Assembly: GCF_016629565.1 (NCBI RefSeq) | Contig: NZ_AP023057.1 | Span: 1,488,001-1,552,000 of the forward strand | Reading direction: 5' to 3' | Source of the DNA: Nitratiruptor sp. YY08-10 | GTDB taxonomy: Bacteria > Campylobacterota > Campylobacteria > Campylobacterales > Nitratiruptoraceae | DNA: 64,000 bases | In this document: positions 1-64,000 of the stretch, one piece after another | Layout: each line of letters begins with the position of its first letter | Numbering within the stretch: the stretch's first letter is position 1 | Notes under the pieces: generated by a model | The model's database searches: none | What the model was told of the DNA's origin: nothing | What the model saw: the letters and a program-made list of their open reading frames with translations, nothing else | Made by a program: the position numbers and the translations under genes

Positions 1-616
1 CATCTCAGCTCTTAAATCCATCATAGAGTCAACTGGAGGTACTGGGAAATATCCGCCTTTTGTGCCAGGTCTGTGTCCAATGTTGTACACATCATACTCT
101 GGACTGTCAACGCCTCGATTCCACTCCCCTTCGCTTGTATCTACTTCATAATATTGGCAGTTGATTTCATCTCGTACTTTGACATTGTCAAATACGAAAA
201 ACTCATTTTCTGGACCAAAGTAAGCAACATCACCGATACCGCTTTCTTGAAGATATTTGAGTGCTTTTTTTGCAATACTTCTTGGACACTTCTCATATGG
301 TTGATTTTTATAGATATCATACACATCACAAATAACTACCAACGTTGGATCAGCAGTAAACGGATCTACAAACTCAGTACCAGCTTCTGGGACCAAAACC
401 ATATCTGATTTATTGATTGGCTGCCATGCTGGGAGGGAACTCCCATCAAAAGGAAGACCATTTTTAAACGTATCTTCGCTGATAGCTTTAACATTGTATG
501 TTACGTGGTGCCAAGTTCCTTTGATATCGGTAAACCGAAAGTCGACAAACTCGATCTCCTCTTCTTTAATCGTATCGAAGAGTTTTTGTAGCTTGGCCTC
601 ATCAACTTGAAACATT
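1..616 (-). CDS. glnA: Glutamine synthetase type I, N-terminal part (runs off the window start)
   Basis: This enzyme makes glutamine from glutamate, ammonia and ATP and is the main route of ammonia assimilation. The 205 visible codons begin [10 protein letters not shown]. They show the beta-grasp N-terminal domain with [10 protein letters not shown] (residues 55-64) and the start of the catalytic domain with [11 protein letters not shown] (133-143), which supplies metal/substrate glutamates. [18 protein letters not shown] (180-197) is also typical of GlnA. The C-terminal half, including any adenylylation-site tyrosine, is outside the window. The start is supported by an AAAGGAG ribosome site and a TATAAT box upstream. 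The gene is divergent from the antiporter at 753. Confidence 0.97.
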
Positions 617-649
617 GATTCTCCTTTGTTTTATTTGATTTCGCATAAA

Positions 650-655
650 TTATAT
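650..655 (-). promoter_or_regulatory. Probable -10 box of glnA
   Basis: On the minus strand this reads TATAAT, preceded by GA, about 34 bases upstream of the glnA start codon. An A/T-rich tract lies upstream, as is usual for housekeeping promoters in Campylobacterota, which have weak -35 boxes. The exact transcription start is inferred. Confidence 0.55.
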
Positions 656-712
656 CGTAATAAAGTTTAAACAAATGTTCGCGCAATGCTCAAAAAATAT
701 GCAATTTCCTCC

Positions 713-725
713 TATAATGTATAAT
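713..725 (+). promoter_or_regulatory. Tandem -10 boxes upstream of the antiporter gene
   Basis: Two TATAAT hexamers lie 7 bases apart (713-718 and 720-725). They sit 28-40 bases before the start codon at 753, with a GAAGGA ribosome site at 742-747. Either could serve as the -10 element. The leader would be short, with no visible structure. Confidence 0.5.
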
Positions 726-752
726 TGTATCAATAGAAACTGAAGGATTTTT

Positions 753-2351
753 ATGCAACAAATTGCAATTATTTTAGGAGCTATTTTTATTGCTTCAGTA
801 ATCAATATTATTATTAAACGTTTTGATTTCCCTACTATTATCGGCTATATCTTCACGGGAGTCATCGTAGCGGAGTTTTTTCATCTCAACGTCCATAATA
901 CAGAAATTCTTGAATATATTTCCGAATTTGGAATCGTACTTTTGATGTTCACTATCGGTCTGGAATTTAGCTTCAGAGAACTCAAAATTATGAAAAAAGA
1001 GGTGTTTCTTTACGGAACACTGCAAGTTACCATTACCGGTTTATTGTTCTCGCTTCTGGCTTCTTTGCTTTTTTCTTTACCCGTTCGATCCGCTATCATC
1101 ATAGGATTTGCACTGGCTCTCTCTTCCACGGCCATTATTCTCAAAATTTTGAATGAAAACGGAGAGATACATGCAGGATATGGACGAAAAGCCCTTGGAA
1201 TCCTTTTGTTTCAAGATATAGCGGTTATTCCGCTTCTTTTGATGATCGAAATCTTTACAAAAGATGTGCCACTTCACACCCTTCTTATCCAGACACTTTT
1301 AAACATGATTCTCTTTTTCTTACTCTTGTATATTTTAGGAAAATATTTTATCGATACATTTCTTCAATACGCCGTTGCCACAAAAACCCAAGAGATCTTT
1401 TTGTTAGCAGTATTTTTTGTCATACTGCTTAGCGCTGCAGTAGCACACTATTTCGGCTTTTCCTACTCTCTTGGAGCCTTTTTCGCTGGTATGCTTCTTG
1501 CAGAATCCCACTACAAATACCAAATAGAAGCCGATCTTTCTCCCTTCCGGGATCTGTTGCTGGGAATCTTTTTCTTTTCTGTCGGAAACCGGATCGATCT
1601 TTCTATCATAGCCAATCATTTTGTCCTCATTGCGCTTTTACTGTTTGGAATTATGCTACTGAAAGCTCTCATTGCCTATGGGATTTTAATACTCTGGGAA
1701 CAAAAACGAACCGCTTTTAAAACAGCTCTAACTATATCACAAGTAGGGGAATTTGCTCTGGCTCTTTTTGTGATGGCCTATGGAAACAGATTTATCGATG
1801 AAACGACTTTGCAAATTGTTGTCAGCGTTGTGGTTCTTTCCATGATTGCAACACCTTTTATCCTCAAAAATCTCAAACGTATGGCTGATACGCTTTTTAA
1901 AGAGCCTGAGAGAGAGCTCATTATCGAAGGAGGACATTTTCAAAACCATATCATCGTCTGCGGATATGGACCTCTTGGCAAAGAGATAGCCAAAGCGTTA
2001 AAAGAGAAATCCTTTCAATATATCATTGTCGAGCACGATTTAAAACTCTATGAAGAGGGTATTCAAAACAATGAACCTATCTTTTTTGGAAACGCCGCAC
2101 AGCGAAATGTGTTACAAAGTCTTGATATCAAAGAGGCTTGCGCCGTGGTAATCACATTTCACAATCTTGAAAAAATCAGACTCGTTGCCCAGGCTGTTTT
2201 GGATATGGCACCAAAGGCCCATCTTGTTGCAAGAGTACGAGATGAAAAAGAGAAACAAGTCTTGGAAGATCTCTCCATCGCAGATATTGTAGTGGGTACA
2301 CAGGTCCTATCCAAAGAGATGATGGATAGACTCTTTTACTGTCACATCTAA
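753..2351 (+). CDS. CPA2-family monovalent cation:proton antiporter with TrkA-N domain (KefB-like)
   Basis: This is an inner-membrane Na+/H+ or K+/H+ exchanger. Residues 1 to about 380 form a Na_H_Exchanger domain with about 12 hydrophobic segments. Residues 393-532 form a cytosolic TrkA-N (RCK) domain that begins HIIVCGYGPLGKEIA, a GxGxxG nucleotide-binding loop that senses NAD(H) or a related ligand in this family. Total length is 532 residues, near the family norm of 530-600; no C-terminal TrkA-C domain is seen. It stands alone, divergent from glnA and overlapping the last codons of the PBP1A gene tail to tail. The ion it carries cannot be read from the sequence. Confidence 0.88.
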   Translation: MQQIAIILGAIFIASVINIIIKRFDFPTIIGYIFTGVIVAEFFHLNVHNTEILEYISEFGIVLLMFTIGLEFSFRELKIMKKEVFLYGTLQVTITGLLFSLLASLLFSLPVRSAIIIGFALALSSTAIILKILNENGEIHAGYGRKALGILLFQDIAVIPLLLMIEIFTKDVPLHTLLIQTLLNMILFFLLLYILGKYFIDTFLQYAVATKTQEIFLLAVFFVILLSAAVAHYFGFSYSLGAFFAGMLLAESHYKYQIEADLSPFRDLLLGIFFFSVGNRIDLSIIANHFVLIALLLFGIMLLKALIAYGILILWEQKRTAFKTALTISQVGEFALALFVMAYGNRFIDETTLQIVVSVVVLSMIATPFILKNLKRMADTLFKEPERELIIEGGHFQNHIIVCGYGPLGKEIAKALKEKSFQYIIVEHDLKLYEEGIQNNEPIFFGNAAQRNVLQSLDIKEACAVVITFHNLEKIRLVAQAVLDMAPKAHLVARVRDEKEKQVLEDLSIADIVVGTQVLSKEMMDRLFYCHI

Positions 2352-4315
2352 AAAAGAAGCTGTTCCTGCTCCTGATTATCTTTTACAAGATCCTCTTTTG
2401 ATGGCTTGGAGATATCGGTATAATAGATCTTTTTCCCATCGACGATCATTGTTTTGACTCCCTCTGGAACTACAAATTTTCTTCGAAGCTGAGGATTGAG
2501 CTTATAGATTTCCTTGATCATAGCCCCGACAACCGGTGCAGAAGCTCTTCCTCCCGCCTCTCTTTTTTTGAGCGGGGAATTATCATCTTGACCGAACCAG
2601 ACAATCGTTTCGATATCCGGTGTAAACCCACAAAACCAGGCATCCACATAATTATTTGTCGTTCCTGTTTTCCCCGCCACTTCTACACCTGGTACTCTTG
2701 CTCGTGTACCGGTACCCCTTTTGACCACATCTCGTAAGATATCCACAATCAAAAAGGCCTGTTTGGGCTCTTCAATCTTTTTGGATCGAGGCTGTGATTC
2801 AAAAACGATTTTTCCATTTTTATCCAGAATAGTGAGGACAATTCTTGGTACAACACGTATACCGTAATTTGGAAATACAGAATAGAGACCGGCCAGTTCC
2901 AAAGGAGAAACTACTACACTTCCCAAAGCGATTGAGAGATCTTTTGGTATATTTTTGAAACCGAACGCCTTCAAACCTTTGTAGACATTTGCTAAGCCCA
3001 AATCTTCTACCAAATTGATTGTAGCAAGATTTCTCGAATGAATGAGCGCTTCACGTAGCGGGATCTCTCCTTCGAAATTCTTTTCATAATTTTTCGGTTT
3101 CCATATCTGTTTTTCCCCGTCAACCTCAAATTCATAGCTTCTTGCGATATCTGGTATTTTCGTGATTTGAGAATAGCCGTGATTGAGAGCAATTTGATAA
3201 ATAAACGGTTTAATGGCACTTCCTGGTTGCCGCTTTGCCTGGGTGGCTCTATTGAATGAACTTTTCATATAATCCACTCCCCCGACAAGTGCCAAAACTT
3301 CCCCTGTTTTTGGCTTGAGCGCGACCAATGCTCCGTTGAGATTGGAGTAGTTATAATCTTGGCCTCTTTGCTTGATCGCTTCATATCCTGCTTTTAGCTT
3401 CTTTTTGGCGATCTTTTGCAGTCGCAGATCGATGGTTGTATAGATTGTATATCCGCCTGTTTTGATATCCGGAAACAGAGGTCTGAATCTTCGAAGCACT
3501 TCATCGACAATATATGGCGCACTGTTTTTTGTCAAAGTATCGTTATAGACTTTTGGCTTTTCTTGAATTGCTTCAGTAAACATCGCTTCGTTGATCCAAC
3601 CGAGCTCATGCATACGGGTAATAACCCGATTGGCTCTTTTGAGTGCCTCATGATAATGTTTTGTAGGATCATAATAGCTTGGTGCTCTTGGAAGTCCGAC
3701 AAGCATAGCGATCTCTTTGAGTGTCAATTGTGAGAGATTTTTATGAAAATATCCCTTCGCAGCCGTTTTGATGCCATAATAACCATGCCCGAAAAAAACC
3801 TGATTCAAATAGCGCTCCAAAATCTGCTCTTTGCTCAGTCTTCGCTCCACCTCCAGTGCAATAAGAGCCTCTTTTATCTTTCTTTGCAGTTTCTTTTCAC
3901 GTGAGAGCACCATATTTTTAACCAACTGCTGTGTTATGGTACTGGCTCCTTCTACAAATTTTCTTGCTTTGATATCTTTGAGCAAAGCTCTAAAAATCGC
4001 ATCAAAATTGATACCGGGATGCTCGAAAAATTTCGTATCTTCAATAGCTAAAAGTGCCTCAATGACACGTGGAGGTATCTCTTCATATCGCACATATTCT
4101 CGATTTTGATCCAAAAATATATTGGCAATCAGCTTCCCGTTTCTATCGTATATCTTTGTCGTCAGTTGAGGATGGTAGTTGACGATTCTATCCGCTTTGG
4201 GAGCTACCTCTTTATACAGTGTCGCTGCATAATAAACCCCAAAACCGATACCAACTATTGATAAGATCAATAGTATCTTGAAGAAAAAAGAGATGATTTT
4301 TTTCAATATGTTCAT
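2348..4315 (-). CDS. Penicillin-binding protein 1A, bifunctional transglycosylase/transpeptidase
   Basis: It polymerises glycan strands and cross-links stem peptides of peptidoglycan at the outer face of the inner membrane. An N-terminal anchor (residues about 8-32) is followed by a GT51 domain with the catalytic Glu92 in EDTKFFEHPG. The transpeptidase domain has S366-A-I-K369, S427-R-N429 and K549-T-G-T552, the three class A PBP motifs. Length, 655 residues, is normal. Its start overlaps the stop of the ABC ATPase gene by ATGA. It lies at the end of the alaS-maf run, as pbpA does in Campylobacter and Helicobacter. Confidence 0.95.
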   Translation of the reverse strand: MNILKKIISFFFKILLILSIVGIGFGVYYAATLYKEVAPKADRIVNYHPQLTTKIYDRNGKLIANIFLDQNREYVRYEEIPPRVIEALLAIEDTKFFEHPGINFDAIFRALLKDIKARKFVEGASTITQQLVKNMVLSREKKLQRKIKEALIALEVERRLSKEQILERYLNQVFFGHGYYGIKTAAKGYFHKNLSQLTLKEIAMLVGLPRAPSYYDPTKHYHEALKRANRVITRMHELGWINEAMFTEAIQEKPKVYNDTLTKNSAPYIVDEVLRRFRPLFPDIKTGGYTIYTTIDLRLQKIAKKKLKAGYEAIKQRGQDYNYSNLNGALVALKPKTGEVLALVGGVDYMKSSFNRATQAKRQPGSAIKPFIYQIALNHGYSQITKIPDIARSYEFEVDGEKQIWKPKNYEKNFEGEIPLREALIHSRNLATINLVEDLGLANVYKGLKAFGFKNIPKDLSIALGSVVVSPLELAGLYSVFPNYGIRVVPRIVLTILDKNGKIVFESQPRSKKIEEPKQAFLIVDILRDVVKRGTGTRARVPGVEVAGKTGTTNNYVDAWFCGFTPDIETIVWFGQDDNSPLKKREAGGRASAPVVGAMIKEIYKLNPQLRRKFVVPEGVKTMIVDGKKIYYTDISKPSKEDLVKDNQEQEQLLF

Positions 4316-5016
4316 TTTCGAAACTCTCTATTGGCAAAATTGGACTCGATCAATATTTTCGTATATTCTGTTTTGGGATGAGAAATAACCGAATCCATCA
4401 AACCCGTTTCCAAAATTGTACCATCTTTGATCACTGCGGCTTCCTTGCACAGTTTCACAGCACTTTGTATGTCATGGGTCACAAAAAGCATCAAAAACCG
4501 CATCTGATCTTGTAAATGTCGCAGAAGCTCCAACACCATCGATTTCGTTTTTGGATCAAGGGCAGTTGTAGGCTCGTCAAGCAGTAGCAGTTTCGGTTCT
4601 TGCACAAGAGCCATAGCGATAACGACTCGCTGTATCTGCCCTCCACTGAGCTGAGGAGGATATCTATCCAAAAAGGAGCCGTCAAGTCCAACCATCGTCA
4701 GCATATGAGCCGCTTTTTGTACCGGAGCAAAAAATTGATCTTTTATTTTTGTCAGTGGACTCAATGAGGTAAAAGGATTTTGTGGTACAAGAGAGAGTGT
4801 CTGCCCTCGAACAAGCTCATATTCCCACTCATACGCTATTTGAGAATGTAGATTTTTCGGCAGCAACCCAAGTAACGCTTTAAGAGTCAAACTCTTACCG
4901 CTGCCGCTCTGTCCTACCAATGCCAAAGAATGACGTATCTCAAAAGAGATATCAACAAGCTTTTTTTGTTTCTTCTTATCGATAATCTGCAACGTTTTAC
5001 ATACAAAAGGCTTCAT
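4312..5016 (-). CDS. ABC transporter ATP-binding protein, DppD/NikD-like
   Basis: This is the ATPase subunit of an importer of the peptide/nickel class. Visible motifs are Walker A GQSGSGKS (35-42), Q-loop VPQN (77-80), signature LSGGQ (123-127), Walker B LLLLDEPT (143-150) and H-loop His181. At 234 residues it lacks the C-terminal oligopeptide-binding extension of full DppD proteins. No permease or binding protein is encoded nearby, so either the partners lie elsewhere or it serves another role. It overlaps both neighbours by 4 bases (ATGA) and is therefore probably co-translated with the BioF-like enzyme and PBP1A. Confidence 0.85.
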   Translation of the reverse strand: MKPFVCKTLQIIDKKKQKKLVDISFEIRHSLALVGQSGSGKSLTLKALLGLLPKNLHSQIAYEWEYELVRGQTLSLVPQNPFTSLSPLTKIKDQFFAPVQKAAHMLTMVGLDGSFLDRYPPQLSGGQIQRVVIAMALVQEPKLLLLDEPTTALDPKTKSMVLELLRHLQDQMRFLMLFVTHDIQSAVKLCKEAAVIKDGTILETGLMDSVISHPKTEYTKILIESNFANREFRK

Positions 5017-6071
5017 GAAAGCATCTCCAATACTTTCACAAAGTCTTCTTCGCTCTCCCCAAGCCTTGCAATGACACGAATCATAGATTTTGGAACAGTC
5101 GGAGGACGAATAGCACCCACAAGATAGCCTCTATCCAGCAACTCTTTTTGGATGTGTAGAACATCCTTTTTAGGAATATCCACAATAAGTCCGGGCGTTT
5201 CGTATCCAAACTCTTTTGCGATAGACTGTCTTGTTTGAATCGCTCTATAAAAAAACTCTTTTTGCTGGACAATCTTTTCAAGAGCTTCATGAGCCAGTGC
5301 AACATCCATCAAAGAAAGAGCTGTCGTATAAATGATACTTTTTGCCCGATTTTCAAGATAGGATACAACCTCACTATTTGCCAAAATATACGCCCCATAA
5401 CTTGCATAGGCTTTTCCAAGGGTACCCATTTTGATATGCATAGGTGTCGGCTCAATCCCATAATGATCAAAAACACCTAAAAGATTTTTTCCAATCACTC
5501 CGCTGCTATGGGCTTCATCAACAATCAAAAGAGACTCTTTGGCAACTTCAAAAATTTCAGGATCAAGAATATCTCCACTCATGGAGTAGATACCTTCTAC
5601 GGCAACCACAGCTCTATTGTAACCGCCTTTTTGGAGCCTTTTTTGCAAATCCTTTGCATCATTATGAGCAAAAAACTCCACCTGATCGACAAGCCTTGAA
5701 GCCAAAATACCGCTTGCATGAAACTCTTCATCTATAAAAAGGCGATCTTTTTTCCTCACAAGAGATTCGATCAGTGCCAGGTTTGCCAAAAATCCGCTTC
5801 CCACCGTAATACAACTCTCAAACCCGTTGAGCTGACACAACGCTTTCTCAAAGGCCTGATGAATAGGTGTATATCCGTTAATCAGTGCAGAAGCTTTGGA
5901 TGTATTGTAAGGAAATTGCGATACTTTCTCATACGCTCTTTTTAAAAGCTCTTTATCATGAGCGAGCCCCAAATAATCGTTAGAAGCAAAATCTTTCACA
6001 TCCAGGGGAAAAATTTGACGTTTACGAAATCGGCCTGCACGCTGTAAAGCCTTCAGCTCTTTTTCATACAT
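5013..6071 (-). CDS. PLP-dependent alpha-oxoamine synthase family protein (BioF/KBL-like)
   Basis: This is a fold-type I PLP enzyme of the family that condenses an amino acid with an acyl thioester, such as 8-amino-7-oxononanoate synthase in biotin synthesis. In the longer frame beginning MRLWMYEK it has the start-of-domain motif FASNDYLGL (32-40), DEAHSSG (189-195, PLP ring and His contacts) and Schiff-base lysine K224 in TLGKAYASYG. I prefer the ATG at 6071 to the TTG at 6083 because MYEKELKAL is the usual family start. No other biotin genes are nearby, so the substrate remains open. It is translationally coupled to the ABC gene. Confidence 0.85.
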   Translation of the reverse strand: MYEKELKALQRAGRFRKRQIFPLDVKDFASNDYLGLAHDKELLKRAYEKVSQFPYNTSKASALINGYTPIHQAFEKALCQLNGFESCITVGSGFLANLALIESLVRKKDRLFIDEEFHASGILASRLVDQVEFFAHNDAKDLQKRLQKGGYNRAVVAVEGIYSMSGDILDPEIFEVAKESLLIVDEAHSSGVIGKNLLGVFDHYGIEPTPMHIKMGTLGKAYASYGAYILANSEVVSYLENRAKSIIYTTALSLMDVALAHEALEKIVQQKEFFYRAIQTRQSIAKEFGYETPGLIVDIPKKDVLHIQKELLDRGYLVGAIRPPTVPKSMIRVIARLGESEEDFVKVLEMLS

Positions 6072-6585
6072 CCAAAGCCTCAATCATTTTTTTATAACCT
6101 GCACTTTTCTCTTTTTTGTACAGTTCGATTGCCTCTTTTAGATCGTACTCTTTACAGTAAAATCCAACAATTTGCAAAAGATTGCGGGGTCTGGAACTCT
6201 CTTTGGCTCTTTCAAAATCGATCACTTTGCACTTTTTTAGTTTTTGATCAAATATAAGATGATAATATCGTCCAAGCTCTGTATGCCAGATATGCGCTTT
6301 ATCCAAGATGTAGCCAATCTCCAAAGCTAAACGCAAAGCTCGTTTTTTATTACGCTTCAAGGCCTCTTTCATGGAAATCCCCTCGATGTATTCCATGACG
6401 ATATAATCTGAACCATATTCATAGATTTTCGGAACGATACCAAGAGGTTGAAGCTTTTGCAGCATCTTGATCTCATTGTGAATCGTATTGGGTTTGTCTC
6501 TCTTTTGCTTTTTGAGAATCGCTTTTTGATCAAAATAGTCAATGAGAAAGATTTCGCCGCGATTGCCTTCAAAGATCTTTTGCAA
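6064..6585 (-). CDS. Small RIO/Bud32-like protein kinase
   Basis: The product is a compact protein-kinase-like ATPase of about 173 residues. The visible elements are a glycine-rich loop FEGNRGEIF, an ATP-binding lysine in AILKKQK, a hinge region YIVMEYIEG, a catalytic-loop-like HTELGRYYHLIFD and a metal-binding DFE in KVIDFERA, which replaces DFG as in RIO and Bud32 kinases. The open frame extends to 6750, but that would put about 60 residues inside maf. The TTG at 6585, behind a GGAAAGG, starts just before the Gly loop and is my choice. The target is unknown. Codons for maf upstream and the BioF-like enzyme downstream overlap it. Confidence 0.7.
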   Translation of the reverse strand: MQKIFEGNRGEIFLIDYFDQKAILKKQKRDKPNTIHNEIKMLQKLQPLGIVPKIYEYGSDYIVMEYIEGISMKEALKRNKKRALRLALEIGYILDKAHIWHTELGRYYHLIFDQKLKKCKVIDFERAKESSRPRNLLQIVGFYCKEYDLKEAIELYKKEKSAGYKKMIEALDV

Positions 6586-7126
6586 TTTCAGCCAGCCTTT
6601 CCACCTGAAGTCCCATGGCTGTCGATTCTCTGCCCCGAACCTCTTTGATATACTTTTTGCAAAATCCCTCCACCATACAAGCCCCAGCTTTTCCTCTCCA
6701 GTCGCCACTTTGAAGATAATTTTGTAAATCCTTGTCATCAAATGGAGCAAAAATGTAACTTGTAATATCTAAATCCTCTACCGTTTTTTCTTTATCTTTG
6801 TAGATCATGCAGGTGATGATATCTACTTTGTTTCCGCTTTGCTTTTGTAAAATCTCTTTTGCCTCTTTTTCATTTTTGGCTTTTCGAAGTATCTCATCGC
6901 CAACAGCCACAACCGTATCAGCAACTACGATTGGGATATCAAGGCCATATTTTTGTACAGCTGCCTCCATTTTCCCTCTGGCTGCTGCACAGACAAAATC
7001 TTTGGGTTTTTTATATTGTTTTAGAAGTTTCTCTTCATCAAAATCGATGGGACTTTGAATGAAATCAATTCCAGCATTTTGTAAAAGTTTTGCCCGTGTC
7101 TCACTTCCGCTTGCAAGGCGTATCAT
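6569..7126 (-). CDS. maf: Maf family nucleoside triphosphate pyrophosphatase
   Basis: It hydrolyses dTTP/UTP or modified nucleotides to monophosphates; the family was first described as septum-formation inhibitors. The signature [15 protein letters not shown] opens the protein, VVADTVV (residues 67-73) carries the catalytic aspartate, and GDWRGKAGA lies near the C-terminus. Length 185 is standard. The start codon overlaps the speD stop (ATGA). The alaS-maf-PBP neighbourhood is conserved in Campylobacterota. Confidence 0.93.
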
Positions 7127-7542
7127 CCGATTTTTTTATCTCCGCAATTTCCTGTAATACAACTGCCACCCGGTTTATGGCGAAGATCTGGAATGTTCAA
7201 AACACCTCGTAAAATTGTCTCTACCGTAGCATTTTGGGTTTTAAAAACTTGTTTAAGATATTCATGCGCTTTCATGGGATCCACATGATCACCACACGTA
7301 AACACATCCACTGCGGCAAACCCATATTCCGGCCAGGTATGGATCGTCAGATGCGACTCACTGATGACCACAACACCACTCACGCCGTAAGGCTCAAACC
7401 TATGAAACGATTTTCCGATCACTGTCGCTCCTGCAATTTCTGCAGCTTTCACAAGCGCCTCTTCCACTTTCTGCACATCATTGATCGCATTCTCATCACA
7501 TCTATAATACTCTGCTAAAAGATGCTTCCCCAAAGATTTCAT
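7123..7542 (-). CDS. speD: S-adenosylmethionine decarboxylase proenzyme, class 1B
   Basis: It makes decarboxylated AdoMet, the aminopropyl donor for spermidine. The proenzyme is expected to self-cleave between E62 and S63 in [12 protein letters not shown], turning Ser63 into the pyruvoyl group. His68 and Cys83 (FTCGDH) are the processing and catalytic residues known in the Thermotoga-type enzymes. Length is 139 residues. No spermidine synthase or carboxy-spermidine genes lie in this window. It overlaps maf by 4 bases. Confidence 0.96.
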
Positions 7543-7553
7543 CGCATTCCTTT

Positions 7554-8024
7554 CTAAAATCCTCTTAAAACCAATCCAAAATAGAGAGCCATAACACCCA
7601 AAAAGATATTGAGCGGCAACATATATTTCGCAATCGGCGCTAACATTTTCTTCGCCATCAAGTAGTTGCTTGCAAGATAGTAACTTTGCGCTTTAAACCG
7701 CAACCAGACCATACCAGCGTAATTAAGCGTCATAACAAGCCATATGGCCTCTTTTACATGTACAATTGTACTCAAATCGGTATGTCCACTAAATCCAAAG
7801 ACATGGGCCATATAGAGTCCAGTTATCAAAATAATTACAATAAAAGGAAGCACTAAACCAAAAAGCCTTCCCGTAATTTCAAGGAGTCTTGCAAGCCGAA
7901 TATGGTCATCATCGATATGCTGCATAGACGGATGTACTGCAAAGCGAATAGCAATCATGCCACCAACCCATATAATAGCTCCAAGAACATGGAAGAAAAT
8001 AATGTATTTCATCATCTCACCCAT
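7554..8024 (-). CDS. Four-helix membrane protein, CopD/HemJ-like superfamily
   Basis: This 156-residue integral membrane protein has four clear hydrophobic helices (about 8-28, 52-75, 85-105 and 132-153). The first helix carries [11 protein letters not shown], a His plus WxGG pattern also found in CopD-type and heme-related four-helix proteins; a second His lies in HPSMQH. That suggests metal or heme binding but does not prove it. The start has AGGAGG a few bases upstream and lies 8 bases after alaS. Function is unknown. Confidence 0.6.
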
Positions 8025-8032
8025 GTCCCCTC

Positions 8033-10585
8033 CTACACGTGCTCTTTTGCATACTCAAGCGCCGCTTTCTTTGCTTCATCAATTTTTTGTGGGTTCTTTC
8101 CACCAGCTTGTGCAAAATCGGGACGTCCTCCGCCACCACCGCCGACAACCGGAGCGACGGTTTTGACCCAATCACCAGCTTTCAGTTTCACTCCTTTTGC
8201 ACCAGCAGCAATCAAAACTTTTTCACCCTTTTTTTGAAAAAGCATCACTGCCAATTTTTCGTGTGCATTTTTCAAATCATCTATGATTTTTTTGATATCT
8301 CCAGCATCTACCTCATCAACCACTACTTTGACACCGTTGATCTCCCAAGATGCCAGTTCCTTTGCACTCATACTGCTCATATTTTTGAGCTCTTGCTTGA
8401 GATTTTTTATCTCCTCTTTAAGCTTTTTGATACCAAGTACAACATCTTTATTTTTAACTTCCTCGCTTGCATGTACCAGTTCTTCTCGCCACGATTTTGC
8501 CAAATGTACCGCACTCATACCACATACAGCCTCAATTCGTCTCACTCCACTGCTAACCCCTGACTCTTTGGTGATGAAAAAGGAACCTATCTCCGCACTA
8601 TTTTTTACGTGCGTACCGCCACACAGTTCCACACTCACATCACCAAATTCAACAACCCTCACCACATCGCCATATTTTTCGCCAAATAGCGCCATGGCAC
8701 CTTTTTCTTTTGTCCTCTCTATCGGCATCTCCTCCACTTTTGCTTCAATTCCTTGCGCAATCACTTCATTGACAAAATTTTCAACGCTTTTTAGCTCTTC
8801 ACTTGTAAGAGGCTTTGGATGGGAAAAGTCAAATCGAAGCCTATTCGCTTCAACCAAACTTCCCTGCTGCGTCACGTGCTCCCCTAAAATTTTTCTCAGT
8901 GCTGCATGCAATATATGGGTTGCCGAATGGTGTTTGGCAATTTCTCGTCTGCTTTTATCGACAATCGCTTCAACTGCCTCATCTTTTTTAACCTCTTTTA
9001 TCGCTTCAACAAGACTCATATTGAGTTCGAAAAATTTCTTCGTATCAAGGACTTTGGCAATTATCTCACCTTCATACAGGCGGATCTCGCCTCTATCGCC
9101 GACCTGTCCTCCACTTTCGGCATAAAAAGGTGTTTCTTCAAGTAAAATCCACCCCTTTTGTCCTGGCTTCAAAAACTCACTCTTTTTAAAATTCTCATCC
9201 AGCAACCCCGTAATAATCGTATGGGCTTTGAGTTTTTCATACCCCACAAATTCGTTTTTAAGGCCCAATAGTTCTTTGAAATCACCACTGAGTACCGCAT
9301 CGCCGCTTCCTTTCCAAGCAGCTTTTGCTCTTTGGCGTTGCTCTTGCATCAGCGCTTCAAAGCGGCTCTTATCAAGGCTCAGTCCCTTTTCTCTCAGCAT
9401 ATCTTCTGTCAAATCGAGTGGAAATCCGTAGGTATCATAGAGTTTAAATGCCACATCCCCGCTAAAAACCTCTTTTGTTTTGGCAAGTTCCTCTTCAAAC
9501 AGTTTCATTCCAGCTTCGATCGTTTGATAAAAGCGATCCTCTTCCGCACGAATCTGCTCTTTGACAGTCGGAAGTTTTTCATGCAAGTAGCTGTAGTGTG
9601 TTCCCATTATTTCAGCCACTTTGTCTGCCAACCGATACATAAACGGCTCTTTAAGCCCAAGCAGATAGCCGTGGCGGACTCCTCGTCTGAGAATTCTTCG
9701 AAGAACATAGCCTCGACCTTCATTGCTAAACATCACACCTTGACTAAGCAAAAAGGTTACTGCTCTGATATGATCGGCAATGACACGAAAGCTCGCGCCC
9801 TCTTCATAGATGTATTTTTTCTTCGCAAGATCACTGATAGCATCGATAAGAGGCATGAAGAGGGAGCTGTCGTAATTGCTCAAAACTCCCTCTTTAATAG
9901 CGGTAATACGCTCCAATCCCATTCCCGTATCGATACTCGGTTTTGGAAGCGGCAGCAATTCACCCGCTTCATTTCTTTCATACTGCATAAAAACAAGGTT
10001 CCATATCTCCAAAAAACGATCGCCATCTCCGCCAAGGTAATCTTCGGGCCCTTTGAAATGCTCTTCACCCTGATCATAGAAGATTTCACTACACGGCCCA
10101 CATGGACCCGTATCGCCCATCTGCCAAAAATTGTCTTTGTCACCAAATCGTTTTATCCGATCTTTTTTCACGAATTTTTGCCATATCTTTTCGGCTTCAT
10201 CATCGCTCTCATGGACCGTTACCCAGAGCTTTTCAACAGGAAGTTCTAAAACTTTCGTTACAAACTCCCACGCATAGGCTATGGCTTCCTCTTTAAAATA
10301 GTCTCCGAAACTAAAATTGCCAAGCATCTCAAAAAAGGTGTGATGCCTTGCGGTATAGCCTACATTTTCGAGATCGTTGTGTTTTCCGCCTGCTCTGATA
10401 CAGGTTTGGCAGCTCGTCGCTCTTGGAACTTCAGCCGGCATTTCACCAGTGAAGATCTTTTTGAATGGCACCATCCCTGCATTGGTAAAAAGAAGGGTAG
10501 GATCTTCTGGTACAAGGGGTGCACTTGGATAGATCGTATGCGCTTTGCTGGCAAAATAGTCCAAAAACTCTTTTCGAATATCCAT
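8033..10585 (-). CDS. alaS: Alanyl-tRNA synthetase
   Basis: It charges tRNA-Ala and edits mischarged Ser/Gly. From N to C: class II aminoacylation core beginning [11 protein letters not shown], tRNA-recognition region, editing domain with the zinc-site [12 protein letters not shown] and [10 protein letters not shown], then the C-Ala domain ending in [15 protein letters not shown]. Length is 850 residues. The frame is open to an ATG at 10597, but the ATG at 10585 follows a GAGG spaced 6 bases away and gives the family's normal N-terminus. Confidence 0.97.
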
Positions 10586-10628
10586 ATGAAGCCTCATTTC
10601 ATAATTTTTAATGGGTTATTTTACCAAA

Positions 10629-12374
10629 TTACTGCTTTGGAATAAGATAGCCTTCGTTCACCATCTCCAGCACAATATCGCGAAAAACGGGAACAGCAGT
10701 TTGTGAAGCAAAATGTCTGGTATGGGGTTCTATGACTGTTACCCCTATCGTATATCTGTGGGTGCGATCATCGGCAAAACCGAAAAAGGAGCTGTTATAC
10801 AAATGCACATATCGGCCATGTTTGACTCTATGGGCAGTTCCTGTTTTCCCCCCTATAAATAGGCCTTCTACTTTAGCAACAGTCCCCGTCCCTTTTTCCA
10901 CAACTTTTCGCAAAACATTTCGAACCATTGCTGCTGTCTTTTCATCAATAACACGTACTCTTTTGGGAGGTTTTAAAGCCACTCTTTTACCGCTTGGTGT
11001 CGTTAAAAAGGAGGCAATTCTTGGAGTGATACGTACACCGTCGTTATTAAAAACATTATAGGCATTCAAAAGCTGCATAAACGTGGTTTTGATTCCATAT
11101 CCATACCCTACCGTCGCTTTATAAATCTCACTTCGAAACTTATGTACGGGTATGAGATAGCCGCTATGTTCATACGGCAAATCGATTCCCGTTTTTTGGG
11201 AAAAACCAAATTTTTTTAGACCGTTGTAAAACTCCGTTTGCGAAAGTTTTTGCGCAAGCTGGGCGATACCGATATTGCTTGAATAGACAATGACATCTTC
11301 CACACCCATCCAGCCCATCTTATGTTCGTCGGTGATTATTTTACGGCCCAGTTTGTAACGACCGTTGTAGCCAAACACGATATCGTATAACGATATATGT
11401 CTGTTTTGCAGGAGCAATGCAAAAGTGATTGGTTTCATAACGGAGCCGGGTTCAAACTCGTACTCTATCACTTTTGCATTGAGGGCATTGTAATCTTTCT
11501 TTCGGATATGTTTGGGATAGAATCGATTGGAAGAGGCGATTGCCAATATTTTTCCGCTGTCACTCTCCATAACCGCTGCAATAATCTCTTTTGCTTCAAG
11601 GTCTTTTTTATGGGTATCTAGAATCTTTTCCAGATTTTTTTGAAACAGCATATTGATATTGAGATGGACGTTATAGCCATCTATACGTTTTTTGACAAAG
11701 GTCTCTTTATTGAAGATGATATTGTTTCCAATATCCCGCTTTCCCCGGATAATACCGTCTTGTCTGGGTCGGATTTTGGCTTCATAATACTTTTCAATCC
11801 CTTTGACACCTGCAATTTTGGTGTATTGATGATCTTCATATTTGCGTACATATCCAAGGACCGGCGTCAGAGTGTCCTTGTATGGAAAAGCACGACTCTC
11901 GCCACTTTCCAAAATGGTCAGACCTTGCTTGATAACTCTGTTACCTACTTTATAGGGAACAAACATATCCATTCGATAGAGTTTTCTTGCCAAGGATTTC
12001 AACTGATAAGCCGTTTTTGTATCGATGTTGTATGAAAGGACTACATACCCTTTTTTTCTGAGCTTTTTTCGTATGATTTTTGGATTCATTCCGCTAAATA
12101 TGGAAAATAGCTTTACAAAAAGCTCTTTTTTATTGGGATCGATACATCGTGTATTGACAGCCACCTTATAGAGTTTGTTGGAGTAGGCCACCTGATATCC
12201 GTCACTGCTGACGATAGATCCACGAATGGCACGATTTTTCTCTTCCACAATCAATCGTGGCAGTCTCCTGTCTTCTACAACAATCTTAAAAAGGACCGCC
12301 AAGAAAATCGCAATACCAAAAACAAAAAGTAAGAAGATGGAGACTATTTTATAGAGTTTCGTAGTTTGGTCCAT
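10629..12374 (-). CDS. ftsI: Penicillin-binding protein 3 / FtsI septal transpeptidase
   Basis: This class B transpeptidase cross-links septal peptidoglycan. It has a short cytosolic tail, one membrane helix (about 10-32), a dimerisation domain (about 45-210) and a transpeptidase domain with S311-V-M-K314, S365-S-N367 and K510-T-G-T513. Length is 581. It is divergent from ftsW with 84 bases between; FtsW is the glycosyltransferase partner of FtsI in the divisome, which supports FtsI over MrdA/PBP2. alaS follows 43 bases downstream. Confidence 0.92.
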   Translation of the reverse strand: MDQTTKLYKIVSIFLLFVFGIAIFLAVLFKIVVEDRRLPRLIVEEKNRAIRGSIVSSDGYQVAYSNKLYKVAVNTRCIDPNKKELFVKLFSIFSGMNPKIIRKKLRKKGYVVLSYNIDTKTAYQLKSLARKLYRMDMFVPYKVGNRVIKQGLTILESGESRAFPYKDTLTPVLGYVRKYEDHQYTKIAGVKGIEKYYEAKIRPRQDGIIRGKRDIGNNIIFNKETFVKKRIDGYNVHLNINMLFQKNLEKILDTHKKDLEAKEIIAAVMESDSGKILAIASSNRFYPKHIRKKDYNALNAKVIEYEFEPGSVMKPITFALLLQNRHISLYDIVFGYNGRYKLGRKIITDEHKMGWMGVEDVIVYSSNIGIAQLAQKLSQTEFYNGLKKFGFSQKTGIDLPYEHSGYLIPVHKFRSEIYKATVGYGYGIKTTFMQLLNAYNVFNNDGVRITPRIASFLTTPSGKRVALKPPKRVRVIDEKTAAMVRNVLRKVVEKGTGTVAKVEGLFIGGKTGTAHRVKHGRYVHLYNSSFFGFADDRTHRYTIGVTVIEPHTRHFASQTAVPVFRDIVLEMVNEGYLIPKQ

Positions 12375-12458
12375 GTGTGGCGTTCTTAAATCTTTTTTTG
12401 GGTAAATATAGGTAGAATAATACTCTTAATGCTATAAAGATTGACTTAAAAGAGCCTT

Positions 12459-13631
12459 ATGATCGATAAACGACTATTTTACATCGCTACAGCCATCATC
12501 GTCGTCAGCATGTTGGCTTCATACAGTATGACAACATACACGACACTCTTTTTTGGCTATTCACAGTTTCACTTTTTCATACGCCAGACCCTTTTTGGAC
12601 TCGCAGCCATTTTTATCATGTGGATATTGGCCCAGTTTGATCCCGATAAACATGCTGTTCCATTCGGTCTCGGAGTCTTTTTCCTCTTTTTTATCCTCAT
12701 GCTTACGATGCACTTTTTGCCATCCTCTATCGTCACCGCCGTAGGAGGAGCAAAGCGGTGGATAAAGCTGCCCTTTATCTCCATCGCTCCGGTTGAGTTC
12801 TTCAAAGTAGGTTTTGTCTTTTTTTTAGCATGGAGTTTTTCACGAAAATTTCAGCAAACCTCAACTCATCCCCTTTGGAGCGAACTAAAACTGATCGTAC
12901 CCTATCTCGTCATCTTCCTGATTGCCGTTGTCTCCATTGCCATTTTCCAAAATGATATCGGACAGGTTATGGTTCTGGGGCTGACACTCTCGTTTATGCT
13001 GGTCTTTGCAGGACGCAGCCTGAAACTTTTTTTCATGCTTATTTCATTGGCTGCCGTGCTTTTTGTGCTGTTTGTCTCTATCTCCGAACACAGGATTGCC
13101 CGTATCAAAATGTGGTGGGCCAGCGCACAAAACTATATCCTTTCCTATCTGCCTGGCTGGATGGCTCAGGAGTTGAAACTCGATGATGCTAAGGAGTCTT
13201 ACCAGATTGTTAATTCACTACATGCAATTCACCATGGAGGCATTCTAGGCCAGGGCGTCGGAAACGGCACACTGAAACTGGGGTTTTTGAGTGAAGTGCA
13301 TACAGACTTCATCTTGGCGGGTCTCAGTGAAGAGATAGGGTTTATCGGTGTTGGACTGTTGATGTTTCTGTATATTCTCTTGATCCATAGACTTTTCAAA
13401 ATAGCACACAGAAACAAAGACACGATCACCTATCTTTTCAGTGTAGGCGTTGCCATGTTGATAGGATTTTCTTTACTTATCAACTCATACGGTATCAGCA
13501 GTATCTTGCCTATCAAAGGTCTTGCAGTTCCGATGCTCAGTTACGGAGGAAGTTCCATGCTTGCAAACGGAATGGCTCTTGGTATGGTACTGATGCTTAG
13601 TAAAAAGAGCAGAGCATGCGTATCCTCATAA
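12459..13631 (+). CDS. ftsW: Septal peptidoglycan glycosyltransferase FtsW (SEDS family)
   Basis: This SEDS-family membrane enzyme polymerises lipid II at the septum together with FtsI. About ten hydrophobic helices are present over 390 residues. GGAKRWIKLPFISIAPVEF (about 95-113) and the C-terminal PIKGLAVPMLSYGGSSMLAN are strong SEDS signatures. FtsW rather than RodA is preferred because murG follows directly, with 16 bases of overlap, and ftsI is divergent upstream. Confidence 0.92.
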   Translation: MIDKRLFYIATAIIVVSMLASYSMTTYTTLFFGYSQFHFFIRQTLFGLAAIFIMWILAQFDPDKHAVPFGLGVFFLFFILMLTMHFLPSSIVTAVGGAKRWIKLPFISIAPVEFFKVGFVFFLAWSFSRKFQQTSTHPLWSELKLIVPYLVIFLIAVVSIAIFQNDIGQVMVLGLTLSFMLVFAGRSLKLFFMLISLAAVLFVLFVSISEHRIARIKMWWASAQNYILSYLPGWMAQELKLDDAKESYQIVNSLHAIHHGGILGQGVGNGTLKLGFLSEVHTDFILAGLSEEIGFIGVGLLMFLYILLIHRLFKIAHRNKDTITYLFSVGVAMLIGFSLLINSYGISSILPIKGLAVPMLSYGGSSMLANGMALGMVLMLSKKSRACVSS

Positions 13632-14611
13632 CAGGTGGCGGTACAGGCGGCCATCTCTCTGTCGCCAAAAGTCTCAAGGAAGCTTTCAAAAAAAAAGATA
13701 TTTTGCTCTACTATATCGGTTCTACCTATGGGCAAGACAAGATATGGTTTGAAGAAGACAAAGATTTTCAAAAAACGCTCTTTTTCGATGTTAAAGGTGT
13801 TGTCAATAAAAAGGGAATCAAAAAGATAGGAGCATTAACAGATATAGTGCGCGCAAGTTTCACAGCAAAAAAATTGATCAAAAACGAATCGATCGATGCT
13901 GTTGTGAGTGTAGGAGGCTACTCTGCTGCAGCGGCAAGTTTCGCGGCACTGCAACTGAACGTTCCTCTTTTTATACATGAACAAAATGCCGTCAAAGGAA
14001 AATTAAATAAACTCCTTTCACCTTTTGCCAAAAGAGTATTTTGTTCATTTACTCCACCCTACGACCCCTACCCCGTACAAAGCATCTTTTACGAAACCAG
14101 ACGAATCAGAAAAGAGCTTCAAACTATCATCTTTTTAGGAGGCAGCCAAGGAGCGAGACAGATCAACGATCTTGCTATGAAATGGACGAAAGAGCTCCAA
14201 AAATACAATATCAGAATCATTCATCAAACCGGTTTTAAAGATTATGAAAGAGTACGCTCTTTTTATGAAAAAGAGCACATAAACGCTGATGTGTTTGCCT
14301 TCGATCAAAACATAGCACAAAAAATTGTCCAAGCCGATTTCGCGGTATCAAGAAGTGGCGCCAGCACTTTATGGGAACTTGCCACCAATCTGCTGCCAGC
14401 TCTTTATATCCCCTACCCTTATGCAGCAGGTGATCACCAAAAACATAACGCGCTTTTTTTACAGAGACATGACGCATCCATCTTATTTGAAGGGCAGAAT
14501 GTAGAAGATATTGTAACTCTTGATATCACTCGTATGAGTGAAAAGCTCTTGCCTTTTTCCAAACCCGATGGAGCACAAAAAATAACAAAAGAGATAATGG
14601 ACAGAGTTTAA
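13616..14611 (+). CDS. murG: UDP-GlcNAc:lipid I N-acetylglucosaminyltransferase MurG
   Basis: It adds GlcNAc to lipid I, making lipid II at the inner face of the membrane. The N-terminal G-loop GGGTGGH (7-13), HEQNAVKGKLN (122-132) and LGGSQGARQIN mark the two Rossmann-like domains of this GT-B glycosyltransferase. At 331 residues it is slightly shorter than E. coli MurG. It starts inside the end of ftsW and is translationally coupled to it. Its end overlaps the diguanylate cyclase gene tail to tail by 4 bases. Confidence 0.96.
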   Translation: MRILITGGGTGGHLSVAKSLKEAFKKKDILLYYIGSTYGQDKIWFEEDKDFQKTLFFDVKGVVNKKGIKKIGALTDIVRASFTAKKLIKNESIDAVVSVGGYSAAAASFAALQLNVPLFIHEQNAVKGKLNKLLSPFAKRVFCSFTPPYDPYPVQSIFYETRRIRKELQTIIFLGGSQGARQINDLAMKWTKELQKYNIRIIHQTGFKDYERVRSFYEKEHINADVFAFDQNIAQKIVQADFAVSRSGASTLWELATNLLPALYIPYPYAAGDHQKHNALFLQRHDASILFEGQNVEDIVTLDITRMSEKLLPFSKPDGAQKITKEIMDRV

Positions 14612-15603
14612 TCTATCACTTCCACTCTGTTTTTTCCTTTCTTTTTCGCTTCGTAGAGTGCTTTGTCAGCTCTTTGAAGAACTTCTATAAAATTTTCGTC
14701 ATCATGTTTTTGCGTTACACCGAAACTTGCAGATACACGAATATTTTCTCCATCCTCCAAAACAATCGAATGGTGTTCAATCACCTCTTTGAGCCTTTCG
14801 GCCAATTTTTTCGCTCCATCTATATTCGTATTCATTAGAAAAATCAAAAACTCCTCTCCCCCATACCGATACACTTTGGTATCTTTTCGAACATATGTTC
14901 GTAATATTTCACCAAACTCTTGCAAAACCTTGTCACCTGCTATATGACCGAACGTGTCATTGACCTTTTTGAAATTATCGATATCTATTACGATGAGACT
15001 ATATGGAAGATCGGAGTTGTCGATTAATGGAACATATTTTTCCAGACTGTTTCGGTTTAATACTTGCGTTAATTGATCAATTTCTGCTTCTTTTTCCTGT
15101 TTCTTAAAAGCTTTCTCTATCACAATGAGTTTCTTTCTATTCTCCTCTATCTCTTTTTTCAATTTTTCATTCTCTTTTTCTAGTCGAGCCACTTTTTGCT
15201 TCATATCCTCAATCTTCTTATTGTCATGACTTTTGATAGCATCAACACTTTCATGAAGGTAACCGTTGTGCTTTTCGATATTTTTTTGAAATTTTTCTAA
15301 AGACCTCTTGGAATGGTCATTTATCGCATAAAGATCATCGGCCAGTTTTTCTAAATCTTCACTGGACATTGTTTCTGGAGTACTTTTTTGATGCTCATGC
15401 AAAGCCAAAACGTTGTTTGGAGTCAAAAGATGCTTGTTTTTGAGTGCTTTACAAATTGTCAAAAACCAGTCTCGATAATTAGCCGGTGTAAAAGGGATCT
15501 TTTGTTGACTCAAAAAATGGATCGTCTCTTTTGCCACTTGTTTGACAAACTCTGTTTCATCTTGATTTACATCCGTTTTTGCTATCAATTCTTCACATTT
15601 CAT
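14608..15603 (-). CDS. Diguanylate cyclase with N-terminal helical domain (GGDEF)
   Basis: This enzyme makes cyclic di-GMP from two GTP. A helical N-terminal region without membrane helices (about 1-125) precedes a charged coiled coil (about 128-175) and a GGDEF domain with active-site GGEEF at residues 248-252. The position of the inhibitory I-site reads R-K-D-T instead of RxxD, so product feedback may be absent. The ATG at 15603 is preferred to a GTG at 15609 because of the AGGA spacing. It follows panC in the same direction with a 9-base gap, so it is probably transcribed with it. Confidence 0.9.
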   Translation of the reverse strand: MKCEELIAKTDVNQDETEFVKQVAKETIHFLSQQKIPFTPANYRDWFLTICKALKNKHLLTPNNVLALHEHQKSTPETMSSEDLEKLADDLYAINDHSKRSLEKFQKNIEKHNGYLHESVDAIKSHDNKKIEDMKQKVARLEKENEKLKKEIEENRKKLIVIEKAFKKQEKEAEIDQLTQVLNRNSLEKYVPLIDNSDLPYSLIVIDIDNFKKVNDTFGHIAGDKVLQEFGEILRTYVRKDTKVYRYGGEEFLIFLMNTNIDGAKKLAERLKEVIEHHSIVLEDGENIRVSASFGVTQKHDDENFIEVLQRADKALYEAKKKGKNRVEVID

Positions 15604-15612
15604 GGTCACATC

Positions 15613-16434
15613 CTATAGCCAAATATTATCAATCAACCGTGTCGAGCCAACATATGCAGCAACCAAGATAATACTCTTTCCTATCTGAACCTTTTGAATT
15701 GGACGAAACTCTCTATCAACAAAAGCGATATATTCGACTCTCAAATCTTGCAAAATCTTTTGCATCTCTTTTTGAATTTCTTGGATATCCAGTATCCCGC
15801 TTTGCACCATTTTAGCCGCTTTTTTCAAAGACTTCGAGATCAATAGAGCCTTTTTCCTCTCTTCATCGCTTAGATAAACATTACGACTGCTTAAAGCAAG
15901 TCCGTCAGTGTCACGGACTATTTCACATGGTACTATCTCAATATCCATAAAAAAATCGTGTACCATTTTTTGAATGAGATAGAGTTGCTGAGCATCCTTT
16001 TTTCCGAAATAGGCTCTGGTCGGCGATACAATATGAAAGAGTTTGTTGACAACTTGTAAAACACCGTCAAAATGTCCCAGTCGAAAGTGACCTTCAAGAA
16101 TATATCCTTTTTGATGGGGAGCTTTTACAAGGACCTCGTCTTGAAAGTAAATTGTATCTGGCTGAGGCATAAAAAGAATGTCTACTCCGGCAAGTTCACA
16201 AATTTTCTTATCCGCTTCATACCGTCTGGGGTATTTCTCAAAATCTTCTCCTGGCAAGAATTGCGTCGGATTGACAAAAACAGATACGATCGTATAGTCA
16301 TTTTGTTCTTTGCTCTTTTCTATCAGTGACAGGTGCCCTTGATGAAGCGCGCCCATCGTTGGAACAAATCCAACGCTCCCTTTCAGCGATGTTCTAGCTT
16401 CTTTCAGTTCTTTTGGAGTGCGGACAATCTGCAT
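15613..16434 (-). CDS. panC: Pantothenate synthetase
   Basis: It condenses pantoate and beta-alanine with ATP to form pantothenate, the coenzyme A precursor. The nucleotidyl-transferase signatures are [16 protein letters not shown] (HIGH-like motif, about 26-41), [13 protein letters not shown] and SSRNVYLS (KMSKS-like). Length 273 is typical. The gene is divergent from prfB. panB and panD are not in the window. Confidence 0.97.
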
Positions 16435-16448
16435 CTATACCCTTTTGA

Positions 16449-16454
16449 TATAAT
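16449..16454 (+). promoter_or_regulatory. Probable -10 box of prfB
   Basis: TTTTGATATAAT places a TATAAT hexamer 36 bases upstream of the TTG start codon. The following leader is A/T-rich and contains an AGGAG ribosome site at 16478-16482. Confidence 0.5.
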
Positions 16455-16489
16455 TCTTATAAAATTTTACCCAAATTAGGAGCAAACAA

Positions 16490-17596
16490 TTGGACAGCTA
16501 CGAATATTCTGAACTACTCAAAAAACTGGAACAAAAAATTGAAAATATCAAAAACATCATTAAACCGGACCAGATTCAAAAGCGTTTGGAAGAGATAGAA
16601 CAGCTGGAAAACTCTCCAGACTTTTGGAATGATGCAAAAAAAGCGGGGGAGATTCAAAAAGAGAAAAACAGACTCTCTCGCATCTTGGAAAAATATGAAG
16701 AAGCACGTAGCAGTGTCGAAGATGCAAAAGATCTTTTTGAGATGGCTTCAGAAGAAGAGGATACAGAGACACTCAATATGCTCTTTGAAGAGGCACCAAC
16801 ACTTGAAGAAAAAGTCAATAAGATAGAAATAGAAACGATGCTCAGCGGCGAAAACGACGATAAAAATGCAATTGTTACCATCCATCCGGGTGCCGGCGGA
16901 ACCGAGTCGCAGGACTGGGCCAGCATTTTATACAGAATGTACCTCAGATGGGCGGAGCGTCACGGCTTCAAAGTAGAGGTTCTGGATTATCAAGAAGGAG
17001 AAGAAGCGGGTATCAAGGATGTCAGTTTTATCATCAAAGGTGAAAATGCCTACGGATATCTGAAAGCCGAAAACGGTATACATCGACTGGTCCGTATCAG
17101 TCCGTTTGATTCGAACGCAAGACGTCATACCTCCTTTGCTTCAGTGATGGTCAGTCCAGAAATCGATGACGACATCAACATTGTCATTGAAGATAAAGAT
17201 ATCCGCGTGGATACGTACCGGGCCAGTGGCGCTGGAGGACAGCATGTGAATAAAACGGACTCGGCCATTCGGATAACCCATATCCCTACAGGAATAGTAG
17301 TCCAATGCCAAAACGACAGAAGTCAGCATAAAAACAGAGCTACCGCAATGAAAATGCTTAAATCCAGACTGTATGAACTCGAACTTGAAAAGAAACGTGC
17401 AGAGCAAGAGGGCATCGAAAAGAGTGATATCGGCTGGGGCCATCAGATACGAAGTTACGTTTTGGCACCGTATCAACAAATCAAAGACAACAGAAGCAAC
17501 AAAGCCTACTCCAATGTAGAAGCGATTCTTGATGGCGATATCGATAAAATTATCGAAGATGTGTTGATCGCCGAAGCCGAGAAAGAGAGTAAGTAA
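16490..17596 (+). CDS. prfB: Peptide chain release factor 2
   Basis: It recognises UGA and UAA stop codons and triggers peptide release. The peptide anticodon SPF is at 204-206 and the catalytic GGQ at 249-251 in [10 protein letters not shown]. It is 368 residues, uninterrupted: the programmed +1 frameshift at codon 26 found in E. coli is absent, so no autoregulation by that means. The start is TTG, spaced 7 bases from AGGAG; no ATG in frame would fit the N-terminus. Confidence 0.97.
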
Positions 17597-17728
17597 CTCT
17601 TTTTCGGTTTTATTTATCTTTCTCATCAACTCATTTCATCAACTTCTCTTCTTTTAAAAATATTTCCAACATTTACAACAAAATGTATTCAATTTGGTCG
17701 GTTTTCAGTTTTGTTTAATCTTCTCGTA

Positions 17729-17770
17729 GTTACCATGAATGGTGTAACAGTTATGCAATCAATTGCATAA
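17729..17770. promoter_or_regulatory. Two inverted repeats upstream of the 29-codon mini-gene
   Basis: The first, 17729-17748, is an imperfect palindrome (GTTACCAT ... ATGGTGTAAC). The second, 17751-17770, is TTATGCAATCAATTGCATAA, with perfect 9-base arms around a 2-base centre. They lie 2 bases apart and end 20 bases before the AAGGAG of the mini-gene. Their size and position fit binding sites for a dimeric regulator; neither has the GC-rich stem of a terminator. I do not recognise the regulator. The remaining 130 bases after prfB show nothing else. Confidence 0.5.
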
Positions 17771-17801
17771 TCATTTATCATATTAAATATAAGGAGATGT
17801 A

Positions 17802-17891
17802 ATGGCACCATCTGAGATTCTTGGTATTGTTTATGCAGGTCTTATGAGCGTTTCTGCTGTAACTTGGTTGGGATTCAACCTAAAAAAATAA
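17802..17891 (+). CDS. 29-residue single-helix membrane microprotein
   Basis: The frame begins MAPSEILGIVYAGLMS and ends WLGFNLKK followed by TAA. A strong AAGGAG lies at 17791-17796, 5 bases before the ATG. Residues 6-25 are uniformly hydrophobic with a positively charged tail, the shape of a small inner-membrane subunit or regulator with the C-terminus in the cytosol. A palindromic terminator begins at its stop codon and twin inverted repeats lie upstream, so it looks like a complete, separately regulated gene. No family is recognised. Confidence 0.55.
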   Translation: MAPSEILGIVYAGLMSVSAVTWLGFNLKK

Positions 17892-17910
17892 GGCTAAGAA
17901 TTCTTAGCCT
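17891..17910. terminator. Bidirectional palindromic terminator
   Basis: AGGCTAAGAATTCTTAGCCT is a perfect 20-base palindrome. On the plus strand it follows the mini-gene stop and is followed by T-rich sequence. On the minus strand it contains the stop codon of the LolD-type gene and is followed by TTATTTTTTT. It would separate the two convergent genes. Confidence 0.75.
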
Positions 17911-18554
17911 TTAACCTTTTTCAACTTTCTTTCTTCCAACTTGTACACTGCATCGCATCGCATCGCCAAATCCATATCATGCGTGACCAAGAAAAGTCCG
18001 GCATCATAAGTCTTGATATATTCAAAAACTCTGTCCATAACCTCTTGTGCCGTTTTTTGGTCCAGATTGCCTGTCGGCTCGTCGGCAAATACAATTTTTG
18101 GCTTTTTGGTTAAAACCCTTGCAATACTTACTCGCTGCTGTTCTCCTCCACTCAGTTCGGTAACTTTTTTTTCAATCACATGCCCTATCCCAAAAGCTTG
18201 AATAAGATTTTCATCGATCGGCTGTCGACTTAAAAGGGAAGCCACCTCTATATTTTCCAATGCTGTAAAACCCTTAAAAAGATAGTGAAATTGAAAAACA
18301 ATGCCTATATGGTTGCGACGTATATCTTGAAGTGTTTTTCTGTTTTTTTTGTGATAGATGAGATTGCCAAAAAGTTTCACTTCACCATGTTGCGGTTCAA
18401 GCAAAGTTGAGCAGATATGCAAAAGTGTCGATTTGCCACTGCCACTGACTCCGACAATGGCCAGTGACTCTTTTGGACTCAATGATACATCAATATTTTT
18501 AAAAAGAGGATAATCAAATGAATGAGCAATGTTTTTCGCTTCCAATAGATGCAT
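17904..18554 (-). CDS. ABC transporter ATP-binding protein, LolD/MacB type
   Basis: This is an ATPase of the LolD/FtsE/MacB class, which drives lipoprotein release or mechanotransmission at the inner membrane. Walker A GVSGSGKS (35-42), signature LSGGEQQR, Walker B FADEPTGNLD and switch His in LVTHD are all present in 216 residues. The permease (LolCE- or MacB-like) is not adjacent, so the specific role is inferred only. A TATAAT promoter lies immediately upstream and a palindromic terminator at its end, so it appears to be monocistronic. Confidence 0.82.
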   Translation of the reverse strand: MHLLEAKNIAHSFDYPLFKNIDVSLSPKESLAIVGVSGSGKSTLLHICSTLLEPQHGEVKLFGNLIYHKKNRKTLQDIRRNHIGIVFQFHYLFKGFTALENIEVASLLSRQPIDENLIQAFGIGHVIEKKVTELSGGEQQRVSIARVLTKKPKIVFADEPTGNLDQKTAQEVMDRVFEYIKTYDAGLFLVTHDMDLAMRCDAVYKLEERKLKKVKG

Positions 18555-18578
18555 GATTTCCCTTTTCTTTTAGGGAGT

Positions 18579-18584
18579 ATTATA
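18579..18584 (-). promoter_or_regulatory. Probable -10 box of the LolD-type gene
   Basis: TATAAT on the minus strand, 25-30 bases before the start codon at 18554, with an AAGGGAAA ribosome site between. Confidence 0.5.
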
Positions 18585-18686
18585 GCAGTAATACAAAAAT
18601 GCGGAAAATTGAGATACGAAGAAGGAAGGAAAGTCCTTCATAAAGATTTTAGGTGAAAAAAGTATTTTTGAAATATTTATTATTCA

Positions 18687-19153
18687 GTAATCTACCTGCT
18701 CCTATGCTCGCTCACGAAATTCCTTGAATTTCGGGCTTCTCTTTAGTCGCAGGTTTCAGTAAGGCACGAAGGACAAGCAGTTGTCCTTCTAAAAAAAAGC
18801 CTTTGGCTTAAACTAACCGCAAAGCTTCATTCACTTTGCTCATTTGCTTTGCTTCAAGGTAACTTAGCAACTCCTATGCTCATCACGAAATTCCTTGAAT
18901 TTCGGATTCGCATATAGTCGTTGCTTTCAGTGAGGCACGAAGGACAAGCAGTTGTCCTTCTAAAAAAAAAGCCTTTGGCTTAAACTAACCGCAAAGCTTC
19001 ATTCACTTTGCTCATTTGCTTTGCTTCAAGGTAACTTAGCAACTCCTATGCTCATCACGAAATTCCTTGAATTTCGGATTCGCATATAGTCGTTGCTTTC
19101 AGTGAGGCACGAAGGACAAGCAGTTGTCCTTCTAAAAAAAAAGCCTTTGGCTT
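18687..19153 (-). repeat. Tandem array of a 172-bp structured non-coding repeat (2.7 copies)
   Basis: This fills most of the gene-free stretch 18555-19162. Copy A starts at 18687, copy B at 18858 and copy C at 19030. B and C appear identical over their shared length; A differs mainly in the first 75 bases. Each copy holds a stem around a GAAATTC/GAATTTC hairpin, then AAGGACAAGCAGTTGTCCTT (A 18769-18788, B 18940-18959, C 19112-19131), then a GCC/GGC hairpin beside an 8-9 base A-run, which is an intrinsic terminator for minus-strand transcripts. The outer 6-bp stem is ACCTGC/GCAGGT in A (18694-18699 with 18749-18754) and AGCAAC/GTTGCT in B and C (18866-18871 with 18920-18925; 19038-19043 with 19092-19097). 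Three base pairs change in both arms. A partial fourth remnant may lie at 18617-18640. No protein of credible length is encoded. Confidence 0.85.
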
Positions 19154-19159
19154 TTTTTT
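19134..19159 (-). terminator. Intrinsic terminator of rpsB-tsf
   Basis: On the minus strand an A-run, GCC, loop AAA, GGC and nine T form a hairpin immediately after the tsf stop codon. It is the only repeat copy with A and T runs on both sides; the copies at 18792 and 18961 have the same GCC/GGC core and T-run, so three terminators follow tsf in tandem. Confidence 0.75.
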
Positions 19160-19162
19160 ACC

Positions 19163-20080
19163 TCACTTCATCTGAGCAGCGACTTCTGCAGCAAAATCCT
19201 CCTCTTTTTTCTCGATACCTTCACCAAGCTCATATCGGATAAAACCGATAATTTTCGCGCTGCCACCCGCAGCTTTAGCAGCTTCATCAATTACTTGTTT
19301 GACGCTCTTTTTGTCATCTTTTACAAATTTTTGTCCAAGAAGGGTGTTTTCTTCAACAAATTTTTTGATTTTTCCTGGAATGATTTTTTCGATGATATTA
19401 GCAGGTTTGCCCTCTTTTTCAAGTTGCGCTTTAGCAATCTCTTTCTCTTTTTCAATCACTTCAGCAGGAATGGATTCTTCATCAAGATATTTTGGATTCA
19501 TCGCTGCAATATGCATTGCTACATCTTTTAATAAATCTTTGATTGAAGCACATACCTCTTCTTTGTCACAGCTTGCAGCAACGATAACACCTATCTTTCC
19601 ACCCATATGAAGATAACCGTTGACAACGCCAGGTCCATCTACGCAGATTTTGTCAAATCGTCTTACTACGATATTTTCACCAATTTTCGCAATCTCTGCT
19701 TTCATATACTCTTCGAAAATCACGTTATCAATTGGTGTTTTGTAAAGCTCTTCTACACTTTCTACTGCACTCTGGGCAATATGTCCTTTTACTTTTTCAA
19801 CGAGTGATTTAAAGTTTTCGTTTTGCGCAACGAAATCTGTCTCAGAGTTTACTTCTACGATTGTCGCACATTTAAAATCATCGCTTACTTGAACGGCAAT
19901 TGTTCCTTCACTTGCCACTCTGTCTGCTTTTTTTGCTGCTTTTGCAATCCCTTTTTTTCTCAAGATTTCGATCGCTTTGTCCATATCTCCATTTGCTTCT
20001 TGAAGCGCCTTTTTACAATCCATCATACCAGCGCCTGTGCGCTCTCTGAGTTCTTTTACTTGTGCTGCGCTGATTGCCAT
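19163..20080 (-). CDS. tsf: Translation elongation factor Ts
   Basis: It exchanges GDP for GTP on EF-Tu. The N-terminal UBA-like region with LRERTGAGMMDCKKAL (10-25) and the core motif NSETDFVAQNE are diagnostic. Length is 305 residues. Its ATG overlaps the rpsB stop as TAATG, the usual rpsB-tsf operon arrangement. Confidence 0.97.
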   Translation of the reverse strand: MAISAAQVKELRERTGAGMMDCKKALQEANGDMDKAIEILRKKGIAKAAKKADRVASEGTIAVQVSDDFKCATIVEVNSETDFVAQNENFKSLVEKVKGHIAQSAVESVEELYKTPIDNVIFEEYMKAEIAKIGENIVVRRFDKICVDGPGVVNGYLHMGGKIGVIVAASCDKEEVCASIKDLLKDVAMHIAAMNPKYLDEESIPAEVIEKEKEIAKAQLEKEGKPANIIEKIIPGKIKKFVEENTLLGQKFVKDDKKSVKQVIDEAAKAAGGSAKIIGFIRYELGEGIEKKEEDFAAEVAAQMK

Positions 20081-20880
20081 TACTTCTCCTCCTCTTCAGT
20101 TTCTTCTGCTTCACCTTCTGCTACCGCTTCTTCGATAAGCTCTTTTTTCTCTTCTTCTGTTGCTGGTGCGGCTTCTTCCTCTTCACCTTCTAACTCTTGC
20201 TCTCGAAGCTCTTTTCCTTCGATGATCGCTTCAGCCATCTCTTTACAAAAGAGTTGAATACTTCGGATAGCATCATCATTTCCTGGAATTGGATAGTCAA
20301 TAAGATCTGGATCACAGTTTGTATCCAAAGGCGCTACGATAGGAATACCAAGTTTGTTTCCCTCTTTTACTGCGATATGCTCTCGAACGGCATCGATAAT
20401 GAAAAGCATATCAGGAAGTTTTTTCATATCCCGAATACCACCAAGAAAGTTTTCAAGTTTCTCTTTCTTTCTTCGAAGCATCAACGCTTCTTTCTTGGTC
20501 AATAGGTCCATCTGACCAGTTTTTTCCATCTCTTCAATGATTTCAAGTTTTCTGATTGATTTTCGAATAGTATTAAAGTTAGTAAGAGTTCCACCAAGCC
20601 ATCGTGAATTTACATATGGCATACCGCATTTTTTTGCATACTCTTCGATTGCATTTTTCGCCTGTTTTTTTGTTCCAACGAAAAGAATCGTTTTTCCCTC
20701 TTTTGCCGCATCTCGAACGATATTATATGTATATCTGAAATATCGAAGCGTTTTTTGCAAGTCGATAATGTGGATATTTTTTCTAACACCAAAGATAAAT
20801 GGTTTCATCTTTGGATTCCATCTGCGTGTTTGATGTCCAAAGTGCACACCGCACTCGAGTAGGTCTTTCATTGTTACCAT
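20080..20880 (-). CDS. rpsB: Small ribosomal subunit protein uS2
   Basis: This protein of the 30S subunit starts [25 protein letters not shown] and contains [15 protein letters not shown] and the C-terminal [25 protein letters not shown] region typical of uS2. After about residue 230 comes a Glu/Ala-rich acidic tail of about 35 residues, common in this phylum. The ATG at 20880 or the third-codon ATG could serve. It is preceded by a folded leader. Confidence 0.97.
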
Positions 20881-20914
20881 GATTGCTCCTTGTATGATTT
20901 TAGGTTTTTGCCTC

Positions 20915-20960
20915 CGCAGTCATCAACGGCTCTTGCCGCAACCCGTCAAGGATTACTGCG
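20915..20960 (-). promoter_or_regulatory. Structured rpsB 5' leader
   Basis: The leader transcript would fold with an outer stem CGCAGT/ACTGCG (20955-20960 with 20915-20920) enclosing a CGGC-AAGA-GCCG hairpin (20927-20938). It lies between the TATAAT box and the ribosome site AAGGAGC. Ribosomal protein leaders that bind uS2 are known in other bacteria; that this is one is an inference. Confidence 0.5.
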
Positions 20961-20980
20961 TGTGTACTAAAAGGCGAGTG

Positions 20981-20986
20981 ATTATA
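20981..20986 (-). promoter_or_regulatory. Probable -10 box of rpsB-tsf
   Basis: TATAAT on the minus strand after a run of T residues. The predicted start gives a leader of about 94 bases. Confidence 0.55.
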
Positions 20987-21026
20987 TAAAAAAAATACTT
21001 AAATTGCGTTGAGGAAATGGTTTAGT

Positions 21027-21054
21027 AAGAAAAGTAGGAGAACCTACTTTTCTT
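21027..21054 (-). terminator. Terminator of the peroxiredoxin operon
   Basis: AAGAAAAGTAGG (21027-21038) and CCTACTTTTCTT (21043-21054) form a 12-bp perfect stem with a 4-base loop. It overlaps the peroxiredoxin stop codon and stands between that gene and the rpsB promoter. Confidence 0.75.
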
Positions 21055-21514
21055 GTAGCTCTTTAAGAGTTTGAAGAACCTTTTCAACATGCCCTTTGAC
21101 ACGAACTTTAGGCCACACTGCAGCCACATTGCCTTCCGGATCTATTAAATATGTTGTACGAATAACCCCTTCATACTCTTTGCCATACATCTTTTTTATT
21201 CCCCAGGCACCATACGCTTTGAGAACCTCTTTTTGTGTATCGCATAGCAGTGTCACTTGCAGCTGTTTCTTTTCGCTGAATTTTCTGTGACTTTCACAAC
21301 TGTCAGGACTGACTCCCAAAACAACTGCTCCAAGCTTTTCAAACTCTTTCAAGTGTGCCGTAAAATCAAGCGCTTCTGTAGTACATCCTGGAGTATTGTC
21401 CTTTGGATAAAAATAGAGAACTATCCATTTTCCTATGAGATCTTGTAAACAGATTTCTACTTCATCTTGATTTGGCAAACAAAACTGAGGTGCTTTTTGT
21501 CCAACTTCTATCAT
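21044..21514 (-). CDS. bcp: Bcp/PrxQ-type thiol peroxidase
   Basis: This is a cytosolic peroxiredoxin that reduces hydroperoxides. The AhpC-TSA fold is clear; the peroxidatic cysteine is Cys44 in DNTPGCTTEALDF. The resolving cysteine found five residues later in E. coli Bcp is absent; other cysteines (in SPDSCESH and LLCDTQ) could serve, or an external thiol. The ATG at 21514, preceded by GGGAGG, is chosen over one at 21535 that would lie inside the upstream gene. Length 156. Thioredoxin and its reductase at 31115-32499 are plausible reductants. Confidence 0.92.
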   Translation of the reverse strand: MIEVGQKAPQFCLPNQDEVEICLQDLIGKWIVLYFYPKDNTPGCTTEALDFTAHLKEFEKLGAVVLGVSPDSCESHRKFSEKKQLQVTLLCDTQKEVLKAYGAWGIKKMYGKEYEGVIRTTYLIDPEGNVAAVWPKVRVKGHVEKVLQTLKELQEK

Positions 21515-21515
21515 T

Positions 21516-21950
21516 TTATTTTCCCTCCCTTTCAAAGATTGTTGTATTTGGCTTTATTTTCTGGACTGTTTTTGTAAAAATGCCTTCACCTTTTTTGATC
21601 AAATTTTTTTCTTCATCAAAATGTTTTGCACTGCTCAGTGCACAACTAGGTGATTTCGATTTGACAACAAACATATCGATGTCTGGATGTTTTTGGCACA
21701 AATCCGAAGCATATTTTTCTATCCATTCTGTGTAATCCTCACCAGATTCGTTGCCTATAGCGCGTCCATTGACAATATCTATCGTTTCTCGGGGCGTTCC
21801 TAAAATCGCATCTTCAGGGCAAAAAGCGATGACCTCATCACACCCTTTCAAGACAGATTGCAGTGATTCATCTTTTTTGTTGCTCCCGTCGTATCGACAG
21901 TTTTGCCCAAGCAAACAGGCACTCACAGCAACTTTTACCTTTTTAGACAA
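21516..21950 (-). CDS. DUF523 family protein
   Basis: This small cytosolic protein of unknown function has the family signature VSACLLGQNCRYDG near the N-terminus, PEDAILGTPRE in the middle and VKSKSPSCALS near the C-terminus. The conserved cysteines suggest metal or cluster binding, which is not proven. The open frame runs to an ATG at 21992 inside the upstream cyclase gene. The TTG at 21950, with AGAGGGG upstream and overlapping the cyclase stop, gives the normal family N-terminus. Confidence 0.75.
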   Translation of the reverse strand: MSKKVKVAVSACLLGQNCRYDGSNKKDESLQSVLKGCDEVIAFCPEDAILGTPRETIDIVNGRAIGNESGEDYTEWIEKYASDLCQKHPDIDMFVVKSKSPSCALSSAKHFDEEKNLIKKGEGIFTKTVQKIKPNTTIFEREGK

Positions 21951-23187
21951 CGCAAACCCCTCTTGTTCGTTTTGCAAGATAGAGTTTCTCATCTGCTTTT
22001 TTGATTAATTCTTTTAACTCTGTTTCACTATCACAAATTCCACACGAAAAATTGTAATGTACGTTTTTACCATCATCAGTCACAATACAATCTTCATGAA
22101 CTTTTTTTCGAATCCGTTCTTCTATAATTTTCTTCGCTTCCTCTTTTGAACAATTTCCAAAAAATATCACAAATTCTTCACCACCATATCGAACAACAAA
22201 ATCTCCTGTACGTAAAGAATTTTGCAAAATAGTCCCAAAATGACGTAACACTTCATCTCCGATACTATGTCCATATGTATCGTTTATCTGTTTAAAATGG
22301 TCCAAATCTAAAATAGCTATAGAAACAGGCTTTTTTTGACGTTTGAAATTTTCCAAAAGTTTATGACCGGCATCAAAGAGATAATACCGGTTATAACATC
22401 CAGTTAAAGCATCTTTAATAGCCAATTCTTTGATTTTATGAAATTGCACCATAGATTTCACCACATTGTCGATACGACATACAAATTCAGCATTAAAAAA
22501 ATTTTTTTTCAAAAAATCATTAGCACCACTTTTCAAAAAACGTGTAATAACATTACTATCATCTGATGCTGTTAAAGCTACTATGCCAAAATCCTCATAA
22601 AAATATCTCTCTCGAACATAGCGAACAAATTCTAGGCCTGTTTCATTGTTTTTCAACATATAATCAACGATTAATAATTTAATATTGTGCATTTCTATCA
22701 TCTGTTTCGCCGCTTTAATGGTATCTGCCAAATAAACTTTTGTATAAGGATAGTATATAGCAAAAAAATGTTGTAAAAATTTTTGAAAGGAAGGTGAGTC
22801 ATCAAGTATCAGAACCTCATGTTCATCCATAAATTCTAAAATTGTCAACTTTGTAATGAGATAATCCAACCGGACCATATCCCGCTTAATGATAAAATCA
22901 ATCACCCTTTTTTTTGTATATTTATCAAAAACTTCTAAAGATTCTGAAGCAGTAATTACGATAACAGGTTTGTTGTTAGCAATTAATTTGTCGATAAGTT
23001 CGCACTCGTTACAATCTGGTAGATAGATATCAAGCAAAACAAACTTATACTCGTCCAACGATGGTAATTGCTTGAACTCCGCATAACTTGAAATATGAGT
23101 GACTTCGTATGATAATTGCGATTCTAAGACATTTTTAATATTTTTTGCATAGAATCTATCATCTTCGATCAGCAAAATTTTATTCAT
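21943..23187 (-). CDS. Response regulator diguanylate cyclase, REC-REC-GGDEF
   Basis: This is a cytosolic c-di-GMP synthase controlled by phosphorylation. REC1 (about 1-118) has acidic residues 9-10, phospho-acceptor Asp53 and Lys101. REC2 (about 124-243) has Asp129/130, Asp175 and Lys227. The GGDEF domain (about 255-414) has GGEEF at 335-339 and an intact inhibitory I-site RTGD at 326-329. The layout matches PleD-like regulators. No histidine kinase is adjacent. Its start overlaps the aldehyde dehydrogenase stop by ATGA. Confidence 0.92.
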   Translation of the reverse strand: MNKILLIEDDRFYAKNIKNVLESQLSYEVTHISSYAEFKQLPSLDEYKFVLLDIYLPDCNECELIDKLIANNKPVIVITASESLEVFDKYTKKRVIDFIIKRDMVRLDYLITKLTILEFMDEHEVLILDDSPSFQKFLQHFFAIYYPYTKVYLADTIKAAKQMIEMHNIKLLIVDYMLKNNETGLEFVRYVRERYFYEDFGIVALTASDDSNVITRFLKSGANDFLKKNFFNAEFVCRIDNVVKSMVQFHKIKELAIKDALTGCYNRYYLFDAGHKLLENFKRQKKPVSIAILDLDHFKQINDTYGHSIGDEVLRHFGTILQNSLRTGDFVVRYGGEEFVIFFGNCSKEEAKKIIEERIRKKVHEDCIVTDDGKNVHYNFSCGICDSETELKELIKKADEKLYLAKRTRGVCVV

Positions 23188-24605
23188 ACAATAACCACCG
23201 ATTTGAGTTCTGTATACTCTTCTAATGCAAACTTTGGTCCTTCCCGGCCAATACCGGAATATTTCACGCCCCCATAGGGTTGAATATCGAACCGCAAAGT
23301 TGGAATATCGTTAACAACAACGCCTCCAGCTTCGGCATCATCGACAAATCGCTTAATCACTTCGATATCTTTTGTAAAAATCGAAAACTGCAAACCATAT
23401 GGAGAGTCGTTCATTTTTTCGATCGCTTCTTCATAACTTTGAACTTTCACAAGAGAAACGATCGGAGCAAACACCTCTTCGCACACAATCTCCATATCAT
23501 CCGTCACATCCGCCAAAATGGCTGGATAAAAATATTTTCCTTCCCTTTTTCCTTCCAAAATAGCTCTAGCTCCTGCCTTAATAGCACTTTGCACCCAACG
23601 TTCAGCCCTCATTGCCGCTTCTTCATTGATCAGCGGACCCATGAAAGTATCTGGTTCATACGGATCACCCACTTTGAGCTTTTTCGTATCATTAGCTAAA
23701 GCTTGTGCAAACTCTTCATAGACTGCTTCATGGACATAGATTCGCTGCAAACTAATACACACCTGCCCGCTGTTAACAAAAGCTCCCACGGCACATCTGC
23801 TTGCGGCCATCTTGATATCAGCATCTTTATCGATAAAAGTAGCCGCATTTCCGCCAAGCTCCAGACTCACTTTTTTGATACCCGCGTTTTTCATGATAAT
23901 CTTTCCAACTGGAACACTTCCGGTAAAACTGATTTTTCTTGGGATCTCATTCGTTACCAGAGCATTTCCCACTTCAGCATCCCCATAGACAAGACTGAGC
24001 ATATCCGGTACGGCATATTCGCTTTCGATAAACAGTTTTGCCAGTTTATATCCAGTTAACGGTGCTTCAGGAGTCGGTTTGTATACTACGGAATTGCCAG
24101 TAACCAATGCAGGAGCCAGCTTATGGACTGAAAGATTGAGAGGGAAGTTAAAAGGCGTAATGGCGACAACCACACCAAGAGGAACCCTTTTATAATAGCT
24201 CATCGTTTTTCTTCCGCTTTGCGTTGCATCGGTATTGATCGTCTCTCCATTAAGGCTTACTGCAAAATCGGCACTAAGTTCTATCGTCTCAATAGCACGC
24301 TGTACTTCCACTCGGCTAAAAGCGATAGGTTTACCCACCTCTTTTGTAATGGTTAGAGCAAACTCCTCCTTTTGCTCTTTCAGTTTTGCCGCCACATCTC
24401 TTAACCAAGCAACCCTTTGAGAAAGTGGAATGATGTTTTTATATTTTTGAAAAGCTTTTTGAGCGATTTGCAATGCCTTTTTTGCATCTTCGGCATCACA
24501 CTTTGGAAATTTTGCAACTACTTTGTCGTTAAACGGGCTACGATGCTCTTCCCACTCCTCTTTATGTGCGGGGGTTGATCCAAAATATATTTTTGCCTCT
24601 TCCAT
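23184..24605 (-). CDS. NAD(P)-dependent aldehyde dehydrogenase
   Basis: It oxidises an aldehyde to a carboxylate through a thiohemiacetal. The ALDH motifs are AITPFNFPLN (148-157, with Asn153), Lys176, the general base Glu249 in LELGGNA and the nucleophile Cys283 in NSGQVCIS. Length 473 fits lactaldehyde/succinate-semialdehyde-type enzymes; the substrate cannot be read from the sequence. It is first in a run with the REC-REC-GGDEF, DUF523 and Bcp genes. Confidence 0.92.
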   Translation of the reverse strand: MEEAKIYFGSTPAHKEEWEEHRSPFNDKVVAKFPKCDAEDAKKALQIAQKAFQKYKNIIPLSQRVAWLRDVAAKLKEQKEEFALTITKEVGKPIAFSRVEVQRAIETIELSADFAVSLNGETINTDATQSGRKTMSYYKRVPLGVVVAITPFNFPLNLSVHKLAPALVTGNSVVYKPTPEAPLTGYKLAKLFIESEYAVPDMLSLVYGDAEVGNALVTNEIPRKISFTGSVPVGKIIMKNAGIKKVSLELGGNAATFIDKDADIKMAASRCAVGAFVNSGQVCISLQRIYVHEAVYEEFAQALANDTKKLKVGDPYEPDTFMGPLINEEAAMRAERWVQSAIKAGARAILEGKREGKYFYPAILADVTDDMEIVCEEVFAPIVSLVKVQSYEEAIEKMNDSPYGLQFSIFTKDIEVIKRFVDDAEAGGVVVNDIPTLRFDIQPYGGVKYSGIGREGPKFALEEYTELKSVVIV

Positions 24606-24634
24606 AACGACTCCTTAAGCATACTTTTAGGCTG

Positions 24635-24640
24635 ATTATA
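24635..24640 (-). promoter_or_regulatory. Probable -10 box of the aldehyde dehydrogenase operon
   Basis: TATAAT on the minus strand, 30-35 bases before the start codon, with a ribosome site AAGGAG between. ilvE is transcribed the other way from the same 116-base gap. Confidence 0.5.
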
Positions 24641-24721
24641 ACCTATTTCTTTTTAAACATTATTTTGATAGACTTGGGCCTAATTTACTATTAAGATTTT
24701 TAACAAAAGGGAACAGTTTTC

Positions 24722-25636
24722 ATGGAAAAAGCACGATACATCTGGATGAATGGAGCTTTCGTCAATTGGGATGATGCAAAAGTGCACGTTCTTACGCATA
24801 CTCTTCATTACGGAAATGGCGTTTTTGAAGGGACAAGAGCATATAAAACTGAAAAGGGACTTGCGATTTTCAGGCTTCGTGATCACACGAAACGTCTGCT
24901 CAATTCAGCAAAAATCACGGCAATCCAATGCCCTTATACACTCGAAGAGCTGGAGGAGGCTCAGATCGAGCTTTTGCGAAAAAACAGTTTCGACGGCAAC
25001 GTATACATCCGCCCTCTCATCTACCTTGGATATGGTGTCATGGGACTTTACCATGTTAATGCCCCGGTAGAAGTAGCAATTGCAGCTTGGAAATGGGGAA
25101 GCTATTTGGGTGATGAAGGGCTTGAACATGGGATCCGCGTCAAAATTAGCTCTTTTGCACGAAACAGTGTCAAATCGACCATGGGCAAAGCCAAAGCGGT
25201 AGCCAATTACCTCAACTCCCAAATGGCGAAATTTGAGGCATTAGAAGCGGGCTATGAAGAGGCGCTGCTTCTTGATGATGAAGGGTTTGTAGCTGAAGGG
25301 AGTGGAGAGTGCCTGTTTATTGTCCGAGACGGCGTGCTCATCTCTCCTCCAAATGACAATTCCCTTGAATCCATTACACAAGATACCGTTTTAAAAATTG
25401 CAAAAGAAAAAGGGTTGCCGATTGAGAGAAGACGTATAACAAGAGATGAAGTCTATATCTGCGATGAAGCCTTTTTTACAGGAACCGCTGCAGAAGTTAC
25501 GCCGATCAAAGAGGTAGATGGCCGAATCATTGGCAACGGAAAACGAGGCCCAATAACCCAAGAACTCCAAACAGCCTATTTCGATATCGTTTATGGACGA
25601 AATCCAGCATATGAACATATGCTGACATATATTTAA
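24722..25636 (+). CDS. ilvE: Branched-chain amino acid aminotransferase
   Basis: This fold-type IV PLP enzyme performs the last step of Ile, Leu and Val synthesis. FEGTRAY (35-41) and the PLP lysine K158 in GKAKAVANYL are visible, followed by EGSGECLFIV and TQDTVLKIAKEKG, typical for IlvE. Length is 304. The SPFH gene begins 6 bases after its stop, so they are co-transcribed. Confidence 0.95.
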   Translation: MEKARYIWMNGAFVNWDDAKVHVLTHTLHYGNGVFEGTRAYKTEKGLAIFRLRDHTKRLLNSAKITAIQCPYTLEELEEAQIELLRKNSFDGNVYIRPLIYLGYGVMGLYHVNAPVEVAIAAWKWGSYLGDEGLEHGIRVKISSFARNSVKSTMGKAKAVANYLNSQMAKFEALEAGYEEALLLDDEGFVAEGSGECLFIVRDGVLISPPNDNSLESITQDTVLKIAKEKGLPIERRRITRDEVYICDEAFFTGTAAEVTPIKEVDGRIIGNGKRGPITQELQTAYFDIVYGRNPAYEHMLTYI

Positions 25637-25642
25637 GGAGGC

Positions 25643-26698
25643 ATGATGCCAGCAGATCTGAATGATTATTTTAAAAATAAGATGGATGATAATGGTGGAG
25701 ACAACAGAGCTCCACAGTTTTTGAAAGATTTTAGCAAAAAAGCAACAATTCTTTATGTTATTTTAGCCATAGCGGTCCTTTTGATCATCGCAAAACCCTA
25801 TACGATTATACAATCTGGTGAAGTGGGAATCAAAGTAACTGCAGGAAAGTTTGATCCCATTCCTTTGGCTCCAGGTATCCACTTTTTTATCCCTGGTATT
25901 CAAAAGATCATCAAAGTCGATACGAAAGTACGAATCATAAACTACAAAAGCGAGCACGATACTGCTTTTGGCAATGTCAACGAAGGAATCATCGAAAAAC
26001 CCGCTATAACGGTTTTGGATGCCAGAGGGCTTCCCGTCAGTATCGATTTGACAGTACAGTATCGACTCAATCCAGCAAACGCTCCACAAACAATCGCCAC
26101 GTGGGGCCTAAGTTGGGAAGAGAAGTTGATCAATGCAGTGGTTCGAGAAGTGGTACGAAATGTCATCGGACGATACAAAGCAGAAGAGCTTCCAGTGAAG
26201 CGAAACGAAATAGCAGCACTTATCGAACAAGAGATACGAAAAAAGATCGATAGTTTCAAAAACAAGCCTGTGTTTTTAGAGTCCGTACAGCTTCGAGAAA
26301 TTAACCTCCCACCAAAAATCAAAGAACAGATTGAACGGGTTCAAATCGCTAAGCAAGAAGCCGAGAGAATGAAATATGAAGTAGAAAAAGCAAGACAAGA
26401 GGCCGAAAAAAGAGCCGCTCAGGCACGAGGAGAAGCAGAGGCGAAAAAGATCCGGGCACAAGGGGAAGCTGAGCGGATCATGATCGAAGCAAAAGCCAAG
26501 GCTCAGGCAAATACGGTGATCGCAAAAAGCGTAACACCTGAGCTTCTTCGTCTCAAACAGATAGAGATCCAAGGGAAATTCAATGAAGCATTGAAAGTCA
26601 ACAAAGATGCAAAACTTTTCTTAACACCAGGCGGTGCTGTACCAAATATCTGGATCGATAGCAAAGATCATCAAAAAGCAATCTCCATTTCTCGATAA
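25643..26698 (+). CDS. SPFH/Band 7 (prohibitin-like) membrane protein
   Basis: This is a membrane-anchored scaffold of the prohibitin/HflC class. One helix (about 33-55) is followed by an SPFH domain (about 60-235) and an Ala/Glu/Lys/Arg-rich coiled coil (about 235-300). Such proteins form ring assemblies that modulate membrane proteases such as FtsH in other bacteria; that role is not shown here. Either of two adjacent ATGs (25643, 25646) could start; the GGAGG is unusually close to the first. Length 351. Confidence 0.85.
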   Translation: MMPADLNDYFKNKMDDNGGDNRAPQFLKDFSKKATILYVILAIAVLLIIAKPYTIIQSGEVGIKVTAGKFDPIPLAPGIHFFIPGIQKIIKVDTKVRIINYKSEHDTAFGNVNEGIIEKPAITVLDARGLPVSIDLTVQYRLNPANAPQTIATWGLSWEEKLINAVVREVVRNVIGRYKAEELPVKRNEIAALIEQEIRKKIDSFKNKPVFLESVQLREINLPPKIKEQIERVQIAKQEAERMKYEVEKARQEAEKRAAQARGEAEAKKIRAQGEAERIMIEAKAKAQANTVIAKSVTPELLRLKQIEIQGKFNEALKVNKDAKLFLTPGGAVPNIWIDSKDHQKAISISR

Positions 26699-26700
26699 CG

Positions 26701-26714
26701 GCGGGACTTCCCGC
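26701..26714. other. Short GC-rich hairpin before hisIE
   Basis: GCGGGACTTCCCGC can form a 5-6 bp stem directly after the SPFH stop codon. It is followed by TTTATAAAGG, so it could be a weak terminator or a processing site within the operon. Confidence 0.4.
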
Positions 26715-26730
26715 TTTATAAAGGAAAACT

Positions 26731-27405
26731 ATGCAATTTTCCATCGACTGGGAAAAACATCCACTTATTCCGGCCATCGTTCAAGATGTGGATACAAAAG
26801 AAGTTTTAATGCTTGCATACATGAATGAAGAGGCTTTACAAAAAACGCTTTCCACCGGATTTGCACACTACTACTCAAGAAGCCGACAGAAACTGTGGAA
26901 AAAGGGTGAAAGCAGTGGCAATGTACAAAAAGTGGAAAGTGTGAAGCTTGATTGTGACAGTGACACAATCTTGCTTGAAGTCAAACAGCAAGGTCCAGCG
27001 TGTCATACAGGAAGAAAGAGCTGTTTCTATAAAGATCTGCTGCTTGGACATATCACCAGCGAACCTATCCAAAATCCTGATGAAATGTATGAGGATGTTG
27101 TCGATAGACTCTATCATATTATCCAGGAGAAAAAAGAGGCCGATCCTTCACAATCATGGACAGCCAAGCTCTTTAGCAAAGGTGAAAACAGCATCCTCAA
27201 AAAAGTGGTAGAAGAAGCCGGAGAGTTCTGTTTTGCCGTCAAAGATGATGACAAAGAACAAATCATCTATGAATGTGCCGACCTCGTCTACCATACATTA
27301 GTGGCGCTTGCGAGCAAAGATATTTCTCCAGAATTAATTAGAAAAGAGCTAAAAAGGCGATTTGGAATAAGCGGTATAGAAGAAAAAGCTTCAAGGAGTA
27401 AATGA
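26731..27405 (+). CDS. hisI: Bifunctional phosphoribosyl-AMP cyclohydrolase / phosphoribosyl-ATP pyrophosphatase
   Basis: It catalyses steps 2 and 3 of histidine synthesis. Residues 1 to about 110 form the HisI domain with [23 protein letters not shown] and the metal-binding region around [10 protein letters not shown]. Residues about 120-224 form the HisE domain with a helical MazG-like fold ending in an acidic motif ([10 protein letters not shown]...YECADLVYH). The fusion and 224-residue length are standard. No other his genes are in this window. Confidence 0.95.
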
Positions 27406-28061
27406 TGAAAAAGCTATTTACACTTCTCCTTCTTGCTTCTACACTTTTAGCACAAAATGCCATTTTGGCAGTCCAATGGTTTCCCTCTGTGTGCAAGGTA
27501 AAGCATTACAAAACTTGCAAAAAACCGATAGAGTACTGGCAGACACATTTTACCCTTCATGGACTGTGGCCTACGAAAAAAGAGTACTGCAATGTTCCAG
27601 CAAGAGCAAAAATGCTCGATAAAAAAGGAGATTGGGGATCACTTCCAAAACTCATTAATCCATCAATGACAGAACTGCTCTTTACATATATGCCAGGGGC
27701 TGTTATAGGACTACACAAACATGAGTATGTCAAACATGGAAGTTGCTTGAGTCCAAGCCCAGACTTTTATTTTCTCACATCATTCTCATTGCTTTCCCAA
27801 CTCAACAATACTCCTATGCGTTTTTTCTTCTTAAAAAATAGGGGGAAACGTGTTCAAACAGCAAAAATTGCAAAGCTTTTTGATAAGGCCTTTTTCAAAG
27901 GAGCAGGAAAGCGAGTTCGATTTATATGTGAAAAAGGGTATTTGACAGAGATGCGGATTAATCTTGCTGGAGAGATTTCACCGCAAAGCTATCTGTGTGA
28001 TCTTTTGCGAGAGGCAAAACCGATAAAACGAGGGTGTACAATCGGTAAAATTGGGCGCTAA
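27405..28061 (+). CDS. Secreted ribonuclease T2 family protein
   Basis: This endoribonuclease cleaves RNA through 2',3'-cyclic phosphates and is probably periplasmic. A signal peptide (residues 1-16, cleavage near LLA-QN) is followed by CAS1 FTLHGLWP with catalytic His52 and CAS2 KHEYVKHGSC with His106, Glu107 and His111. Cysteines 30, 38, 62 and 114 can form disulfides. The start shares a base with the hisIE stop (TGATG), and an AAGGAG lies 6 bases upstream, so it is co-translated with histidine synthesis. Length 218. Confidence 0.9.
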   Translation: MKKLFTLLLLASTLLAQNAILAVQWFPSVCKVKHYKTCKKPIEYWQTHFTLHGLWPTKKEYCNVPARAKMLDKKGDWGSLPKLINPSMTELLFTYMPGAVIGLHKHEYVKHGSCLSPSPDFYFLTSFSLLSQLNNTPMRFFFLKNRGKRVQTAKIAKLFDKAFFKGAGKRVRFICEKGYLTEMRINLAGEISPQSYLCDLLREAKPIKRGCTIGKIGR

Positions 28062-29005
28062 TAGAGATATCCCTCTTTTGCCAATGCCTCCCTTATAGCT
28101 TTCAATTGCTCATTTTTATTTTTGCACCATTCAGGTGCCAATAGGGTTTCATCACCTATACCCGCACTCACCCGTTGTATTATCATCTCTTTTGGAAGCA
28201 TCTTTATCGCTTCAACAAGGGTTTCGATATAGGTCTCTTGTGAAATAGGAGTAAATTTTCCCTTCATATAATCAACTGCCAAGGCAGTATTTTTCACCAC
28301 ATACAATGGATGGATCTTAATGGAATCAATACCCCATTCGATCGACTTCTTGATAGTTTGCAACATCATATCGGGCGTTTCGTCAGGCAGTCCAAAGATC
28401 ACATGACCGCAAACTTTCAGCCCTTTTGCTTTGCTTTTTTTGATCCATTCCTCCACATTGGCTACATCATGGCCTCTATTTATCTTTTGCAAAGTTTCAT
28501 CAAAAACCGATTGGATGCCATATTCGATCCAGATCTCATATTTTTGTGAAAGATCGGCTAAAAAATCCAAAATCTCTTCTGTAACACTGTCGCTTCTTGT
28601 CCCGATGCTCAACCCGATACATTGTGGCTGCTTGAGCGCTTCTGTGTAGAGGATTTTAAGAGTTTCCAAGGGAGCATACGTATTGGTAAAAGCTTGAAAA
28701 TAGGCTAAAAACTTCTCATAACCAAATTTTTCATAATGTGCTTTCGTTCCAATGTATTGGAAACGAATCTCTTGCAGCTGTTTTTGCAAGAGCGGATTGG
28801 TTGTGCTCTCAGGTGACAAAAAGATCTTTTTGGTTTTTGCTAAATTTGGACTGAAAGATTCATTTTCACAGAAGGTACATCCCCCTTTGGCCACCCGCCC
28901 ATCGATATTTGGACAGGTAAAACCTGAGAGCCCCAGGGGAACCTTCTTCACTCTTGTTCCAAAACGTTTTTTACAGTATCTTCCAAATGTCAGTAGTCGT
29001 CTCAA
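28058..29005 (-). CDS. TIGR01212 family radical SAM protein (YhcC-like)
   Basis: This is a radical SAM enzyme of unknown reaction. The cluster cysteines are Cys31, Cys43 and Cys46 in FTCPNIDG...GGCTFCENESF, the long-spaced pattern of this family. GLSIGTRSDSV and EYGIQSVFDETL match the TIM barrel. Length 315. It follows purF with a 9-base gap and ends by overlapping the RNase T2 stop from the other strand. Confidence 0.85.
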   Translation of the reverse strand: MRRLLTFGRYCKKRFGTRVKKVPLGLSGFTCPNIDGRVAKGGCTFCENESFSPNLAKTKKIFLSPESTTNPLLQKQLQEIRFQYIGTKAHYEKFGYEKFLAYFQAFTNTYAPLETLKILYTEALKQPQCIGLSIGTRSDSVTEEILDFLADLSQKYEIWIEYGIQSVFDETLQKINRGHDVANVEEWIKKSKAKGLKVCGHVIFGLPDETPDMMLQTIKKSIEWGIDSIKIHPLYVVKNTALAVDYMKGKFTPISQETYIETLVEAIKMLPKEMIIQRVSAGIGDETLLAPEWCKNKNEQLKAIREALAKEGYLY

Positions 29006-29014
29006 TCCGATCCT

Positions 29015-30355
29015 CTAGTTTTTGTTTGGCACTGGATAATTGCCATCAAAACATGCCATACAATAGCTTTGATCGTTTCCGACACTTCGAATTAATCCGG
29101 GAATAGAAAGATACGCTAAGGTATCTGCACCGATATATTTTCGTGTCTCTTCAACACTGAGTCTCGAACTGATAAGCTCCTCTTTCGTAGGCGTATCGAC
29201 TCCATAATAGCATGGGCCCGTAGTAGGAGGTGCGGAGATTCTCATATGCACCTCTTTGGCACCAAACTCTTTTAAAATAGAAACAATTTTTTTGCTTGTA
29301 GTTCCTCGTACGATACTGTCATCGATAACGATAAGCCTTTTTCCCTGAATCACGTTTTTGATCGGATTGAGTTTCATTTTTACTTTTAAATCTCTAATCT
29401 CTTGTGTCGGTTCAATGAAAGTTCTTCCCACATAGTGGTTTCGTATGATACCAAGCTCAAAAGGAATTCCACTCTCTTCACTGTACCCTATAGCAGATGC
29501 TACACCGCTATCTGGGACAGGAACGACCATATCTGCCTCTACTGGATACTCCTTTGCAAGCTCCCGACCCATTTTTTTGCGCAGTTCATACACATTTTTC
29601 CCAAAAACATTACTGTCAGGTCGTGCAAAATAGATATATTCAAAGATACATTTTGCCGGAGTCGGATCAAAAACCTGAATACTTTTTGGCTCTATACCCT
29701 CTTCGAAAACAAGGAGTTCGCCCGGTTTCACATCTCGTACATATTCAGCCCCTATAAGATCAAAGGCACATGTCTCGCTAGCTACAACCCAGCCTTCACC
29801 GAGTCTTCCAAGTACCAGCGGACGAAATCCATAGGGATCTCGCATTGCAAACATCTTCTTTCTACTCAAAAGAATCATCGAATAGGCACCCTCGATTTTA
29901 TGCAGAGCTTCGATGATTCGATCATACAGATGCTCTTTTTGGCTCCTGGCGATCAGATGGATGATATTTTCCGTATCCATAAATGTCTGAAAAATCGCCC
30001 CCTCTTTGATCAGCTCTTTTCGTACTGGTTTTGCATTGGTCAAATTACCGTTATGCACGACAGCTATTTGACCAAGATCGTACCTTGCAAAAATGGGTTG
30101 GGCATCAAGCACGGAATCATCCCCGGCAGTTGAGTATCTCGTATGGCCTACTGCACTGTTTCCTTCAAGCAAAGAAAGTTTTTTTTCATCAAAAACTTGC
30201 GTTACAAGTCCCCGTCCTTTGGAGATATGGATACGCTCGCCATCACTGCTCGCTATTCCGGCAGCTTCTTGACCTCTGTGCTGTAAAGAAAAAAGACCGT
30301 AAAAGGCATATTTTGCAGCCTCTGGAACATTGAAAAGTCCAATTACTGAACACAT
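29015..30355 (-). CDS. purF: Amidophosphoribosyltransferase
   Basis: It transfers the amide of glutamine to PRPP in the first step of purine synthesis. Cys2 (MCSVIGLFNV) is the glutaminase nucleophile, apparently without a propeptide. The N-terminal Ntn-hydrolase domain (1-235) contains SLQHRGQEAAGI; the PRTase domain has the PRPP loop VIDDSIVRGTTSKK. C-terminal cysteines in QSYCMACFDGNYP may bind a cluster, as in the Bacillus-type enzyme. It is one base after dapB. Confidence 0.96.
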   Translation of the reverse strand: MCSVIGLFNVPEAAKYAFYGLFSLQHRGQEAAGIASSDGERIHISKGRGLVTQVFDEKKLSLLEGNSAVGHTRYSTAGDDSVLDAQPIFARYDLGQIAVVHNGNLTNAKPVRKELIKEGAIFQTFMDTENIIHLIARSQKEHLYDRIIEALHKIEGAYSMILLSRKKMFAMRDPYGFRPLVLGRLGEGWVVASETCAFDLIGAEYVRDVKPGELLVFEEGIEPKSIQVFDPTPAKCIFEYIYFARPDSNVFGKNVYELRKKMGRELAKEYPVEADMVVPVPDSGVASAIGYSEESGIPFELGIIRNHYVGRTFIEPTQEIRDLKVKMKLNPIKNVIQGKRLIVIDDSIVRGTTSKKIVSILKEFGAKEVHMRISAPPTTGPCYYGVDTPTKEELISSRLSVEETRKYIGADTLAYLSIPGLIRSVGNDQSYCMACFDGNYPVPNKN

Positions 30356-30356
30356 C

Positions 30357-31121
30357 TTACAATCCTAAACAGTCATCGATAGTATATAAGCCCGGCTCTT
30401 GTGCAACAAGCCATTTGGCGGCTTTGATAGCCCCTTTTGCAAAAGTGTCGCGGCTCGTTGCTGTGTGGTTGAGTTCGATATATTCGCCATCATTATAAAA
30501 CCCAACAGTATGACGGCCCACAATATCACCGCCTCGAAGAGCAAATACACCGATTTCATCTTTGCTTCGTTCACCGATATTCCCGTCTCTTCCGCTCACT
30601 CGTACCTTTTCAAGATCGAGTTCTCTCGCTTTTGCTGCATACTCTGCAAGCGTTAAAGCAGTGCCACTAGGCGCATCTTTTTTGTATCTGTGATGCATCT
30701 CAACGATCTCGATATCAAAATCTCTCAGTTTTTCACTGGTCATCGCCACAAGTCTTTTGAGCAAAGCAATACCAAGGCTCATGTTTGTCGCATATAATAC
30801 CGGAGCTTTTTGAGCAAGTGTTTGCATCAGATTTTGCTGATGTTTACTTAGTCCCGTTGTCCCGCTTACCAATGGTTTTGGATGATTCAAAAGTCTCTCC
30901 AAAAGAGCTTCCGTCCCTTCAGGCAATGTAAAATCGATAATCACATCGCTTTTTTGAATGAGTGTATCGATATCGTTCGTCACTGTCGCACCCGGTACCT
31001 CAAGCTCTATGCCTTTGAGAACATGAACAACACAAACTCTTGCAATTTCATCGTTTTGAAGATTTTTAATAAGCAGTGAACCTACTCTTCCACTTCCCCC
31101 ATATATTCCGACATTTAGCAT
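30357..31121 (-). CDS. dapB: 4-hydroxy-tetrahydrodipicolinate reductase
   Basis: It performs the NAD(P)H-dependent reduction in lysine and diaminopimelate synthesis. The nucleotide loop [10 protein letters not shown] is at residues 5-14; [16 protein letters not shown] carries the catalytic His and substrate-binding GT. Length 254. The open frame extends to 31196, but the ATG at 31121 with GGGAG upstream gives the standard start. It overlaps the trxB stop by 7 bases. Confidence 0.95.
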
Positions 31122-32065
31122 GGTTTCAACTCCCCAATTTTTTCGATATAATCGATTGCACTGATAGCTGCCGTTGCTCCATCTCCGGCAGCACACACAA
31201 CCTGTTTCGATGCATCTGCTCGGATATCTCCGGCTGCGAACAGTCCCGGAATGTCCGTTCGCATTCGAAGATCAACAATCACTTCACCCCAGTGATTGAC
31301 GCTGCATAAAAAGCTACCGTCCTCTTGCTTAAGGACCTCGTTGTTGACATTCATACCTACAAATACAAAAATACCAGGAACTTTCAAATCGATCTCTTTG
31401 CCCTGCTGATCGATAATCACACCTTGCAAACCCATCTGATCGCCATAGGCTCTTTTGACCGTCGCATTCAAAATGAGTTCAATTTTTGGATTTTTCAATA
31501 CTCGATCCACTGTGGCAGGAGCTGCTCTAAAGGCATCACGTCTATGAATCAGATAGACTTTCGAAGCTATCTTGGATAGATAAAGTGCCTCTTCCAAAGC
31601 GGTATCCCCGCCACCAAGAACAGCCACCTCTTTATCTTTATAAAAAAAGCCGTCACATGTTGCACAAGTACTCACACCTTTGCCGAAAAACTCCTCTTCT
31701 CCTTCAAAACCGGCTCTTTTTGGAGTACTGCCTGTACAGACGATAACCGCTTTTGCCTGAAACGTTTTTTGGGATCCGCAATGGATAGTAAAGGTTCCGT
31801 TACACTCTCTTGTAATTCTATGAACCTCTTCCATCTCATGCTTCAGACCAAATCGCATAGCCTGTTTTGGCCAGCACTCCATAAGTTCCATTCCTGTTAC
31901 CACTTCACAGACTCCCGGGTAGTTCTCCACTTCACTGCTTTGTGTAATTGCTCCTCCGGGAAGTCCCTTTTCAAACATGACTACATTGGATAGTCCACCT
32001 CTTGTGGCATAAAGACCTGCAGTCAATCCCGCGGGTCCACCACCAATTATTGCAAGATCGAGCAT
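31115..32065 (-). CDS. trxB: Thioredoxin reductase
   Basis: This FAD/NADPH enzyme reduces thioredoxin. It has the FAD loop [15 protein letters not shown] (6-20), redox disulfide Cys134-Cys137 in [13 protein letters not shown], the NADPH loop [16 protein letters not shown] and the C-terminal [16 protein letters not shown]. Length 316. trxA lies upstream on the same strand, with an inverted repeat between the two. Confidence 0.96.
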
Positions 32066-32080
32066 TTTAGGATCCTTTAT

Positions 32081-32122
32081 TGCTAAATCTGCAATATACC
32101 TTGGTATATTCCAAATTTAGCA
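32081..32122. promoter_or_regulatory. 42-base symmetrical inverted repeat upstream of trxB
   Basis: Two nested arms: TGCTAAAT (32081-32088) pairs with ATTTAGCA (32115-32122), and AATATACC (32093-32100) with GGTATATT (32103-32110), separated by 4-base internal loops. It lies 16 bases before trxB and 57 bases after the trxA stop. It could be an operator or an RNA processing hairpin that sets the trxA:trxB ratio. Confidence 0.6.
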
Positions 32123-32158
32123 ACAGATTTTTCAGCAGAATGAAAGAGTCGAAAGATC

Positions 32159-32171
32159 GGGGCAAAGCCCC
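32159..32171 (-). terminator. Weak terminator hairpin after trxA
   Basis: GGGGC-AAA-GCCCC lies 7 bases after the trxA stop codon. No T-run follows on the minus strand, so partial read-through into trxB is likely. Confidence 0.5.
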
Positions 32172-32178
32172 TGAAAGA

Positions 32179-32499
32179 TTAAGAAAGAAGTGCATCAAGT
32201 TTTTGTTTATATACATCCTTGCTTGCTGCACCAACCATTTGATCAACAAGCTGTCCATCTTTAAAGAAAAGAATTGTAGGAATTGATCGAATACCGTATC
32301 GAATAGCGATATCTTGTTCTTCATCAGTATTGACTTTTGCAATTTTCGCTTTTCCTTCATACTCCTCAGCAAGCTCGTCTATGATTGGAGCGATCATTCT
32401 ACAAGGCCCACACCAAGGTGCCCAGAAATCTACCATTACAACACCTTCTTTGATCGTATCATCAAAATTGGATGCATTTAATTCAATATATTTTCCCAT
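32179..32499 (-). CDS. trxA: Thioredoxin
   Basis: This cytosolic dithiol reductant has the active site Cys30-Gly-Pro-Cys33 in [11 protein letters not shown] and cis-proline motif IRSIPTI. Length 106. It has its own promoter, and the downstream hairpin and read-through connect it with trxB. Confidence 0.97.
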
Positions 32500-32538
32500 T
32501 TTTTTCTCCTTAACTAATAAATTTTATCAAGAGATTTT

Positions 32539-32544
32539 ATTATA
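32539..32544 (-). promoter_or_regulatory. Probable -10 box of trxA
   Basis: GAGTATAATAAAATC on the minus strand contains TATAAT about 40 bases before the trxA start, with AAGGAG upstream of the ATG. Confidence 0.5.
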
Positions 32545-32561
32545 CTCTTTTTTTCTTAACC

Positions 32562-32900
32562 TCACATAATTGTGAGATTCTCTATCATCTCCAAAGTATT
32601 CTTTTTGATAAGAACACCATCAATTTGATACGGCAAATCAAGACCATTTTTCATCATATAAAACTCGATTGCCAAAAGAAGTTTTTCCATCTTTTTGTGG
32701 GTAATTCTATGAACAGGATCATCTTTATCACTCGATTTCACTTCGATAAAATGGAGCACTCCATCCTTTTGTGCAATGATATCTATCTCTCCAAATCGGG
32801 AATGAAAGTTTTTCTCTCGAATGGTAAAACCATTTTTGATCAAAAACGCTTCCGCTTTCTTTTCGCCTCTTTGTCCCAGCAGATAGCTTTTGAGTCCCAT
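32562..32900 (-). CDS. yraN: UPF0102 / YraN family protein
   Basis: This predicted nuclease-fold protein of 112 residues has the core GEIDIIAQKDGVLHFIEVKS, a PD-(D/E)xK-like arrangement of Glu, Asp and Glu-Val-Lys. The role is unknown. It begins on the last base of the molybdoenzyme gene. Confidence 0.85.
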   Translation of the reverse strand: MGLKSYLLGQRGEKKAEAFLIKNGFTIREKNFHSRFGEIDIIAQKDGVLHFIEVKSSDKDDPVHRITHKKMEKLLLAIEFYMMKNGLDLPYQIDGVLIKKNTLEMIENLTIM

Positions 32901-34942
32901 TACAAAACTTTTACTTTGACACTTTTAAAACGGGCCGTTTTGACAAACGTATCCGCTTCATCTCCAAAAAGGTAATTGATATGGCTTTTTGCATGATGAA
33001 AAGAAACATACAGTGTCCCTCGCTTGATCGTTTTAGAAAATTTGATCTTCAAAGGATGGGACCTTCCATATTTGCTTTCCAGTACAACCCTGTCTTTCCC
33101 TTCAAAAAACTCTCTATCTTTCTCACTCACCAATAAAATATCCTCTTCATGTCTCTTTGCCAGCTTTTCACACGCTTTCGTTTGTGCTGCATTGTTATAA
33201 TGAACGATGATTCGTCCGGTCGTCAGATAAAAATGGGGATCTTTTTTTTGCATCAACTCTTTCATCATACCTCGAAGCTCATACTGTTTATAACGAAATG
33301 TTCCATATCCGTCTTTTGTTCGAAAAGTATCTTTATGCAAAATAGGAGTATCCTCTTCAAAAACAGGCCATTGTAAACCACGCAAGCGATTTTTGGCAAG
33401 CTTTTCATAACTTGCACCTTTAAACCTCCTATGCGCCACCTTACGTACTTCATTCCAAATAGATTCTGGATTTTCATACGCAAAACTTTGATCAAAAAAT
33501 TTGCCTATTCCGACCAATACCTCCCAGTCATCTGGAAGATTGCACTGGATGAGAGGTTGAGAAAGATGGAGTCTTCTTTCGGCATTCACATAGACTCCTT
33601 CTTTTTCATAGGCACTTTTGACACCAAAAACCACATCAGCATACTTTGTGATTTCGTTGAAAAAGATCTCATTGACAACCAAAAGTTCCAGGTTTTTGAG
33701 AGCTTTTTTGATCTTGTTTTGGTTTGGATGGATATGTGCGATATCTTCGCCCATATTGAAAAGCGCCTTTATCTTGCCCTCAAGCATCGCATCTATCAAA
33801 TCCGGCGTCATCAACCCTTCAACTTGAGGCTTTTGGTAGTCTGGCAAATAGTATGGCAGCATACCCATATCGCAGGTGCCCTGGACATTGTTTTGTCCTC
33901 GAAGAGGCATTAGTCCGCCCCCCTCTTTTCCGATATTTCCTGTAAGCATTGCCAGATGGGTGATCGCCATCACTGCATAAGAACCATCCAGATGCTCCGT
34001 AATTCCAAGTCCCCAAAAAATAAGAGTTTTTTTGTGCGCTAGATCATAGGCAATGGAGGTAAGCTTTTGCGGTAGATCCTCATATCCTCTGATATGCTCA
34101 AATAAAGAAGGATCAGCAAACTCATCATTTAAAATTAATGCTCTGTACTCCTCAAAATTTTTACACCGTTTTTGGATAAACTCTCTATTTTCCCATCCGT
34201 TTTCCAAAATGATGCGGGCAATCATGTTGAGGATTAAAAGATTTGTCTCAAAAGGTATGGAACAGTGGTTTTTGGCAAATTTGCTCAGCTGAATCTCTCG
34301 AACATCGATAACACTCAAATCTACCCCATCTTTCACCACATCCAAGATTCTGTTGGCAACAATCGGATGGGCTTCAGTTGTATTAGAACCAATAACAAGA
34401 ATATTTTGCGTTTTATAGATATCATCAAATGGATTTGTCGCAGCACCTTCTCCGATGGTCGCACGCATCCCTTTGAGGCTCGGCGAGTGGCAAACACGGG
34501 CACAATTATCCACATGGGGGCTTTTGATCACTTCTCTTGCAAATTTTTGAAAAAGATATCCACTTTCGCAACTAGTTCTCGCACCCCCAATGGCAGCAAA
34601 GGAATATGGAGAATGTCTATCGATGATGGATTGAAGCTTCTTTGCAACGACACTGTAGGCAGATTTATAGGAAGTGGTATAAAAATCGCTATCAAATGGA
34701 GTCAGTTCGACATTTTCAAAAAGATCTAGATTTTTTTGAACGAAACTCTTTTTGATATAGGCGTGGCGAAGGCGATTTGGGTGATACAGATACTCCCATC
34801 CATATTTGCCTTTGATACATAGTTTCCCCTGGCTCACTACACCTTGGGGGTCCGCGTTTACTTTTACGATACGCCCATCTTCTATCGTCGCTGCAATATC
34901 ACATCCTACGCCACAGTAGGTGCAAACACTTATCACATCCAT
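32900..34942 (-). CDS. Molybdopterin oxidoreductase, cytoplasmic formate-dehydrogenase-like
   Basis: This 680-residue molybdenum or tungsten enzyme binds one 4Fe-4S cluster through Cys7, Cys10, Cys14 and Cys42 (CTYCGVGCDI...LCIKG). NCARVCHSPSL places Cys151 at the metal-ligand position that is selenocysteine in E. coli FdhF, followed by the catalytic His152. NNVQGTCDMG is characteristic of formate dehydrogenases. There is no Tat signal, so it should stay in the cytosol. No electron-transfer subunits are adjacent. A formate dehydrogenase is the best guess; an assimilatory reductase is the main alternative. A GGAG lies 5 bases before the ATG. Confidence 0.8.
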   Translation of the reverse strand: MDVISVCTYCGVGCDIAATIEDGRIVKVNADPQGVVSQGKLCIKGKYGWEYLYHPNRLRHAYIKKSFVQKNLDLFENVELTPFDSDFYTTSYKSAYSVVAKKLQSIIDRHSPYSFAAIGGARTSCESGYLFQKFAREVIKSPHVDNCARVCHSPSLKGMRATIGEGAATNPFDDIYKTQNILVIGSNTTEAHPIVANRILDVVKDGVDLSVIDVREIQLSKFAKNHCSIPFETNLLILNMIARIILENGWENREFIQKRCKNFEEYRALILNDEFADPSLFEHIRGYEDLPQKLTSIAYDLAHKKTLIFWGLGITEHLDGSYAVMAITHLAMLTGNIGKEGGGLMPLRGQNNVQGTCDMGMLPYYLPDYQKPQVEGLMTPDLIDAMLEGKIKALFNMGEDIAHIHPNQNKIKKALKNLELLVVNEIFFNEITKYADVVFGVKSAYEKEGVYVNAERRLHLSQPLIQCNLPDDWEVLVGIGKFFDQSFAYENPESIWNEVRKVAHRRFKGASYEKLAKNRLRGLQWPVFEEDTPILHKDTFRTKDGYGTFRYKQYELRGMMKELMQKKDPHFYLTTGRIIVHYNNAAQTKACEKLAKRHEEDILLVSEKDREFFEGKDRVVLESKYGRSHPLKIKFSKTIKRGTLYVSFHHAKSHINYLFGDEADTFVKTARFKSVKVKVL

Positions 34943-35029
34943 TCTCGCTCCGCTTTTTTGCTTTATCTTATCCTATCTCGTTTTAATTTTATCGCAGCGA
35001 CCAATATAACTTTTATTTAATAGTTTACT

Positions 35030-36292
35030 TTAAACCTCTATGCGAATCATAGCAGGCTCTTCTTTCAAAAAGGCCTGTTGTTTGAGCTCATTCAAAGCTT
35101 TATGTATCTCACTCTCTTTACACTGGTGGGTTGAGAGTAAAAGATGAGCCAATTTGTCAGGTCCAGGTTTTTGAAGCATCGATTCGATTGAGATATTGTA
35201 CTCTCCAAAAATAGAAGCGATCTTTGCCAAAATTCCAGGTCTATCTTCCACAAGAAGCCGCAGATAATAGTTCGAAAGGATAGAGTCTTTCGAGGCAAGT
35301 ATCATGCCAGATTCGAGTGGTCGCTTGAAACCAAGCATCGGTGAGCATTTCCCGCCTCTTGCGATATCGATGATATTGGAAACAACCGCGCTGGCAGTCG
35401 CATCGCCACCGGCACCTGGTCCATAATACATCGTCTCACCGACTACGTCACCGATTACGCTCACTCCATTCATTACACCATCTACTTTTGCGATCATCTG
35501 TTCATTGGGAACCAGTGTCGGATGGACTCGAAGCTCCACTTCGTTGCCTCTTTTTTTGGCAATCGTCAACAACTTGATGGAGTAGCCAAACTCATTGGCA
35601 AATTCAAAATCGAGTGTATTGATTTTCGTAATACCCTCGATCAAAATATCTTCAGGTTTTGCGTCAATCCCGTAGGCAATGCTTGCCAGAATGAGCAGTT
35701 TGTGGGCTGCATCGTATCCTTCTATATCAAAAGTCGGATCGGCCTCTGCATAGCCAAGCTCTTGAGACTCTTTTAAAATAGTGGAAAACTCGGCTCCTTC
35801 ATTTGCCATTTTTGTCAAAATATAGTTGCAGGTTCCATTCATGATGCCTCGAATTGCATCGATATGGTTGGCACTTAGACCCTCTCGCAGTGCTTTGATA
35901 ATAGGAATGCCACCTGCCACACTCGCTTCGAACTCAAAAGGGATATCGCCAGCAAGTTGCTGCAGTTCATAGCGATGATATGCCAAAAGAGCTTTGTTTG
36001 CCGTTACGACAGCTTTTTTGTTTTTCAATGCTCTTTGGACAACCTCGTACGCTTCCTCCACCCCTCCCATGAGTTCTACAACGATATCGATATTTGGATC
36101 ATCTGTCACTTCAAAGGGATCTGTGGTCAAAGGAATGTTGATATTTCGTTTTTTTTCCAGATTTCGAACAACTCCTTTGACTACCTGGATCTCTTTCCCG
36201 GCTCTTGCACTGATAATGTCTCTATTTTTCTCTAAAACTTGAACGACACTGGTTCCTACCGTTCCTACGCCGATGATTCCTACTTTGATCAT
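35030..36292 (-). CDS. hom: Homoserine dehydrogenase
   Basis: It reduces aspartate semialdehyde to homoserine for Met and Thr synthesis. The NAD(P) loop [13 protein letters not shown] starts at residue 5, the catalytic domain includes [14 protein letters not shown] and [13 protein letters not shown], and an ACT domain (about 345-420, [18 protein letters not shown]) indicates feedback control by an amino acid, normally threonine. Length 420. It overlaps alaC by 4 bases. The 87 bases upstream of it, before the fdh-like gene, contain only A/T-rich promoter-like sequence. Confidence 0.96.
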
Positions 36293-37500
36293 TGCTGAGC
36301 CTCTTTCAAAAATTTTTTGATATTTTTTGCCGCCTGTCGGATTCGCTTTTCATTTTCGATCAGCGCAATTCGCACATACTCTTCTCCGCCTTCACCAAAT
36401 CCGATACCAGGACTTACCGCAACCTTGGCTTTTGTCAAAAGCTCTTTGGAAAACTCTAAACTTCCCATATCTCGAAACTGCTCAGGAATTCTTGCCCAGA
36501 CAAACATCGTTGCTCTTGGTTTTTCGATCTCCCATCCGGCTCTTCCAAAAGAGTCGATCAATACATCCCGTCTGTGTTCATACTTTTTCCGTATCTCTTC
36601 CACACAGTCTTGTGGACCATCCAAAGCCACGGTGGCCGCTACCTGAATCGGCGTAAACATACCATAATCGATCCAGCTTTTGATCTTTTGCAATGCCCCC
36701 ACAAGCTTTTTGTTTCCTACCACAAAACCTACACGCCATCCGGCCATGTTGTAACTTTTAGAAAGGGTAAAACTCTCAACAGCTACATCTTTGGCCCCAT
36801 CCACTTCCAAAACACTTGGCGTTTTATATCCATCATATGTCAGATCTGCATAGGCAATATCGCTTAAAATATAAAAGCGCTCTTTTTTTGCAATCCTAAC
36901 AAGCTCTTTATAAAACTCTGGCGTAACAGTTGCGGTAGAGGGGTTGTGGGGAAAATTCACTACAAGATATTTTGGTCTTGGGAAAGCGTCATTGAGCGCT
37001 TTATGCAGATCTTTGAAAAACTGTTCTTCATCCACTTCATAGTGCTCGTTAAATTTCAAATAGGTCTTATGCACGCTCCCACCAGCCAAAATAAAAGCAT
37101 AAGAGTGGATAGGATAGGTTGGATCGGGCACAATCGCCACATCCCCAGGATTTGTCACAGCCTGCACAAGATGGACATACCCCTCTTTGCTCCCCATCGT
37201 AGCCACTGCTTCGGTTTCCGGATCCAGTGCCACACCATAGCGCCTTTCATACCAGTTGCATATGGCAAGACGGAGTTTATAGATTCCTTTACTTGCACTA
37301 TAGCCGTGATTTTTTGGTTTTTGTGCCGCTTCGATGAGTTTATCAATGATATGTTTGGGAGCCGGACCGTCTGGATTTCCCATACTAAAATCGATAATAT
37401 CTTCCCCAGCACGCCTTGCCGCCATTTTAAGTTCATTCACAGCGGCAAAAACATATTTTGGAAGGCGCTCTATCTTATTAAACCGTATTTCATCAAACAT
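36289..37500 (-). CDS. alaC: AlaC-type aminotransferase (glutamate-pyruvate / class I-II)
   Basis: This PLP enzyme transfers an amino group, most likely from glutamate to pyruvate. The Schiff-base lysine lies in [17 protein letters not shown], which closely matches Ala[10 protein letters not shown] contains the conserved PLP-contacting Asn. Length 403. Pairing with hom in one operon raises the possibility of a role in the aspartate family, for example as a diaminopimelate aminotransferase. Confidence 0.85.
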
Positions 37501-37510
37501 TATTTTCCTT

Positions 37511-38308
37511 TTATCGTCCCACGATCTTCAAACTATATTTCATATTTTTCATAGTATAGATGTCTGAAATTTTAATATAATAGCTCCCTTTTGGCAATTG
37601 TACTGTCAGTTTTTTTACTCTTTCATCTTTTTTAATAACGGCTAACGGATAGAGATGATTATCGTAGATAAATATTTTCGCAAACCAATGATTTCTTGGA
37701 GACGGGTAGAAGATCAATGTTTGATATCGTGAAACATCGATCCATATAGGCTTACGAATCTGCTTGATATATAACTTGTTATCCAGCTTCATCGCATCAA
37801 TTGTAGGAAGTGTAGGAGCAATAGTGTATTCCCATCGAGTATCCACTTTTTGCAAATGTACAACATTCATGCCGTTTTTACGTAAAAACCTCGTTATAGC
37901 AACGGGATCTGCAATTTTTGTGGAAGCATAATGAAAAGCAATTTGATACTCCTCTTCACTTTTTTTTATCTGTGAAACCGTATAGTCAAAAATATCCACT
38001 TTTTGCATCGCATCAAATGCGTTTTTAAAAAAGAGATTGGGTTCACTGAATGAACGAAAAAGTAGTGTCTGTTCGGTGGGTCTGTCAAACTGCTCTTCAA
38101 TGAGTCCGATTCTTTTGAGCACCTGAACGACTTTGGAGATATCTACCATTTCGTTTTGTACATACCGGTCTCTTTTGAGAAAAACCGCATGCAATATGGC
38201 TCTGTTTTGATCAAATTTTTCCTGACCAATAATGGAAATGATCTCATCTTCCAGTGTTGAAGCCATCAAAGAATATGCAACAAGAAGAAGCAGAAGTACT
38301 CTTACCAC
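37511..38308 (-). CDS. Periplasmic protein of unknown function
   Basis: The 265-residue product starts with a signal peptide (about 1-17, [17 protein letters not shown]). The rest is soluble, with an N-terminal helical part (18-130) and a C-terminal beta-rich part ending in [14 protein letters not shown]. No known domain is recognised. Its start overlaps the end of the RodZ-like gene by 7 bases, so the two are probably made together and may act together at the cell envelope. Confidence 0.6.
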
Positions 38309-39141
38309 TTATGCCCTTTGCTGTAGAGATCAAATGTTTTTTTATCTATTTTTTCAAGTTCTCCTGCTCTGTACAAAAAACGCATTTTCAAGCGTTCTTT
38401 GTAATCGGTTATATTCCCGTCTATATCGACTCGAAACAATCCATGTCCTGTCATGATAAGTTGATCTCTTGAAGTATCGATCTCAACCGGCTTGGATGTT
38501 ATATAGTTTTTTCTTTTGTAGTTATCAAGATACATGATACCGATCCAAAGTTTTTTCTTGGGAATGAACGTAACCGTTGGCAAAGAGAGCTTTTGCTCTT
38601 TTTCTTCCAAATTTTTTGATGCATTTGTTTCAGAAATTGCCGTTTTTGTTTCATTTTCTTCTTGATGTCCTACAAACGTTTCATTTCGCTCTTTTTGTGT
38701 CTCCTCTTGCTGTATCTCCTTTTCAGTACTTATCTGCGCTGTCACATTCTTGTCCAGAAAAGCGGTTTGCATCGATTTTAACTCACTGTTTTGGATACCG
38801 TTTTTTTGACTTGCAAACCAAAAAAGTACTCCGGAAAATACAACGATTGCAGCAATTATCAAACCTACAGGAAACTTGTTTTTGCTTTGTATCTCTTCTT
38901 GAAAAGCTGTATGATGATTTTCTTGATGCGTTTGAAAGTAGTTTTGGGCACTCTCCTTGAGTTCACTCAGATCCAGATCAAAACGATCCTCCAAAATCTT
39001 TATAAGTCCAAAAACTTTCGTTCTGTTCCCTAATCCTTCAAAATCTTGTTCGATAAGTTTTTTAAAAACTTTGTGGGGAATATAGGTTTTTTGAAATACC
39101 TCTTCGGGATCAAGGTGTTTTAGTTTATCTGCATCACTCAT
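38302..39141 (-). CDS. RodZ-like bitopic membrane protein
   Basis: Residues 10-66 resemble the RodZ cytoplasmic helix-turn-helix: EEVFQKTYIPHKVFKKLIEQ and a following DFEGL. One membrane helix spans 91-110. A Glu/Thr/Lys-rich linker (113-195) leads to a periplasmic beta domain (196-279, similar in plan to DUF4115). RodZ links MreB filaments to the wall-elongation machinery. The identification rests on domain plan rather than close sequence match. It overlaps the rRNA methyltransferase gene. Confidence 0.55.
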   Translation of the reverse strand: MSDADKLKHLDPEEVFQKTYIPHKVFKKLIEQDFEGLGNRTKVFGLIKILEDRFDLDLSELKESAQNYFQTHQENHHTAFQEEIQSKNKFPVGLIIAAIVVFSGVLFWFASQKNGIQNSELKSMQTAFLDKNVTAQISTEKEIQQEETQKERNETFVGHQEENETKTAISETNASKNLEEKEQKLSLPTVTFIPKKKLWIGIMYLDNYKRKNYITSKPVEIDTSRDQLIMTGHGLFRVDIDGNITDYKERLKMRFLYRAGELEKIDKKTFDLYSKGHKW

Positions 39142-39817
39142 CTCTCATCCTGTCGATAAAGATTGCTGCGGCAGCTGCCACATTCAAAGAGTCAAACTCC
39201 CGTTTCATTACAATTTTCAAAGTTTCATCGCATTTTTGTACCGCTTTTTTCGGAATACCCTCTCCTTCGCTTCCAAGCAGTATTGCTCTTTTGCCATGAA
39301 ATTTCTTGTTTCGTACATCTGTGCCTTCCATATCGGCTGCATAAACCAAAAAACTTCTGTCTTGAAGCTCTTTAATCACTTCATGAAGATTGAATTGTAA
39401 AGCGATGGGCAGATCAAGAGCCGCACCGCTGCTTCTTCGAACCACTCCTTCCATCTTCAAATCTCTCAAACCGCTGATCACCAATCCGTCGGCTCCCAAT
39501 GCATAGGCACTTCTTATAATGGAACCTATATTTCCCACATCCGTTACATTGTATAAAAGAACTAAAAATTTGTAACTTTTCAAATCCTCAAAAGGGGTAA
39601 ATACAAAATCTTCAATTTCCAGTAAAAAGCCTTGATGGTTGCCACCCTTTGCGAGTGCCTGTGCCTTTTTATTGTCAATGCGTTCTATCTTTATGCCCAA
39701 TCGCTGAAGCTTTTTCCAAATACCCGCATCTACATTCTTATTCAGCAATATCCGCCGAACGATATCTGGATGATGATCGAGAATATAATGAAATATCTGC
39801 TTACCATAGACTATCAT
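39134..39817 (-). CDS. rlmB: SpoU/TrmH family RNA 2'-O-methyltransferase (RlmB-like)
   Basis: This SPOUT enzyme methylates ribose 2'-OH of rRNA, position G2251 of 23S rRNA in RlmB. The three motifs are NVTDVGNIGSIIRSAYALG, ILLGSEGEGIPKK and DSLNVAAAAAIFIDRM. A short N-terminal substrate-binding domain (1-75) fits RlmB. Length 227. The precise RNA target is inferred. Confidence 0.85.
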   Translation of the reverse strand: MIVYGKQIFHYILDHHPDIVRRILLNKNVDAGIWKKLQRLGIKIERIDNKKAQALAKGGNHQGFLLEIEDFVFTPFEDLKSYKFLVLLYNVTDVGNIGSIIRSAYALGADGLVISGLRDLKMEGVVRRSSGAALDLPIALQFNLHEVIKELQDRSFLVYAADMEGTDVRNKKFHGKRAILLGSEGEGIPKKAVQKCDETLKIVMKREFDSLNVAAAAAIFIDRMRDE

Positions 39818-39841
39818 GAGATGATTGTAACTATTTCTTAC

Positions 39842-40657
39842 TTAAGAATTATTAAGGATGGAGTACCACTCTTTGATACTTTTATCGCTTATTTTGGATA
39901 AAAGTTTCGCTTTCTCTTTTTTTGGCAGTGGCAAAGCCATAATATCGTTTATTTCCAGCGATAATGCAGAGCTTTTTTGCTGTGAGCCTTGTATTACAAC
40001 TACCCACTCTCCTTTGATTGATTCACAAGAGAGTTTTTCGCTCAACTCTTTTGCACTCCCTTTGAAAAATGTTTCATACTTTTTTGTCAGTTCTTTGGCC
40101 AAAAAGAGTTCTCTATCTGGATCGATCGATGCGATTTGCTCTAAAAGTTTTACGAGTCTGTGAGGAGATTCATACAAAATCGCATTCTTTGAAGATTGAA
40201 GAACATCTCGCAGTTTTTCTTCTCTCGCTTTTCCTTTATGGGGTAAAAATGCAAAAAAACAGAACTCTTTTTCTTCAAATCCACTGGCTACATAGGCAGT
40301 CACAAAAGCACTGGAACCCGGCAAAACTTCATATTGTATTCCTTGGGCTTGCGCATATCGGACAAGGGAGGTGCCAGGATCACTGATCCCTGGCATGCCT
40401 GCATCACTGACATACACAATATTTTGATCAAAAAAGGCTGGATCGATTTTTTGCAAAAATGCATCTTGATTGTGTTCGTGGAAAGAGAGAAGTTTTGCTT
40501 GAAATGTTTCACCAAAACGGTCAGATAAAAGTGTAAGAAGCTTTTTTGTAACTCTGGTGTCTTCGCAAAGAATGATGTGGGCTTGTTTAAGGGCCCGAAG
40601 AGCCCGAAAAGTGATATCTTCTATGTTTCCTATAGGAGTAGGAACGAGAGTAAGCAC
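39842..40657 (-). CDS. rsmI: 16S rRNA C1402 2'-O-methyltransferase RsmI
   Basis: This tetrapyrrole-methylase-fold enzyme modifies the decoding centre. TPIGNIEDITFRALRAL at the N-terminus and VSDAGMPGISDPG are diagnostic. Length 271. It starts on the last base of rpmE. Confidence 0.96.
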   Translation of the reverse strand: MLTLVPTPIGNIEDITFRALRALKQAHIILCEDTRVTKKLLTLLSDRFGETFQAKLLSFHEHNQDAFLQKIDPAFFDQNIVYVSDAGMPGISDPGTSLVRYAQAQGIQYEVLPGSSAFVTAYVASGFEEKEFCFFAFLPHKGKAREEKLRDVLQSSKNAILYESPHRLVKLLEQIASIDPDRELFLAKELTKKYETFFKGSAKELSEKLSCESIKGEWVVVIQGSQQKSSALSLEINDIMALPLPKKEKAKLLSKISDKSIKEWYSILNNS

Positions 40658-40857
40658 TACTTGAGGTTGTATTTTTTCTTGAACTTGTCGACTCGTCCAG
40701 TCGTATCTACGATTTTTTCACTTCCGGTAAAGAACGGATGGCACTTGTTGCATATGTCGATTTTTAGCTGCGGTTTATTGGACATTACGACAAAATGGTT
40801 TCCACACGCACATGTCACTTCGCACTCAACGTATTCTGGATGGATATCTTTTCTCAT
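40657..40857 (-). CDS. rpmE: Large ribosomal subunit protein bL31, zinc-binding type
   Basis: The 66-residue protein contains CxC (CACGNHF) and [10 protein letters not shown], giving the cysteines of a zinc site, so this is the zinc-containing form rather than the zinc-free paralogue. It heads the operon rpmE-rsmI-rlmB-rodZ-like. A 140-base leader with a hairpin precedes it. Confidence 0.96.
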
Positions 40858-40954
40858 TGCTCTGCCTTTTTATGTTATGAATCGATTGCTCTTTTAGGAG
40901 CGAAATATTACCCTAACTTTTTTTGATTTTTGATTAATCTTGGTAATTAATTCA

Positions 40955-40976
40955 CAGCAAGGCTTTCGCCTCGCTG
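40955..40976 (-). promoter_or_regulatory. Hairpin in the rpmE 5' leader
   Basis: CAGCAAGGC and GCCTCGCTG form a 9-bp stem with one wobble and a 4-base loop. It lies about 100 bases before rpmE and just downstream of the predicted rpmE promoter, so it would be in the rpmE leader. It has no T-run. The rest of the 263-base gap 40858-41120 holds the two divergent promoters. Confidence 0.5.
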
Positions 40977-41000
40977 CTACATAGGGGGAGGGGAGTTAAA

Positions 41001-41006
41001 ATTATA
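41001..41006 (-). promoter_or_regulatory. Probable -10 box of the rpmE operon
   Basis: GTGATATAAT on the minus strand, giving a leader of about 137 bases with the hairpin at 40955-40976. Confidence 0.45.
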
Positions 41007-41086
41007 TCACACTCTTTGCTTTATATTTGATTAAACAACTTGTTTTAAGGTTTTTAAAGACAATAGTTATTTAAGGTAACATTATA

Positions 41087-41092
41087 TATAAT
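41087..41092 (+). promoter_or_regulatory. Probable -10 box of the major pilin genes
   Basis: TATAAT within a TATATATAAT tract, 29 bases before the first pilin ATG, with AAAGGAG spaced 6 bases from the start. No sigma-54 GG-GC promoter pattern is seen. Confidence 0.5.
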
Positions 41093-41120
41093 TTCCAAGC
41101 AAAAAAATAAAGGAGAACAG

Positions 41121-41558
41121 ATGAGAAGAGGCGGATTTACACTGATCGAATTGATCTTCGTGATCGTCATCATAGGGATATTGGCAGCAGTGGCCATACC
41201 AAAGTATAAAAACTTGAAGCAAAATGCTGAAGCTAGAAGTGTTGTAAAAACGACGATTGATGCTGCCGAGTCTGCGGCCAGTGCTTATGTTAATTCCAAA
41301 GACCTTGAAAACACTGATGTCAATCTGACGGATATTGTCAAATTAAAAGGAAATGGCTGGACAAATAATGGTAATAATGAATACGATTATACCGATCCTA
41401 AAAACAGTCAAATTGTAGCTAAAATTATTTTAGATCCAACCAACAGAAATGTTACATATGAGATCAACTGTTCAAAATTTGACGATACAACTACCCAAAC
41501 AAAATGTCAAGATCTATTAGGTGGAAATTCAGCAGTTAGTGAAACTATAGAATTCTAA
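41121..41558 (+). CDS. Type IV pilin, MshA-like major pilin candidate
   Basis: The 145-residue prepilin has the leader MRRGG, cleaved before FTLIELIFVIVIIGILAAVA with Glu5 of the mature form. The globular domain ends in a disulfide-loop pattern (Cys-x13-Cys near the C-terminus, in YEINCSKF...TKCQDL), as in MshA-type pilins. A strong promoter and ribosome site suit an abundant subunit. Its stop overlaps the next pilin ATG (TAATG). It converges on the msh-like operon. Confidence 0.85.
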   Translation: MRRGGFTLIELIFVIVIIGILAAVAIPKYKNLKQNAEARSVVKTTIDAAESAASAYVNSKDLENTDVNLTDIVKLKGNGWTNNGNNEYDYTDPKNSQIVAKIILDPTNRNVTYEINCSKFDDTTTQTKCQDLLGGNSAVSETIEF

Positions 41559-42040
41559 TGCGTAAAGCCTTCACCCTTATAGAACTTATCTTCGTCATCG
41601 TCATCATAGGCATCCTTGCCGCGATGGCGATACCAAAATTCAAAGGTCTTACTGCAAACTCCAAGATTGCCAGCGAACTGGCTACAGCTTCTACGATACA
41701 AAGTGCCATCGAAGATGTGCATGATGAGTGGGTGACAAATGAAGGAAGCTTCACATGGGGAAATGGCAGAAGCTCCAGTGAACTTACGTCAACCGGATAT
41801 CCACAAAAACTTGGTGATTGTCCTAACCATCCATTTAACTGGATTTTGAAAAACTCATCTGTTGTCGATAGCAAATGGACTTGCCAAGATAACGGCGATG
41901 GAACCTACACATATAGAGGTCCTGCATCACAAAGTAACAGCGGTGTTACTGAAAATGGGGCTGGAAAACCAGACAGTAATGACTGCTGGGAATACAATAA
42001 CACAGCAGGAACGTTTCAGCTCAAAGAGGATTGCAGTTAA
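41558..42040 (+). CDS. Type IV pilin, second MshA/MshB-like subunit
   Basis: The 160-residue prepilin begins MRKA with cleavage before FTLIELIFVIVIIGILAAMA; Ala instead of Gly stands at position -1. The mature protein has Glu5 and a Trp/Ser/Asn/Gly-rich globular part with several cysteines (GDCPNHPF, WTCQDNGDG, NDCWEY). It shares its N-terminal 30 residues with the preceding pilin and differs afterwards. Its last 4 bases overlap the microprotein gene on the other strand. Confidence 0.83.
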   Translation: MRKAFTLIELIFVIVIIGILAAMAIPKFKGLTANSKIASELATASTIQSAIEDVHDEWVTNEGSFTWGNGRSSSELTSTGYPQKLGDCPNHPFNWILKNSSVVDSKWTCQDNGDGTYTYRGPASQSNSGVTENGAGKPDSNDCWEYNNTAGTFQLKEDCS

Positions 42041-42132
42041 ATATCTTCCATCTTCTTCATAATCCAAAGTCCAATCCCCAAAATAATCATACTGATGATT
42101 GCGATAACGATACTTCCGCTTTCAACTTCCAT
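42037..42132 (-). CDS. 31-residue membrane microprotein at the end of the msh-like operon
   Basis: The frame starts MEVESGSIVIAIISM and ends WIMKKMEDI before TAA. Residues 8-25 form one hydrophobic helix, with an acidic N-terminus and a Lys-rich C-terminal edge. Its ATG overlaps the stop of the mshG gene as TAATG, the junction used by other genes of this locus, so coupled translation is likely. It occupies the place of mshF in Vibrio but is far shorter. No homology is claimed. Confidence 0.6.
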   Translation of the reverse strand: MEVESGSIVIAIISMIILGIGLWIMKKMEDI

Positions 42133-43370
42133 TATCCGGCCACCTCAGTTAGATTCCACATCGGTAAAAATATACCGAGTGCCAACGTCAAAACAAACCC
42201 AGCAATTGCCGCAATCAATATAGGCTCTATCAAAACCGCGATATTATCGACGATGTAATCAAATCTATCTTTATATATCTTATTGACCTTTTGCAGCATC
42301 TTACCAAGTCCACCGCCAACCTCTCCGGCTTTGATCATCTCTACAACCATATTTTCAAAAATCCCGGACTCCATAAAACCTTGATACAGACTCCGTCCCT
42401 CTTCTATTGCCATGGCGATTCTTCGCATTCTCTCTTGCAAAAATCTGTTCTCTACAATCTGAAGCGCAATATCCATCGCTTCAATCATAGGAATTCCCGC
42501 ATCGTGCAGTACTTTAAAGATATAGATAAATCTGCTTACCATTGCATAGAGTGTTGCTTTACCGATTATCATGATTTTAAGTAGCATTTTATCCATAAAA
42601 AGCTGCGCTTTATAATTTTTCCTATACAAAATACCCAAAAACACAGAGATTCCCACGGCTCCTGCCAAGATATAGGGACCAAAATCGATCAAAGAGTGTT
42701 CGAACCATAGTAAAAATCTGGTCGGCAGCGGCAACTGCATGCCGGACTCTTTAAAAAACTCCTCAAACTGAGGGATAACCATCACAGTAACTATGGCAAA
42801 AGCTATGGACATCGCTACTATGATAAAAATAGGATAACGGGTCGCTTTTCGAAATTTTCTTCTATTATCTAAAATTTCTTGATATATCTTCGATAAATGC
42901 GCCACCTGTTCTGAAAGCGTTCCCGTCTCTTCCCCAAGCCGAAACAGAGATAAAGAGAGGGTACCGAGCTGCCTTTTAAAACGCTCTACAGAAGCATACA
43001 GACTCATCCCACTTTCGATATCTTCAAGGATTTGGGTAAAAATGGCTTTAAGCATGGGATCTTTCTCATTTTTCACAATTTCTTCCAACGAAAAATTAAG
43101 AGGCAAACCGGCATCGAGCATGATAGCCAACTGATCAAGCAGTGCGATATACCTTTCCAAATTGACCGGCCTGTTTTTTATGGGACTTTGATGGCTTTGT
43201 ATCCATTTTTTCAGCTTCATCCACAGGGATTCTGGAATCTCTTTGATCTCCAGCATCACTCCCTTTTGCATCTGCATGAACTGTTCAATCGCATTGATAC
43301 GATTTTCAGCCTCAATGATAATGGAGTCTTTTTTCTTGCCTATTTTGTATCTGATTTTGAAGTATTTCAC
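42132..43370 (-). CDS. mshG: Type II secretion/pilus platform protein (GspF/MshG)
   Basis: This inner-membrane platform couples the motor ATPase to pilin insertion. Two repeated T2SSF domains are present, each with a helical cytosolic bundle followed by hydrophobic segments (first about 80-205, second about 280-410). Typical motifs are LPLNFSLEEI (residues 96-105) and GIPMIEAMDIAL. Length is 412. It overlaps mshE (ATGA) and is followed by the microprotein. Confidence 0.92.
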   Translation of the reverse strand: MKYFKIRYKIGKKKDSIIIEAENRINAIEQFMQMQKGVMLEIKEIPESLWMKLKKWIQSHQSPIKNRPVNLERYIALLDQLAIMLDAGLPLNFSLEEIVKNEKDPMLKAIFTQILEDIESGMSLYASVERFKRQLGTLSLSLFRLGEETGTLSEQVAHLSKIYQEILDNRRKFRKATRYPIFIIVAMSIAFAIVTVMVIPQFEEFFKESGMQLPLPTRFLLWFEHSLIDFGPYILAGAVGISVFLGILYRKNYKAQLFMDKMLLKIMIIGKATLYAMVSRFIYIFKVLHDAGIPMIEAMDIALQIVENRFLQERMRRIAMAIEEGRSLYQGFMESGIFENMVVEMIKAGEVGGGLGKMLQKVNKIYKDRFDYIVDNIAVLIEPILIAAIAGFVLTLALGIFLPMWNLTEVAG

Positions 43371-45049
43371 CTATTTTCCTTCGCTACTCGCAATACTTCA
43401 TCAATCGTCGTTATACCTTTCAAAGCCTTTTCAACCCCATCTTGCACCATCGGCTCAAAATCTGTATGTTCCAATGCATAGTGCAAAATCTCAAATTTCG
43501 TCGCTCCTTCACTGATCAGTCGAGCAATCTCCTCGTCGACAACTAAAATCTCTGCTATCATGGTGCGACCGTAATATCCTGTAAAATCACATTTTGCACA
43601 CCCTTTTCCGTGATAGAAATGTACTTCTTTATCTTTTGGCAGATACTGTTCGATCTTTTTGAGCAGTGAAAGTGGAGGTTTGTATTCTGTTTTGCAATAA
43701 GGACAAATTTTTCGAACCAATCTTTGGGCTACGATCCCGATGAGCGCATCAGCAATCATATAGGGTTTCAATCCCATCTGAACGAGTCTTGGAATGGCTC
43801 CTGGAGCATCGTTGGTATGCAGTGTCGCAAAAACCAAGTGTCCAGTCAATGCCGCCTGGGCTGAGGCATTGAGTGTTTCAAAATCGCGAATCTCACCGAT
43901 CAGCATAACATCCGGATCCTGCCTCAAAAAAGATTTTACCGCTACTGCAAACGTGAGTCCCGCCTTTTCGTTAACCTGAACCTGCTGTACAAGAGGCAGC
44001 CTATACTCGACCGGATCTTCCACTGTCATGATTTTGTTGTGGATACTTTTGATCTCATTGAGCGCAGCATATAAAGTAGTCGTTTTACCGCTTCCTGTCG
44101 GTCCGGTAATAAGAACAATTCCATATGGAGCATGTATGATATCAAGAAATTTGTCCAGATTTTTGGGTGAAAATCCAAGCTCTTCAAGCTTCAATAACAC
44201 TTTTTCTCTATCCAAAATCCTCATCACAAGGGATTCGCCATAGATCGTAGGAGTGGACGAAAGCCTAAAATCGAATGGTTTTCCATCGATCGTCAATGAA
44301 AAACGCCCATCTTGCGGTTTTCTTCGCTCACTGATATCCATACCACCCAACAACTTGATTCTGGTATCTAAAGCATTGTATATTTCGTGGTCAAAAACAA
44401 ACGTCTCATAGAGCACACCATCTACACGTACCCTTACACTCGATCTCTTCTCATCCGGTTCGATATGGATATCGCTGGCTCTTCTGTGAATGGAATCTTC
44501 TATGATCAGATGAATAAGCCTCTCTACTGCACTCTCTTCGCCCTCTTTTTTTAAGCCTTCCGATTTGAGCTCTTTTCTAACCTCTTCTACAATCTCTTTG
44601 GTCTTTTCCAAAATTTCGAGCCTGTGAAAAATTGCCTCAATATCATCTTCAAAAGCCAGATAGAGCTTGATAGGCTTCATGGCAATCGTTCGCTCTAGAA
44701 GCTCCAATGCTTCATAATTGAGAGGATCTGAAGTTGCAACATACAGATAATCTTCATCCTCTTTGAAAGGAATCGCTTTGGCCGCCTTTAAGGTATTAAG
44801 AGGATAGCGCGAAAGCTTTTCAAAATCGATTTTTTCCCCGTAAAGATCGACAAAATCCAAATTCAACTGCTTTGAGAGAGCTTTGAGAAGATCTTTTTGT
44901 GTAACATATCCCTCTTCTAAGAGTATCTGCCCAAGTTTTTTGGTATAGCCATATTCTTTTTGCAGCTTCAGAGCTTCTTCAAGCTGCTCCTTGGTAATAA
45001 GCCCCTCTTTGACAAGAAGATCTCCCAATCGGACCTTTTGCTGTATCAT
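43367..45049 (-). CDS. mshE: Pilus extension ATPase with MshEN domain (GspE/MshE)
   Basis: This hexameric ATPase powers pilus assembly. Residues 7-50 hold the MshEN c-di-GMP-binding pattern: RLGDLLVKEGLI then KLGQILLEEGYV. The catalytic domain has Walker A GPTGSGKTTTLYAAL, the Asp box, Walker B LIGEIRDFETL and His box TGHLVFATLHTND. A four-cysteine zinc site (CPYCK...CAKCDF) follows, as in GspE/PilB. I chose the ATG at 45049, which overlaps the upstream stop as ATGA, over a GTG at 45055. Length 560. Confidence 0.93.
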   Translation of the reverse strand: MIQQKVRLGDLLVKEGLITKEQLEEALKLQKEYGYTKKLGQILLEEGYVTQKDLLKALSKQLNLDFVDLYGEKIDFEKLSRYPLNTLKAAKAIPFKEDEDYLYVATSDPLNYEALELLERTIAMKPIKLYLAFEDDIEAIFHRLEILEKTKEIVEEVRKELKSEGLKKEGEESAVERLIHLIIEDSIHRRASDIHIEPDEKRSSVRVRVDGVLYETFVFDHEIYNALDTRIKLLGGMDISERRKPQDGRFSLTIDGKPFDFRLSSTPTIYGESLVMRILDREKVLLKLEELGFSPKNLDKFLDIIHAPYGIVLITGPTGSGKTTTLYAALNEIKSIHNKIMTVEDPVEYRLPLVQQVQVNEKAGLTFAVAVKSFLRQDPDVMLIGEIRDFETLNASAQAALTGHLVFATLHTNDAPGAIPRLVQMGLKPYMIADALIGIVAQRLVRKICPYCKTEYKPPLSLLKKIEQYLPKDKEVHFYHGKGCAKCDFTGYYGRTMIAEILVVDEEIARLISEGATKFEILHYALEHTDFEPMVQDGVEKALKGITTIDEVLRVAKENR

Positions 45050-45906
45050 GACCACTCTTTCAAAAGATTTCTGATTTTTGGTGAATCTTGAAATTTGAGA
45101 AAAAAGCGTAAAATATCTTTAGCTTTTTGTTTCTTGCCCTTTGCATAGAGAGCTTTTGCATAAACAATCCAGGCATCATCTTTATATCGATCGAGTTTAT
45201 TGGCTCTTTTGGCCCAAAAAATTGCTTTATCATACCTCTTTTGCTTATAAAATGCTTGTGCAATCTCCAAAGCCAATGTATAGTTTGGCCTTGTTTGATA
45301 GGTTGTAATGAGTTCTTTTAATGTGGTGGGTTTGGTTTGCAAAAGCGCTTCTTTTTCATTTTCAGCAGTTTGATTTTCTATGATTTTTTGCTTCTTTGTA
45401 ACCACCTTCTTTTTTGATGCTTTTTTTGAAGGGGGTAGAGACTGCTTCTTTGCCAAAGAGCAGTCACCATGAACTATAACAGCATCTATACCTTTGCTTT
45501 TGGCATACTTCAACCACGGAAGCAACTCCTCTTTTGTAGGTGCTATATTGCAATGAAGCTTCAATATAGGCCTTTGCTGGGTATCAAGTTGAATAATGTT
45601 GCAATCTAACCCTTTTGCTTCATACGTTTTTTTTAGTTTTTTTACACGATTGATTGCAAATTGTGATTTACCATAGCCAAAATAGGTTTGCAATGCGTAA
45701 CAATATTTCTCCTGTTTCTTTACTTTTTTAGATTTTTTAGGTTTGAAACTTGTCACCCTTTTGATATTCTTTTGTTCTTTGTACATTGTTTTATTATAAA
45801 AATACCACACTCCTCCACTAACCAAAAAAAGAGACAAAACAACTAAAATAAACCGTTTAAAATGATACATACGACACTTTTTTTCTAACTCTTCCAAGCT
45901 ATACAC
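45046..45906 (-). CDS. TPR protein of the pilus locus (MshN-like)
   Basis: The product is a bitopic protein of 286 residues. One membrane helix (about 18-36) is followed by a Lys-rich segment, a central domain with several cysteines (KYCYALQTYFGYGK, LDCNIIQL, LHCNIAPTK) that resembles SPOR-like folds, and C-terminal TPR-type helices (about 215-285). Position between mshM and mshE matches mshN in Vibrio and an unnamed gene between ctsE and ctsP in Campylobacter. Confidence 0.7.
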   Translation of the reverse strand: MYSLEELEKKCRMYHFKRFILVVLSLFLVSGGVWYFYNKTMYKEQKNIKRVTSFKPKKSKKVKKQEKYCYALQTYFGYGKSQFAINRVKKLKKTYEAKGLDCNIIQLDTQQRPILKLHCNIAPTKEELLPWLKYAKSKGIDAVIVHGDCSLAKKQSLPPSKKASKKKVVTKKQKIIENQTAENEKEALLQTKPTTLKELITTYQTRPNYTLALEIAQAFYKQKRYDKAIFWAKRANKLDRYKDDAWIVYAKALYAKGKKQKAKDILRFFLKFQDSPKIRNLLKEWS

Positions 45907-46690
45907 GTATCAGTCCCCCATCAATCGCTGCCATAGTCAAAAGACACCTGCTTGGTTTTGTCCATCTCTTTTTTCCCTTTTTCTGTGCCTCATCCATCAA
46001 TAAAAACAGTTTATTCAGCAGCTTTTTGCTCTCTCTGAAGTTGCCTTTACAAAGTTTATGGATGCTCTTGACATATTTTTTTGTAAAATCTCGGGCGATA
46101 CTCTCTTCATGTGCCAACCGAAGCTCTTGCTGTATGAAATCGAACAACTCATCCAATGTCAGACCTCCCATGTCAAGCACTTTGTGAGGTCTGGAGGCAA
46201 ATTGCGGCTCTTTGAGGATAGCCTCCGATTCATGCCTATGCATCGCAAGCAAAAACCAAAATGCTTTGCTGTCTGCTAGTATTCTAATGAGCTCCACCAT
46301 CGGCTTGCTCAGAAGTTGTGCTTCATCAATAGCGATAAAGAGATTGGATGCTTTGTAGATAGCAATCGCTTGTTGTATCATAGATTCCAAAGAAAAATCC
46401 TCTACTTTTTCGCCACTTCTTGTAATAAGCGTTTTGATAAAATCCACCGGTTCAAAAAAAGGAGTATCGAATTTGATGGTTTCATACCCTTGCAAAAACG
46501 ATGGGAGTCTATCTAAAAAGACCGATTTCCCGCTTCCTGGCTCTCCAATCAAAAAAAGAATCTGTTTCGTCTCTTCATCGACTATTTTCAAAAGATCGTT
46601 TTGGATTTTCGCTATGGCAGAGGTTTCGAAAAAATCTATATTCTCCACCCTGTCTTCAAACTTCTGAGCGATCTTTTTAAAGCGAGACAC
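45899..46690 (-). CDS. mshM: ExeA/MshM-type AAA ATPase
   Basis: This cytosolic AAA ATPase is needed for secretin or pilus assembly in related systems (ExeA, MshM, and CtsP in Campylobacter). Walker A GEPGSGKS is at 49-56, Walker B LFIAIDEAQLL lies near 116-126 and a sensor-like Arg in FRESKKLL near the C-terminus. It has no peptidoglycan-binding domain, unlike ExeA. Length 263. Confidence 0.85.
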   Translation of the reverse strand: MSRFKKIAQKFEDRVENIDFFETSAIAKIQNDLLKIVDEETKQILFLIGEPGSGKSVFLDRLPSFLQGYETIKFDTPFFEPVDFIKTLITRSGEKVEDFSLESMIQQAIAIYKASNLFIAIDEAQLLSKPMVELIRILADSKAFWFLLAMHRHESEAILKEPQFASRPHKVLDMGGLTLDELFDFIQQELRLAHEESIARDFTKKYVKSIHKLCKGNFRESKKLLNKLFLLMDEAQKKGKKRWTKPSRCLLTMAAIDGGLIRV

Positions 46691-48177
46691 TACTGCTCTC
46701 CAAAGATTTTTGTCTCATCGATCGTTGGAAAATGCTCTTCTTTCACAATTTTTGGAATGATAAGCACAAAGAGTTCGCTCTTTTTGACACTGTTGTTTTT
46801 GCTTTTAAATGCATACCCGATAATCGGAATATCTCCCAGTACTGGCACTTTATTGAACTGTTTCGAGTAATTTTTGCTGATCAGTCCCCCTATGAGAATC
46901 TTTTGTCCATCTTTTACTTTTACGATAGAGGTAACCTGTTTGAGCCTGATATCAGGTGGCAACGTTCTATTTGTTTCATACCCTATATTCTCATTTTTCA
47001 ATGCACTTGTTACCGGATTGATTTTCATGATGATATTATTGTTTTCAGTGATTTCGGGTATCACATACAATGAGATACCAACAAATGTCTGTCCAATCTC
47101 ATATGTTTGTGTCGCTACCGCATTGCCTCCAGTAACGACAACACCATTTTCATACCGGTATGAGAGCTGATCGCCCACATTGATGATTGCCGGCTGATTG
47201 TTGAGTGTCATCACTTTAGGATTGGAAAGAATTTTGACTTTGCCATATTTTTTCAAAAAGTCCAGAAGTCCTTGCATAGAAAAGTTGTATCCGATAAAAT
47301 AATCGGGTGTACCGAAATTGCTGAATTTTGTTGAACCTGAGCGGCTTTGCTGAGCCGATCGGCTTCCCGTCACATCCAATGAAAATTTACTCCAATCGAT
47401 TCCAACCGTTTGATTATCGTTGTACTGTACCTCTATGATTTTCGCTTCTATCATTACCTGTTTGTGCATCCGATCCTGCAGTTTTTTCAAAAATCTCTCA
47501 ATTTTATCGAGTTCCTTTTTTGTTCCCGTTACAGTCACAATGGATGCATCTTTATTTAAAAAGACATTGGAACGAGAATCGTGTAAAAAGGTCTGCAACT
47601 GCTGCTTTAAACTGTCCCAAAACTTGAACTCTGAAGTCGTGACGATAGAGGTATAATCGGAGGACTGCCCTCCCTGTGTAGGGCCAAAACTTCCATATGA
47701 CCCATTCGTTCCATAGGTACCGTATCCACTTGAACCACTATATCCTGTCCCATATCCTCCTGTAGTCGTTCCTGTTCCAGAAACATTCCCAAGTGTCACC
47801 GATTTTCTGCTTTCCGTTTTCATCGAAGCAAGATTGATATAGTCGATATTGAAGCTTTTCGTTTGTCGATAGGCGATTTTTAGCAGATTTTTATTTGGCT
47901 CGTAAGTATAAAAAAGGTTGTTTTGACCAAGAAGCAAATCCAAAAGCTCATTGAGCGTATAGTTTTTGACATTGATAAAATCGAGTCGTTTGTAGATTTT
48001 CTTTTTTGCCTCTTTGTCTTGAAAAAGTATGCTTATATCGCACTCCAAAGAGAGATCTTTTAAAACATCCCGAATCGTGACACTCTCTCCATATGCCTTA
48101 AGATTAAAAAGTCTGTTATCACAATTATTTGCAAATAAAAAAGCAGTAACAAGCAACATCATCCATATTTTTTTCAT
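46690..48177 (-). CDS. mshL: Outer-membrane secretin (MshL/CtsD-like)
   Basis: It forms the outer-membrane channel for the pilus. A signal peptide (1-16) is followed by an N-terminal STN/N0 domain (about 30-105), a Gly/Ser/Tyr/Thr-rich linker (129-173), an N1 domain (about 185-255) and the C-terminal secretin barrel, including the gate and the motif VGDQLSYRY. Length 495. Outer-membrane targeting by a pilotin is not evident; no lipobox is seen. Confidence 0.9.
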   Translation of the reverse strand: MKKIWMMLLVTAFLFANNCDNRLFNLKAYGESVTIRDVLKDLSLECDISILFQDKEAKKKIYKRLDFINVKNYTLNELLDLLLGQNNLFYTYEPNKNLLKIAYRQTKSFNIDYINLASMKTESRKSVTLGNVSGTGTTTGGYGTGYSGSSGYGTYGTNGSYGSFGPTQGGQSSDYTSIVTTSEFKFWDSLKQQLQTFLHDSRSNVFLNKDASIVTVTGTKKELDKIERFLKKLQDRMHKQVMIEAKIIEVQYNDNQTVGIDWSKFSLDVTGSRSAQQSRSGSTKFSNFGTPDYFIGYNFSMQGLLDFLKKYGKVKILSNPKVMTLNNQPAIINVGDQLSYRYENGVVVTGGNAVATQTYEIGQTFVGISLYVIPEITENNNIIMKINPVTSALKNENIGYETNRTLPPDIRLKQVTSIVKVKDGQKILIGGLISKNYSKQFNKVPVLGDIPIIGYAFKSKNNSVKKSELFVLIIPKIVKEEHFPTIDETKIFGEQ

Positions 48178-48503
48178 TGTCGCTCCATTTTTAAAATATC
48201 TTTTTTCCGAAAGGATACAACCTTTCTTCGTTTCCCTTTTTGCAAAACAACATAATTTTCACCGATCAATATCAATTTGTATCCAAAAATTTTGCCACCA
48301 AGAGGAACCAAACGTCCATTGATGAAAGCTTTATCGTTCAATATCGCCTGCAAAGAAAAAGCGATCTTTCTTTTGACAGGTTTGATCCTTTTTTTTGGTG
48401 CATGTTTGATAATAACAGAAGCTTTTTGAAAAGGATCGTATTGTACAGGAAGTTCCAGTGCAAAAAGAGATATCGCCAAAGTACTCAGGAGAATCTTTTT
48501 CAT
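48174..48503 (-). CDS. MshK/PilP-like periplasmic protein
   Basis: A signal peptide (residues 1-16) precedes a 90-residue domain with AILNDKAFINGRLVPLGGKI and LILIGENYVVLQKGKRRK, the pattern of PilP, GspC and MshK HR domains that contact the secretin. It is a small Lys/Arg-rich protein, 109 residues. It corresponds in position to Campylobacter CtsR. It overlaps both neighbours by ATGA. Confidence 0.7.
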   Translation of the reverse strand: MKKILLSTLAISLFALELPVQYDPFQKASVIIKHAPKKRIKPVKRKIAFSLQAILNDKAFINGRLVPLGGKIFGYKLILIGENYVVLQKGKRRKVVSFRKKDILKMERQ

Positions 48504-49120
48504 AACCGATCTCCGAAAAACTGCAGTGTTGCATGAAATGTTGGATATTCATCAGATAGCTCTATATGCAAAGAACTAATCCTAAAAAGCAACCTGTTGG
48601 ACTCTGCATATCTCAAAAGCTTGACGATATCCAAAAATCTGCCACTTCCAGTCAGCTCCATCTCTTGAACGATATAGAGTTTTGCAACAAATTTTTTAAC
48701 AGTCGGATTAAAATCGATCTTTTGAAGATCTACTCCGTATATGACACTTTTCGAAAGAAAATCTGTCAAAAAAGCATAAAAGTTTTTTGGCATCATCAAC
48801 TGGTAATGCTTCTGTTGCAACTGCTGCATCAGTTGAAATCGCTGTGTTTTTAACTGTTCGATATCAAGATTAAGCTGAGCGATCTCGTTTTGTTCCCGTT
48901 TTATTTTTTGAACAATACTGGTTTTAGAAAGTTTACGAGCCTTTTGGATAAGATGTTGCAGTTTTTGCGATTTGCTTTGCAACTGCTGCTCAAGCGGTTC
49001 ATAGGAGAAAAAATAGAATAAAAAAAGTGCCAATAAAAAAACGAGAGCATAAATCATCATCAAAGTTTTACTATCCAGTGATTCAAAACGCTCTTCGAGC
49101 CTGTCGAAAATCTCTCTCAT
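48500..49120 (-). CDS. MshJ/PilO-like inner-membrane assembly protein
   Basis: It has a short cytosolic tail, one membrane helix (about 22-41), a Gln/Lys-rich coiled coil (45-105) and a periplasmic ferredoxin-like domain (about 110-206). This is the layout of PilO, GspM and MshJ, which align the platform with the secretin. Length 206. It overlaps the mshI gene by ATGA. Confidence 0.72.
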   Translation of the reverse strand: MREIFDRLEERFESLDSKTLMMIYALVFLLALFLFYFFSYEPLEQQLQSKSQKLQHLIQKARKLSKTSIVQKIKREQNEIAQLNLDIEQLKTQRFQLMQQLQQKHYQLMMPKNFYAFLTDFLSKSVIYGVDLQKIDFNPTVKKFVAKLYIVQEMELTGSGRFLDIVKLLRYAESNRLLFRISSLHIELSDEYPTFHATLQFFGDRL

Positions 49121-50583
49121 TTTTTTACCTTCACAAGACTCTCATAAAAAGAGTTATCCCTGACGATCTCTTTGGTCGATATATCAGAATACCCTTTTTC
49201 CAAAAGGTATCTGATAAATGCTCCTATTTTCTCTCTTTGTTCATATTTTGATACAAGGTCCACATCGATACTGGATGTTCCATTTTGATCGATAGATTTT
49301 GTTGTGAGTTTGTAGCGATAAAGTGCTTCAATGATATCGTTCATCATTTTCTGTCGCTCTTTTTTCCCCTCTTCAACCATCGGTATCGCTGAAAGAGTGA
49401 GCTGTGCAAGCTCATTTTCATGAAGCATCTCTTTTTTACGCTTCAAGATTTGCTTTTTTTGATCCCGAAGCTGTTTGAGTTTTTCCATCAGTTTTTGATT
49501 TTTTTTGCGAAGTTTAGAAATTTCACCCTCTTTTTGTGCAATCAGTTCATCAAAATGGTGTACCTGCTGATACAAAAAAAGTGTTCCTGCACCAAAAAGT
49601 ATAAGTATTGCAGCTGCAAAAACGAGAAGCTGAAAAGAGCGGTAATGGTATATCGGTTTTTTTCTTTCATAAATGGTGAAATTTAGTTTTTGATCAATTT
49701 TTTCGAAGTTTTCGATATATTCGATAGCTAAAGCAAGAGCACTCTGTTTTGGAGAAAGATCACGGTATTTCAATGGCTGCACGACTATATCTCCGATCAT
49801 TCCCGCTGCCATCATAACAGCTTCCAGCCCTTCAATTCGTTCCCCTTCAAAATCGAGATAGATTGCATCAATCTGTTCAATACCAAAATAGGAACGTTTA
49901 TAGTTGATAGCGTAAACGATTTTTTCCGCATTTTTATAAAATCTCTCCTGCAAAACATCGAAGATGTTCATCTCTTCAGGAGCATAATTTTCCTGTTTTA
50001 GCCCTTTTTCACTCAGAAGTGACTTGAGCTTGGCTGTTTCGATACCGCATTGACTGGCAAGATCTGCCAAAGACTCGATACTTCGAAAGGCGATATATTT
50101 TCCCTCTTTATAAATAGCCGCATACGCCTCCTCTTCACCAAGATATAAAAACAGATGATTTTTCGTAACAGTAAATTCTTGGGCATATAAGGATTTATAG
50201 ATCAAAAATCGAGGAAAAAGGACATCGATAAAACCGATCTTCTTTGCGATTTTCCCAAACTGCTCCTCTATTACTTCTTGTGGCAGCGCATACGCTTCTA
50301 TGAGATAGATGTTATCTTGCTGAATAGGAAAAGCAAGATAGTCGATGACATAGTTTCTATTTGGATCGAGCCCCCCTTCTTGATACATTTTCAGTTCAAC
50401 TTGAATATCGAGCTGCTCTTTTTGCAAAGTGAGGGGCAGTTTGGTTGTAAAAGTGATCAGCTTTTTGGAATTGATGAGAGCGCCGATGCGAAAATTTTTA
50501 TAGGTTTTTGGCTTGAGTGTCTCAAATTTGCCATTTTGGAATGTATAAAGCTTATCGTTTTCAATAAAAGCTGCCTGCACCAT
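49117..50583 (-). CDS. mshI: MshI-like PilM/PilN fusion protein
   Basis: The first 310 residues are cytosolic with an actin-like (PilM) plan, seen in LYLGEEEAYAAIYKEGKYIAF and IDAIYLDFEGERIEGLEAVM. One membrane helix (about 319-340), a coiled coil (343-395) and a periplasmic ferredoxin-like domain (400-488) follow as in PilN/GspL. Length 488. A single protein thus covers the roles of PilM and PilN. Confidence 0.78.
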   Translation of the reverse strand: MVQAAFIENDKLYTFQNGKFETLKPKTYKNFRIGALINSKKLITFTTKLPLTLQKEQLDIQVELKMYQEGGLDPNRNYVIDYLAFPIQQDNIYLIEAYALPQEVIEEQFGKIAKKIGFIDVLFPRFLIYKSLYAQEFTVTKNHLFLYLGEEEAYAAIYKEGKYIAFRSIESLADLASQCGIETAKLKSLLSEKGLKQENYAPEEMNIFDVLQERFYKNAEKIVYAINYKRSYFGIEQIDAIYLDFEGERIEGLEAVMMAAGMIGDIVVQPLKYRDLSPKQSALALAIEYIENFEKIDQKLNFTIYERKKPIYHYRSFQLLVFAAAILILFGAGTLFLYQQVHHFDELIAQKEGEISKLRKKNQKLMEKLKQLRDQKKQILKRKKEMLHENELAQLTLSAIPMVEEGKKERQKMMNDIIEALYRYKLTTKSIDQNGTSSIDVDLVSKYEQREKIGAFIRYLLEKGYSDISTKEIVRDNSFYESLVKVKK

Positions 50584-50587
50584 CTCC

Positions 50588-51055
50588 CTACTTTTCTATC
50601 ACCACATATCCCGTTTTTGGAAATATCGTAATATTGGCTTCTTTTTGATTATATTGTAGCGTAATTAATGTTTTTTTATTATTTAAAATTGAAGAAAATG
50701 ATGTATTGTTGTCATTAAGATGGGGTCTTCCGTAACTGTCAAAGCAAAGCGTAATGCTATTTGAAGGATCATTGACAGTAATTTGGCTTTTGAATGTGTA
50801 GTGTGCTTGTGATGCTCTTTCTAAAATGGAAGCTTCACTCAATTCAAGACATCCGATATCTGCTTCTATTCCATTTACAGCAAACCGTTTATCATAGTTA
50901 ACGCCTTGATATTTGGCTTGAAGTATTTCTGCGTAGATAAAATTTGCATCATTGTCAAGATATTTTGGCTTGAATGCATAAAAACCTATTCCCACCAAAA
51001 TACCGATAATGATCAACACAAAGATCAGCTCTATGAGTGTAACAGCTTTTCTCAT
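50588..51055 (-). CDS. Minor pilin, MshC/GspH-like
   Basis: The 155-residue prepilin has leader MRKA, cleaved before VTLIELIFVLIIIGILVGIG, with mature Glu5 and Ala at -1. The globular part contains CLELSEASILERA and LCFDSYGRP, like GspH-type minor pilins. It is 4 bases before mshI. Confidence 0.78.
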   Translation of the reverse strand: MRKAVTLIELIFVLIIIGILVGIGFYAFKPKYLDNDANFIYAEILQAKYQGVNYDKRFAVNGIEADIGCLELSEASILERASQAHYTFKSQITVNDPSNSITLCFDSYGRPHLNDNNTSFSSILNNKKTLITLQYNQKEANITIFPKTGYVVIEK

Positions 51056-51504
51056 GGTCTTTGCAATACCCTTCTTGTAATCCGTACCGGCGTAGCTACC
51101 CGAGCACCCTCTTTTGACGTTACAGTGATATCCAACATGACATAACCGTGACTCTCCGGTGTCTGAATAGAGACTATTTTACCGCTTGGACAAGAAATTG
51201 TTTCTCCTTGATTATCTTTTCCTTGGTACAAATAGTAATGTACGATATCCACATCCGCATGAAACCGTCCATCAGCAGAGTCATACTGCAAGGTTTCCAA
51301 ACACCCTGCACTTCTGTCATGCCCTTCTATTTTCATAATGGTATACTCTATGACGCTGTCCAAAAAAAGCTGTGCCTGCTCTCTTACGTAGCTATCGGCT
51401 GTATGTTTTGCTGAAATTCTTGCATACTTAAGCGTCAAAACCCCTAATCCAGAAAGCAGCAAGAGCATAAAAATAGCCATAAGAAGATTGAAACCCCGTC
51501 TCAA
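51052..51504 (-). CDS. Minor pilin-like protein, MshP-like
   Basis: The 150-residue protein begins MRRG then FNLLMAIFMLLLLSGLGVL. The usual Glu5 of the mature pilin is replaced by Met, as in GspK- and MshP-type tip subunits. Two cysteines (SAGCLETL, ISCPSGK) could pair. Both ends overlap neighbours by ATGA. Confidence 0.72.
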   Translation of the reverse strand: MRRGFNLLMAIFMLLLLSGLGVLTLKYARISAKHTADSYVREQAQLFLDSVIEYTIMKIEGHDRSAGCLETLQYDSADGRFHADVDIVHYYLYQGKDNQGETISCPSGKIVSIQTPESHGYVMLDITVTSKEGARVATPVRITRRVLQRP

Positions 51505-52403
51505 AAAACAACCTTTTGCTTACTGAAATGAACAGAACCAAGTCCCCTTATGGTTCTGTTGATATCTATTTTCAATCGCACAGTATAATCCTGTTCAGCG
51601 GCGAAAAAACCTTGTACATACCTCATCAAAACGGCAGCTTTTCCGGACTGTCCGGTTCCATTTGGATCAGCACAGAAGGTCTGACCCTGCCAAGGATAGT
51701 AATCGTAAAAAAGAAGCAGCGTATTGTCATCTACGTTCAATCCATTCAAACAAGAGGCACTCTTATCTATATCGGCACCCCTTGCTACAGCGTGTGCTCC
51801 TATCGTTAAAAAATACTTCTCATACACAAAATCGGGCAACTGAGAGTCACTCAATGCGATAGCTGAACTATTGGAATCACTCAAATTGATATCATACGTT
51901 ACCAAACTTCCTCCCCCGTGCCACCCAAAAGCGTTTTGAAAATCGGAGATATCGCTCGTTGCCCGATCGAAACTTCCTGCAAAGATGAGATTGTATGAAG
52001 TGTAGTACATGTTTGAGGGATCAAAACCGTAACTGATGACATAGTTGTTGGTGTTGATACTCGGTATCATGTCACAAAATCCACTGTAATGCCCATCCAT
52101 ATAGTCATCCATCGCACGAATATACCACTCAAGGATCTTATAGTTGTCTGAATCGATTCTGTTTAATGGTTTGTAGTCTCCGCTTACAGGATCGTAACCG
52201 ATCGTTGCAGCCGGAATCCTATCTGCTAAAAGATTGCTGATTTGATCAAGAACGATTTGACTCTCCAAAGAGAGTTTCGTCGTCTCTTTTGCTTTGAAAC
52301 TTTTTTGAACGATTTTGGATATGGCTTTGAAAGTTGCTACAGAAAGAAAAGAGACGATCACCAATACTACGACAATCTCAAGTAGAGTAAAAGATCGTCT
52401 CAT
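51501..52403 (-). CDS. Minor pilin, MshO/GspJ-like
   Basis: The 300-residue prepilin starts MRRS, cleaved before FTLLEIVVVLVIVSFLS, with mature Glu5. Ser at -1 is unusual. The large globular domain is acidic and Tyr/Asp/Ser-rich. I chose the ATG at 52403, which overlaps the upstream stop as TAATG, over one at 52415. Confidence 0.78.
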   Translation of the reverse strand: MRRSFTLLEIVVVLVIVSFLSVATFKAISKIVQKSFKAKETTKLSLESQIVLDQISNLLADRIPAATIGYDPVSGDYKPLNRIDSDNYKILEWYIRAMDDYMDGHYSGFCDMIPSINTNNYVISYGFDPSNMYYTSYNLIFAGSFDRATSDISDFQNAFGWHGGGSLVTYDINLSDSNSSAIALSDSQLPDFVYEKYFLTIGAHAVARGADIDKSASCLNGLNVDDNTLLLFYDYYPWQGQTFCADPNGTGQSGKAAVLMRYVQGFFAAEQDYTVRLKIDINRTIRGLGSVHFSKQKVVF

Positions 52404-53059
52404 TATCGTCTCCATGGCAAACGATTGATACGAATTTGCCCGATATTTTCAGAAAAGTACCATACTTGAGCGAGCGTTTTGCCAGCAAATGCGCTGCTTT
52501 TTGTCAAAGGAGAAACGGAAATGGTGATATATTTTGTATTGGTTGAACCACCAGAGCTACCCGTTGTAAAATTGGTATCACTCAAAGAAAGATCATCGAC
52601 ATAATTTATCGAAATGTTGAGTTCATACTGTCTACTTGCATTAAAGTTTTGCACCGTTACAGGAGAGAGCGTAACAAAATCATCCACATCATCAGGAATA
52701 TTATGATCATTTGCTTCCATACCAAGTGCAGATGTGGCGTTTTGGTGATGCTTGCAGTTACGACTTCCTACAAATCCTCCTTTGCGATAGATAGGAGCAC
52801 CGCCAAAAGAGGTGGAACACTCATAATCGCTGCTCCCTTGATCTGTGAACAAATAATCATCGAACAGTGTATTTCTCTCATCCCATGGAAGAGTTTTTAC
52901 AAGTCCCATCATTGCAACTGCTTGATAGAGCGCTTCCTCTTTCAAAGCATGGACAGAGGTTTTGGAACTTACCTGTAAAATTTTAGGAAAAACGGTAAAA
53001 GCGATAGCAATGATCACCATAGAAAAAATGAGCTCCAAAAGCGTAAGAGCCTTTCTCAT
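52403..53059 (-). CDS. Minor pilin, MshD/GspI-like
   Basis: The 218-residue prepilin starts MRKA, cleaved before LTLLELIFSMVIIAIAF, with Glu5. Gly/Ser-rich turns (TGSSGGSTN) and a predicted disulfide pair (DYECSTSF, SRNCKHH) follow. It overlaps the large MshQ-like gene by ATGA. Confidence 0.78.
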   Translation of the reverse strand: MRKALTLLELIFSMVIIAIAFTVFPKILQVSSKTSVHALKEEALYQAVAMMGLVKTLPWDERNTLFDDYLFTDQGSSDYECSTSFGGAPIYRKGGFVGSRNCKHHQNATSALGMEANDHNIPDDVDDFVTLSPVTVQNFNASRQYELNISINYVDDLSLSDTNFTTGSSGGSTNTKYITISVSPLTKSSAFAGKTLAQVWYFSENIGQIRINRLPWRR

Positions 53060-56000
53060 CGATAGACCTTCACGCCTCTTTTGGAAGAGGTGACATTTTG
53101 ATCAAAATCGACTCCGCTTACCGTTCCGCTCTTCACACCTTTGGTCTGCGTAGGCGGAATGTAGTTGTACTTGATACAAGGATGCTGTGTACAATCTGAA
53201 CCGATGTCATAGCTATATGAACCTCCTCCATAACTAAACCAGAGCCAAGAAGGGATATCAAGATGAATGTAGCGCGTCTCTTTGGTTTTGGAGGTATTGT
53301 TGATAGTTATAGTAAATATGCCGTTCTCCTGGCTCCAGTTGAGTGAAAAAGAGTCGTCGATATCGCTTGCTTGCAACGTGGTCGAAGAGGAAACATTGCT
53401 TTCTCGTATATCTCCGTCACTTTGGCTATGAAAAGCGTTGACATACCAGTGCATGAGCGTCTGGTTTGTATCGAATTTCGTATCGGAGCTGTCATAGACC
53501 AAAACCTGGGCAGTCGTGTTGTCTTCACTCTCTGAAGTCGCAAGATCGTCCGTTCGAAAACGGGCATAGTAAAAATTTGCGGTTCCGTTGATATCGCTAC
53601 TGCTTCCTTCTACCCTATCTGTATCTACAACGTTGGTACCTGTGATATTCAGTTCAAACGGATCGACCGGTTTTGAGCTGTTTCTATCGAAGTTACAATA
53701 GAGCGTAATATATGCGCTTCCATTATGATCGGTGGTGAAATTGGAAGCCGGATAGTTTTGGATGGTTATCGTAGCGTTTTTATCGATCCATGTGACAGAG
53801 CTGTTTTGATCATTGGCGTCTTCGTACAGATAGAGCAGTGAATTGAGGTTGTTTGAAGGTACAGATGTATGTGAGATATTGATATCGATATCTTTAGCAT
53901 AGCAGTTGGTATTGTAATTTGTTGTAGTATCTCCAAGAGCATTTTTAGCCGTAATCACTAAAGGCAGATAGGCACTCATATTGAGGTCATCGGAAAGATA
54001 GGTAAAATCATGGTCTTGAAAATTGTGCAACGATCCATTGATGTCAAAGTGATCAGGCTTGAAAGAGAGTGTCGTTGATACAGGAGTGATGAGCCTTTGT
54101 GACAACGACGTATCATCGCTATCGATACTTGCAAATTCAGTGCCATTCACCTCTTGCACAGTTACATTGATTTCACCTACTTCACTGTATCGCACACTCA
54201 TATTCGCTTCGCCGTTTTGAAACTGATCACCCGATACTATCTCAAAAGTACCGGTTTTACACCCTATTTTCGTCTCATTATATTCAATATCTACGCTTGC
54301 TCCTCGTACATGGAGAGTCTCGTTGTAATCGATCACTTTTTGGTTGGCTTCATCCAAAGCATCGACAAGAATCGCAGTATCTTTTCCTGCAACCATCGAG
54401 GCTGGAGCAGTGAGGGAAAAATGGTCCGGACGGATAGCAAAATTGTCGGTAGAATTGGACTCGTTCACATCATTGGAGGTTGAGTTGATATCCTTACCCT
54501 CGATATGAACCAAAACACATTTTTTTGCTCGATCTACTTGCATAGGTCCTACGGGAAGGCAACCGTTTTTCGTGGTACCGCAATCGGTACATACAGAAAC
54601 TTCTGTATAAGAGCCACTACATGCGCCACTGCTGCTACTGTCAAATAGATAGAGGGAAACTTTTGTAATATTTGCTTCAAAGCCGCTCGATCCATCCGCC
54701 GCTTTCGCTAAGACTGTCAGGTTGAAATCTTTGTTAACAATTTTTGTGGTGATATTGTCATCCCAGTGATTCTCGGCACTGCAGCTCCCCGTAACAATAT
54801 CGACTGCGTTGAATAGACCGGATCGAATGATAGGTCCTCCACATACGGGACAGATCCTCGGAGAACCATCGTAGTTTTTGCCATTGCTTTCATTGTCATA
54901 AATAGTTTGAATTTGACTTTGTGAAAGAACTCTTCCGAAGATTTTAAATTCATCTGCCAAAGCCCCCAATGACTGCCAATTAGGCTGATTATTACCTGTT
55001 TGATAGTCACTATTGAACAGTAACCCAATTTCTCCCGAAGGATGTGTATAAAGTGAGTCGTTATACTCTCCATCTAAGTAAAACTTTGTTCCATTTGATG
55101 TCACAACAAAGGTCAACATATGCCAACCATTTAAATGTTGAGGATTAAAGTTTATTGAATCTTTACCATTATCATCATTGATATTTAAACTCCAAATATT
55201 ATTAGATAACTGATGTGCGAAAAATATATAATCTCCTTGTCCACCTTGACCAGGTCTATCAGCAATATTAAAATAATAAAAATCTGAATCTATTTCTTTA
55301 TGTCCATTTTCATCTAATGGAAACTTAATCCATAAATTTAAAGTATATTCGCTTGGAAGCGGGATATTATTTTTTGGTAGCAGAGCTTTATCATGAGTAT
55401 CATCCGAAATAAAGTTCCCTCCTCTACACACTTGTCCTTCATTTTGAGAAGCTTGTTCAAAAGCTGTTAAATTATATTCATTTCCTAATAAGCCATAATT
55501 TTTAATTTCATATGTATTTGGATCATTGTCCCAACTACACTCATCAAAATGATAATCTATTTTTACATTGTATAATTCTTGAAAAGAGTAATATGGAACT
55601 ACCACAATTCCATCAAAAGAGAGATCGTCTATATCATCAATATTGGATGCATAATTCGAATTTATTACAACTTGTTTAATCCCTGATACATTTTGATCAT
55701 AAATAACATCAAAATTAAATTTATCTGTATTATTATGATTGATATAAAAAGTTGTTATCAAATTATTATTTTTATCATAAACTTTTATAGTATTGACATT
55801 GTTTTGATGAACATCCCTCATATTCGGTATGAGAACTTCAAAACCCACTAGATTATCTGTAATATTAATATCAAAAGTATAAGAGTTTCCTAATGGAGCG
55901 TCAGGATAATAAGCAATTGAACTATTTTCAATATCATACCAATCATCATAATCATCTGTATTTCCTGTATGCAAATGATCAAGGTGGACAACTGCAGTAG

Positions 56001-56499
56001 TGTTGACATCGCTATAAAGTTTTATCGCATCAAATGTAAAATCATCTATATCATCTATTCTTCTACTTGAGCAATCTCTTTCTCTTCCATTACGATAACA
56101 GCTTCCAATTACTGCAATTGTATGAAACCCTTTAGATAAAGCCAAAGGAGGATCAATTGTAACAGTGTCACTTCCATCGCTTCCCGTTGCAACAAGGTTA
56201 CTATCGATATAAAGCCGTATATTAGTATTAGTAGTCAATCCTATAGCATTTATAAGTTCGAAACCCGTAATTGTAGTATCTTGCGAAAGATAAAAATAGG
56301 AAGGGTTATCAAGGTAATATTGATAGGTATGTTCCCCATCCTCTTCTCCATATATACTGTACAATCGTTTTTTTGTAAGAGGTTCTTCATATTGCCAACC
56401 ACTTCTAAACCCATCTCCTACATGCAAAGAGCCCTGCAATATGATATCTGCAAAAAGAGACGATGTCAAAAGCAAAAAAAGAATTATAAATTTTTTCAT
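53056..56499 (-). CDS. Large surface protein, MshQ-like (LamG plus DUF6701)
   Basis: The 1147-residue exported protein has a signal peptide (1-17), then two related beta modules (about 20-165 and 170-305) each ending in an IDDIDDxxFD motif (148-157, 287-296). A LamG domain follows (about 314-541). A cysteine-rich stretch (CPVCGG, 550-555; CTDCGTTKNGC) leads to a C-terminal half of DUF6701 type (FAIRPDHFSLTAP, LSFKPDHFDINGS), as in Vibrio MshQ. It is likely a pilus-associated adhesin or tip protein. Codons for about 1-490 are clearly richer in A/T than the rest. Confidence 0.82.
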   Translation of the reverse strand: MKKFIILFLLLTSSLFADIILQGSLHVGDGFRSGWQYEEPLTKKRLYSIYGEEDGEHTYQYYLDNPSYFYLSQDTTITGFELINAIGLTTNTNIRLYIDSNLVATGSDGSDTVTIDPPLALSKGFHTIAVIGSCYRNGRERDCSSRRIDDIDDFTFDAIKLYSDVNTTAVVHLDHLHTGNTDDYDDWYDIENSSIAYYPDAPLGNSYTFDINITDNLVGFEVLIPNMRDVHQNNVNTIKVYDKNNNLITTFYINHNNTDKFNFDVIYDQNVSGIKQVVINSNYASNIDDIDDLSFDGIVVVPYYSFQELYNVKIDYHFDECSWDNDPNTYEIKNYGLLGNEYNLTAFEQASQNEGQVCRGGNFISDDTHDKALLPKNNIPLPSEYTLNLWIKFPLDENGHKEIDSDFYYFNIADRPGQGGQGDYIFFAHQLSNNIWSLNINDDNGKDSINFNPQHLNGWHMLTFVVTSNGTKFYLDGEYNDSLYTHPSGEIGLLFNSDYQTGNNQPNWQSLGALADEFKIFGRVLSQSQIQTIYDNESNGKNYDGSPRICPVCGGPIIRSGLFNAVDIVTGSCSAENHWDDNITTKIVNKDFNLTVLAKAADGSSGFEANITKVSLYLFDSSSSGACSGSYTEVSVCTDCGTTKNGCLPVGPMQVDRAKKCVLVHIEGKDINSTSNDVNESNSTDNFAIRPDHFSLTAPASMVAGKDTAILVDALDEANQKVIDYNETLHVRGASVDIEYNETKIGCKTGTFEIVSGDQFQNGEANMSVRYSEVGEINVTVQEVNGTEFASIDSDDTSLSQRLITPVSTTLSFKPDHFDINGSLHNFQDHDFTYLSDDLNMSAYLPLVITAKNALGDTTTNYNTNCYAKDIDINISHTSVPSNNLNSLLYLYEDANDQNSSVTWIDKNATITIQNYPASNFTTDHNGSAYITLYCNFDRNSSKPVDPFELNITGTNVVDTDRVEGSSSDINGTANFYYARFRTDDLATSESEDNTTAQVLVYDSSDTKFDTNQTLMHWYVNAFHSQSDGDIRESNVSSSTTLQASDIDDSFSLNWSQENGIFTITINNTSKTKETRYIHLDIPSWLWFSYGGGSYSYDIGSDCTQHPCIKYNYIPPTQTKGVKSGTVSGVDFDQNVTSSKRGVKVYR

Positions 56500-57158
56500 A
56501 ACATCACCTTCGAAACTGTGACAACTGCTGCACTCTCACTTCTCAAAACCATCGGGGTATCCAACCCCTTCACTTTCTCAAACATCGTTCTCTCTTCTTT
56601 TGTCACACCGCCTTCCGGTCCAATTAACACTCTTTCTACATTATCGGTACAACTGAGTTTTTCTTCACAAAAATCGATGAGTACTATATTATTATATTTC
56701 TTTATAACTTCATCAAGACTTAAAAGTATCTCCAACTCCATCAAACGGCTTCGTCCGCACTGTTGAGAGGAATTGATTAAAATTTTTTGCAGTTTTTCAA
56801 GTTTCAGTTTGAAGTTTTTTTGGCTTCTATCACAGTAAACGAAGGTGATTTTACTCACACCTATCTCGTTGAGCATTGGTAGTGTCTTTTCGATGGTTTT
56901 GGGATCGATGATACACCAAATCAGATGAAAAAAACGCTTTGGCTCAATTTCATTTTTCTCACTTTTTCTTAGCTCCAAAACGGCTTCTCTTCGGCTCACT
57001 TCTACAATCTCATAGCAATGCAGCTTACCATCTTTCATGTTTCGAAAAGCGATCGTCTCACCTTTCCTGTGGCGTCGGACTTTGAAAATATAGTTATAAA
57101 TCTCTCCTTCAATCTGTAAACTCTGAACTCCGGCTTCAGGGTGGTAGATAAATTGCAT
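56496..57158 (-). CDS. rsmE: 16S rRNA m3U1498 methyltransferase RsmE
   Basis: This SPOUT-fold enzyme methylates U1498 of 16S rRNA. The knot motifs are LIGPEGGVTKEE and LRSESAAVVTVSKVML at the C-terminus; the N-terminus has the PUA-like RNA-binding part (YIFKVRRHRKGE). Length 220. It overlaps the large pilus protein gene (ATGA) and starts on the hepT stop, linking the housekeeping and pilus genes on one transcript. Confidence 0.94.
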   Translation of the reverse strand: MQFIYHPEAGVQSLQIEGEIYNYIFKVRRHRKGETIAFRNMKDGKLHCYEIVEVSRREAVLELRKSEKNEIEPKRFFHLIWCIIDPKTIEKTLPMLNEIGVSKITFVYCDRSQKNFKLKLEKLQKILINSSQQCGRSRLMELEILLSLDEVIKKYNNIVLIDFCEEKLSCTDNVERVLIGPEGGVTKEERTMFEKVKGLDTPMVLRSESAAVVTVSKVML

Positions 57159-57544
57159 CAGATCTCTTTCACAGCTTCAATAAATTGTTTAAAATCCTCT
57201 AAATTCTCTAAATATGAAACCAATCTACTGTTATCAATCTCACAATATTCCTGGATCAAAAGATTTCGAAGTCCTACCATCTTTATTAATTTTTCCCCTA
57301 AATAGCTATTTACTATCCTGTTTTCCACCAATTTTTCAATACATTCTCGATAGTTTTTTGGCTGTCCAAGATTAAATTTAGATACAATCTTACAAGAGAT
57401 ATCGATAACAATTTGAATCGATTCAAAAAGGCCGTATCTGATCTCCCACTCTTTTCGTATATCCAAATTTTTAAATTCTTGTCTTATTTCTTCAAGAATT
57501 TTTATATTTTCTTCCAATCTCAAAAGTTTTTGCCAAATCTCCAT
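57158..57544 (-). CDS. hepT: HepT-type toxin with altered RNase motif
   Basis: HepT toxins (DUF86) are small helical HEPN RNases with an RX4-6HXY motif. This protein of 128 residues keeps Arg93 and Tyr100 in RNLLIQEY, but Gln98 (CAG at 57251-57253) replaces the catalytic His. If that His is needed, the protein should be an inactive or altered RNase. Tyr100 is the residue that MntA AMPylates in known pairs. It overlaps mntA by 53 bases; the start at 57544 gives the normal N-terminal helix. Confidence 0.85.
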   Translation of the reverse strand: MEIWQKLLRLEENIKILEEIRQEFKNLDIRKEWEIRYGLFESIQIVIDISCKIVSKFNLGQPKNYRECIEKLVENRIVNSYLGEKLIKMVGLRNLLIQEYCEIDNSRLVSYLENLEDFKQFIEAVKEI

Positions 57545-57929
57545 TTTTCAGCCTTTCGTAAAACGCCTCTTTTTGTATTCTAAAGAGTGGTTCATGATCA
57601 AAATACCATAGATATAAATTTGCTTTAAAATCTACATATTTTTCTTTATCTTTTACACATAAAACTTCATGATTTTGTATGATGTTAAAACTCAAAAGCG
57701 GATTTTTCTTGTACAAATCATTCAAAACAACCAAATCCGCCCTTTTTCCGGTTATCTCTTCCAAATCCAGCACCATTTCACCAATATCCAAAATATCAGG
57801 CTCTTTTAAAAAATAGACACCTATATCCACATCGCTTAGATGATGCGCTTCATTTTTGGCAAATGAGCCAAACAAAAGTACAAAAGCGATCTCTTTTTGA
57901 CAAAAATATCTTTTGAGATTTGCTTTCAC
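57492..57929 (-). CDS. mntA: MntA-type minimal nucleotidyltransferase antitoxin
   Basis: This antitoxin modifies HepT with AMP. The complete motif GSX10DXD is present: Gly21-Ser22, ten residues, Asp33-Val-Asp35 (LFGSFAKNEAHHLSDVDIGV). A third acidic residue of the fold lies in RADLVVL. Length 145. Upstream it overlaps the small membrane protein gene by ATGA. Confidence 0.87.
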   Translation of the reverse strand: MKANLKRYFCQKEIAFVLLFGSFAKNEAHHLSDVDIGVYFLKEPDILDIGEMVLDLEEITGKRADLVVLNDLYKKNPLLSFNIIQNHEVLCVKDKEKYVDFKANLYLWYFDHEPLFRIQKEAFYERLKNGDLAKTFEIGRKYKNS

Positions 57930-58339
57930 TTGAGTATCACCGCCAAGACAAAAACAACGATTTCAGCCAATATCTCGGCACCCATCACCTTTTTTGCCCA
58001 AGTTTTATATGCATTTTGCAGTCCGGTTTCATCGCTTCGAATTGGTCTGAGCTTTTTATATAGCAAGATTTGATGTACCAAAATTGCAATCGAAACAAAT
58101 ATCATCAAAACAATCTCAACATTCCACACGGAAAACTTCAAAACCGTCAGCATCAAAAGACCTGTAAAGACAACCATGGCAAAAAGTACGGTTTGTACAA
58201 GATAGAGTTTTTTAACACGTCGTACGAAACTGATAAAATCATCCTCTTTCGCAATCCAAAAAAAAGCGATTTGTGCTACAATGAGCAAAAAAACTGTCGT
58301 CATATGCAGATGTTTAGACATCGTAAAGAGTTGGTCCAA
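57926..58339 (-). CDS. Four-helix membrane protein of unknown function
   Basis: The 137-residue product has four hydrophobic segments (about 8-30, 45-68, 72-93 and 115-137) and a Lys/Arg-rich loop. No domain is recognised. The frame starts at TTG (58339), 4 bases after GGAGG; the ATG at 58321 is the alternative. It is the first gene after a TATAAT promoter, so it may lead the mntA-hepT-rsmE-pilus transcript. Confidence 0.6.
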   Translation of the reverse strand: MDQLFTMSKHLHMTTVFLLIVAQIAFFWIAKEDDFISFVRRVKKLYLVQTVLFAMVVFTGLLMLTVLKFSVWNVEIVLMIFVSIAILVHQILLYKKLRPIRSDETGLQNAYKTWAKKVMGAEILAEIVVFVLAVILK

Positions 58340-58360
58340 AGGGCCTCCTTTTTTACAACC

Positions 58361-58366
58361 ATTATA
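58361..58366 (-). promoter_or_regulatory. Probable promoter of the minus-strand run 58339-42037
   Basis: TTTTGCTATAATGG on the minus strand carries TATAAT. All genes from 58339 to 42037 overlap or lie within 5 bases, and I see no further terminator, so a transcript of up to 16 kb is possible; internal promoters cannot be excluded. Confidence 0.5.
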
Positions 58367-58380
58367 GCAAAAGGAAGATT

Positions 58381-59598
58381 ATGGCTATCTCTATCATTGA
58401 AGCGCTGAACATAATAGACGCCCTCCCCATAAGAACAAAACAGGAACTTCTTTGTATCGAAGATGCCGTTGGACGGATCGCAACACAAGATGTCTATGCT
58501 TCGCTCAATCTGCCACTCTTTGACAACTCTGCAATGGATGGCTTTGCGGTCAAAGTGGAGGATGCTGGTAAACAGGTGAAACTTGCCGGAACAGTTTTGG
58601 CCGGTGAAGACAAAAGTTTTACCCTCCAAAGCGGCGAATGCATCAAGATTATGACTGGAGCCAAGATCCCGGAAGGTACAGAAGCTATTGTTCCTATCGA
58701 AGATGTAACGTTTGAAGGTAATATGATCCATCTACCTAAAAAGATAAAACTTTATAACCATATACGAAAAGCGGGTGAAGATATCGAACAAGGTGAAAAG
58801 CTCATCCAAAAGGGCGAATATTTAAATGCATACAAGATAGGACTCCTTGCAAGCCAGGGAATATCCCATATCCAGGTTTATAAAAGAATACACATAGCTA
58901 TATTTGCTACAGGGCATGAACTCAAAATGGCTTATGAAACACTTGAAGAGGGGCAGATCTATAATTCCAACACGCCATCTTTGTATGCACGGTGCAAAGA
59001 GCTTGGATGTGATGTGAGTTTTTTGGGAAAAGTGGAAGACTCCATCGAGGCAATCGTTGAAGCTATCAAAAACGGACTCCATGCTGATATTATCATTACA
59101 AGCGGCGGTGTCAGTGTAGGAGAGGCAGATTTTACCAAAGATGCTTTCAAACAACTTGGCATGGAGATCCTCTTTAGCAAAATCGACATAAAACCCGGCA
59201 AACCTACCACATTAGGAAAAATCGGCAATACCTATGTGCTCAATCTTCCTGGCAATCCTTTGGCAGCCATTATCAATTTTGAAATTTTTGGGCGGTTTTT
59301 GATCAAAAAGCTGCAGGGCAGAATCGATGCTTATCATCAACCATTCCATATACCATTAGCACAAGAGATCAAAAACAAGCCTGGCCGTGATACGGCCATA
59401 CCTGGAAGATTTGACGGAGAGGCTTTTTATCCGTTAGATAAACGGGGTCCAGGAATGGTACGGCCTGCCAGTTTGATGGATGGATATATCATCCTTGATA
59501 AAGATGTGGAGATACTTAAAAAGGGGAAAAAAGTTTTGATGCTTCCCCTTTTTGAACACAGAGGTTCCGACATGATGTTGCAGATCATCACTTCATAG
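58381..59598 (+). CDS. moeA: Molybdopterin molybdenumtransferase MoeA
   Basis: It inserts molybdate into adenylylated molybdopterin. The protein has LFDNSAMDGFAV (42-53), KIMTGAKIPEGTEAIVPIE, the MoCF signature ITSGGVSVGEADF (239-251) and LPGNPLAAIINFE, with a C-terminal MoeA domain IV. Length 405. It supports the molybdoenzyme at 32900 and others. Its end overlaps the cytochrome gene tail to tail by 11 bases. Confidence 0.95.
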   Translation: MAISIIEALNIIDALPIRTKQELLCIEDAVGRIATQDVYASLNLPLFDNSAMDGFAVKVEDAGKQVKLAGTVLAGEDKSFTLQSGECIKIMTGAKIPEGTEAIVPIEDVTFEGNMIHLPKKIKLYNHIRKAGEDIEQGEKLIQKGEYLNAYKIGLLASQGISHIQVYKRIHIAIFATGHELKMAYETLEEGQIYNSNTPSLYARCKELGCDVSFLGKVEDSIEAIVEAIKNGLHADIIITSGGVSVGEADFTKDAFKQLGMEILFSKIDIKPGKPTTLGKIGNTYVLNLPGNPLAAIINFEIFGRFLIKKLQGRIDAYHQPFHIPLAQEIKNKPGRDTAIPGRFDGEAFYPLDKRGPGMVRPASLMDGYIILDKDVEILKKGKKVLMLPLFEHRGSDMMLQIITS

Positions 59599-60055
59599 AG
59601 GCGATATACTCCGCAAGAGCTTCCAGCTCTTTGTCGCTGAGTCCTGCTACTTGAGCCTTCATCAGAGGGCCCATACCATATTTATTGAGTGTACCTGATT
59701 TATACTCTTTTAATTTTTTCAGCACCTCATCTTTGCTCATACCAGCAATGATGCCAGATTTCCCGAGTGCTTTTCTTTTCCCATCAGTGCCGTGACATGA
59801 AGCGCATTTACCAAACAAATCTTTTGCTGAAATGCTATTAGCTTGTTTAGGTTCTTCTTTTTTTACTGGTGCTTGTACTTGCTGTTTTACTGGCTCACTT
59901 TTTTGTGTTTGTTGGACCGGCTCAGCTTTTTTTATTTCTTTATTGTGCTCCGTATGCTGAGCAACAGCTTCATGCTTTTGCTCCTCTTTTTTCCCACTGC
60001 ATCCAACTAAAAGCAGCGTTGCAGCAACTATTGAAACCAATGTGATCTTTTTCAT
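59588..60055 (-). CDS. Cytochrome c lipoprotein (c553 type)
   Basis: A lipoprotein signal (LLLVGC, Cys19) is followed by a Lys/Glu/Gln/Pro-rich spacer (about 22-72) and a class I cytochrome domain with CASCHGTDG and a distal methionine in GPLMKAQVAG. The spacer would let the domain swing from the membrane. It is a monoheme carrier of 155 residues. Ten bases separate it from queD. Confidence 0.88.
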   Translation of the reverse strand: MKKITLVSIVAATLLLVGCSGKKEEQKHEAVAQHTEHNKEIKKAEPVQQTQKSEPVKQQVQAPVKKEEPKQANSISAKDLFGKCASCHGTDGKRKALGKSGIIAGMSKDEVLKKLKEYKSGTLNKYGMGPLMKAQVAGLSDKELEALAEYIASMK

Positions 60056-60065
60056 TCTTTTCTCC

Positions 60066-60647
60066 TTATATTTTCTTGGGGTTGATTATTTTTTCTCCAC
60101 GAAGGAGTTTATCCCACATGTGTGGATCGCTCCACTCCTCCTTGACACCTTCAGAAAAGATGATAGAGGCAAGGTCTATTCTTCCCATTTTTTCAGAATA
60201 AGCATCTTCTTTGCCACACTTTGCATATCCTGTATCTGTTTCATGGACGATAACACCTTCTAAATGGACGTTTTTCTCTTCATTGACCATTTTCGTTTGC
60301 CGAAGTACCAAATCCGTCATCAGAAAGATTACACGTGCATACTGTTCGGCACTTGGACTTACAGGCAGTTCCACCCACCGCCTGCTCCATCGCTTCATAT
60401 CTTTCAAATATTCCGGATTATCTCCGCTCCACAGCGTAATCGCATGATCAAACGAATCGATAAGCTCTTTGATCGTCAATTTTGTCAATCCAAAATCATA
60501 GACCATCTGCCCTCGATCAAGAGTATCGGAAGCAAAAAGAAGCTCTACTTTATAGGAGTGTCCATGAATCGATTCGCTGCACCGCCTTGAGGTACAGTTG
60601 CGGACAATATGGGCGTTTTCAAACTTAAACAGTTTTCGGATGATCAT
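60066..60647 (-). CDS. queD: 6-carboxytetrahydropterin synthase QueD
   Basis: It converts dihydroneopterin triphosphate to 6-carboxytetrahydropterin in queuosine synthesis. FENAHIVRN gives the first zinc His; RRCSESIHGHSYKVEL gives the catalytic Cys and zinc HxH. Length 193 exceeds the common 120 because of an insertion in the middle. queE lies directly upstream and overlaps it by 4 bases. Confidence 0.88.
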   Translation of the reverse strand: MIIRKLFKFENAHIVRNCTSRRCSESIHGHSYKVELLFASDTLDRGQMVYDFGLTKLTIKELIDSFDHAITLWSGDNPEYLKDMKRWSRRWVELPVSPSAEQYARVIFLMTDLVLRQTKMVNEEKNVHLEGVIVHETDTGYAKCGKEDAYSEKMGRIDLASIIFSEGVKEEWSDPHMWDKLLRGEKIINPKKI

Positions 60648-61402
60648 CTTCGTTTTTCCCTGTTCCAGAGTCTCACCTGCAGTCTGTCGCTATAGATAAA
60701 TCCGTGTATCATACAAAATTCTACAACAGCCTTATCGTGTTTTTTCAGTTCATCTATCCTATCGCCAAGCGGCATACAAAACACTTCTATTTCAGGGTAT
60801 GCACCAGCGATATCCACAATCTCCTCGTATGCCCTCATCTGCACACTGCCTCTATCAAGCGTGAATTTAAAAAAACTGTAACCGGTATTGAGAGCAATCG
60901 CTTCTATTGCTTTTTTATTGACCCTTTTTTCATACTTTTCGCCACTATTTGCCAGTTTTACAGCCATGGCAAAGATAACATCTTTAAATACAGGATATTT
61001 TTCAAAATCGATCATGATCGTCGCATTCGTCTCAATCGTTACGATATAACCTTCCTCGACAAGATACTCTAAAAATCCATAAAAAACCGGATCATTCCAA
61101 TAAATAAGCGGCTCACCGCCAGTTATCACGATATGGGGCTTGAAATCAAGATACTCTACATGACTGTGCAAAATCTCAATAAGTTCATTTTTTGTGTCTA
61201 TTTCTTTCCATTTGGACTGGAAAAGCTCTCTGTTGACAGCACGGATAGAGTCACATCCATGTACAATACGTCCTTGAATAAAATATTCTCCAAAACTTGG
61301 GCATTTGAGATTGCATCCGCCAAAACGAAAAAAAACCGAAGGAGTTCCTATAAACTTTCCTTCTCCTTGAATGGAGTAAAAATCTTCAACAAGATAAAGC
61401 AT
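60644..61402 (-). CDS. queE: 7-carboxy-7-deazaguanine synthase QueE
   Basis: This radical SAM enzyme forms the deazaguanine ring. FRFGGCNLKCPSFGEY and HGCDSIRAV give Cys30, Cys34 and Cys50, a CX3CX15C spacing in place of CX14CX2C; similar spacing is known to me from Campylobacter QueE. ITGGEPLIYW (about 115-124) is the SAM-binding GGE motif. Length 252. Confidence 0.87.
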   Translation of the reverse strand: MLYLVEDFYSIQGEGKFIGTPSVFFRFGGCNLKCPSFGEYFIQGRIVHGCDSIRAVNRELFQSKWKEIDTKNELIEILHSHVEYLDFKPHIVITGGEPLIYWNDPVFYGFLEYLVEEGYIVTIETNATIMIDFEKYPVFKDVIFAMAVKLANSGEKYEKRVNKKAIEAIALNTGYSFFKFTLDRGSVQMRAYEEIVDIAGAYPEIEVFCMPLGDRIDELKKHDKAVVEFCMIHGFIYSDRLQVRLWNREKRR

Positions 61403-62370
61403 TATCCCCCCGTCTCATAAAAGGCTCTGTTGGATGCTTCGTTCGCATCTTCGCTCCAGCGATTCTCTTTTGGTTTATTGGCTAAAACCGTTTTTAAAAT
61501 TTCCACCGCTCTATCGATATCGCCAACCTGTACAGCCTCTTTGATACTCATAGCCTCATCAAAGTAAAGACACGGTATCAAATATCCTTCGGCTGTCAAA
61601 CGAATTCTGTTGCATGTTTCACAAAAATCGTGTTTGTGAGGATCGATCAGTCCAAAAACGTATCCATCCTCTTTGAGTTTATACAAAAAGGCTGGACTGC
61701 TTCCCTGTCTGCCAATTTTTTCTATTTCATATTTTTGCTTGATTTTTTCCAGAATCTCTTTACCATGCATTCCTTTAAGCTCGCTGTGCGCATGAACATT
61801 TTCCATATATTCGATAAATCGAATCTGCATGCCTTTTTCTTTGCAGTATTCCATCACATCGACAATCTCATCTTCATTGACGCCTTTCAGTGGTACCATA
61901 TTGATTTTTACTTTCAGTCCGGCTTCCAACGCCGCGTCGATACCTTCCAGAACATTTTTGAGTACATCTTTACCCGCAATTTTGGCTGCAACTTCCGGTT
62001 TGAGACTGTCTAGTGAGATATTGAGCCGTTTGAGTCCAGCCTTTTTCAAGTCTTTTGCGATATCTTTCAAAAGATATCCGTTAGTGGTCATAGCAAGATC
62101 GATATCTGGTTTGTAATCATAAATCATCTTGATAAATTTATCCAAATCTGCTCTTAATGTCGGCTCCCCACCAGTCAAACGAATTTTGGTAATTCCTTCA
62201 TCGATTGCAGCTTTTACAAATTTAAAGAGATCTTCGAAATTTAAAAGATTTTCTTTTGGTACCCACGAAAAAGGCTTTTCAGGCATACAGTACTGACATC
62301 TGAAATTGCATCGCTCCGTCAGTGAAATTCGAAGATAATCTACTTTTCGTCCATGTCCGTCAATAAGCAT
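61402..62370 (-). CDS. moaA: GTP 3',8-cyclase MoaA
   Basis: It is the first enzyme of molybdenum-cofactor synthesis. The radical SAM cluster is Cys21, Cys25, Cys28 ([13 protein letters not shown]) and the C-terminal second cluster is [30 protein letters not shown] is the GGE motif. Length 322. It starts the operon moaA-queE-queD-cytochrome. Confidence 0.96.
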
Positions 62371-62444
62371 AGTCCCATACTTTGATAGTTTTTTGTAGAT
62401 TGTATCGTAATTTTCGAAAAAGGAGTTTAAAACAAAGAGTTTGT

Positions 62445-62462
62445 GGAAGGCCTAAGCCTTCC
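62445..62462 (-). terminator. Terminator of the cytochrome bc1 operon
   Basis: GGAAGGC-CTAA-GCCTTCC forms a 7-bp stem 7 bases after the petC stop codon on the minus strand, followed by CTCTTTGTTTT. It isolates petC from moaA. Confidence 0.65.
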
Positions 62463-62468
62463 AGGGAA

Positions 62469-63380
62469 TTAGTGGAGTTCTCTCCAGATTTTTTGTTTCC
62501 AGAGATATGCGAGGATAGCAAAAATCACAAAGTATCCAAGAACCCAGATACCGAGTTTATTTCGTTTCTCTTTTTTGCGATCCCCTACTTTTTCAAGATG
62601 CTCGATCACTTTCATAGTAGCTTCCTCAGTCAAACCCACACGAGGCATTGCCGTACCATGAAGGATCTTTTGCGGATCTTCAACAAAATCTCGGATATAC
62701 TCATGTCCTCTACTTCGAATATACATAGAAAGATCCGGAGGAGTCGTTCCGAGATATTTTTTCAAGTTCGCTTCATATTTAGCCAATTTCAACTCAAAAT
62801 CGGCTTTTTCTACATCGTTTTTAAATTTCGGTTTTTCACCGATAACTGTCCAACCGTCATATTTGAGATTGTGGCATCGTCCACACGCAACCTCAAACGC
62901 TCCTTTTGGAGTCTGTGGTTTCGCGATAGACTTTAGATACGCTACAATATCTGCCAAATCTTGATCACTTCCGAAAAAGTCAGGCATTGGAAACGCTTTA
63001 TTTTTATATTTGTGATCAAGTTTGAAAGCATGAACCGGATGTTTGATGAATGCCGCCAAAAACTTCTCATCTGTTACAGCAGCGATATTGCTAAGATCTG
63101 GTGGATTGACACCATAACTAGCACTTGCACTCACCGGATCCATTGGTGCTGGAATTCCAGCAGCTTTGATGGAGTGACATCCGGTACACCCGTTATTCAT
63201 AATCGCTTGCGCACCTTTTTTTGGATCACCTTTGAGATTCGGTGCTTTGAGATCCTCATACTTAAACGTTGCTGGTTCGTGATGAGGGTGCATTTTGGAG
63301 TGAGCGTACGGCTCGATTCCCCAATATGTAATCCCTACAAGAACGATGATAATCGCTAGTATTTTGAGTTCTTTATTCAT
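62469..63380 (-). CDS. petC: Di-heme cytochrome c1 subunit of the bc1 complex
   Basis: It passes electrons from the Rieske centre to periplasmic cytochromes. An N-terminal membrane segment (5-22) precedes two class I domains, with heme sites NGCTGCHSIK and ACGRCHNLK and the likely methionine ligands PMPDFFG and TAMPRVGL. A C-terminal helix (about 275-297) anchors it. The di-heme form is that of Campylobacterota bc1 complexes. Length 303. It overlaps petB by ATGA. Confidence 0.92.
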   Translation of the reverse strand: MNKELKILAIIIVLVGITYWGIEPYAHSKMHPHHEPATFKYEDLKAPNLKGDPKKGAQAIMNNGCTGCHSIKAAGIPAPMDPVSASASYGVNPPDLSNIAAVTDEKFLAAFIKHPVHAFKLDHKYKNKAFPMPDFFGSDQDLADIVAYLKSIAKPQTPKGAFEVACGRCHNLKYDGWTVIGEKPKFKNDVEKADFELKLAKYEANLKKYLGTTPPDLSMYIRSRGHEYIRDFVEDPQKILHGTAMPRVGLTEEATMKVIEHLEKVGDRKKEKRNKLGIWVLGYFVIFAILAYLWKQKIWRELH

Positions 63381-64000
63381 CGTGCACCCCCTCTATTTCG
63401 TACCATCACAGGATTAAGGAAAAAGAGCAAGTAGAAAATCACAAAGAGTGAAACGATCAAAAATCCGTTTCCAAGTGCTTTTGTATACTCCATATATCCT
63501 GCAACATAAAGAGCCAAAGTTACTAAAATCACAAACCATAGAAGTCCTGTTTTTCTCGCTGTCACAGCTGGAAGTGCAGCCCAAAGAGCCAAGAAACCGA
63601 CTGCTGCTACATAACCGATATATGCATTAAACCCTGTTGGAGGAAGTTTTCCCCAAATGGTCAATACAATCATATCGATCACTAAAAGCCAGAACCATAC
63701 TTTAAAACCGCCTCTTCTTGAAGCTGGTGCAACCTCATCGTTTTTATCGAACCATGGCAAGAAGAAGAAGATCACGTTTGCGATACCAAAAGCGATCAGA
63801 CCCATATCCATCGCACTCAATGGTCCAACATTAAAGAAGAATCCTCTCAGAACCTCATAACTCCACAAAAAGTACCACTCTGGATATATATGTGGTGGTG
63901 TTTTCATAGGGTTTGCTGGATCAAAGTTGATCGGATCCATCGCAAAATCGTAATGATAGAACACCAAATAGAAGTAAAAGATCATAAAGACGCCAAGTAC
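63377..64000 (-). CDS. petB: Cytochrome b of the bc1 complex, C-terminal part (cut by window end)
   Basis: The visible 207 codons contain IYPEWYFLWSYEVLRG, with the PEWY motif of the quinol-oxidising (Qo) site, and about five membrane helices. The heme-binding N-terminal helices and start codon lie beyond position 64000. A Rieske gene is expected further upstream. The reading frame remains open to the window edge. Confidence 0.93.
   Translation of the reverse strand, partial: VLGVFMIFYFYLVFYHYDFAMDPINFDPANPMKTPPHIYPEWYFLWSYEVLRGFFFNVGPLSAMDMGLIAFGIANVIFFFLPWFDKNDEVAPASRRGGFKVWFWLLVIDMIVLTIWGKLPPTGFNAYIGYVAAVGFLALWAALPAVTARKTGLLWFVILVTLALYVAGYMEYTKALGNGFLIVSLFVIFYLLFFLNPVMVRNRGGAR

What the first reader, a model, noticed from the sequence alone, without database searches (positions are those of the whole stretch)
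18687..19153. Tandem 172-bp array with a covarying stem: candidate new structured RNA
Three copies follow tsf. In copy A the outer stem is ACCTGC/GCAGGT; in B and C it is AGCAAC/GTTGCT. Three of six base pairs change on both sides while pairing is kept. On the minus strand the stem is interrupted by GA opposite GA, a tandem sheared-pair pattern, then CTA/TAG, and each unit ends with an intrinsic terminator. This suggests selection on RNA fold.
Basis: seen in the sequence. Interest (0 to 1): 0.78.

Follow-up and report, generated by a model that had tools for sequence, protein, structure and literature searches.

The report
Dispersed mobile structured RNA element
The three tandem repeats after the tsf gene are copies of a previously uncatalogued, apparently mobile, RNA-like folding element that has spread through Campylobacterota and has likely relatives beside tRNA genes in Patescibacteria; evolution keeps its shape while changing its letters, but how it moves and what it does are unknown.

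Summary
A 172-bp array (18699-19153) lies 3' of tsf, and the stem swap (3 of 6 pairs) is real. The array is three copies of a ~175-nt fold on the tsf-sense (minus) strand: three-way junction P1[P2,P3] with P3 loop AACUGCUU, then P4 with tandem G-A pairs, then P6. A covariance model finds about 100 copies in relatives: 35 in one genome, 13 in each of two others, 4 in this one. Covariation is strong (27 of 53 pairs with double changes in an alignment not fitted to the fold; 0 of 500 shuffles as good). G-U pairs outnumber A-C mismatches 42:8, pointing to RNA on that strand. Copies 3' of tsf and frr cluster by locus and keep the fold by compensation. Elsewhere it is dispersed: orthologous empty sites, insertion inside the last CRISPR repeat in five species, starts on stop codons. 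Likely Patescibacterial relatives sit directly 3' of tRNA/tmRNA genes, with arms complementary to the tRNA. No Rfam match. Y1, IS110, TnpB, Nop and reverse-transcriptase genes are absent from this genome and the 35-copy genome. Best reading: a new family of mobile structured-RNA elements; mobiliser and function unknown.

The parts
18986..19166 (-). Copy C (tsf-proximal): full element, P1-P6; its first bases TGA are the tsf stop codon
   Evidence: R1 cmsearch 18986-19171, 164.2 bits, E 1e-42; tsf ORF 19163..20080 minus
18814..18984 (-). Copy B: element without the P1 5' strand (tandem fusion TTTAAG|CCAAAGGC)
   Evidence: R1 148.3 bits, E 2e-38
18690..18812 (-). Copy A: diverged copy, P2-P4 present, P4 inner part and P6 degenerate
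   Evidence: R1 80.6 bits, E 4e-20 over 18650-18812
19160..19166 (-). P1 5' strand of copy C (GTGAGGT, contains the tsf stop TGA)
   Evidence: sequence; P1 pairs kept 100% in five tsf orthologues
19102..19109 (-). P1 3' strand of copy C (TGCCTCAC)
   Evidence: sequence
19134..19159 (-). P2 hairpin of copy C, A-run GCC-AAA-GGC T-run; terminator-like
   Evidence: sequence; equivalent hairpins of B and A called terminator-like at 18981-18969 and 18809-18797
19111..19132 (-). P3 hairpin of copy C, stem GAAGGAC/GTCCTTC, loop AACTGCTT conserved across the family
19038..19097 (-).
18991..19024 (-). P6 hairpin of copy C, GCAAAGC/GCTTTGC, followed by conserved CGGTTA
18939..18960 (-). P3 hairpin of copy B
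18867..18925 (-). P4 of copy B
18819..18853 (-). P6 hairpin of copy B
18768..18789 (-). P3 hairpin of copy A
18694..18754 (-). P4 of copy A, stem ACCTGC/GCAGGT

Best explanation
The array is three copies of a new family of small (~90-290 nt) structured RNA elements that spread by insertion. Shown: (1) one strand, sense to the upstream gene, folds into P1[P2,P3]-P4-P6 with a near-invariant AACUGCUU loop in P3 and four tandem G-A motifs. (2) The element is dispersed in relatives and often starts at the stop codon of a co-directional gene, or lies inside the last repeat of CRISPR arrays. (3) Copies at tsf and frr have been inherited vertically while compensatory changes kept the fold. Inferred: the element is transcribed as the 3' end of the upstream transcript and folds as RNA. 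The fold is needed for mobilisation by an unidentified factor acting in trans, and/or for a retained role at the 3' end (termination or stability; P2 is terminator-like in the tsf copies). The window array arose by tandem duplication of the old tsf copy. In Patescibacteria what is probably the same fold borrows the 3' half of the adjacent tRNA as its P1/P2 5' strand, which suggests that target complementarity matters for insertion; this last point is a hypothesis.
For: R1 model: 24 of 397 class genomes, 8 of 68 genera; 35, 13 and 13 copies in three family members, 4 here. Covariation: MAFFT alignment A2 93.3% paired, 27/53 pairs with double changes, score 0.374 vs 0.171 shuffled (0/500) and at most 0.081 slid; 102-copy alignment 50/53 pairs, 0.488 vs 0.153 (alignment fitted to the model). 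Strand: G-U 42 vs A-C 8; GA/GA nearly invariant. In place: five tsf orthologues 97.6% paired, 16/51 pairs double-changed; six frr orthologues 9/48; copies cluster by locus. Insertion: element-free orthologous sites for several insertions; 19 of 71 copies begin at the stop codon of a co-directional gene, 52 of 71 upstream genes co-directional; insertion between AAG and GGG of the last CRISPR repeat in G002, G004, G008, G016, G020; a shorter form nested inside this one. Distant relatives: R1 hits Patescibacterial loci at E 2e-4 to 0.02; 11 of 13 directly 3' of tRNA/tmRNA; direct repeats of 16-49 nt in 6 of 11; fold of L254. Absent from Rfam.
Against: No transcript or mobility was tested. No mobiliser found: G018 (35 copies) and the window genome lack Y1, IS110, RVT_1, TnpB and Nop proteins. 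Target-site duplications are clear in Patescibacteria and one hsdS case, but not generally in Campylobacterota. Fold upkeep at tsf and frr shows selection beyond mobility alone. If P2 terminates tsf transcription, P3-P6 would be transcribed only by read-through. The Patescibacterial loci were picked by their P3 sequence, so only their P4 match, site and arms are independent evidence of kinship. Orthologous empty sites could in principle be losses.
Confidence: 0.7

Rival explanations
1. Primarily a host 3'-UTR RNA (terminator, stability element or 3'-derived small RNA) that serves genes such as tsf and frr. The dispersed copies are secondary duplications, and mobility is not the reason for the fold.
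For: Vertical retention and compensatory change at tsf and frr; terminator-like P2 at tsf; sense orientation and stop-codon start.
Against: Copy number varies from 0 to 35 among relatives of one family; copies lie inside CRISPR repeats and, for the short form, in frame within hsdS; P2 has no U-run in most copies; no common theme among flanking genes was seen.
Confidence: 0.2
2. A DNA element (MITE or REP type): the hairpins are recognised as single-stranded DNA by a transposase such as Y1 or that of an insertion sequence.
For: Palindromic, intergenic, tandem arrays and nested copies, as in REP and MITE families; in CRISPR copies short inverted ends GTGAGC/GCTCAC.
Against: No Y1 transposase in G000, G016, G018 or G020 and no IS110 in G000, G018 or G020; no shared terminal inverted repeats in G018 copies; G-U excess over A-C; multi-helix covariation unlike IS-derived MITEs.
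Confidence: 0.12
3. Guide or scaffold RNA of a known RNA-guided system (IS110 bridge RNA, TnpB/IscB omega RNA, TIGR-Tas, CRISPR tracr-like RNA).
For: Copies beside RT-Cas1 CRISPR loci in some genomes; an IS110 next to two copies in G016; bipartite arms complementary to the neighbouring tRNA in Patescibacteria.
Against: IS110, TnpB and Nop proteins absent from G000, G018 and most carriers; no Rfam match to HEARO or other families; most copies far from CRISPR.
Confidence: 0.04
4. Chance or artefact: the stem change is a coincidence in a neutral tandem duplication.
For: Within the array only one stem change event is seen.
Against: All comparative tests.
Confidence: 0.01

Closest known systems
Rickettsia palindromic elements (RPE) and prokaryotic MITEs such as Correia and ERIC (review PMC10969869)
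   Same: Short dispersed palindromic elements, stable stem-loops, intergenic or in-frame insertion, no encoded mobiliser; ERIC can sit at gene 3' ends.
   Different: Here a multi-helix fold with deep covariation, a near-invariant loop, tandem G-A motifs, strand asymmetry, stop-codon, CRISPR-repeat and tRNA sites, and no common terminal inverted repeats.
REP sequences and RAYT (Y1) transposases
   Same: Extragenic palindromes at gene ends, tandem clusters.
   Different: Far larger and branched; Y1 proteins absent from the richest carriers.
HEARO / omega RNA of IscB-type elements (own knowledge)
   Same: Structured RNA coupled to insertion; reported next to ATGA/GTGA; this element begins RTGAG.
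   Different: No Rfam HEARO match, no associated ORF, and the TGA lies at the 5' end.
IS110 bridge RNA and TIGR-Tas guide RNAs (PMC12045711)
   Same: Bipartite target-complementary segments resemble the arms flanking P3 in Patescibacteria.
   Different: No IS110 or Nop protein in most carriers; arms pair within the element in Campylobacterota.

Membership tests
Any Rfam 15 RNA family | covariance model match at gathering score | tested here: not met
   no match to the element
MITE / palindromic repeat element | dispersed multi-copy, non-coding, variable between relatives | tested here: met
MITE / palindromic repeat element | terminal inverted repeats with target-site duplication | tested here: inconclusive
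   GTGAGC/GCTCAC ends only in CRISPR copies; direct repeats in 6 of 11 Patescibacterial loci and one hsdS copy
MITE / palindromic repeat element | cognate transposase in the genome | tested here: not met
   Y1 and IS110 absent in G000 and G018; other IS families were not tested
REP/RAYT | Y1 transposase in carriers | tested here: not met
IS110 bridge RNA | IS110 transposase in cis or trans | tested here: not met
   present in G016, G021, G080 and G013 only, among 27 genomes
TIGR-Tas | Nop-domain Tas protein | tested here: not met
   0 of 17 genomes (Pfam Nop model; divergent Tas proteins could be missed)
HEARO / IscB omega RNA | Rfam HEARO match or adjacent IscB | tested here: not met
   Rfam; TnpB-type PF07282 absent in G000 and G018; IscB itself was not searched
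Group II intron or retroelement | reverse transcriptase in carriers | tested here: not met
   none in G000 or G018; the three RTs examined near CRISPR loci are RT-Cas1
Functional RNA | a transcript exists | not testable with these tools
   no expression data available

The most novel reading that the evidence does not exclude
A class of RNA-level mobile element (a bacterial 'SINE-like' structured RNA) that chooses its site by base-pairing two arms around the P3 hairpin to the target. tRNA 3' ends in Patescibacteria, CRISPR repeats and stop codons in Campylobacterota would be its targets, and a still unknown factor would mobilise it.
Probability: 0.25. Interest if true: 0.95.

Novelty: new variant of a known kind. 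Interest (0 to 1): 0.77.

Why it matters
It is a sizeable, uncatalogued RNA-like family with very clear covariation. It spans Campylobacterota and probably Patescibacteria, and ties together gene 3' ends, CRISPR arrays and tRNA genes. If the arms do guide insertion, it would be a new way for a tiny element to move; if the tsf/frr copies are domesticated, it shows mobile RNA folds becoming 3'-UTR parts. Cultured Nitratiruptor strains exist, so it is testable.

Tried and rejected
Rfam at gathering score and at E<=10 or E<=1: nothing credible. Y1 transposase, RVT_1, IS110, Nop and TnpB as mobiliser: absent where copies are most numerous. Integron attC idea: GTTAAGC in the short form fits GTTRRRY, but I saw no second core site; dropped. 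Box C/D idea (GUGAUGA in P4): that position covaries and is not conserved; dropped. Kink-turn and hammerhead readings: motifs incomplete. Viral contigs (one P3 variant only), phages and plasmids: no match. Literature searches found no description. A general target-site duplication in Campylobacterota was not supported.

Full report
Observation. Copy C is complete; B and A lack the P1 5' strand and A lacks P6. The terminator-like hairpin is P2, at the start of each unit in this direction.

Relatives. BLAST with one unit found copies in 14 of the 41 genomes searched, the window's own included. The genus is Nitratiruptor by inference: contig G003:C2 (5421 bp, same genus) has the length and match position of a record named Nitratiruptor sp.. 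A hand-checked alignment of 20 copies (A2) gave model R1. R1 found matches in 24 of 397 class genomes and 8 of 68 genera. It found 35 copies in G018, 13 each in G016 and G020, and 4 in the window's genome; the fourth is at C1:111880 between tRNA genes, the same place as in G016 (tRNAs).

Is the fold real? In A2, aligned without regard to structure, 93.3% of cells pair, 27 of 53 pairs show changes on both sides, and no shuffle reached the observed values; slid controls are far below. In the 102-copy alignment 50 of 53 pairs do so, though that alignment is fitted to the model. G-U pairs outnumber A-C mismatches 42 to 8 on the tsf-sense strand, as expected if that strand folds as RNA; G-T wobble in single-stranded DNA would act the same way, more weakly. 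Four tandem G-A motifs are nearly invariant.

Selection in place. Copies 3' of tsf in five species and 3' of frr in six cluster by locus, not by genome, so they most likely descend vertically. Within the tsf set 97.6% of cells pair and 16 of 51 pairs have double changes; within frr, 93.0% and 9 of 48. Neutrally decaying copies would not be expected to do this.

Mobility. Orthologous sites of several G018 insertions are empty in relatives. In G002, G004, G008, G016 and G020 the element lies inside the last repeat of a CRISPR array, at AAG|GGG of the repeat. Some of these arrays neighbour RT-Cas1 genes, but G018 has no reverse transcriptase, so this may be incidental. A shorter form (type 2) with the same P3 is nested in type 1 in G018, forms tandem arrays in Sulfurovum and Arcobacter, and sits in frame within hsdS. 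Of 71 copies, 19 begin at a co-directional stop codon.

Beyond the class. An exact-pattern scan of 84,980 species genomes gave 29 loci, mostly Campylobacterota but also Patescibacteria. In Patescibacteria the hairpin covaries with its loop kept. Eleven of 13 such loci lie directly 3' of a tRNA or tmRNA gene. The sequences flanking P3 are complementary to the tRNA T-arm and often the acceptor, so that the tRNA 3' half forms the P1/P2 5' strand (fold of L254; the fold of L251, did not show it as the lowest-energy structure). In 6 of 11 a 16-49 nt direct repeat of the tRNA 3' end closes the element. R1 alone scores several of these loci at E 2e-4 to 0.02. Kinship is likely but not proven, because the loci were chosen by P3.

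What it is. The best-supported reading is a new family of mobile structured-RNA elements, some copies retained for long periods at gene 3' ends. How it moves is unknown: Y1, IS110, TnpB, Nop and RT proteins are all absent from the window genome and from the 35-copy genome. What it does at tsf is unknown; termination or 3'-end stability is the simplest guess. It works like RPE/MITE elements in its spread, but fails the transposase feature as far as tested and lacks common inverted ends.

Novelty. Not in Rfam and not found in the open literature searched. I file it as a new variant of dispersed palindromic elements rather than categorically new because the mode of movement is unknown.

Noticed in passing
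L018 1440-1680, L016 1441-1670, L020 1441-1620, L046, L013, L019: The element interrupts the trailer-end CRISPR repeat at the same base (AAG|GGG) in five species with different repeats; G036 (L076) shows the element family beside a CRISPR array too.
   Followed up: partly
L013 (-) 1672-1779, L019 (-) 1256-1363, L032 421-528, L172, L187, L194: A shorter relative (~100 nt, TGAG..CGTTAAG-P3-..GAACC) forms tandem arrays and inserts inside the long form.
   Followed up: partly
L179 1302-1407, L180 2059-2164: The short form is inserted in frame in hsdS, leaving an open reading frame (GIGHM-RAVKSDDNCLSSVGSEPEALCESTADG-FKESEIG).
   Followed up: yes
L201-L205, L247-L254: Patescibacterial relatives 3' of tRNA/tmRNA with tRNA-complementary arms and direct repeats of the tRNA 3' end.
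   Followed up: partly
L074 1400-1680: A Campylobacterales copy sits between two copies of the first ~46 nt of an hsdS-like gene, a long target duplication.
   Followed up: partly
L105-L143 (G018) flanks: Intergenic regions of G018 are filled with heptamer-like short repeats (GGTAAGG, GGGATAG, CCAATTCC, CTAATGA) around the elements.
   Followed up: no
window 17803-17892 (+): Possible 29-aa small membrane protein MAPSEILGIVYAGLMSVSAVTWLGFNLKK between prfB and a LolD-like ABC gene.
   Followed up: no
L004 1100-1400 and L019 2400-2600: IS200/IS605-type end hairpins lie next to element fragments in G003 and G004.
   Followed up: no
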